Source of the DNA: Centroberyx gerrardi
Taxonomy: Eukaryota; Chordata; Actinopteri; Beryciformes; Berycidae
Reading direction: 5' to 3'
Assembly (NCBI RefSeq): GCF_048128805.1
Contig: NC_136012.1
Coordinates: 7,044,121-7,108,120 of the forward strand
Length of the DNA stretch: 64,000 nt
Below the pieces are notes generated by a model that saw nothing but the letters and a program-made list of their open reading frames with translations, searched no databases and was not told the DNA's origin. Below are positions 1 through 64,000 of this stretch, one piece after another; position 1 is the stretch's first letter, and each line of letters opens with the position of its first letter. Both the position numbers and the translations under genes were made by a program.

Positions 1-133
1 AGATGCATGTGTCATGTTTTGTGATCCGAGACAGAAAACAGAGCTATATCAATTCAGTTATAGATTAGACAGGTCTTTAAGAAGGGAGCAGAAAATAGAG
101 AAAGTGTGTAAGTGTGTGTGTGTGTGTGTGTAC

Positions 134-10100
<9,967 letters not shown>

Positions 10101-10254
10101 TTTCCTCTTCTATGAGGCGTGTGGTCAATAAACCCATTGCCAGTCATGTTTGGGTCTGCTGGTAAGAGATGACTGTGCTGCAGGTCCATGGTCTTGCCCA
10201 GGAAGCAATGATATTATTCTCAATGGAGAACCAGAGGAGAAAAAAAAAACGGTT

Positions 10255-10340
10255 ATGTAAAAGTTGGGTCACGTGACGCCGGCCAGCTGTTCTCATTGGG
10301 CGAGTTTAGTAACACTGTTACAAAACAGTCTTGCCATGTA
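10255..10340 (-). promoter_or_regulatory. Candidate lonrf3 proximal promoter with palindromic CACGTG site
   Basis: About 170 bp upstream of the LONRF start codon, 10268-10277 reads GTCACGTGAC, a perfect 10-bp palindrome. It matches the E-box/CLEAR-type site bound by USF and MiT/TFE factors, and GC-richer sequence (GACGCCGGCC) follows. The motif is seen directly; use as a promoter element is inferred from position. Confidence 0.45.
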
Positions 10341-10512
10341 ACAGTTTCAGTGTCGGGGCAGAGGGGGGGGCAGAAGCCCGTCTGACCTGCAAGTAGGGCT
10401 CGAGCTGACCAGGACAGCTGACAACTTATGAAGGGTGCTGAGATTGTCATTTGCACGGATCAGTGGTGCCCAAGGTGGGGGTGCGGGGACCATCAGGGGT
10501 CATGGGGAGGAA

Positions 10513-10595
10513 GGGGGGGGGGGGGGGGGGTCACTAATATTACCTTCCTAGAAGTTAGTATCATGATTATTACCTTCCTAGAAGTTAGCCCAGTG
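10513..10595. repeat. 18-nt G homopolymer and a 22-bp direct repeat
   Basis: A run of 18 G occupies 10513-10530. Just downstream, ATTACCTTCCTAGAAGTTAG occurs twice, about 32 bp apart (10540s and 10570s). Intergenic. Confidence 0.8.
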
Positions 10596-12364
10596 AAGGA
10601 ATGTATAAGGGTGGATGATTTGTTCAGAGGTCTCACTCTCTGTACTGTTGTTATCACACCACCCACATTAGAGACAGTCTGTACAGTGCAGGATAATGCT
10701 GTAACAAGTCATACCTAACAACAGACATCTTCTCAAATCAGGTTTCTTGGAATGTGATTTTATCTGTGCTTGCATACATATCCATTTTAGGATCCTAGAT
10801 ATAAAATAGTTTGGGAATACCTGACAGAATAATATAGGTCAGTGGTGTTCAAGCTTTGTCTGGAGAGCTACATTCTCTGCAATCCCCAAAACTGATGCAG
10901 ATTGTTGTGGCTAACTAAAACCTATAAGCCCAGAGTATGTTCAGGCTATATTAGTTTAGATTAGATGCAATGGAAATGACTCCAGTGGGGAAATTAGGTA
11001 ATTGCACAGCAAACTTTGCAGTGTTAATACGTGTTCATTTTCAGTGACAATTATTATGAGATGACAAGAGTTGATTGGAGAGTTGTTTGTTCACTCACAG
11101 AGCTGATACGGCTCTGTGGCAGCTGTTCAAAACTATCTAAAGTGTTCAATTGACTCTAATGGGTGTGGAGTTACATAAACGCTGGCCTAGTGTTGATTTT
11201 TACAATTTCACAGTTGAATTAACACTGTCAATTTTTCTGTATGGGCATGACATTACTAGTTTTATGGAACAAGTTGAATTTTCATGCAACTACTAAAGGA
11301 TACACGGAAAACGGTTTGAACAAATGTAAACAGGCAGTCCCACTTAAGGTCAGAGAAGAGTTTCCCAGTGTGCAACGCTCCTGGAGCAATGTGGGATTCA
11401 CCGCCTTGCTCAAGGGCACTTTGGCAGCACTGGTGGGAACTGCAGATGTAATACCAGACCAACCTGCTGCCTCCGCCCACTAAATAGTTAAAGAAGGAGG
11501 GGGGTGGTGGGCAGGTAAACTTGTTTTGCTGTCACATGCTCGTCAAAATGTACAGCTGAAGACGGTGCGTTTGATCATTCGCTCTCTTTCCCTCCACCTC
11601 AAATCACCTCAAATCTCAGACAAGGTGACATGAGGTGACACAGCCTGGCCTGCTTAGTAAACTGTGACACTGCCAGTTAACACAGGCTGCTTGATAACTT
11701 TAACCAATGGTGCCTCACTGGATCTTTGAAGTGCAGCCAGTCATTGTTGCATAAAAGTGTTTGCATAATGATTTGAGTTAAACCTAAACATTAAGCAAAC
11801 ATAGAAAATCATGTTTATGTCTTAAAGGATTCATCGAGTTATGTCAAAAAGTTAACTGTATTACAACATAAAACCTAGACCAGCACCAACAATAATTATG
11901 TTAATACTCCTGCTAATAATAATAATCATCATCATCATCAGTAATCTTGTGGTATTCATTTTATATCACCTGATTGGAAAGTCTTATTAGTCTTAGTCAC
12001 ATTATTATCAGTGGCATTCCAATAATTATTAGATGTAGTAACCTAGTCCTAATACTAATACTTACTAGTTATAATATATTTGTATTAAGAGCTTTGGAAG
12101 GTTGAAGTGAGGACTTCTAGGTGATGTGAGGACATTTTGGGCGGTGCTCACTTTAAAAAGAACATTATTTATGTTCAGAGTTAAAGTTAGAATTGGAGTT
12201 AGGTTTATACTGAGTGAAGGTTAGAAGTGTCCATGGATAGTCCTCACAAGTCTTCTGATACTATGCTATACATGGTATTATTAGCATTACATGTAACCTA
12301 TTAATAGTATTGCCTCCATTCCCAACATAACCTGTTAATAAGCAGTGTTTGCTAAAGGACTTCC

Positions 12365-12367
<3 letters not shown>

Positions 12368-12405
<38 letters not shown>
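12368..12405. repeat. (GT)n microsatellite
   Basis: Uninterrupted GT run of about 19 units in intergenic DNA. Confidence 0.9.
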
Positions 12406-12407
<2 letters not shown>

Positions 12408-15048
12408 GATTATAGGCTAGTCTGCCTATTAGTGTCCGTGTCACTACTAGTGGTGGTAATATAGGTCGACTGGTCTAGCCTATGAACTCAATCCCATACA
12501 CAGACACAAACGCTGACTGACAGCCACACTCCTGCAGACAGAGACACACTGACACACATGCAAATGCAGAAAGACAGACAGACACTGACCGACATCCATG
12601 CAAATAAGCTTTAACACACACGCTCACACACAGACAGATATGTAAGAGCTCTAACACACACTGACCAACACGTGGGCAGTCAGACACATAACACACACGG
12701 AGAAACACTTGTCCCTTTGCACCTTGAAACTCCAGTGTGTGTTTGTGTGTCTAAATAGGCCAACAATGCGGTCTAGCCAGCTCTTCCAGTACAGACAGTC
12801 TGGACGCTGTATACTGGGTCGTGACCAACAGTTATCCTCAATATCACCACAGAGACTATTATACAACAATGTCATAGTTGGATGACTAGATAGGAACTGT
12901 AATTGTGATGGAGACTAAGGTTGCATTTGAAAATGTTGAAAAATGTTACTGAATATTCTTTATGTTCAATATTCAGTATCTTTCAATTTGACAAATTCCA
13001 TGCCAAAAAATTGTAAGCATTCAGTGTGTCATGCATTCATGTCAGGGTGGAAAAGCCTCTCAAACAGCATTCAGACCATCATGGGACAAAAATTGTCCAT
13101 TGAAACGCAGATTAATTAAGCAGCTCTAAAAGGCAATTGTCACCACACCTATTCAGTGGCAAGGGAAACTCTGGCATACTTTCCTGCCTTTAAATGAAGA
13201 ATTAATTTACAAAAAACATTATTGAACAATTAAATAAATTAATAAAACACACAAAGTAAATCAAATTTCATTGCAGGTTTTAAAGACTGTTTTTATGTAG
13301 CTGTGGTCAGGGAGGAACCTCCATCATATCAGCAGTATATAATATGACTGACACTTGATAAAATGCCAATATGGCCATATATAGCTGCTGGCAAACCAAT
13401 ATATTGGTCTAATCCTATTAAATTAAATTATATTTTTTTCTGTTTAGTAAGCAAAGGTGTTAAAACAACTAGGAACTAAATAATGATCCATAGTGAGTTT
13501 TACTTTAATTACACCAGTCACTGTAATATAGTATGGTAGGTGTGACATGTTTTCATATGAGAGATATCTCATTGCACTATGAAACTCTTCATTTGCAGTG
13601 TGAAATCTGATATTTTAAGCCATTAATTTAGGAAAGAATGTCTTAACACACAGGAATGAAAGACATGAGAGATGGAGGATTATATGAGACAAAGGTCATG
13701 AGTCCGATTCATACCTGTGAAATCCCATTTTTACCGCTTCAGATGCACAGATGTGATTTTCTCATGGCTGTGTAAACAAGGAAGATCAGATTCATGTTTC
13801 CCTGTTTGGAAAGTCAAGATAGCATCAGATCTGTTGCAAATTAAAGATCATTGTTTGTGTTTATATACATATAGCCTTTTATCGGTTATAATTTATTTGA
13901 TTAAAATACCATCAGAGGGCAATTTAAGGAACAATGGGGTTGATGGCCTCCTCCTTGTTATGAGAAATGATTGACAGTTTTTAAGGACTTACTTATGGAG
14001 GTCCTGTTAGCATACATCACTCATTAATTGCTACTGCAAGTTGAATATTTTTGTAATTTTGTCATTTTTGTGTTCCTGATCACATACTTGATTCATGCTT
14101 AATTCCAGACATGCAGCATGGCGCCCCCTGCTGAAACACTCCTGCCCCAGCTACTGGATTTGTTGATGTTTTATAACTGAAGACATTGTTGACTGACAGA
14201 GGTTTTGATTCAAAGGCTGGCAGTATGTGATAACTAAGCATGAGATTGAACATGTAAGGTTTGTAAGCACTGAGGCAAAATTGACCTGTATTTTGTAGTT
14301 ACAATTGCTTATGAAAGTTACAAAAAGCATATTATATATGTATAAATCACACTTTAATACTAATATATTGAGGCCAAAGAGATATACAATAGGCCGTGGA
14401 CCCATGTGAATTTGAACAAATCACTTACCGTTGGAAGATATTATACAGTTTACTTTATATGGAGCAATGTGGTTCATCAGGTAAAAACTCATTATTATGG
14501 ATAACACATACAAAATGACAGGAAACAAATCCTAACTTTACTTATTATATACAAGGTTCATCTATATTCCCCAAACACTATGGACAAATTAATTGATTTA
14601 CCACTACTTGAATTATATGCATAAAAACATGAGCAGAATAGAAAATCAGTCATTTCTACCCCATTCATTCTTTGTACACAACTCATGATTTTGAAGTGGC
14701 CACTTGACTGTGTTTATATTTTGGCTCAGTTGAGATTTGAGACAGCACACAGTCAGATTCTCAACTTTCCAACAAGTGCACATGGTGACGCTTGCTAACC
14801 GGCCTTCTATCTTGCGCTCATTATAGATTAGAGGGACAAACTGCTGGTCACAAGCTAATGAGTGCTAGAGGATGCAGCCAATGCTCCACTCAGCCACTGT
14901 CGGCTCCTAGTATTTGGGATGCACACAGAAATTGGACATTACAGTGTGTTGTATTCAATATACAAGTTATGGTACAATCTTTGTAACTGTAAGGCAGACC
15001 TCAGCTTGTTGAAGCCATCTTTTGGTGGACACACATCAGATTTGTTGA

Positions 15049-15488
15049 TAACGCTTTATTTTCCGGGTCCACAATTTCCTAGAAAGGAACTGTTAATTTC
15101 TTAGGAAGTTTCCTAGAAAGAACCATGAAATGATGTAGCAGTTATACAGAGAATGTCAGCAGTGTGGTGGAGTCGATAAGATACTGTCAATTTGGAAAGA
15201 ACTGCAAAAGTCAAGTCATTATTCATATAATTATATAATATGGTTATAGGTTGAATTCTTAATTAATTTTAGTTAATTTCTAATTTTCTATATAGCTACT
15301 ACATCATTTCATGGTTCTGTCTTGGAAACAACAGAAGAAATTGGAGGAACTACCATTGAAATCTTTCTCTATTTTCCCTATAATTAGTACATAATTTCAT
15401 GGTTCTTTCCAGGAAACTTCCTAAGAAATGAACAGTTCCTTTCTAGGAAATTATTAGGAAATTGCAGACCCGGGAAAATAAAGCGTTA
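15049..15488. mobile_element. Palindromic MITE-like element with ~80-bp inverted termini
   Basis: The left end TAACGCTTTATTTTCCGGG is matched inverted by CCCGGGAAAATAAAGCGTTA at the right end. The similarity continues inward through TTTCCTAGAAAGGAACTGTT, TTCTTAGGAAGTTTCC and AAGAACCATGAAAT, giving about 80 bp of imperfect inverted repeat around a unique core of about 250 bp. No coding capacity. No clear target-site duplication is visible, so the superfamily is unassigned. Confidence 0.75.
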
Positions 15489-15862
15489 CCGATTTAACAG
15501 ATTGACAAATAAAGGTAGCACTGCAGTATTTTTCTACATCAAAGGACTCTAGAAGTCTGATGCGATTTTCACTTAGTTCCACATTGAGAAGACCAAGGTG
15601 AAAATCCATCTCCTTCAGTAAACGAGTTCTACTGTGAATGTGGAGGTGGTTTGGGCACTCAGAGACCGACATCACTGTTTTTCAGGATTCAAATATGATC
15701 TCCTATATAGATAACTACTCATTATTCTATCCCAGTGCATAGAAGTGTCATATTTGAAGTCTTAAAATGAGCGGTGTTCCCCTTTAAAGTATTTAGTGTG
15801 CAGTGAAAGCTAAGCACAGTAAAAAGGGACGACTTAGTTTAGTGACAGGCCTAAACGACGCG

Positions 15863-18800
15863 TCAGTCTTGGATCTTGAGGATGCTCCTCTTCTCCAGGT
15901 CGTTCATCTCTTTGAGGATCAGAGCCACGTTGTAGCGGAGCTCCTGGAATTTAGACACGGGCACCTGGACAGTAAAACAGCAACGACAACTATTCAACAA
16001 AGAGTGAAGTTTCGGACTGAAAAATATGCATATTAGGGGTGAGGAAATGATTCATATAGCATATAATCACAATGTTTTCCCACAAAATATTATACTGAGA
16101 GGATGACGCCCACAACTGTGATATTTGTATTCCTTTCTGAGCGCTTTTAATGAAAAAACACACAATAATAGTCTTGAAAATGAAAAAAAAATCCCTATGT
16201 AACACACCTACAGGATTCTATCAGGATCAGTGTTATTATGTCAATTCCACCTTGAAAGAAAGGAACACTCAGAACCAAAAAAACACCCAAAAATGTATTT
16301 TGAACCTTTGTTTCACAGGAAAATGTATATGAGACAGATGTGAATATAGATGATAGATGTGCATGACATTTTCTATAGCCACTGTCATTTCTCAGCAGCA
16401 GGTATCCATCAGGCAGACCCGGGGTCCAGGTCCTGAGCAGCACAGATCAGGCAGAGACAAGGTACAGTAATCACTGGAGTCTGCACATCGGATGCTGTCG
16501 CTACTAATCCGCTAATCTATTAATTCTACTGTAATCTGATTGTGTAACTACTGTACTAGGTGCAATGACAGCAGTAGTATCCAGTCCTGCAACCTGCGTC
16601 TATCCACATACTGTACTGTAGTGGAAGCCATGGTGGAAGTCCCTCCTGCAGCATCTATCCTGCAATTATGGGCTACATATGGAGTATGGCGCCCCCTGCT
16701 GAGTCAGCATCGTGCTCATTTTTGTTGATGATTTGATTTGTTTGGCTGAGGATTTTTCTTTTTCACTCGCAGTTTAATTGTCTAAGGTATTATGTGTATG
16801 ATGTGTGTGTATGTGATTGTTAAAGAAGTGGTTAGTGGTGTTCGACTTTAAGCCGTCGCATCTGTTCAGTCTTTATATCAAGAACTCTCTTAATCATTGA
16901 TAACTGATTGCTGTTATTTTTTATGAGTACATTTATATAATGATGATATTGCTGTAATATAGTATAGTGCTATTTCTGTTCTGCTGAGCTGAGCTTATGC
17001 AGCCAGCAGTGTTGTTGTTGTTGCTGTTATAGTAAAACTCCAATAGTATGTTTTAACTTTTAGTTACATAGCTATGTCTTTTGTGTATGTTTGGAATCAA
17101 GGATTGGGCATTTTCTACAGTAAGCTGCTGATACAATAAATAGAAACTAGTCATTTGTTTCTATTTTCTATCTATCTATCTTTGTTTCTTTAAATGTTAA
17201 AACAAAAAAAAAGGTTATTTGACAGAGATATATATCAATCATGTTTGCTTTTATTTTTTGTATTGTAATTTATTCTACATTATGTGTAAGTTAACAACAT
17301 ACAGATATGCAATATATCAAAGATATGAAAGACACTTTAGGAACAAAATGTATCCAAAACACCCAGTCAAGAAAAGGTTCTAGGTGTATTTGTGGTCAAA
17401 GAATAAAAAAACAACAACTTTGTGTTTCTGAGTTGTCAGTCAATGTTTGGTTTTAATTAATGAGTGTCACTGCAATTATTCTACTGTGATCCTATTATGT
17501 AACAACTGAAACAGACCAACATGAGCTCATTGGCTGACAACCAGCTTCTTTCTACTGCTGTCCACAGTCTGAAAGCAGACTGGGAACACACATAAGAGCA
17601 CAGAACTAACACTAGCCATTGGGACAAATATCTGCAGGGTATCTGCAGGTCTCACAAAGCCAAATGTAAGACTTTTAAGATCTTTTTAATGCCATCTGGA
17701 ATGGAATTTAAGACCAATTTAAAAACCTCAATCATTTCCCCTAGGGGATCAATAAAGTGCATCTTTATCTTTATTTTTATCTTTAAATAAAGCTTTCCAA
17801 CTGAATGTTGCTAATTCAAATTCTGGGCAGTATAAGAAAAAGGACAAGAAGAAATGAATTGTTAAAGGACATGCAGTCCAGTTGTGCTTAGTAAAGCAGA
17901 TACGATGAAGAAAAAAACATGTTGCATATTGTACTACTAACCCCATTCTGTATTAATCTAAGAGTGGACATGCAGTGCAAAGAAACTGTTCATGCATGGT
18001 GAAAAATACCTCTAATAACTGTATTTAAGACATTTTAATACTTTTGTAGGCCTTAAATTTAGATGATTAAGACTTTTCAGATATTTTAAGGACCCTTGGA
18101 TGCCCTGTATCTGGATGGAGAGAGGGAAAGGAAACACCTTCCCCTCTCTCAACCACTACTTGAATTGAGGTGTCCTTGAATGAGGCACTTGACCCTTACA
18201 CTGGGCAGCTCCAAGGTGTGAATGTGTGTAACTGTATGAATGTGAAGCAGGACTTAAACACGCTCACCAAAACCCTTTCATTGATAAATAAAGATTTAAA
18301 AAATTAAATGTTCAGCATAAACTTGTGTATGCATGTTCAAACTACAGGCTATATATCAGTATGCATGTCCAAGTGGAAAGTTTTGGCTTAATGTGTTTGT
18401 GCTAGGGTTTGTATTTTTAATGTAAGTCTTAAGTTTAAAAGTGTGAATGACAGTACCAAAACAGCATCTTCTGTGTAGTATGTAAAACTGTATGTAAAAT
18501 CATAAATGAGCCCATAGTTTATGAAATGAGTACCTCAAAGCGTTGAAAACTCCCGTCTGATAGTTTCATCTGCATCAGGACAGAGGGCTGAAGGGCTCTG
18601 GCTAAGGAGCTAGGGAGAGATGAGAGACACAGAGAGACATTGGCTTCATTACACTGGCACCCAGGGTGAGACTCGCAATCCTAGACTGAGGAAGGACCTA
18701 GACCTAGGAAATAATACATGGGCAACACTTTAAAATGTTGCAGATTATTACTTTACGGCAATGACAATGGGATTTTTTCTCAATAGGTATGACCATCAGT

Positions 18801-19605
18801 ATATTTTTTTCCCTTACTGTATTATTTACCACAGCCTGTTGTAATAAGCTCATTCAATCAGTATTATCAATCACTAGAAGTGATCAAACTGCTTGTTATA
18901 CAGTGCCAACCACACACACACATACAAGGTGTAAGTGAGGGATCAAAAACTACAACAATAACATTCCCAACCCAGTCATTCCCATCACAAACTCCACAGT
19001 GACTGCAATAAAAGTGTGTGATGGCAATGACATTTTTATGCGTTCATTCATCCATGGTCTCACTTCTTCTCCCCCTCATATATGAATATATATCACCTGG
19101 TAGAAATGGAGACATCCACTCTCCATCTAAAGTCTTCCATCGTGGGCAAGTGAGGATCCTGCTGGGAGGCCACTGTCTCTAGAGCTGCACGACTGGAAAT
19201 AGAAAGAGAGATGTAACGCAGCAATGATAATACACTGACTCCACGAATGGCATCTGCATGCTGTCTGTAACAGGACCACAGCTCTGCTTTAAACCTCATG
19301 AGTCCTGTACTGTAACTGCTGGCATGATAACCAGCCACGCTACTGATCAAACCAGTTTGAGTTCCAATATACAAGTTATGTTTTCTTTTCCACTGTATTT
19401 CTTCATGGCAATGTAAGAGAGATCTGTGTCTTCATCACTAGGGGAAAAAAATACTTAGACTTAAGGTATAAAGGTCTGAATTTATAGGTTATGCCAACAT
19501 ACAACATACCGATTTCCAAAAACCACACTGGCGAAATCTGTGATGAAGTCTTCAGGTATCCTAATGAGAGAACAAAAACAACAAACTCAACGTTCTGGGA
19601 TGAAC

Positions 19606-19658
<53 letters not shown>

Positions 19659-21593
19659 TGTGTACAGGTATAGGAGTGATATTGAATTAAAACAGTGCGT
19701 GGTGGGATAATAAGATGTCCCTTGCCTCAGTTCTCTGAGATCTTCTTTGAAGGCCTAAACAGGGAGAAAAACCAAATGTAAAGTATTGTTTTACTTTAGT
19801 GTAACATTTTTAGTTTTTAACATGTATATCTCCAAGTTCATGAACAGGCAACTATCAATATTTGTTGCCCTGGACATCCATAGCACTGTCACTTCCTTAC
19901 TTTCATTTTTATTTCTTTAATTGGTCAGAAAAGTCATACTTCTACCATACAAACTATGTCCATTATAGTATGGTGGTCAGTTAAACCAACAAGTCCAGTG
20001 AGTTGGTCTTACATGACTGTCTGGCTCATGTCAAAACACTGTATGTTCCTAAATTTCTCTCAATCAAGTTACTGGCCCTGAGCACGTCTCTATACACCTT
20101 CAGTTGTCTCTTGGTCCTTTAACTTGTACATAAGATATAGAATTTAGGAGGTAAATTTGATTGATGTTGACACCTTGACCAACATGCTAAAAACCTGGTT
20201 CAGACATATTTTACCACCTCATGTTACAAGGATTGGATTGGCTTTGCCTTTCAGTGACACTGAGGGACTTAACCATGTTTTTATATCATCTTGCCTCGAC
20301 TACTGTAACGCCCGGTCCTCCTGTCTGGATCGGCAAGGTGTGGTGGGGCTCCAGATTTGGACAATTCAGCTGCCAGGTTACTGACAAAGACTAAACTAAA
20401 TAACTCAATAAATACTATTTATATTTATTAATTATTATTAAGCTCAGACAGTATTTTTGTCAGTATTTTCTGTCAGAATGTTCAAGAGGTGGTTTTGCCA
20501 GTTTGCAGTAATCAATAACGAGAGTCAGAAACAACGTCTGAATGATAATGACTATGGATTAAAGTCAATAGCTTTTGAAAACACCAATGGCATACATTGG
20601 GGTTCAAGACTTCAAGACTTCAAGAGAATAGTAGAAGCTAACTTTTTTTGCACATTGTTTAACATGCAACTGCCCATTTGGATCCCTATATATAGCCCAA
20701 CCTAATCATGAATACATAATGGTTTAGGAACAAACAGTGACTTGAGTCCGGACCCACAGTTTAAGAAACACTGTCCTGTTCAGACTCTACATCACCTATG
20801 AATGTTCCAACGTGTAACTCAGAGTATTCAGCACCAGCTTACCTCCTGTTTAAGGGACGACACGGGGATGTGGACGGCCTCAGTCAGCACTCTGTACATC
20901 CCAGCTACAATGTGACTGAGCCTCTCCTCTGGGACCACACTGCTCTCTGCTATCGACCTCATCACCTCTCTGCAGTCCTTCCCTTCTAGGGCGCTGACCA
21001 CAGCTGGGGAGAGAATCATTCACAGGCTCGTCGTTTATGGTAATCACACTAATGTCTCCAAATGAACATGGTCATGATTTATTGATGTTAAAATGCTACA
21101 TGGAGCACCTTTAACAGACAGTTATACACATTCACAGCAGGGAGCTATCCACCTCAACCAGTCTTGTTCTGTTAGACACTAAACTCCTATATAATCCACT
21201 GGCGCATATAGTAGTTAAGTGCCTTGCTCAAGGGTACGTCAGTCATATTTAACAACTCTCAAATTTCTAGTTTTCACTTCATTTCAAAACTTGCTAATCA
21301 GTGCTGGGATCATTGCAAAATGTTCACATCGGTGATTTAGGCTATACCATGCATTTATAGTTGATATGATAGATAGACAATTTCATGCACCTAGAATGAA
21401 CGGTACATAAATTCAAAGCTGATAATAGCTTTTTAAGAGAGACAAACAGCCTTGCATGCCATTAGCATTTACCTTTGAGTATTTTTCTGAACATCTCTTG
21501 GTCCACATCCTTTAGATTTTTTGACATTGATTCGATTTCTGGTGGTATCCTGCCTCCCAGAAAACTGGAGTCTTTTGCATGGCTCAAAGACAT
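15863..21593 (-). CDS. commd5: COMM domain-containing protein 5
   Basis: Seven coding exons on the minus strand: 21593-21473, 21003-20843, 19754-19726, 19560-19510, 19192-19097, 18609-18534, 15964-15863. They total 636 nt and encode 211 residues (human about 224). The N-terminal helical domain carries EGKDCREVMRSIAE; the C-terminal COMM domain carries DFRWRVDVSIST, LQPSVLMQMKLSDG and KFQELRYNVALILKEMNDLE. These match COMMD5 rather than other COMMD proteins. COMMD proteins assemble in the Commander complex (endosomal recycling) and modulate NF-kB/cullin ligases. The 29-nt exon 3 ends at a GC donor (AG^GCAAGG); phase and homology both require it. Its start lies about 150-250 bp from the divergent fam199x first exon. 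The final intron (18533-15965) is long and holds only repeats. Confidence 0.95.
17690..18300. repeat. Dispersed repeats in the last commd5 intron
   Basis: 17737-17765 reads TTTCCCCTAGGGGATCAATA then AAGTGCATC, the widespread teleost repeat tail also seen at 24550-24600 and 61058-61090. At 18120-18290 a second common fish repeat carries TGAGGCACTTGACCC and ACTGGGCAGCTCC. No coding potential. Confidence 0.5.
19609..19657. repeat. (GT)n microsatellite
   Basis: About 24 GT units in the commd5 intron between the 29-nt and 51-nt exons, 70-120 bp from the GC splice donor. Confidence 0.9.
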
Positions 21594-21834
21594 GACTAAT
21601 CATGCAATACTATGCGATTTGCACGGAAAACAGATAATAAAACCATGAATAGAACTATAAACTGTGGTGCTAGCTGTCTTGCTCCCTGTTTATTTGACAA
21701 CTTCCGCCTTCATGTCACATGCTCCCTCCCGGGAGTCTCGCGGTGACAGCTGACGTGGTGGTTAGATCATCGGTGGAAAGAAAGGATTTGCAAATGGAGG
21801 TGGCAGAAATGGTCGCGCTTTGAACAACAACAAG
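21594..21834. promoter_or_regulatory. Bidirectional commd5/fam199x promoter and fam199x non-coding exon 1
   Basis: The two genes start head-to-head. The interval is GC-rich with TCTCGCGG at 21736-21743 (resembling the TCTCGCGAGA-type core promoter element) and TGACGTGG at 21751-21758 (CRE-like half site). A good donor, CAAG^GTTGGT, at 21834 would close a non-coding first exon of fam199x. Transcription start sites cannot be fixed from sequence alone. Confidence 0.6.
21794..21823 (+). other. uORF in the fam199x 5' leader (9 codons)
   Basis: ATG GAG GTG GCA GAA ATG ... TGA lies just before the exon 1 donor at 21834 and is out of context with the main ORF, which starts in exon 2 at 23776. Confidence 0.5.
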
Positions 21835-23694
21835 GTTGGTTTAATTCTTCACGTAACCTTGAAAGTATCGCTTTCCCTGCACTTTAGCTGTTTTGTAAGC
21901 CGTTCAGGGACTATATTCCGCGGAGGACGTTAGTTAAGTCTTGTTTTGTGGCTTGGTAAACGCTACGTGGATTTGGAGCATTAGCAACCAGCTAACGACA
22001 ACTTGCCTCGCGTTCTCACCACCAGCTTAGGGACCAGACTGTAGCCTGTGTTACCTAATGTAACGTTAGCTTGTCTGCCGCTGGACTCTCGTTTTGTCTG
22101 TTTGACATGATGGCAAGTTAGCATTCCAACATTATACCGTCTTGCCAACAACAACAATGTAGGATGAATTGTTTGCTAAACGCGAACGACATCTAGTGTT
22201 GGGAATTAACATTAGTAGTTAGCTTAGCTAGCTACAGTTTGCTCACTAACGTCACTAGCAAAGACGCGATTAACGTTAACATACTAGGTCGACTTGTAAG
22301 GGAGTACAGTTAGTGCTTGCTGATATTTGGACGAAATTTCATTTTGCTCTGTAAAATACTTGCTTGTGTTCATGAGTGAACGGTTGCGACAATTTTCCAA
22401 TGTGTCGGTTTCGTAAAATAGTTAACATTAACTAGCTAATGTTGTCGAAAGATAAAGTGCTATCTTATGTTATTTCAATAATCAGCAGTGTTTCTGATTT
22501 GGCAAACAACGACTTTGCTAAATCCAAACCTTTCATAATAGGGTGAAATATGCATCCAACGTTAAAAATGGCTAACGGCGATTAATTGAAAACTATTTAT
22601 GTAACGTTACTATTTACATTAAAGTTAGCTTAAGCGGTGGGCAAAATGGCTGATGGCCCGGATTGTTTACCTTCTTTCCGGAAACGCGTATTATTTTTGT
22701 GGAGACTCCTCAAATTCATACTACAAAAATATAACACAGAGTAGTCACAGCTCCCTGTGCGCTGAAAGAAAATGTGGAATTAACCCCCCTTAAAGAATTA
22801 TCCTGGCCAGAGAACAGCGGTTATGTAAGTTGACTCATTTGGTGAAACGGGGTGTATCAGGCCTGGAAGGTTATCTGTCTTCTCTGCTCCCACATTAACT
22901 TCAGTTTGTTGGGGGTCAAACGGTGAATATGGCAACAACATGCATTACAATTTAACAGTTTTCCCTTGGCATCATTAGTTGTCTTATCCTACTAAGTGTT
23001 AACAGAAATCATTTTAGTGGCACATTTTTTTTTTATTGTGTATCACTTTGGTAATTAAAATAAGGAGTGAAAAGTGAAGAGAATATAAAGCCCAAGCAAT
23101 GTGGCATTCTTTGTGTAACCTTGGGTAAAAAGTCTGTCACAACCTTTCAGCCCAATAAAGGCATGAATCCAAAAGAATCAGAGGAATGAAAATAATTCAG
23201 CTACATTTGGAACAATGTAACAAAGTAGCCTAAATGCAGTAGCCTAAGTTAGGGTTACAGGATTACATGCCTAGTCAACAATAAATCTATTCAATGGCAT
23301 CTAGGCTAAACTCTGGCAAAGGCTATTGCAGCCAAAACATGTTGGTTTTTAATATTAAAGCTTTGTCAAATTGTTCCCCAAGAGCAGCTGAATTCTTTTC
23401 ATTCACTTGTCATGCTAAAACACATGTAACCTCTTCTTAAAGTAAAGTGCACTACTCGGTGGCCAAAGTGACATTAGCGGTGCAAGCAGGTCTTTGGGCA
23501 TATCATACAGCTGTTAGGCTACATCTCACTAACTCAAGCCTTTGTTCATTTGTGAATATTTCTTCATCCCCCCTTTTCGCAGATACATACAGTCCATGTC
23601 TGTGTTTTATGTGTGAGAAGCTTTTTTTGTTATTATTTCTTTCTTCCCATCATATGTCTTGGTCACAGCTAATTATGTCTTAGTCTCTGCATAA

Positions 23695-31798
<8,104 letters not shown>

Positions 31799-34700
31799 CA
31801 CCAGTGAATCAATCAGTGCTCCCTCTACGCCTGCTCTCACCGCCCAGCCACCACCGTGTAGCTTGCTTATAGACCACGCTATTCCCTAGCCCAAGACGGA
31901 CCACTGCATGCGATAGCACTTGAATAGGCCAACATGTTCCTGATGCAAATGCTGAGACAAATGACTGTCTAATAGCCACTAGTAGTCTCCAGTAGCCTGT
32001 AACCGCTTCTGCGTGCTCATCATAGCCATAAACGCCACACACAGACGATACTGATGTTATCAATAGCCCATGACATAGCTTGCTCGCTAATGCTAATACT
32101 ACTATAACATTGCTAGTGCGAAGACTGATAGCAGCCGCAATCACCACTAAGCTAGCTATTAATGCTAATGCTCGTGGTGCTAAAGCTGCAATGCTAATGC
32201 TTATAGATATTGACCTCCATCTAGCCTGCTAATAGCTAATGCTAATGCTGGAACAACTTAGAAGCTCCTAGACAGACAAATGAACGCCACTGCTGACAGT
32301 ACGACAAAATAACATCTTGTGCAGCTCGCTCCAACCATGCTGAGGATTGCTTATAGATGCTGTAACAGCTTATATCCACCGCTACTAATCCAGCCACCAC
32401 TGGTAGAAGGACAGATCGGGCACCAGAGCCATGGAGAGAGTTTGGCCACATTGTGCAGCCGCTGTTGCAGTTAACTCGCCGTTAGTGAGAGAAATGAACA
32501 AATGGCTAGAAACACTGTAGTGCGTCGACGACACTTTTAGTCATCCATGCCCGCACTTCACAGGCTTCATTTCCAATTTAGCCTCTTCCGTTTTATTTAT
32601 TTTTGTGTTTACACAGAAGACAGTGGCTATCCTATCATGTCTGCTAAACCTGTACCTACATCTTTCGGCAATCTGGCAATAGTTTTTACCACTCCGCCTG
32701 CAAAGTTACGCTGACTTTCACGGTACAGGGCTAAATCTGCATTGGCCAAACTCTGTTCGTCCATGGCTCTAGTTTAATTTGTTGCAGGTTAGGTCACATC
32801 CACAAAGACAAGAGTAAATACCTCCAGGCTAACACCACTAACACTGATACTTGATATTCTAGCCGAGCATCTGCTCATTGACAATGGCAAAACAAAACTG
32901 TCAACAACAAAAACAAGACTGATGCATTTTTTTAATCTACAGTGTTTCATGGGATCATAGGTTCACAGAACTTCCTTGCACATATGCAGCATGTGAACTA
33001 TTCCAAGTAAACACAAAAATTGGGGTCATGCGGTTTTAATATGGCAGTAGATGTATAAATATGAGTGCACCCAGAGTGACACACGTCTGGAAAAATCAAC
33101 ACAAAACCTTGAAATAGAAACATCGAACATCATATATTGATGTGTATTTTCTCTAAATGTTGAATGTTTCAAGCCTAATTCAGAGTTTAGGACTCAGACA
33201 AAACGCACTTGATACTCCTGAATTAATCCTCAGAGGAATCAATTGAAGGAAGGAACGTTTTGAATGTTGTGGTTTCTCTGCTTAAGCAGACAGATGTGAC
33301 AAACCCTACTGAAACCAGTGACAACTCGATCCAAGATTAGGAAGCTACTGATGTGGAAACTGAAGCAACAAGAAGCGAGCCGGTCTGTCTTTCTGTCTTA
33401 TCTGCTGAGTGTTGTGGTTCCATTTCACTCTTAAGGCTTAGAGGGAGCACTGAAGCACTGCATGTTCAAACCATCATCCATACACATGGAGACACTGTGT
33501 GGTAAATTAACTAACAACTTGCATCATTCTTCGCACACACCTATTTAAATACGGCTAATCCATGTTGTAAATAAATGGTAAATAACAGTATATTTGCTTC
33601 TAAATTTTCCTCAGTTATAAAAGTTTGAGATTCAGATTTAAAGTCCTTTTTTCCCCCCCTTGATCTGTAAATATTACCATGACAGGGTAGTGAACAAATT
33701 GGTCGTCAAAGCTTTCAGAATGTGTTGCTTACGAAAAGTGCTGTAAATTGCCATTGGTTATTTGAATTATTTTGAGTCTGAATTATTAGTTAATGCATTA
33801 AACCCGACTTTGTCAGGGTGCGAGTACTTGAGTTTGGGCGTCGTCTCGACCATCTTTTAAAGTCTTGGTCTTGACTCTGACCTCGTTTGTCTCAGTCTAA
33901 TCTTTGGATGTTTTTGCGCTAGCACTCACAATATTTCTACCTGAGACCGACTCAGATCAGATCACACTCTCATCATTTAATTCTGCATCATTTGTTTTGC
34001 GGAAGAAGATTTTTGTGATGGTTTGTGAATGGTTTGACCACCATGACCAGTTAGAAGCGTTTGAACATGGCTTCATCTCAAGTCTTATTAGAATTTTTAC
34101 ACAACTGTCCCTTTTGTTTTCTGTTTTGTTTCATCTGTGTTGTTGTTTTTTTTAGTGTTTAAAAGAAAGACATGAGCTTAGTTGAAATTAATATTTTTTC
34201 AAGTTTTTTTTTTTCCTTCTTGAAAAAAAGAAAAGGCAAAAAAACAAAGCAAGGCACATTGCTCTTTCTGTCTGTATATGGCTGCTGGCAGCTTTGGCTG
34301 CCATGAGGTTTTGGCGCTAAAATTGAACTGGTTTCTTTTTAAGCATGTGCATCTAAAATTGAGTCATCGATACACCCGTCAGAAACGTGTATTCATGTTG
34401 CTCTGTTTTAAAGACGACAACAAAGCATTGATGAAGCACCAATGCCTCAAAGAAAGCTTTTTGTGGGAATGTAGCTCAAGGCTGAGTTGAGGACTTGTCA
34501 GCTGTCATGTTTTCAGATATGCTAGAATCGGCAAACTGAGATATTGTGTGTTTGTGTGTCTCTCTCTCAATTTCTCTTTTTGTTATTGTTGTCTTTTTCT
34601 ATCTGCCCTGTAAGAAACCCCCTCCCCTCCCCTCCCCTCCCCCACATTCTCAGCTGTAACACTATAAACCACTGCAGTTACTGGCCTAAAAACCTGCTTT

Positions 34701-35425
34701 ACTTTCTGATACTTTGTCTGTATACTACTTGTTTTTCTCTCTCTCCTGTATAAAGTTATTGATTACAGCAATTATGAGGATAAAAGCAGCTTTATGTATT
34801 CAGTAGTGATGAATTAGTAAAACTCTATTTTGAAAAATAAGAGCATTTTGAAGAAAAGGATAAAACAAGCCGCAGTGCGATGCAACAAAGCTATTTGTGT
34901 AAATTTGGTACCATGTTTCTCAGCTGATGGGTCGAGATCCAAAAGTGGCTTAAAAGATGCATTGGAAAGGTGAATGGTATTACCTTTTTATTAATAGAAA
35001 TGATAAAGTTCCAGTCAATGTAAACATTGATTTTTGGCAGGGAAAAGCACTCTGCATCTGTCAGTCTCACTGATAGAACTATGTTACACAAGCCACTTTT
35101 TGAGATAATCATCAATATCAGTTACAATAACCAATAGTATTTTTCCATGACGCCTTTGTTCTTTACAGCCCGCTATGGTATCTGTATTGACTTTGTCCCA
35201 AGTGGGAATCCAAATTCCTCTTGCAGGTGATCTTACCCATCAGTGTTGCCTGTAAATGTCCCCTGTGTTATCATGGCCTTTAAATTTGAACCAACTGCTC
35301 ACTGGTATGTTGAATACCACAGACACCATGTTGGACTGCAGTTGGGACTGTGGCAGCCACTCAATAGATATGATGCAATGTAAACCTGACAAAATAAATT
35401 GAATAAAATGACATTGTTGCATCCT
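31799..35425 (+). other. fam199x: Probable fam199x 3' UTR
   Basis: No other gene signal is present for 3.6 kb after the fam199x stop. Two overlapping polyadenylation hexamers (AATAAA at 35393 and 35402) suggest cleavage near 35420. The start contains GCTAATGCTAAT-rich sequence (32085-32250). A C-rich tract CCCCTCCCCTCCCCTCCCC lies near 34618-34643. UTR extent is inferred. Confidence 0.55.
35393..35407 (+). terminator. Polyadenylation signals, fam199x
   Basis: AATAAA at 35393-35398 and 35402-35407, followed by GT/T-rich sequence (GTCTTGTCAGTGTGTTTTATG). Confidence 0.5.
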
Positions 35426-36239
35426 GCCTTTGAAGCCATTTTCTTGTCTTGTCAGTGTGTTTTATGGTGTGTCAGTGTTTGAGCCAAGATTTTTATCATT
35501 AGATATGATCATTTATTGTTTGATTGTGGCACAAAATGTTCCATATACTGCTGCTACTTGCTACTTCTACTGCTACTACTACTACCCATAAGCAACTTAT
35601 GGGTCCATATCACTATTAAATCATTAGATACTGACTGAATGGGTACTGTGTCCACAATGCCAATCTCCCATTCACTGTCAATGGAGCAACCTAAACAAAG
35701 GAGGCCTGAGGCTGCAATGTCTTAATGAAGCACCAGAGGGCGCGGTTGCCTATGTTATCAACCTCTCTCCCTTTGGAATATTATAGTGAATGTGTATTTA
35801 TCTCTATTTGTCTCTGTTGCTTTATTGGCATGACAAGACTTGGTTCACATTATCAAAGCAGAGTACAGCAGCATTTACACCAACTCATTTACGCTCTAGA
35901 TCATAAGAATATGAAGTTTATTAATATTTCAATAGGCTGAGGTTCTGAAACCGAATGCTGAACCCCCGAAAAGTTTAGGTGTCACTTCAGCTAGGTGAGG
36001 TGCATTTGTTACACTGCAAAAAAAATCGTTCATCCTAACATCCCTCCTACCCCAATGGACATTTTTTGCAGTTTAAATACATTAGAGACCCAATTTGTGA
36101 TAGCAGCATGGTGCTTCCTGTTGACAACACTACTCTATTTATGTCTCTATGTCACATGTTCAGACATTTTCTGACTCTTAGATTGATTGACTGAGCTGGA
36201 GCAAAAAAACAGGAGTTTTAAATGCATTTTGAGGCTAAA
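35426..36239. other. Intergenic DNA, nothing recognised
   Basis: Contains a short (CTA/CTG)n patch at 35550-35585; otherwise unremarkable, with no exon-like open frame. Confidence 0.6.
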
Positions 36240-36540
36240 TAGCATTCAATTAGCATTTTGACTAGTCATAATGTAATTAGAGATATCTGAATTAGCATTT
36301 TGACTAATCATAATGTAATCAGAGATATCTGAATTAGCATTTTGACTAATAGTGTAATTACAGATATTTGAAGTAGCATTTTGACTAATCATAATGTAAT
36401 TACAGATATCTGAATTAGCATTTTGACTAATAATGTAATTAGAGATATCTGAATTAGCATTTTGACTAATCATAATGTAATTAGAGATATCTGAATTAGC
36501 ATTTTGACTAGTCATAATGTAACTAGAAAAGGCTAAATTT
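36240..36540. repeat. 37-42-bp minisatellite, left block
   Basis: About seven units of ATCTGAATTAGCATTTTGAC followed by TAATCATAATGTAATTAGAGAT. Units differ by a 3-4 nt deletion (CTAATCATAATG versus CTAATAATG). One and a half further units of the same repeat sit at 38563-38615, on the other side of the hairpin-array element. Confidence 0.9.
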
Positions 36541-36555
36541 TCTAAAGAAAATTTA

Positions 36556-38562
36556 AGTGTGCTTGCCGCCCTTGCAATGCCCCTGCCCTTAGACTTGGCG
36601 TTCACTAGCTTTGCTAAGCGGTGCAGCATTGCAATTGTTAGCATTTTGACAGACTAGACTCAGTAAACAGAGCCAGTTGCGTTCAAAGGCACTGGGAAAC
36701 TTTTCTCATCACTGCACAGCAACATGTTTGGTATCGAACGAAACTACAGATTCCCAGCTTTCCAAGGATCCTAAACGCATCACAAAGTCGGCGCCGAGGC
36801 TGACAGAAAGCCCATGTGCGGAACTCATGGTCTCTGTCGCCATCTGCTGGCTGTGTCGAAGCACTGACATGAATGAGCTCGACCATTTCATTTCATGTCA
36901 TTTTATACAGTAAGGTCAAGTTATAAAAAATGCTGTCATCACATTGAAATGGTTACTATGAGGCCATATTTAATCACACATGAATGCAATTGGGCTCTTT
37001 GGATTCACAAGAGTCTCAGCTTTGCAGCCATACCCAATTTCTACAATTCCATGACTGTTTAGGTACCACAGTGTGCAGAAATAGGGAAAGAAAAAAAGGC
37101 GAGAATAACATCTTTTCACTGCATGCAGAACACTGTGTCTTTAGTACCCTGGAGCTCATATACCCTATGTAGCTGACATATGTCAGATATGGCTGTAAAG
37201 CTAAGACTCTTGCGGTTCTAATGAGCCATTCAGATATCTTGATGTGAGAGGTCAAGGGACCCGTTTGAAAATAGTCATGCCCATTTACCTTTGTCAAAAA
37301 CTTCGCCGACTTTGGAGCTATGTTACATAACATGGCTGGTACCTACGTATTTGTCTGGATGTGTAGTTTCCGATAATAAAAAACGCTCCGCTCTAGCTTC
37401 AAAACTGAGCTCGTGAGAAGCTCCGTTAAGCGTCGGCCGACGCGCAGAAACCACGATACTCTGTGTGTGTACCGTAGCTTCAGTTAGCTTCAGCTACTGT
37501 GTGTGAGAAACCAGACGTCCCGATCTCCGCCGCGCGGTTCGTCTGTCCCAAATGCATCAAGCCAGCCATTAAAAACTCCGCTGTAGACTTTTAATATACA
37601 GAATAAAAGTCCAAATACATCCATGCTGATCTGATTCTACCTTAGCTTCAGCTACTGAGTGGGAGGCTCCCGATCTCCGCGGAGAAACAAGGACAAAACC
37701 AAACACAGTGTGCTCTGCCTACGGCAAGCACACTAATAATAATAATAAGTATGTGAGATAATAAGAGTGTGCTCTGCCTACGGCAAGCACACTAATAATA
37801 ATAAGTATGTGAGATAATAAGAGTGTGCTTTGCCTACGGCAAGCACACTAATAAGTATGCAAGATAATAAGAGTGTGCTCTGTCTACGGCAAGCACACTA
37901 ATAAAAATAATAATAATAAGTATGTGAGATAATAAGAGTGTACTCTGCCTACGGCAAGCACACTAATAATAAGTATGTGAGATAATAAGAGTGTGCTCTG
38001 CCTACGGCAAGCACACTAATAAGAAGTATGCGAGATAATAAGAGTGTGCTTTGCCTACGGCAAGCACACTAATAATAAGTATGCGAGATAATAAGAGTGT
38101 GCTTTGCCTACGGCAAGCACACTAATAATAATAAGTATGCAAGATAATAAGAGTGTGCTTTGCTTGCAGCAAGCACACTAATAAGTATGCAAGATAATAA
38201 GAGTGTGCTCTGCCTACGGCAAGCACACTAATAAACAAAATGGCCGACAGTAACAATAAGAGTGTGCTCTGCCTACGGCAAGCACACTAATAAACAAAAT
38301 GGCCGACAGTAACAATAAGAGTGTGCTCTGCCTACGGCAAGCACACTAATAATAAGTATGCAAGATAATAAGAGTGTGCTCTGCCTACGGCAAGCACACT
38401 AATAAGTATGTGAGATAATAAGAGTGTGCTCTGCCTACGGCAAGCACACTAATAATAATAATAAGTATGCAAGATAATAAGAGTGTGCTCTGCCTACGGC
38501 AAGCACACTAATAATAAGTATGCAAGATAGTAAGAGTGTGCTCTGCCTATGGCAAGCACACT
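36556..38562. mobile_element. Candidate transposable element bounded by AGTGTGCTTGCCG inverted ends
   Basis: The left boundary AGTGTGCTTGCCG (36556-36568) is the exact inverse of CGGCAAGCACACT, the 3' arm of every hairpin in the array that forms the right end. About 1.15 kb of moderately GC-rich non-coding DNA lies between (36570-37700), followed by the 16-unit array. The same minisatellite family lies on both sides, consistent with insertion into it. No transposase ORF is present. A Helentron/HINE-like or other non-autonomous element is possible; the class is not established. Confidence 0.5.
37700..38562. repeat. Tandem array of 16 hairpin units (50-65 bp)
   Basis: Each unit carries AGTGTGCTCTGCC-TAC-GGCAAGCACACT: a 12-bp stem with one bulged base and a 3-nt loop. 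The spacer is (AAT)1-5 AAGTATGYRAGATAATAAG. Two adjacent units have a different spacer, AAACAAAATGGCCGACAGTA. Most substitutions fall in the bulge (C/T) or loop (TAC to TAT); one unit has a GCTTGCAGC top that still pairs. Spacer length varies mainly through the AAT count. Confidence 0.93.
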
Positions 38563-38939
38563 AATTAGAGATATCTGAATTAGCATTTTGACTAGTCATA
38601 ATGTAATTAGAGATGTCATTAGAGAACTGCCACTACTGGGCCGATACTGCTGAATTCTGATAGTGATGTCATCAGTGCAGCTGAGACGGGCTCTGATTGG
38701 TAAAGCAGATTCCATCCAACGATGTCATAATCAGTTAGAATGTCAAAGCGAAGCCATGTTCTGAGAAACAGCGGGCCAAGCCCCCGATTGAATGGCAAAA
38801 AATAATAATAATAAAGCAATAAAAGAATGAATGCATCAATGAATCAATGAATAACCAATAATAATGACCACCACTGGATGATCCATGTCAGGGTGCAGTC
38901 ATGGATTGCACCTTTGCTCTCTTGCTCATTAGCATATGT

Positions 38940-39080
38940 TTGAGGGAATGGAATGGAATGTGCAGCAAGAAATGAATGAATGAATGAATGAATGAACGAA
39001 CGAATGCATGAACGAACGGAGGGACGGACGAACGGACGAATGGATGGATGGATGAATGAATGAATGAATGAATGAAAGAA
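38940..39080. repeat. (GAAT)n / (GAAC)n / (GGAT)n compound microsatellite
   Basis: GAATGAATG units (38971-38995), then GAACGAACG/GGACGGACG variants, then GGATGGATG and back to GAATG (to 39075). Confidence 0.85.
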
Positions 39081-39439
39081 AATGGTTCCTACACAGATAT
39101 GGAAAGTCGGGGAATGTATGGAATAACAAGTTGGTACTTTGGTAGTTAAGTAAGGAATTTTTCAAGTGAAATGGTGAGACAAACAACTCCAGTGCAAAAG
39201 CTTTTGAACTTGTAACATTTTCTTGTTGAACAGATATACCCGATGTCAGCTATAATATAATCCATTGTTGCACCATGTGTATGTCCATGTGTGAAATACT
39301 GCGTTCTAAAGCCTGGAATAGATGCATGTACTCTTACAGTATTTCCATTGTACTAAATACAGTACCCGCGCGGCCTGATAGAGGGCAGCAGAGGGAGGAA
39401 ACATAGCTACCATAAAACTGAAAGAAGACGACGACGAAC

Positions 39440-39582
39440 CACTGCGGAAGTGACGCCTGTGTTATGTTTACACTGTGCGTTTGTCCCGTGAATTAACGAG
39501 AGATACAGGCTGATTAAATTGCGTCGAATAATTTTGTTTACTTGCTAATATTTCAGAATTCTTCCGTACTTGTTGACTAGCA
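39440..39582 (+). promoter_or_regulatory. smim19 promoter / 5' UTR region
   Basis: CGGAAGTGACG at 39445-39455 combines an ETS core with a CRE-like half site, about 130 bp upstream of the start codon. This arrangement is common in housekeeping TATA-less promoters. Start site inferred. Confidence 0.45.
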
Positions 39583-41112
39583 ATGGGCGGTCACGAGCCC
39601 GAGTCTTTAGATTACTCGGTGCACGAAGCCTGGAATGAGGCCACCAATGTCTACCTGCTGGTTATCCTGGTTAGCTTCGGCCTGCTGATGTATGCCAGAA
39701 AGTAAGGACCGTTTAACATTTGTAATTCACCCTACACTTTATAACTTCAGCTGACATTGCATCGTTAGAGGTACAGCAAAGACGTATGGTTGTCTCTCCC
39801 TACCTCACACCCTTCCCTCGCCGTTTTCTCTCGTAAGGAGAGATGGTCACGCCGATCTCCATTCCAAAATCTGGCATTGTAATGTTTCCTTGCTTACAGG
39901 CAAACGCGCTTATCTCGTATAACATGACTTAAGGCTTTTAAGAATCGTGGTGGGCTTCGGGTAGATTCGGCATACATTCGACCCACCAAACAGTATTTAT
40001 TGCGATATATATTATAACTTTTATTGTGGGAGTAGGCGAACGAGTTATATAAAATACTGCTTGGAGTATCGGATGTAACGATTCAGAAGTCATTTTCAGA
40101 GGTCTGTGTGTTTGGCATAATGTTCTCTCTCACACTCACTCTCTGTGTGTGTCATTCAGAAACAAGAGGAAGATCATGCGTATCTTCGCTCTGCCTCCCA
40201 CCGTCGGCAGCAGCCCGGAGCCCAACTTCTACGACAGTCTGCAGAAGGTCCGCCTGCGGCAGCAGCTGGAGATGTATTCTCTGGGTGAGTGTCGCAGTTT
40301 ACACCACACACAATATGTTGGGTTGGATTTGGAAAGTGAAGGATTCAGGGACGAGGCTAGGCCAATATTGACAGGATTGGGCAAAAATTGCAGGAGACAA
40401 TTTCCAGTCTGAAGTCCTCCCTGTGTGAGAAGTTCAATCTGCCTTCTGAGTCTAGTTATGTTCCATTTGTTTGACTATGAATTAGACAGGCTGAAGGTGC
40501 AACTGCATCTCTACCAGACTGAGCTCAATACAAAGCTGACCACAACACAAAACCTACATACAGAGATTTACATCTAGAATTGACCTATGCATCTTTTTGT
40601 ACTCTGGAGCAAAGGATATGTTTCTATAATAAATTAACAGGGGACTGTAACCATATTGGTAGGAAATGCATGTGACATCATTGGAATGCTATGACTAGAG
40701 ACAACTTCTGTTGATGTTGCAATTCCTACTGATCACCAATAGAGGTTGATAAAGGTTATAGATTACTTAATGCCCATTTAAAGCAAATGTTAGTGGCTGT
40801 TTGAGCGCCTGAGTAAAAATGTTATGTTTACTATTTATTGTTTTGGTATGACGAAGAAAGTCTGAACTGTAATACTGTTTTGAGATGATCTGCTTGCAGT
40901 TGTAATTTGTCTGTTTTAGGCAGGCATCATAAGTGTCATCAGTGTCTTTGTCTATGTTTTTGAGGCCAAAGACTGTTGTGGGAAGACATGTTGTGTTATC
41001 CTTGACCATTTTGAGGTAAATGAATCTGTTCTGCTCTCCTCTGTCTTGTTTCCTAGCCAGGAAATTCGACCAGCAGGGCCAGACGGAGAGTGTGCAGCTC
41101 TCCATGGAATGA
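39583..41112 (+). CDS. smim19: Small integral membrane protein 19
   Basis: Three coding exons, 39583-39701, 40160-40284 and 41057-41112, 300 nt, 99 residues (human about 107). [20 protein letters not shown] leads into one transmembrane segment (about 23-40; [17 protein letters not shown]), then a basic [10 protein letters not shown] stop-transfer segment and a soluble tail with [19 protein letters not shown] and the C-terminal ESVQLSME. These match SMIM19 throughout. A single-pass membrane protein with no established function. AATAAA at 41698 gives a 3' UTR of about 600 nt. It converges on the PLD gene. Confidence 0.95.
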
Positions 41113-41697
41113 AGCCAGGAAGCCGAGTCGATGCTCCCACCGCTTCAAGCCTTCTTCCCATGGATGTGAACGGAGCTGGGATGGCTGCCGTTACTGGCTG
41201 AGGCCTATAGAGAAAGACGCCACACTTTTTCCAGTTGTTTCTGTTCGACTCCATGAGTGGAAGTGCGTTTGGTGTCTTCATTCACCTTCCATTGTCCCTT
41301 CTTCCTCTACACTCCTGGAGCAGAGATGGCTGGATGGAGGGAGGATGAGAGAGAGTCTGGCACATCGCTGCCGTCTCACACATAGCAGTGTTGTTAGCCA
41401 GGAGTGAAATGACATCATCTGTAACTGCCACTGTGATATTTTCAGTGATGTGGGAAAAAACGATCAGCTACAAAATGATCTAAATGCAACATCAGTTCTA
41501 GTTTTTCTGTTTTCCCATCTAGCCTATTTGCTTTTTATTTAAATATTTTGTTGGATATGGTAAAATCTTGATTTTTTTTGTTTTTTTAAATAGACATTTG
41601 CCATATGATTTTCATGCCTTTGTGGATGACTGATATAGTTTTGCTACTGCCAAGTGGTTGCTTTAGGTAGTATGTCATTTCAAGTTTTAACTCTGAA

Positions 41698-41703
41698 AAT
41701 AAA
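41698..41703 (+). terminator. Polyadenylation signal, smim19
   Basis: AATAAA 586 nt after the smim19 stop, followed by a T/G-rich downstream element (TCTGTGGGTTTTTTGTTC). Confidence 0.7.
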
Positions 41704-41719
41704 GGAATATAAAACTGGA

Positions 41720-43196
41720 GTGATTTTATCTGTGGGTTTTTTGTTCAGTCTTTCATTGTGAAGGCTGGGAGGATGATTGTTGATGAGACTATATCTCACC
41801 ATAATGGCACTTCACTAGGGTTTTTCTTGACTTAAGTATAGGTGTGTCCTATTGGACCAAAAGCCACTGCTCTTTTCGTCCACCATCCTCTCTTCTGCCT
41901 TAGGAAGACAGTACAGTATTGTTTTTTTGTCATCATTTTTATCAATTTACTCCACACATGCCCTTTGTCTCCTTCCAGAAAGTAACTTGGAGAAAATATG
42001 GGGAAATTGGCACATGGCAACATCATAGATGACATGCCAATACACATCTTACATTCTCATTCACTTTCAAGTGATTGAATTTTGTCATATAGTGATTGAA
42101 GAATGGGACGTTTTCCTTAGGAATTAGCAGATAAATCAACTAAACTAGTTAATCCATTACAAGAATAAGTCTGACAATCACCAGGACATTTTGGCCCAGG
42201 AACAAGTGAAAGCTGTGTGGAGGTGAGATGGTAAAACGATTCCTTCATGCGTCTGATGAAACGTAAATGGTGATGAATAAGGCCAGTTTTTCAAGTATGT
42301 ACAGTCCTTCATTGCTCTGTACATTTTGTTCTTTGTAATGGACCTTTCCTTTTTGTGGTTTAAATACAGTGCTTATCTCTGCAGCCTAATGTGAATACAA
42401 GCTACAAGGCAAAGGTTGAATGAATTGACATTTCTGATGGATTTCCAGGCAGATGATGCACCGCAACCTGAGTCATTTCCAGGAGCGTGTGATTAAATCA
42501 GTGGACAGTCATATGTTTAAGAGTCAGTATGACGACAAGGCTATGATCAGTTTTTTCGTTTTAATCCATTTCAACCCTTTATCAGCACATCAGCAATGTC
42601 TCAGTCTTTGTTTGGCTGCACATAGCACCCCTATTGATTTCAGTACCATCAAAAGAACTTGTTAATGATAACCAACCAGTAATCTCTCCATTTACCTGGG
42701 ATCTGGGAATTAAAAGAATCTGATACTGATGGACTGACATCACTTTGCTGTTTTCAACAGTGTAAACAGAGCCGTAGAGTTATGTACATCTTTGGAAATG
42801 TTTTATTTCCTACACGAGAGACTGATAAAGCTTGGCACAGACATTTTGAGGGCAATATACAGAATGCTCCAGGCATGAAACAGTATTAGTCAAATTGTAC
42901 ACAGTATTTTTCCCTTATTGGTTACACATGCCTCGACTCAAATGCCAGTCATTTCAAATGCCAGTCATTCTCAGCGTAAGAGAACTGTCAAAACAGAACA
43001 GCATGACGGTAAACATGTATGCGAACTCTGCCCAATATAAAAACGCAAATATATACAGTAAAATGACAGCCATAACCATAGAACAGGGCAATCAAATATT
43101 TCATTAATGCAGTATAGGAAGCCTACTGTTTCCGCGTGCGCGCAAATCAAGTTCAAGTGGTTGCGATATGCAAGATGCTCTAGTAAACAAACCCCT
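41720..43196. other. Convergent intergenic region smim19 / PLD gene, with PLD 3' UTR
   Basis: The minus-strand AATAAA complement (TTTATT at 42802-42807) would give the PLD transcript a 3' UTR of about 400 nt. The remainder has no exon-like sequence. Confidence 0.5.
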
Positions 43197-46100
43197 TCAG
43201 TGTCGGTGGTGAGGGCAAACGTCCACGTCGCCATCGGAGAGCGCGACGGCGTACTGTGAGCTCCAGTCTCGGAGGAAGAGCTGCTCTACCTGGCTCTGTA
43301 GAGTCGACTGGCCTTTGCCAACTGCCGAGCCGGTCTGGTTCACCACCAAGCCCACACCGGCCGTGTGGGTGAAGTAGTTCTCCGACCAGTTGGACGTCCC
43401 TGTGGACAGAGCAGCACACACACACACACACACAAGTTAGTTTGCACTGGGTAGAGCCAAGGTTAGTGTCACTTCTAGTACTTGATACTCTTTAAGATGT
43501 GATGAAGATGCAACAGGGAGCTTCTTCTAAGCTTCTGATTCTAACAATTTATTCCTTTAGGAGTTAACCAAAGTAACAGGATTATGAAATAACAAAGTTA
43601 ACTTATTTTGCATTTCAGCTATGATAGCCATAGTTATCGTTGGTTTGGGGAAGCCTTCATTCGGTTCTCACACAGCTCAGTTTACATTCTCACCACCACA
43701 TTATGGACCACAGTGGAAACAAGTCTCTGGATTTATAATAATATTCTTGATGTTATTTATGCTTTAAGCATTTTTTAAGTTTTCAACTAAATCAAATCAA
43801 ATAATAACCTGTCTACAGTCACTTTAACCCACAAATGAGATGACTGAACTGGATGGATGATGGGCATGCGCTCATCGTTTTAAATGCGCTGACTTGGCCA
43901 ATTAGGAATGGGTCACAGAAGTTGTGTGCCATGAAAATTGTGTGTGTAATAATATATCAATATACTGAGGGGTTTGTAATAGTATGCAATTTTTGCTCTA
44001 TCCTGCTGAGTTTCAGCTAGTGGTGAAAATTATCTGCTGGACTTTTAAAAGCCAGTAGCAATCAAGTTGAGCCGAGACTTATCATGGATATGGATCTTTC
44101 CTCAAAGCTTATTGAAATGAAACCTTAATGCACATTTTAAATGTAGTGGAGGGATATCATAGTATAGCCAAATAATCTACCATTGCCACTGTAATTTACT
44201 TTCTCAATGTTTGGATTTATGTTTAAGCGTTGTGCATGGGTCTATGACATGATAGAGGATAATATTTCAGCTAAATTGCAGCTAAAACCCTTTAACTGTT
44301 TCCAACACCAGATCCTAGGTGGTTCAATGTAAAAAAAGTGTGGATGTGATGGTTTGAAGAGCCAAAACAGCTCTCAAAACATTTCAAACGCTGAGTGTGT
44401 ATGAGGCGTTGCTGTGTGTATAGTGACAGCGTACCGATATAGACGACTCTGTCGGTCACCATGTACTTGGCGTGATTGACTCGTGCAAACGGAATCTTGC
44501 TCTGCTCCGATGTTGAAGGCACCACAAACACTTTCTGCACAAACACAGAAACTAAGGTTAGCACAGTGAAAAGCAAGACAATCACCAATCAGAATCAACT
44601 TCTTATAGTTCCAGTCATTTTGTTGTCTGTTGAAACAGGACATGTCACTATTGTGCTAAGTGCAATATAGGAATTCACAGAGTCTAGGTATTAACAGTCA
44701 AAAAAAGCAAGTGTGCTCTGTGTTGATGTGGCAGTAAAGAGCTCACTTGGTCTGTTTCAGCTGTTTGAGTGAGCATTTTGTCAACATTTTTATTCATGTA
44801 AACACTCCAGGCATCAAATTTTCAGACAATAAAACATCCAACACACCACGTTGATGTCACATTTGAGTGGAGGCCTGTTGAGCACCAGCAGGGACTGCAG
44901 GAAGACGAACATGGCGGCTGGCGAGTGCTGCCAGCAGCTGACCAGGAGCTTGACCTCCACTCCTCTGGTGCAGGCTGCAGCACGCAGGGCCGAGTCGATG
45001 GCAGGCCAGAACCTGAGAGCAGGAAACCAACACACTTTATTGTATCAAAGCTTTCGGTAGGCAACGCTTTCTAGGTGGTCAGCTGACACAAATAAGTCTG
45101 TAAGAATAACAGCGAATGTACATAAGAATGCAGTAGTAAACACTCTTGGTGTGTGAGTTGAATGTAGCCAGTCACCTGAGTGGCTGTGTGTACTGAGACA
45201 GAGGAAGATAGTCCATAACAGAGATGTGAATGAACTTCTGGGCGTCGGCGATGACAGAGAGGATGGAGGTGAGGTCGTCTGCGCGGCCGCGGGCTGAAAT
45301 CTGTGGAGGGGCGCTCTGAAACCAGACACACAGGATCACAGGAGGAACTGGGGAGACTGGATCACAACTAAGTACCGTCAGATCGGTTTCACGGAAGTGA
45401 ATTTGAAACGGTTCCGTGCGTAATTTGTTCACCAAATCAGAATAGGGAAAATGCCAAGAACTTTTTAATGCCATTTACAATGACATATAAATACAATTTT
45501 GCAATCGAGATAAATGTAATGACATTAAAACATAACTTTGACCCAATCAAAATATAGATCTGCATGACTAGGCTGATTTCCCACCTGAAAAAAAGAAAAA
45601 AAACAAAAAAAAAAACTGTCCTGTACAGATTTCTGACACACTGACTAAGTAATGTTCACATTTAGACTGAACCACTCATCTACCCAAAATAGAGTAAAAA
45701 GAAGAATGTTGCACTGAATGTTGTTATTTTTCATTCTTATTCAGATTACCACAATTTAGGTTACACCTCTCCGCTTGAGGTGCTTATATGTGATTAATTA
45801 ATTGGGAATATATATAATACATTTCATAAAGATGATTATGATTTATCTTTATTGAATGTACATTTTGTCAATGTCTTTAGTGTAAATTGTGAAATAGGTC
45901 TTAAATAGCTAAAAACAATCCACTTCCTACAAAAAGCAGTGGAATTGGCTTTAGTAGCACTGAACTTACAGACAGGTAGACGTGTGCAGGCACTCCGTTG
46001 AACTTGAGCCGCAGGGGCTGCTGGGAGCTGGACAGGGCAGAGAGGCGGGCAGGCCAGTAAGGGGGCAGGGAACCATTCACCCCACCGCCGATGTTCCAGT

Positions 46101-49100
46101 ACACCCCAAAGATTCGAGACGCGTCCAGAGCCAGGCAGCTGCAGTCCTCCACTGACAGCCCAACCTCCTTCACCTGGGTTAAACAAACATCAGAGTGTGC
46201 GTGTTCATTCTGTCACAGCTTCATATTTTAATCAGTGCTTCAGCATTCTGACACAAAACCCACCCTACTCTCTAAAATCCCATTGGGATGTAGCCTAAAT
46301 ATCTTGATATCAGATATAACAGTAAAAAGAGGTCAAATGAGAATAATTTTGAAGAGAAAATCTTATACAAATTGCATAACTACAACCTAAAGATCAAGTA
46401 TGAATACACATGAGTATGATAATGACACAAACACAAACTTTGTATATTCTGGTATTCTAAATCCTCACATACATTTCTTGATTTTCCTTTGCATTTAGCA
46501 TACTTTGATATATTTGGATGGAATATATGCAAAGTACTATAAAATAGAAAGAACAAAGCAAACATTAACAAAAACTTGCACTGCTGACTCCATTCAGTTG
46601 ATACAGCACTACCCTATGTAAGAGTAATATTATCATAAAAATACAAATGAATAACACTATAGGCTTGACAGTTCACCCAACAATTCCATGACAGCTAAGT
46701 ACACAAAGTGAAAACAGACCCTGCTGTCTGTTTAGGTGCTCTGATCACAAATGTTCAATCGCCTTTTGCCTTTAATCTAGACTATGGAACAATCAGACAA
46801 CATGTCTATACCTTTTCATAGCCACTCTAAGCATGGTCACTGCTTAGCCTTAGACCATACCTGGCTTAGAGAGCGCCAGTCCATGTTGGCGCTACCCACA
46901 TAGAGGTGCTTTTGATCCACCACCCACAGCTTGGTGTGGACGATACCTCCAGTCACGGACTGGAGATCTACCTCTCGGATCTCTGCACCTGAGAAACACA
47001 TAATGAGCGATGAAACCCCCCGACACAATTTCTGTGTTGCTCTCAAGTTCGATTTGTCTCTTACTGTGGGTGGAGAAATCTCCATACTGATGCCAGAATG
47101 TCATGTGGAATAGGGCAAATCTACAGGGTCTCAAATAGTGGGGATGTTGCAGCCCCACTTTGTGATTTAGGCTGATAAGACGGGTGCATTTCTACATGAA
47201 AACCTTGCCTAGTGCAGCTTTAATTTGGGGCACACACAACAACAGTAAGACCACACAATGAGCTCCACAAAGACAGTAGATTGTACCTGTGGCAGCCAAT
47301 TCCGCTGTGTCCCGAATTGAAGTCTGGGGGGCGTTGACGGCAATCTGAAGTTTCACACCTTTGGATTCAAGTCGCATCAGCTGCTCAAAGACCTTTCTTC
47401 CCTGCAAAACGTATAGGAATCATATCACACATATTAGGTGTTTATAAAGTACTGGGATTCAGGTGAAGTGACTACAAGACCAAGGCATGCCACTGTACTG
47501 ACCTGAGAGTCAGTGGGCTCGGTGAGCTCCAAATCGGTGGCTCGGAGCGTGAAGTAGAAAGCGGCGATGTGGACCGAGCTGTTGGCCTTGCCCAGCAGAC
47601 TGAGCCAGCTGTCTGAGATGCTCGGCAGGGACGAGGGAGCAGATGGGTAAAGACCCTCGGGGATGCTCTCCACCAGACGCACTCTAAACGGGAGAGAGAG
47701 AGAGCAACTCAAGATACAACATTCATACGCCACATTCAATCCAGGCAGCACCTCAGATAAGGACCGGTCAGGTTTTTAAGAAGCCTATCTGGTTTAACAT
47801 GAACTGGGAGTACTTACATGACCACAACCTTGGTGTAACAGTGGCAAAATCCACACTCTTTAATAAAAAATGTAATATTTTGCCTCTTAAATATGTATGA
47901 TTTCATGTCACACACCTTTTGGTAGGAAACACTAAAAGACTGGAAACTGCATCGAAGAGTGAGTGTCTGGACTTAAACACTGTTACATTAAATCCTGGAC
48001 TGACTGGGGAAATCTGGGCAGGGAAAGTGAATGAGTAACACTCTCCCCTTCCTCAACAACTAGCAGCAAGGAAACTAAACCTCCCAACTGCTCCAGTGGA
48101 GCTGCTCAGTGGGCTACAGTAGAAGACTGTGGTTGTACTGGCGTAGAACTGAATGAAGGGTGTTGCTCCACCCAGAAAGCAGCTGTGTCAGTGTTTTGGT
48201 TATTGGAATGTTAGAAGTATGAAATACAAATTATTAGCATCTGTTAACAATGCTAGTGAAAGACAGTCAGACTGAAAAGCATTTTTTTTCAAGATCATAT
48301 TCAAATCCTACAATATAATAATGCTATGAAACAGGAAAGGGTTTAGAATGTATTACCGCATGTGGTTTTTCAGAGAAAGGGTTAGTTTTGCGAAGATATT
48401 CTGCCTCCAATTTCTCAAAACCAAAAGCCTGAGAAATAGTTTTGGGATTTTTTTTTCCCAATAGAATAAAAGGACTCTCTGTTCATGATAAAAATCACAT
48501 ACATCACATACTCTCCTGAAAAACCACAAATAGCCTGGTAACTATGGTGACTTCCACAGCTTCTAATTTGTATAACACTCTAAAGAACAAAACAGATTGG
48601 ATTTAGTGACACTTTGTTGATATTTTCTCACCGACAATCAGAGCTACAAGGCTCTGGTATTAGGCCAAAGCCCTCCAGCCAGTGCAGCTCCAGCTGAGCC
48701 ATGAGGTGGGCCACGGACATGGGGAGCCCGTAGTGCCAGACATGCTGACCAAACCCTCCGAAAAGCAGCAAGGTGGTGGGCAGAAGGCAGAAGAGGGCGA
48801 AACTGGAGCATGCCGAGCTCTGCAAAATACAGAAGCAGAACTGATGTTATATAGCTTCATCAAGAGATGGGGAAAAGCCATCGCCACAACTTGACAAGAG
48901 ACTGGGAAACAGTTTAGGATTGTATTGCATTCCATAGCTATTACAGCAGGGTGTGGTCAAATTCCATTTTATATGACTGACTTTGTTAGACTGCTACAAG
49001 GCCAAGAGAAAGAAACCAATATCATAGACATTAATGGAATCTATTAGCCAAATAGAACAGCACAACTCACCTTTGCTGACTGGCTTGACTTAGCTTTGGC

Positions 49101-51495
49101 TGGTTTGTTTGGTACTGCAGGAGAGGTTGATTCATCCGTATCTGCGCTTTTCTCTGCAAGACTTGAGGACTTTGAGGGAGCGCTCCCCTGGCCTGTATAC
49201 TGTTCATGATGGACCTTCACTTCCTCTGATTCATGGACACTCCCAACACCGGACTCTTCGCCTGCCGAATCATCTACGCACTGAACGTCTGATGATGACC
49301 CGTCATCCTCTTCGGCTACGAGACTAGACTTCGTCGGCTCCACCTCCCATGGCGGTTCTTCATCCGCGATAGCCTTCACCTGGCTCAGCTTCTCCTCGTC
49401 CGCCTGACCCTGCCTGATCTCTTCAGGCTCTGATCTCGCATTGTCACCGGAGCCGGCGAGGCTAATCCTGCTTTCGACCTTGTCCTCGCCCTTCTCTCCC
49501 GCGTCTTCCTGCGGCGTCTGGCTGAGGAAGTCCTCGTGGAAGTCCTCCTCGTCTGGGGTGATGTCGGCTTCTTTTTCCGAGGCGTAGTCCCCTAGCTCTA
49601 CCCTGAGGGCGGGCCTAGGGCTTACGGTCATGAGAAGGTGCTGCGCAGACTCAGACTCCTCTGTCCAACTCTTGGGTGTAGAAATTAGGGAGCTGTGGGC
49701 TGACGCGGCGGCTTGTTCTGCGTTGCTGAAGGAAGAAGGGGCTTCAGGGCCGACTTTGGGGAGGCGGACTGACGGTAGAGGAAGTGCCGTTTCTCTGACA
49801 CCGGGCAGTTTGGACTTCAAAACCTCCACGCCTCCACCTCCGGCTTTTTCGGGAGGCTGCGCCACATGGCTGATGGCATCTTTTTTGGAAAGAGGCAGCT
49901 CCGTGTTGTGGCTGCCGCCGGTGGGTCGTTTTTTGCCGCTGTGAAAAGTAGGGATTCGAGAGACAGGTGTCTTCCCACTTTTGCGGCTCATGTCTTCTTT
50001 CTCCTCAAGCTCTTGTTTTGCAGCGTCCTCTTCAGGTCTGAGACGGTCCAACAGGACACTACAGGACTTCAACTCCTGAGGAAAAGATAACTTTACTAAA
50101 ATTGTGCTATTGTAGAAAAAAAAATGTATCTCCTGTATCTATGAAAACAATTTGTCTATGTATCATCCCTCTAAGCACAGGCTTAGAGGGGGTGCCCTCT
50201 AACCCAGAGACTGAAAATAGAACTAACACCTGCAATAACCTAGTTCAGTATAACATAAAAATGTTTGTTTTGGTGATAATTTCTTAGTGTATTTTTAAAG
50301 TGCTGCTAGGCCACATGGAATGCTGTGATGTAACTACAGTTCTATGTGTTTAATTTGCTGCATTATCTATTTTACTGGATGCAACTGCATTGAGGCTTGT
50401 CACCAGCGTTTATGTGTGGCTCAAAAGCATAGTAAATAAGATCTAGATACTTCTGCACTAGCATGCATATGTTTCCTGATGATTATATGCTGCAGGCACA
50501 GAGACATAACATCATTTGTCTAGCCAGGGGACAAAATAAATAATAGGTCTGCCACACCCAGACATCTAGGTAGCTACGCATTTCTTTGTCCATACATAAC
50601 AACATCTGTCCACAAAAGGTTCCTTTGTTTAGGCTCTCTGCCAGTGACAATAAAGTCCCAACTTACAGCACTTGTCCCCTCAGCTACTTCCTCTTCCAGC
50701 TGAGGTGGGGGACTCTCATCTCTCTCCATCACTTGGCTCTGCACAGACTCAGTGTCTGACTCATCCGTCTCCTGGGAGGATCAGATCATTCATATTCTCA
50801 GTAATGAGCAAGCAAAGGTCTAACGATAAAGCATCACTAAATTATGGAATTCCACGTTGGGATAAGAAACTTCAGGAAACTGTAATGGCTGTATCATGAC
50901 TCATCACCATACAATGGTAAAGAAAACAAAAAAAAAAAAGTAAAAGAAATGATTAATTAAACAGGCAAATATTTCTGTCAACTTATTCACATAAAATGCA
51001 CTCCCAGTGCTTTGATGAATCAAAACTTACCATGATGTATTACCGTTACCTTGCTGGTAGTAAGTTAGCAGCAATTGGCTGGACGCAGTGGTTCACATCC
51101 ACGATAAAACAAACCAATCTTTTATTAGCTAAGCTAAGGTTAGATAATTAAAAGTGATGATAGTTACCTAGCTATAGAGGCAGCTACTATGACTATGCAG
51201 CAAATGGCAAGCTGCTTTCTAGGCACTCTTCCTCAGTCTTTTTCTTTCCCTTCTCTCTGGAGTTAGCCAGCTAACGTTAGCGAGCAAGCTACGTGGCTGT
51301 GAATTTTCAGTACAGTGTGGAGGAAGAGAGGAGGCGGAAAAGCTTAGCAATAAAAATACCCACCTCCACTAACGTAGGTCTACCATGCAGGCGCGTAGAC
51401 CTCCTCGGTTTTGAACCCTCTGTTTTTGGTCCCTCGTCCGCCTGAACGGCAGAGTTGAGATGGATGGATTTTCTTGTTCGTAGTACCATCGGCAT
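43197..51495 (-). CDS. PLD3/PLD4-like phospholipase D family protein with long N-terminal extension
   Basis: Twelve phase-consistent coding exons: 51495-51364, 50771-50667, 50075-49071, 48819-48632, 47683-47503, 47401-47287, 46988-46861, 46173-45970, 45315-45176, 45012-44847, 44534-44435, 43399-43197; 888 residues. Residues about 1-414 are acidic, low-complexity and basic at the start ([21 protein letters not shown]). One transmembrane segment follows (about 418-440, [18 protein letters not shown]), then a PLD3/4-type luminal domain with both HKD motifs ([16 protein letters not shown]) and family blocks [32 protein letters not shown] and [11 protein letters not shown]. Human PLD3/PLD4 are type II endolysosomal 5' exonucleases with short (~40-residue) cytosolic tails. 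This is a distinct fish family member (zebrafish has a pld7; equivalence not verified). An alternative first exon with ATG at 51033-51031 also splices in phase to exon 2. Confidence 0.88.
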
Positions 51496-51890
51496 CTTCG
51501 GCTACTTTAATGCAGTTCTTAACGGACGAAACGTAACGTAAGAGTAGTTTAGTAACGTAAGACTAATATATACACGTCCCTATGGCGAATAATGACGACG
51601 AGTGATAAACATTGTCTGCATTGGACAACTTGCTATCGTTATGAAATTAACAGTCTCGGTGAATTATGCATAGCCTGCCGGATTTTGTTTTGGTGTTTAG
51701 ACAGTCTCTTGTCAAGAAAAGTAAACAGAAAATTGAAGAAACCGCGATTTCCTGTCGTCGCTGATTGGCGGTTATAATCTAAAATTCTGACTCCGCCTAT
51801 CAGACGTTACGCAGGTTGACAGAATACGGAAGTAGAGGATTACAGTCGTCTGCCGGACTCCTCGACCTAAGCTCAGCATTCAGCTCAAGT
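51496..51890. promoter_or_regulatory. Divergent promoter of the PLD gene and gpr137, with gpr137 exon 1
   Basis: About 340 bp separates the PLD upstream start codon from the gpr137 first exon. CGGAAGT (ETS) lies at 51827-51833. TAACGTAAG occurs at 51533-51541 and 51554-51562. Donor CTCAA^GTAAGG at 51888 closes a non-coding gpr137 exon; the acceptor at 52393 opens exon 2. Confidence 0.55.
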
Positions 51891-52449
51891 AAGGTCTGTT
51901 TTCAGCGTTAAATTATTAATGACAGCTAAAATGTTTAATCTTACTTGCAAGCTAGCAAAGAAAGAAGTGAACGACAGTATGATATAGTTAACATTAACAT
52001 AATTCAACTACAGTTCGCTAATATTTAGCTTAGCTGTGTTGTTAAAGTAACACCACACGACTACTTGTTTTTGTGTTGTTTTGTGCTGTAGTCAAGTGCG
52101 TCAGGGGAATTGCCAGGCACGGGAGACTGTTACGATTAGTCAGTTAAAAAAGTAGCTAACTGTCTACATTTGTATTTGACATGCTGAATTTGGAACACCA
52201 AGACCAGCTAACGTTATCCAACTGAAGTTTTCTTTGATTAATTTAGCTTGTTATGCAATGCTGTGAGAGAGCATCCAGCTATACTGTGACCACTGCATAA
52301 TTTCATAATAAGGCCATTGTATATAGCTAATAACCATCTTAATGTCTGCTTTGTTCATGACCTGTTGACATGTGGATTTGTTTTTGCTCTCAGGTCTCCC
52401 TTGTGAACACTTCAGGCTGAGAAGAGTAGACTATCACTTCTCTACCACA

Positions 52450-52523
52450 ATGGATGGTGCTTCACAGATGCCCCTAACATGGCTTCTTTAACACCACTGC
52501 CTTTTTATTTTGCACGCTTTTAG
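52450..52523 (+). other. Overlapping uORFs in the gpr137 leader
   Basis: Two ATG-to-stop frames precede the main start at 52598: 52450-52491 (13 codons, ends CTT CTT TAA) and 52479-52523 (14 codons). A third, tiny ATG TGC TCC TAA begins just after. All lie in the same exon as the start codon. Confidence 0.6.
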
Positions 52524-52597
52524 ATGTGCTCCTAATAACCCACCTCAAGAGGGAACTCCTCACCACTAAGCCCTGCACTAGGTAGTCCTGCACCCTA

Positions 52598-55500
52598 ATG
52601 GAAGCTCTAGTCACACCAGCTGTTCCTCCCAACTCCTCCACTCCGCCTCCCCCGGTCCCCCTGCGTCCGGCGGTCGCCCCGTCGGTCCAGCTCGGCTTCA
52701 CCATCCTCTACACCGCTCTGTATGCCGGCCTCTTCCTGGTGGTGTACGTCCAGCTCTGGCTTCTCTACCTCTACCGACACAAGAGGTGCAGCTACCAGAG
52801 TGTCTTTCTGTTCCTGTGCCTGTTCTGGGCAGCCCTCCGCACCACCCTGTTCTCCTTTTACTTCCGCAACGCTCTGGAGGCCAATCACCTGCCCGTTCCG
52901 GCCTACTGGCTGCTGTATTGCTTCCCCGTCTGTCTGCAGTTCTTCACGCTCAGCCTTATCAACCTGTACTTTACTCAGGTGAGACTGGTGAGGAAGGAAC
53001 AGGAGTTGTTCTGATGAGGCCACCAGCAGCATTGTGGATGGGCAATACAGCCTTCAGCAGGGATAGGAGCATTGTTTTGATAGCTGTCTCTGTCAAAACT
53101 GATAGCTTATTAAGTCATTTGAAGGACTGAAAACACTGGACAAGCTCATTTTTAGGATGCACAAGTGGCATCTCTGTTGCTTTCACTTTCTTGTTCTCTG
53201 ATGAGTCATCTGTTGCTTATTTTCCTCTCCTGCCACAGGTGTTGCTCAAAGTGAGAGATATGTACAGCTCACAGATGGACAGAGGACTGTAAGTTCCACT
53301 CTACAATAAAGACCTAATGTAAAATAGGCCTTTTTGACATTTCCCCTTGTTTTAACCTTGATTCTCTTGAGATGGAGACTCCTATGTGTGACTTCTGACT
53401 CATTCACTGCTATGGTTTCCTTCTTCCCAAGGTGGATGGCAAGGTGCGCGTACGGCGCGTTGAGCACCGTCTTCCTCTGCGTCAACGTGGTTTGCGCGGC
53501 TCTCGGGGAGCGAGGCGGCTATGGGTCGGGGGAGCGGACCTGGACGCTGGTCCTGGTTCGAGTCCTAGTCAACGACCTGCTCTTCATCCTGGAAGCGGTG
53601 TGCCTGGCCGCCTTGCTGCTGCTTCTGACCCGACACTCGCACTCCACCAGCCCCTACCTGAACAGCAAGGTGCGTCAAGCTACGCCGTTGGTGTCCGTAC
53701 CCCTCCTCAGTAGTTCCTCCAGGTAGTTCCAGGCTAACGGTGTTATTTGTACCTGAGCAGGGGACCACAGTGTGCCGAACGGCAGCGTTGGGGGCAGCGG
53801 TCATCCTGCTGTTTGCCAGCCGGGCCTGCTACAACCTGGCCGTCCTCATTCTCTCCCAGAGCCACCGGGTGGAGTCGTTCGACTTCGACTGGTACAACAT
53901 CTCTGACCAGGTAATCCTCACCTCACCTCACCAGCTAGAACACTGCTACTCATCTAGTGTTTGGGTTAGAGCAACTTTGGCCAGTATAAGACATTGTTCA
54001 GGAGGGAGGGGGGGTAGTGGGGGTTCCCATATTTTTGCCCCAATAGGACAAATTAAGCAATTGGCCAGACCAGAAATCACTTTTGATAATTATGCCATAT
54101 TGTAGAGCAAATACTTTCCCAATTTTCACTTTCTCATTTGGTCATACATTACACCATGCAAAATTAATATAGTTTGCACAGTGACCACTAGGGATATAGA
54201 GCTGCTTCTTTTAATATGAAAGACACTAACCAAAATAACTTAAACAGTCTTACCAGGCGGGTCTCTTGGTAGTCTTATTATAAATTGGGGCCAAAGATCT
54301 GGGCCTTCAATGTATCTTCTAGAAAGGTTAATTTCACAAAGATCAGAACTTGCAGGCCCTGATAGCAGATCCAGGTGGTTCACAGTAAACAGTCCTGTCT
54401 GATGACGATGCCGGTGGACACACACAGCTTCATAACCCCATGCTCTTCTTGCCTCCTCTGTAGGCTGACCTGCGCAGCGAGCTGGGAGACAGGGGCTACC
54501 TGGCCTTCGGCGCCATCCTCTTCATATGGGAACTGCTGCCAACCAGTCTGCTCATTCTCATCTTCAGGGTTCGGCGGCCTGCTCAAGAGGTGGTTAGTGC
54601 GTCTGAAAAACTTTATTGTCCCTTTATCTCTATGGATTATGGCAGTAATAAAGGTCTACTTTCTGTTTGTCTCCCTGTTGGAGTTTCCACATCCACGCGT
54701 TGAGCTGTGTTATTTCTGATCTCCCCAGGTCAGCACCATGGCCATCAACAACAGGGTTCTACCTCGCCCATATTTCTTCGATGACCCTGAAGGGAGCAAT
54801 GATGACTCGCCTGTTCCTTGGTCACGCAGTTCACATCCACACACTAGGTATGTTCAGCACACCCATCCCGGACTTACAGGATTCTTGCTGTCCCAGTGAT
54901 ATCTGCAGTACAGGGCAGGACCTGAAAGTCTTCAAATGTCTCAGATCATATTATCTAAACAGAAGGCCTTGAAAAGTCTTGAATACAGTTGAATAAGGCA
55001 AGTTTTAGAGGTCAAAAAAGGCAATTTCTTGGTATGCTATTCTTCCAGTGAGAAATCAGCCCAGTCATGCAGGCTTACAGTTGTTTTCATGTTCGAGATT
55101 TGTTTGCAAAATTGGTCTTATAATTCATCCTAACTGCCACTAAAATGTCTTAAAGGAGAAATCCACTCTCAGATATTTCTGCGCTGTTATATATCATCAA
55201 ACTATGATATTCAGTGCATTGAAGGAGTTATTTTGTGATGAAGTGTTGTAATTTACCTTTTTGGTGTACCCACTTTCCCTCAACCTTCATCTACATCTGC
55301 TTCCATTAGTGATTTCCTACATTTCCCAGAATGCCTTTCAACATCCCCAGAGAACATGCCTGAACTTCTGAACTTATTGCATTCAGCTGTGGATTGTTGG
55401 TGGAGAGAGCAATAGTGATAGCATAGTAAGAGCAAGAAGTGAGAGTTTTCAGTTGAGAAAAAGTGAAGTGTGAAAAGTCTTCCATGTTCTGTGAAGGAAA

Positions 55501-55711
55501 ATGACTAACTAAAACTCACCATGTCAGAATCCACAAACACCACAATACACACAACTTTCCACAAATGATGTACAACTTTCATTTCTGCTTCCCCTCCCTC
55601 TTGCTCTGTGCCAGTTGGTATGGATCGGAGACCACTCCCCTCCTGTTCGCCAGCAACCCCCCAGACCAGAGCAACCAGCACCACTCCTTCTACTCCACCC
55701 CCCAGAACTGA
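52598..55711 (+). CDS. gpr137: Integral membrane protein GPR137
   Basis: Seven coding exons: 52598-52978, 53239-53288, 53432-53669, 53761-53910, 54464-54589 (or 54592), 54729-54847, 55615-55711; 386-387 residues (human GPR137 about 396-417). A proline-rich N-terminus is followed by seven hydrophobic segments. Diagnostic blocks: [98 protein letters not shown], and the tail [10 protein letters not shown]...[10 protein letters not shown], which is GPR137-type. Mammalian GPR137 proteins are lysosomal membrane proteins linked to Rag/mTORC1 signalling. Two donors 3 nt apart at exon 5 (CAAGAG^GTG^GTTAGT) leave one Val uncertain. Divergent from the PLD gene, convergent with syvn1; human GPR137 and SYVN1 are both at 11q13. 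Confidence 0.95.
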
Positions 55712-56731
55712 TCCAGACACCGAACCCTGACCAGGGTTGTGGCGAGGTCGTCTTCGATGGTGCTCATCTCCAGGACACGGCACATACAGCTACCAGCCAG
55801 CAGTACCTCGCTCTGTTGGCAGTTTATTTGCACTGAAAAACCTCAGGAAACCCCGACTTGATGCTGAATATGCACCTTCAAGTTTTTTAACTCAAAGGAG
55901 TTACCAGGACAGCAGAGAATTTATCGAAACTGAGCTGCTTCTCAGTTCAAAGGGAACAAAGTGTTGGCCGAGCTACTTGGTAGGAAGTATCCTACCAGAC
56001 ATGGATGGCCAACCAATGAGCTCAATGGTCTCCTTTAAAGGTTACCTTAAGATTTAGAGTTACAGTTTGTTTTTTCCAAGCACTTGTCCCACTATGGGTA
56101 AAAACTTTATAAAGCTGCCCTTCAGGTTCCTTCAGGTTAAAATGGCGTATTAGCTTTGTTAGCATTCCTTATTGACATCAATGAGTACACCTAACTGCAA
56201 GCTAGTTCGTGCTACCCATTGGTTCCATACATTAACAATGCTAATCTGCAGTTTCATGAAGCTGAAATGCCAGACTAAAATCCAAATTATCAAGGTATCT
56301 CTTTGACAGTTTGGCATCTACAGCAATGTTTAATGTTTCCCTGCAATATCTCATTTGACACCTTTCTGAATCATTCCACACCAGCAGGGTCTCTTTTGTC
56401 CAATCACAAATCCATGTACATATTACGATTATTTACATGGCTACAGTTTTATTGTAAACTTTTCCTTTAGGGCCAATGTGTGCTTTTGTTCACTTGTTTT
56501 AACAATTTATATTAATTCTTTGTCTCCTCTTGTATTATTGTATGTTGATGACACTTTATTTTATAACCAGGGTTTTACCTTTCATTGTAGCTAAAGATCA
56601 AGTATGTTTCCCCTTCAGGTCTTTTTGTCTGGAATGAGGCTCTTCCTCATAGCTAGTGGAACATACAGTCACTCATCTGTGGCTCTCCCTTAACAACTCA
56701 GCTGTGATATTTACTATGTAAACATCAAACC

Positions 56732-56737
56732 AATAAA
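56732..56737 (+). terminator. Polyadenylation signal, gpr137
   Basis: AATAAA about 1 kb after the gpr137 stop, followed by T/G-rich sequence (GAGCTTGTTCATCGTCTGTT). Confidence 0.6.
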
Positions 56738-57593
56738 AACATAAAAATGAGCTTGTTCATCGTCTGTTCTTACTGCGCAGTAAGCATATGTGGAAAGTGT
56801 TGTGGCTGTTTGTCATACATTGTATAGTTTAATCTCAGTCTATAATGCAATATTAGTATCTTTAGTCCTGTATTTTTAGTTCATTTTTATGACATTCTCC
56901 TGGTCTTAAAACTTCAAAACATTCTGGCCTAGAATTGCCTTCTAAATAGGAAACATTGACTAGGTCTCAGATCTAATCAATGTTTCCAAATGCAGTTTAA
57001 TTTGTAGTGCCTAGGAATATATTAGATAATAGTGTATATATCCTGAGCTCCGTAAGTATTTAGACAGACTCAGTTGTTTGGGATCTGTACTCTTCTGGCA
57101 AGAGAACCTGAATAAAATATGGATTTCAGACAGAGAAGTTATGGCATAGTTGAATATCTTGCATCTTTATCTGTTCAAATACGTTTGATGTACAAACTCA
57201 ACTACAAGAGGGATTGTAGTTCTCTTCAACTGAGCATGTGATAGGTCTGAATGTAACTGTCAAGTAAAGCAAACATTCTGCACTTCAACCAGACACTCAT
57301 ATCATTTCACATCCAAAGTAAGAACAGCTGGGAGTCAAACGGGTAGGTGCCCACTGTAAATCAAGTAATGTCTAAATAAACTGTTCTTTCTAGATTGTGA
57401 GGTTTAATATAAAAGCCCAATCTTTAATTCAGAGGCAAAACTGTAGCACTGCCACAGAAAGACTGATGAGATTTGCTCACAATGCCTGAGATGAGTTGAG
57501 CCTCATTACCAGGCAGAACACACTTCTATGGCATCCGTTAGTGAACATACACACCAATATACGTGTTGTGCCACTGCCATTTCATTCAAACAG

Positions 57594-57599
57594 TTTATT
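57594..57599 (-). terminator. Polyadenylation signal, syvn1
   Basis: TTTATT on the + strand (AATAAA on minus), about 790 nt past the syvn1 stop codon. The gpr137 and syvn1 3' ends are about 850 bp apart with nothing recognisable between. Confidence 0.5.
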
Positions 57600-58385
57600 C
57601 TGCATTATGTACAGATCATCCTATTAAAACTCTTTATACAGTATGTACAGGTCCAAATAAATCACTTTTTATGTTACAACAGCTGCAGTGGCAAAATCTC
57701 AAGAAACCACAGAGAAAAAGAAGAGTGATGAGAGGGGAGGAAAAAAAGAAGAGCAAAAGCCAACAAGTTGATCATTACACTCTGCAGCTGTAACCGGACT
57801 TCCCTTCATTTGAATTCACTGGATTTGACACGGATCTGTGCCTTCTGTAACATAGAATATAGTCTGAAGAGTGTGAGACTGACCAAGTTAACGGTGAAGG
57901 GAAGCCGACAGTCACCTGACCGCTGAATTAATCCGTGATCAAAGTGCAGGCAAGACGTTGGCGACAGTATAACTAAAAACACAAATCTAAACACTGTCCA
58001 TCTCATTGACCAAACAACTTGTATTGGAAATGGCAATTCCTCTTCCACCTGATTAAGCTTACAAACACCTGCAGTATACTTATCGCAGTAGTCATTCATT
58101 TTGTTTAAAAAACAAAAACAGCAATGAAAAAAAAAATAAAAATTCTTGCTATTGCTTTCTGACAGAACAGTCCGAAAACGGTGAGGGATCACCGCCATTA
58201 ACATCTTCTCCTGGCAAACTGAGTCCGGCTGGACGCAGTTAGGAACCTGAGCCTGCTGAAGGCCAAAGAGCCGCGGGGGGGAAGAGAGGCAAAGAAGAAC
58301 CCAAACGAAAAAACCTATCGACTGATCAGCCATCTCCATAGTTCCGTTGGTCCAGAGCGATATGTCTGAGTGGGGCGGACGCGGA

Positions 58386-61300
58386 TCAGTTGTCGGGCGG
58401 GGGCGGCGACGGCGACGACGAAGACGTCTCCAGCTTGCGGAGGCGGCGGCGCCTCAGCTCGGCGGCGTTCGGCTCTCCGTCCTCCTCCGCCCCGCCTTCT
58501 TCCACCTTCTCTTCCCTTTCCGTCTCCAGGGAGGCGGAGGTGGTGGAGTCGGCCGGCTGGGAGAAACCCGTCGCTCCGCTCGTTGTCTCGGCTGGAAAAA
58601 GAGAAGAGAGAGAGAGACAAATGATCGAATCGGGTTCCGAAATCGCCACCCGCCAAGAGCCAAATGACGGTATTTGGCAGATAAATCAATTAGCGTCACT
58701 CACCACACTGGCCAGTAACATTTTCCATTAACATCCATTACATAAGTGAGTGAGCATGTTTTCAATTAAAACTCTAAATCTGCCTTTGTCTCGTTATTGA
58801 ATGCACTGAGAATGGGTAGGGTGGCATATTTCTTGAAAAAATGTATAATTTTGGCTCATGGATCATTTTTAAAATAAATGACTTTCAGATTGACAGGGTG
58901 GATGTGAGTTGTCAGTCACGTACAGCTGTGTGCGTCCTCCTGGCTGGGGCTTTCAGCGCTACTGCCAGCCTGAGGGGAGGATTCAGAGCGGGCCGTCCCA
59001 TCGGCCTCTCCACTGCTGGCCTCGGCCCGAGGAGGACTGTGGAGGAGACAAGAGAGAACCGGGACAATGTAGAGTTTAACAGTACAGAAGTGAATGGATA
59101 CATCTAATCTAGTTTAAAGTCCTTATCCATGTCAGACTGAGTGAAATCAGGGCTTGATGCAAATACTGTCTTGTACTGAATATGCTCCGATTTAGATAAA
59201 TAATTTCTGTGCAGCTATAAAGTAAACTAGAAAGTACGTCATTGTATAAAGTAAAGAAGGCTCGGTTACGTGAGTGTGGCGACGGTGCTGAGGTAGTGGT
59301 GGATGTTGAGCATGGCAGCGTCCAGCAGGGTGTGGATGTTGTGGAGACACTGGAGCCGGGCCTCCAGGCCCCGACGGCCCTCCGCCTCCAGCTCCCTCAG
59401 CTCCTCCTCCGACAGCCTGGACAGAGACGGAGGAGGGGGAGGCATCGACGACACTGGAGGAGAGGAGAGGAGTTAACACCGATTGATCCAGGTGATAAAA
59501 GCGTAGGTTAGACCGTTACAAGACCGTTCAAACGTTGCCCATTTTATACAATTATATATGAGGTTTATTCCTCCAAATAAAACTGTATAACAAGTTATCA
59601 AGAGTGGAGATGGGAATCCTACTGATGTGAACTATCTATGGTTGTTTACAGCGACTTCTCTTGGGCTAATCCAGGGTCACTCTCAGATTTCAGTGTTGGT
59701 GAGCCTTGAGTCACAGTGAGTCACACTACATAAGTCCAACCAGACTGAGCCGACCCAATAAAAAATAAAAATAAAAATCTGTTTGGGAGTCATTGGGAGG
59801 GCAAAGTCTCCAGTCTTTAAATTTATGTTATTATTATTATTTTAGTATTTGGAAAAAGTGCTGGTGCTTACCGAATGGAGGCGGTGGCGGCATAGGCAGC
59901 CACGGTGCTGTGGGGAAGGGGGGAGGGGGGAAGGAGAAGGGGAAGGCTGGGATTGCTGCCCCTGGAGCAGCAGCTCCTGTAGCGCTGTCTGCAGCAGATG
60001 AGGTGGGCTGGCTGGCACCTGGTGGACACAGACAGATAACACTAGACTGTGAGACATCGACACCAGAGGCCTGTATCACGAAGCGAGGTGGGTTAGCGAG
60101 CTAACTTTGGGTTTAACCCTGGCTTTTCAGTCTCACGAAGGTGGTTCACTTTTAACCGGGGTAGATCACCATGGTAACTTATGCTGCACGGCTAACCTGC
60201 TCCGGAGCAGGGTAAGTTCAGGTTATCGGATCAAAACGTATGAAAGGCCCGCTTCCTGACCAATCAGCTCTCTGGAAACAGGGAGTCTCCATTCCAACAG
60301 GATCCTGATATGGACAAATATACTGCATTCAAATGAAAATCACAATAAAAAACTGAAAACTGTTAGGCTACTATTAAATTAACAGACAGTAAGAAGTGCT
60401 GTTCGCAGGGCGACATGTTTACAGACCGGTAGAATCACGTTGTTTTCCATGATAACTTATTATATCGGAGATATAGCAGATAGGCTACTTAATTGACAAT
60501 ATTATTAATGGATTAAAGTTACTGTTGCATATGAATTGCCCTGACTTTATTTAATTGGATTCCCGACAGTGTTTGCTTCAATGTAGGCGTTGCATTCATA
60601 TTCCATTACCGCAGCCCCAAAGACCATGAGGCCGACTTTATGAATAGAAAATCTTTTTACAGCCTCAATGTGTCAACAAACTATTTTATCAGTGAAAAAT
60701 ATGCCCACTGTGTCCTAATGACGGGGCAGTTCCTCCAGTAATCCTCTCTAGCCTTGGAAGCAGAAACAACTTTTACTTTTTGCGGTTATGTTTTGTAATG
60801 CTGACAGTCATTCATTATAAGTTTGTTCTTCTTGAGAGAAGAACCCAGTGTTAGTATCCATTTTTTTCCGATACCCATGTGTTGAAAATGTCAGCAGGAA
60901 ATATTAGGGCTTATATCATCCTATAATTAGGTCTATTGTCTATGGCTTTTATTGTTTGATTATTTTATTATTTTCGCCTATTTCTGTTACAGTTTTGCGC
61001 TTATATTCTATGTCCTTTTCCCTGCTGAATCATATTACTTTTGCTGTGCAACTATCTAATTTCCCCACGGGGATCAACAGTTTCATCTTATCTTATCCGA
61101 ATTGTCTGATCTGGATCTGTCCATGTTGCATGTGATTGGCTATTTGTTACAAACCCCGCCTCTTTCATGTGAACGCACTCATAGCTGGATAGGTAAATCC
61201 TGGGTTGACAGAGCCAGTTGAGAAGCAGCTACATGAGACCGGTTATCTGGGAACACCAATGTTAGGTTTAGTGAAGCCGGCTAACTCAAAGATACCCTGA

Positions 61301-61478
61301 CTTGGTTGAACTTGCTTCGTGATACAGGCCTCTGGAGTTCAGGTCTGCACCAACTCATTGCAATAGGATATGCTGAGCAGTAGGCTATGCTTTGTAGGCC
61401 TTGTTACATTCTATATGAATGTCTGAATGAATTCAATATGTATGTTTCCAGACTGTCCACATCATGTTCAAGTTAAAC

Positions 61479-61511
<33 letters not shown>

Positions 61512-63910
61512 TCTGTGTCTATCTAAGGGGGATATTTTGTTCTTTGAGTGATATGACTCATCAGTTTTCCATTTTGTTAAGGGAATAGCAATTTAAGGCC
61601 GTTTATTAATGGCTGTGGAATGCCGCAGATGTTATTTTACACTCTTGGAATCTGAAAAGTCTTGAAATCATTTTAGTCTGCACGTATGAATTTTTTTTTT
61701 TTTTTTCACCGTGGAGAATTGGGGTGACTAATTTGTTACAGGAGAGTATGAGGTTGTCCTTACTAGCTCCCTGTGCAGCCTCTGTGTTGGTCTGCGGAGC
61801 GTCAGCAGCACCAGGGGCTGCAGCCGCTGCTCCAGGAGGGGGCACTCCGGGGAAGGGACCCCAGAAGGGGAACATGCCAGGGGGAAAGCCAGGTAACATG
61901 CCCGGGGCCACTGGAGAGGACACACAACAAAATACATCCCAAGTATTCAACTCGATCTTTTATATGCTCAGCACAGAAGTGAACAACAAGATTGCTTGAT
62001 TGTACTGCAAGAAAACACTTCACTTTTAGAACCTATGACCCTATAGAACCAAGATTTTCAGACTAGCTTCTCAAAACATACTGCACATGTGCAAACGTTA
62101 AATATCAAGGTCATTACAGCAGCAGATATCTGTGGTTGACTCCTAAGTGTTTATGGACTCATGTCTGCTTACTAAAAAGGGTAAATGTTCTACCCAGGTG
62201 AAATATTGCTTTATGATTTTGCAAAGAAAAGTTTTGGTTTAGTTGTTTTCAAAGGCATTCAAAGGCTGTTCTGAGTACTATGTATATCTGAGTATATCTG
62301 AGTATATCGATCTGAGGGCGCCCACACATGATGAGCGTTCTGCACTGCATGCACCACTAGTAGCAGGAAGGCGGGCGCTGTAGAAACATTAAGTGATGCC
62401 AAATTCTATCTTCTACCTGCATAATTTACACACCTGAAAACCCATCTGATGGCTGACAAGTTGCCATGCAATACTTTTTTACTGAAATGAAGGTACAGTT
62501 CTGGAAACTCAGACACTGACAGGATGAGTTTGTCCTTCATCTTTGTACATCCACACCTACGTCACATAAAGCTGAAATCTGACTGGAAGAGCTTTGAAAG
62601 GCCGACTGCCAACTGGGTCAAGTTTAAATAATTTAAACTTTGTTCAAAGCGACTGTGGAAGTTTTGAGCGGTGCGTGACGCCGCCGTTCCCTCCACTGGA
62701 AAACAAACAGAGGTGAATTTTGGTGGTGATGGTGCTTGCTGGCCTTGACTCTCACCGTTGGCGGGCGGGGCTGCGGGGGCGTTGGCCGGGGCTGCCGGGG
62801 CAGGGGGCGGGGCCTGGGGCGGGGCTGGAGTCTGATTGGCGTTGGACGCTCGGAGGACGTCCATCCGACAGGTGGGACACGTCTGCTGCCTCTGGAACCA
62901 GGAGCGCAGGCAGCTGTGGGGAGGAAATGAACGCAACATTACTCGGTACACTGCTAGAACAAACAAATGGCAACAAATGAAGCACACCACGATACCAGAG
63001 CTCATTGTTAAATGTCGCTATTCATTTACCAAATGGACTTAACAACAGCAACAGTCAAAATAACCAAGTCTGAAATTTGAATCTGATAGTTTGTTTGCAG
63101 TGTGGAAACCTGTGGAGGCTGTGTTGAGTCAGAGCGGTGCACCACAGGACTTACCTGGAGTGGAAAATGTGATTACAGGGCAGTTTCTTGGCTCCAGTGA
63201 CCATTTCCTCGCGACAGATGATGCAGACGTTGTCAGAGGCCTGCAGATCTTCAGGAGTAGCGTCAGGGTATCTAGACAAAGCAGAAGTGAAAAGAGGAAT
63301 GAACACTGGCTATTCCACCCACAGAACGTATTAAATGTGTTTATATGTATACAGTATTCCAGATAAAATAACGCAAATCACAGCTAGAGTCTTACTCGGG
63401 ATTATCTCATTATATGTGTTGTTATAGCCTGCTTACAGAATATTGTAAATATTGTTGTAGCTTATAGACGAAGAAAACAAATATTACCAAAGATAAGGTT
63501 TATACATGCTTCAGTAATCCAGTTAATATTGGTACATGTCAAGAAACTTACATGAGTTTCTTATAACCCGAATAGGAGCTTATCCGGGTTATTGTGTGAT
63601 TTACATAAAACAACTCAAAAACAGTAATACATAAATATTAATAATAGTAATAAAACTGAACAGTAAAGGGACATTAGTTTGCATGTAAGGCACACTCTTT
63701 GACATGAAATGAGAATTAAAATCCCAGTAGTGGGCGTCTGTCTAACCAAATATTGAATATATCAATAAAGGGAAAAAAGTCATGGGAAAAAATAGCTTAA
63801 CAATTACAAAACATTGCAATCAGGAAATGCGTAATATCACTCACAGTGTATTCATGTTGCGGATGGCCCTTCGGGACATTATAGCATCTGTTACAGCTTT
63901 CTTGAACTGC
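58386..63910 (-). CDS. syvn1: E3 ubiquitin-protein ligase synoviolin / HRD1, 5'-partial
   Basis: Eight in-phase exons on the minus strand: 63910-63845, 63271-63155, 62913-62756, 61910-61764, 60018-59872, 59453-59270, 59036-58924, 58591-58386 (stop). They carry the end of the membrane region (QFKKAVTDAIMSRRAIRNMN), the RING-H2 (CIIC...CNHIFH..CLRSWFQRQQTCPTC), a proline/alanine-rich cytosolic tail with FPPGMFPFWGPFPGVPPP, an IHTLLDAAMLNIHHYLSTVA helix and the C-terminal AAELRRRRLRKLE motif conserved in SYVN1. SYVN1 is the ER-membrane ligase of ERAD, working with SEL1L. The N-terminal exons for the transmembrane segments are beyond the window. In exon 59036-58924 the donor is T^GTACGT; GTGACT four bases on would put the last exon in the wrong frame. 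The large intron 61763-60019 contains a DNA transposon. Confidence 0.95.
60063..61335. mobile_element. Non-autonomous DNA transposon with 22-bp perfect terminal inverted repeats
   Basis: Left end CCAGAGGCCTGTATCACGAA then GC; the right end (61314-61335) is its exact reverse complement. Subterminal sequence is also partly inverted (GTTAGCGAGCTAAC / GCCGGCTAACTC). It is 1.27 kb, has no ORF of note and sits in a syvn1 intron. The GGCCTGTATCACGAAGC end resembles PIF/Harbinger-like fish elements, but no clean 3-bp target duplication is visible. An ATTTCCCCACGGGGATCAAC repeat tail is embedded at 61058-61080. Confidence 0.8.
61481..61510. repeat. (GT)n microsatellite
   Basis: About 14 GT units in the syvn1 intron, just downstream of the DNA transposon. 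A 17-nt T run follows at 61690-61706. Confidence 0.85.
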
Positions 63911-64000
63911 CTGAAAGGAAAAGGACCCAATACAACACTCAAAACAGGTTTTAAATATGACTTGTAAACATCTAGTGATTTCATTTCAAACTAGCATCAC

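Follow-up and report, generated by a model that had tools for sequence, protein, structure and literature searches.

What is a row of sixteen nearly identical hairpins in the genome of Centroberyx gerrardi, and how did so many copies come to stand side by side? The row lies in a stretch of 64,000 nucleotides, here called the window, which was analysed as a whole. At 37707-38562 of the window, a 28-nt dyad unit with 12 pairs, one bulge and a loop of TAC or TAT is repeated 16 times in the same orientation, in agreement with the original prediction. When one unit and its flanks were folded as DNA, the predicted structure had 12 pairs and one bulge (-11.3 kcal/mol, z -7.1). The spacers between hairpins measure 22-37 nt, not 22-40 nt as first given; a spacer type unlike the rest, AATAAACAAAATGGCC, is common to two adjacent spacers, so that the differing spacer reported for two neighbouring units is real. 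Two units, rather than the single one first reported to break a pair, depart from Watson-Crick pairing in the stem, one by G6A (37937) and one by C12T (37872, a T.G pair). Elsewhere in the window, we found reverse transcriptase fragments on the minus strand at 29220-31309 (RVT_1, with a weak zf-RVT match below the cut-off), a 275-aa open frame with a RING-type zinc finger on the minus strand at 9282-10109, and a 30-bp/90-bp tandem repeat at 3410-3616.

An interspersed element of 2,040 bases (36523-38562) has the hairpins at one of its ends. By BLAST, the match to other copies sets in near 36520 and ends right past the last hairpin. The aligned copies open with CTAGAAAAGG, after which come a palindrome and then AGTGTGCTTGCC; at their far end, AA follows the last hairpin. 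The element sits in a satellite of about 7 copies of 42 bp (36248-36527), within which there is a near-palindrome, CATTTTGACTAGTCATAATG. When the two flanks of the element were joined, a 40-mer across the junction matched the 42-bp satellite elsewhere exactly, which identifies an empty site. Very probably, the window holds a non-autonomous rolling-circle element of the Helentron type (HINE) with a 5' palindromic subTIR present 16 times and a single 3' end; Helentron here takes in Helitron2, the name that would apply to the group if Rep/helicase carried no fused AP endonuclease. The features are as follows.

36248-36522, plus strand: 42-bp satellite forming the target, adjoining the element's 3' end (repeat analysis; empty-site match)
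36523-38562, minus strand: whole element, very probably a non-autonomous Helentron-like element (HINE) (similarity limits in copies; joined flanks restore the satellite)
36523-36534, minus strand: putative 3' terminal bases, with a CTAG end before TT (constant start in aligned copies; 115 genome-wide matches)
36535-36554, minus strand: 3' palindrome with 9-bp arms, AAATTTTCT / AGAAAATTT, 12 nt from the 3' end (sequence; alignment of ends)
36556-36568, minus strand: putative 3' subTIR, 33 nt from the 3' end (the longest stretch in common with the 5' hairpin is AGTGTGCTTGCCG, 13 nt)
37707-38562, minus strand: array of 16 tandem palindromic units, the putative 5' subTIR (unit count and place at one element end)
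38535-38562, minus strand: outermost (5' terminal) unit, preceded on the plus strand by a GTAAG-type spacer (spacer distribution among arrays)
38563-38564, minus strand: one TT, possibly part of the element
38565-38610, plus strand: the satellite again, beyond the element's 5' end (repeat analysis; empty-site match)

In the element body there is also a 40-nt inverted repeat (36993-37032 / 37188-37227), 83% complementary, with its arms 155 nt apart.

We compared 20 insertion sites, which are not fully independent of each other (one flank is common to L018 and L019, and in L022 one element stands head to tail behind another). TT flanked the element on both sides in 20/20 insertions without duplication beyond TT, and the minus-strand 5' flank read T-N-A-T-T (T in 19/20, A in 16/20, TT in 20/20). 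Apart from the constant AA on both sides, flanks matched each other little better than shuffled flanks; the TT is either part of the element or a 2-bp target duplication, the flanks being compatible with both.

We searched the genome (779 Mb, 278 contigs) with the hairpin pattern, allowing up to 2 mismatches. There were 668 matches (307 + 361), and none to the reversed pattern, used as the control, in the same genome at the same threshold. Twenty-two stretches (20 plus two more) were fetched, picked from the 100 of the 668 matches that were listed, all of them exact and on contigs C1-C4. The element's other (3') end, with its 115 matches genome-wide, was present within 5 kb and always on the same side for 20 of the 23 arrays tested; it was not found within 5 kb for the other three (two in L016, one in L028). 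The 20 two-ended elements were 1,081-3,393 nt long with 1-19 hairpins. Altogether 25 arrays were read, L029 and L030 included; these carry 1-23 hairpins (17 multi-unit, 8 single), with the longest, of 23 units, in L028. A many-kb stretch represented by L012 and L045-L051 is 99.8-100% identical on C2, C6 and C78, flanks included, and is a recent or larger segmental duplication or a set of assembly duplicates. A class-2 Rep frame near the L012 element is unsupported as its partner, that stretch being shared with identical or near-identical flanks on the same three contigs; no A-type hairpins, that is, hairpins of the window family, were found near class-3 Rep places among the matches listed (100 of 668, all exact; 100 of 208). 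A Helitron-like protein with DUF6570 and Rep domains (open frame reported as 2,481 aa), encoded in L045 (3973-6999) and L041, contains about a dozen tandem 18-residue peptide motifs (RYSQDAEFKQRQMSYVTS-like).

Units differed from each other by 2.60 per 47 nt within a locus and by 2.76 per 47 nt between loci. The arrays were therefore largely copied with the element and not homogenised in place, and the recent homogenisation once offered for the window is unsupported. In 11 of 17 multi-unit arrays the outermost hairpin is preceded by the GTAAG spacer, compared with 2 of 121 internal hairpins (Fisher p 1.5e-10, an optimistic value given shared ancestry). A multi-unit block is repeated in the array of L013, as expected from the earlier proposal that units spread in blocks. 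Judged from these sequences, the lineage of outermost units and the block repeats point to growth within the array as the best fit.

There is a real, if lesser, possibility that the arrays of the same element arose mainly through errors of rolling-circle replication or self-insertion at TNAT/T, rather than by slippage or unequal exchange. Such an origin has been proposed for elements with multiple 5' ends and a single 3' end, both for FoHelis (excerpt of PMC5148889) and for plant Helitrons (excerpt of PMC12628747). TNATT precedes 131 of 138 internal units, and six arrays have an outermost spacer of another type; together these allow for inner units having served as start or insertion sites too. 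In L022 (C3:34029000-34038900), two elements are directly fused head to tail (...CACACTAACTAG...), which is the junction that a circle or a tandem insertion would give. Against this account, the outermost unit is conserved while the inner units vary, and internal block repeats indicate growth inside the array.

Which end of the element does the array represent? The HINE plan fits the window element on the minus strand, and the array is therefore, as far as sequence can tell, its reiterated 5' (start) end, with the 3' end at 36523. The original prediction of an amplified, Helentron-type transposon terminus holds in this form; its identification of the hairpins with a 3' end does not. Polarity could be checked against coding sequences in a related family. 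Profile searches of the genome gave 129 matches for Rep (PF14214) and 125 for PIF1 (PF05970). Beside L018 and L019 there is a related 3' end, that of family C, with 322 matches genome-wide, 100 of which were listed. Among the listed ends, one lay 6.7-14.4 kb downstream on the expected strand for 56 of the 129 Rep places, and none lay downstream on the wrong strand for any of the 129; two listed ends are upstream of Rep places, within 25 kb.

Employing the 3' subTIR of family C, we predicted its 5' end before searching the genome. The predicted pattern had 519 matches and the control 0. Among the 100 of the 519 matches that were listed, 73 of the ...CTAA type were used and 27 of the ...CAAA type, several being 3' ends, were excluded. 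The 73 matches fell into 26 clusters, which were compared on C1-C4 with 42 of 44 Rep places and 23 of 26 listed 3' ends. Rep was located 7.7-18.9 kb downstream in 18 of the 26 listed clusters, on the same strand in 18/18, and a supplied 3' end was present in 14 of these 18, always on the expected strand. Each Rep-bearing cluster has 2-4 subTIR units, and in L052 (301 bases) a family C 5' end was read with four palindromic units in tandem. Among the places supplied, no Rep was found for 7/7 single sites or for one two-unit cluster (C4:34985497); by eye, the latter has a 3' end from outside the supplied set 3.2 kb downstream, as in a short non-autonomous copy. In a by-eye comparison of the lists, Rep and PIF1 had equal open-frame lengths (1,128 or 1,152 aa) in 9 of the 18 clusters and shorter or unequal frames in the other 9. 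A few fixed spacings recur among the clusters and many clusters lie near contig ends, so the copies of family C may descend from few insertions; the location of its Rep places and ends near contig ends suggests spread with subtelomeric blocks. With Rep and PIF1 between matching ends, family C is probably a related autonomous family of the A-type element; the tie between them is the similarity of their ends, and an autonomous element bounded by exactly A-type ends did not turn up in these searches.

It is improbable that the array is instead a reiterated 3' terminator, with many stop signals at the end of replication. On the plus strand the hairpin followed by CTAA does resemble a canonical Helitron 3' end, and Helentron open reading frames can run inverted relative to the ends (excerpt of PMC5148889), but the array of family C is upstream of Rep and the CTAG end downstream in 18/18 Rep-bearing clusters, 56/56 Rep/3'-end pairs among the listed ends oppose this polarity, and the HINE plan fits the element only with the array at the 5' end. 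We rejected the terminator reading on polarity relative to Rep in family C.

The assignment of the array to the 5' end of a HINE also agrees in most points with the structure of known elements. According to the excerpt of PMC4067079, HINEs insert at TT; their palindromic subTIR of 12-15 bp stands 2-4 nt inside the 5' terminus, and near the 3' terminus there are a palindrome, at a distance of 8-35 bp, and a mirrored subTIR, at 38-60 bp. Here, the 5' subTIR (12 pairs, one bulge) begins TT-AGTGTGC, 2 nt (TT) from the 5' junction. An inverted 13-nt copy, the putative 3' subTIR, is 33 nt from the end compared with 38-60 in mite HINEs, a point against the assignment. The 3' palindrome (9-bp arms) is 12 nt from the end, and insertion was at TT, with no duplication beyond it, in 20/20 insertions and at the empty site. 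A Rep and helicase partner lies between matching ends in family C, though not between exactly A-type ends. Asymmetric terminal inverted repeats with hairpins at both ends, by which Helitron2 is defined in the excerpt of PMC5148889, are also present. Canonical Helitrons (Helitron1) have a 5' TC, a 3' CTRR, a hairpin about 11 bp upstream and insertion between A and T. This class was rejected: the window element lacks a 5' TC in either orientation, its hairpin position differs, and the base after CACACTAA is T in only 16/20. Replitrons, which as described in a review excerpt have short direct terminal repeats and a 2-8 bp target duplication, were also rejected, as the ends here are inverted and duplication beyond TT is absent in 20 insertions (a 2-bp one would be compatible).

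A cut-and-paste or foldback element with terminal inverted repeats, one end of which had expanded, is very improbable. Inverted 13-nt copies at both ends would suit such an element. It is opposed by the absence of target duplication beyond TT, by the internal position of the inverted repeat at one end, and by the Rep and PIF1 helicase that a related family encodes between its ends.

The hairpins were originally held to mutate only where the stem is not broken. Across 163 hairpins, from the window and the 22 fetched stretches, this fails more widely: all 12 Watson-Crick pairs are kept in 142 of 163 (147 of 163 with G.T allowed). Changed cells numbered 11/2608 in the outer stem, 55/1304 in the inner stem and 77/652 in bulge and loop. 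One four-change variant in 22 copies, which swaps C-G for T-A, accounts for 44 of the 55 inner-stem changes, leaving 11/1128 without it. In 144 spacer cores, all within 5 mismatches of the consensus and hence biased to conservation, there were 25/2448 changes outside a two-base CpG-like site, which alone had 133. With the CpG-like site set aside, stem conservation within the family is barely above that of the spacer, the outcome that had been named in advance as counting against a preserved fold. Between families the fold fares better. Each family's 5' hairpin has more nucleotides in common with its own 3' subTIR (13 in A, 13 in B, 19 in C) than with those of the other families (5-11 nt); the B hairpin was taken from two places, that of C from a single locus that was read. 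Covariation between families is the main support for the fold, the case within the family being weak.

An ordinary minisatellite that forms hairpins by chance, unrelated to a transposon terminus, is hardly credible: stem and spacer are alike in conservation without the CpG-like site and block duplications are typical of minisatellites, but a free-standing satellite is contradicted by the element boundaries with both ends (the other one on the same side in 20/23 arrays), the empty site and, opposite the array, an inverted match to the hairpin arm at the second end.

Elements that combine several 5' ends with one 3' end have been described before; the arrays described here appear to be a stronger form, earlier reports being smaller in scale. 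HINEs/Helentrons of mites, Culex and some Drosophila (excerpt of PMC4067079) likewise have a 5' palindromic subTIR, a mirrored 3' subTIR, a 3' palindrome, TT insertion and Rep/helicase in a partner family, whereas one 5' subTIR is drawn per element in that excerpt and up to 23 occur here. FoHeli1/2 of Fusarium insert between TNAT and T, and FoHelis have terminal hairpins and several 5' termini with a single 3' end, as found here; the examples in the excerpt of PMC5148889 show a single repetition of their first 73 or 85 nt, compared with units of 50-65 nt up to 23 times here. Plant centromeric Helitron arrays (Xiong et al. 2016, as cited in the excerpt of PMC12628747), explained by rolling-circle amplification, also have multiple 5' ends and a single 3' end, but their units are truncated Helitrons rather than the terminal palindrome alone. 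Cg_HINE elements of the Pacific oyster are likewise non-autonomous Helentrons with tandem arrays; as excerpted from PMC7492417, those arrays lie between flanking modules and are not the subTIR itself, which is what is reiterated here. Distinct in the present case are the unit number, the terminal palindrome as the unit and the presence of the array in an autonomous family too. Among the titles listed in literature searches, none concerned reiterated 5' ends in fish, and of five end or hairpin strings sought in the literature one occurred, in a single paper that by its title deals with cell trafficking. Viral contigs contained no match to either hairpin.

By analogy with known Helitrons, a related autonomous element would supply Rep/helicase, which would nick at a 5' unit; unwinding would proceed through the body and stop at the 3' subTIR and palindrome, and a circular intermediate would then insert. 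Slippage, or unequal exchange among the near-identical palindromes of the array, may have added 5' units, possibly assisted by aberrant rolling-circle replication, and the added units would then have been propagated together with the element. Most units carry TNAT/T, the kind of site where such elements start and insert. This, together with the 2-4 units in the autonomous family and the conserved outermost unit, leads us to put forward, as a speculation that is rather unlikely to be correct, that the array is a working launch array: Rep would start at any unit, progeny would vary in their 5' ends, and array length would tune transposition.

If so, the array would be a maintained feature of this group of elements and not debris. 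If the multiplied 5' end works, the copies would offer natural donors with 1 to 23 start sites for studying the choice of start by a rolling-circle transposase. The arrays also illustrate how a dispersed minisatellite can be seeded by nothing more than a transposon terminus, and through the end signature the genome's non-autonomous copies can be linked with a Rep/helicase family.
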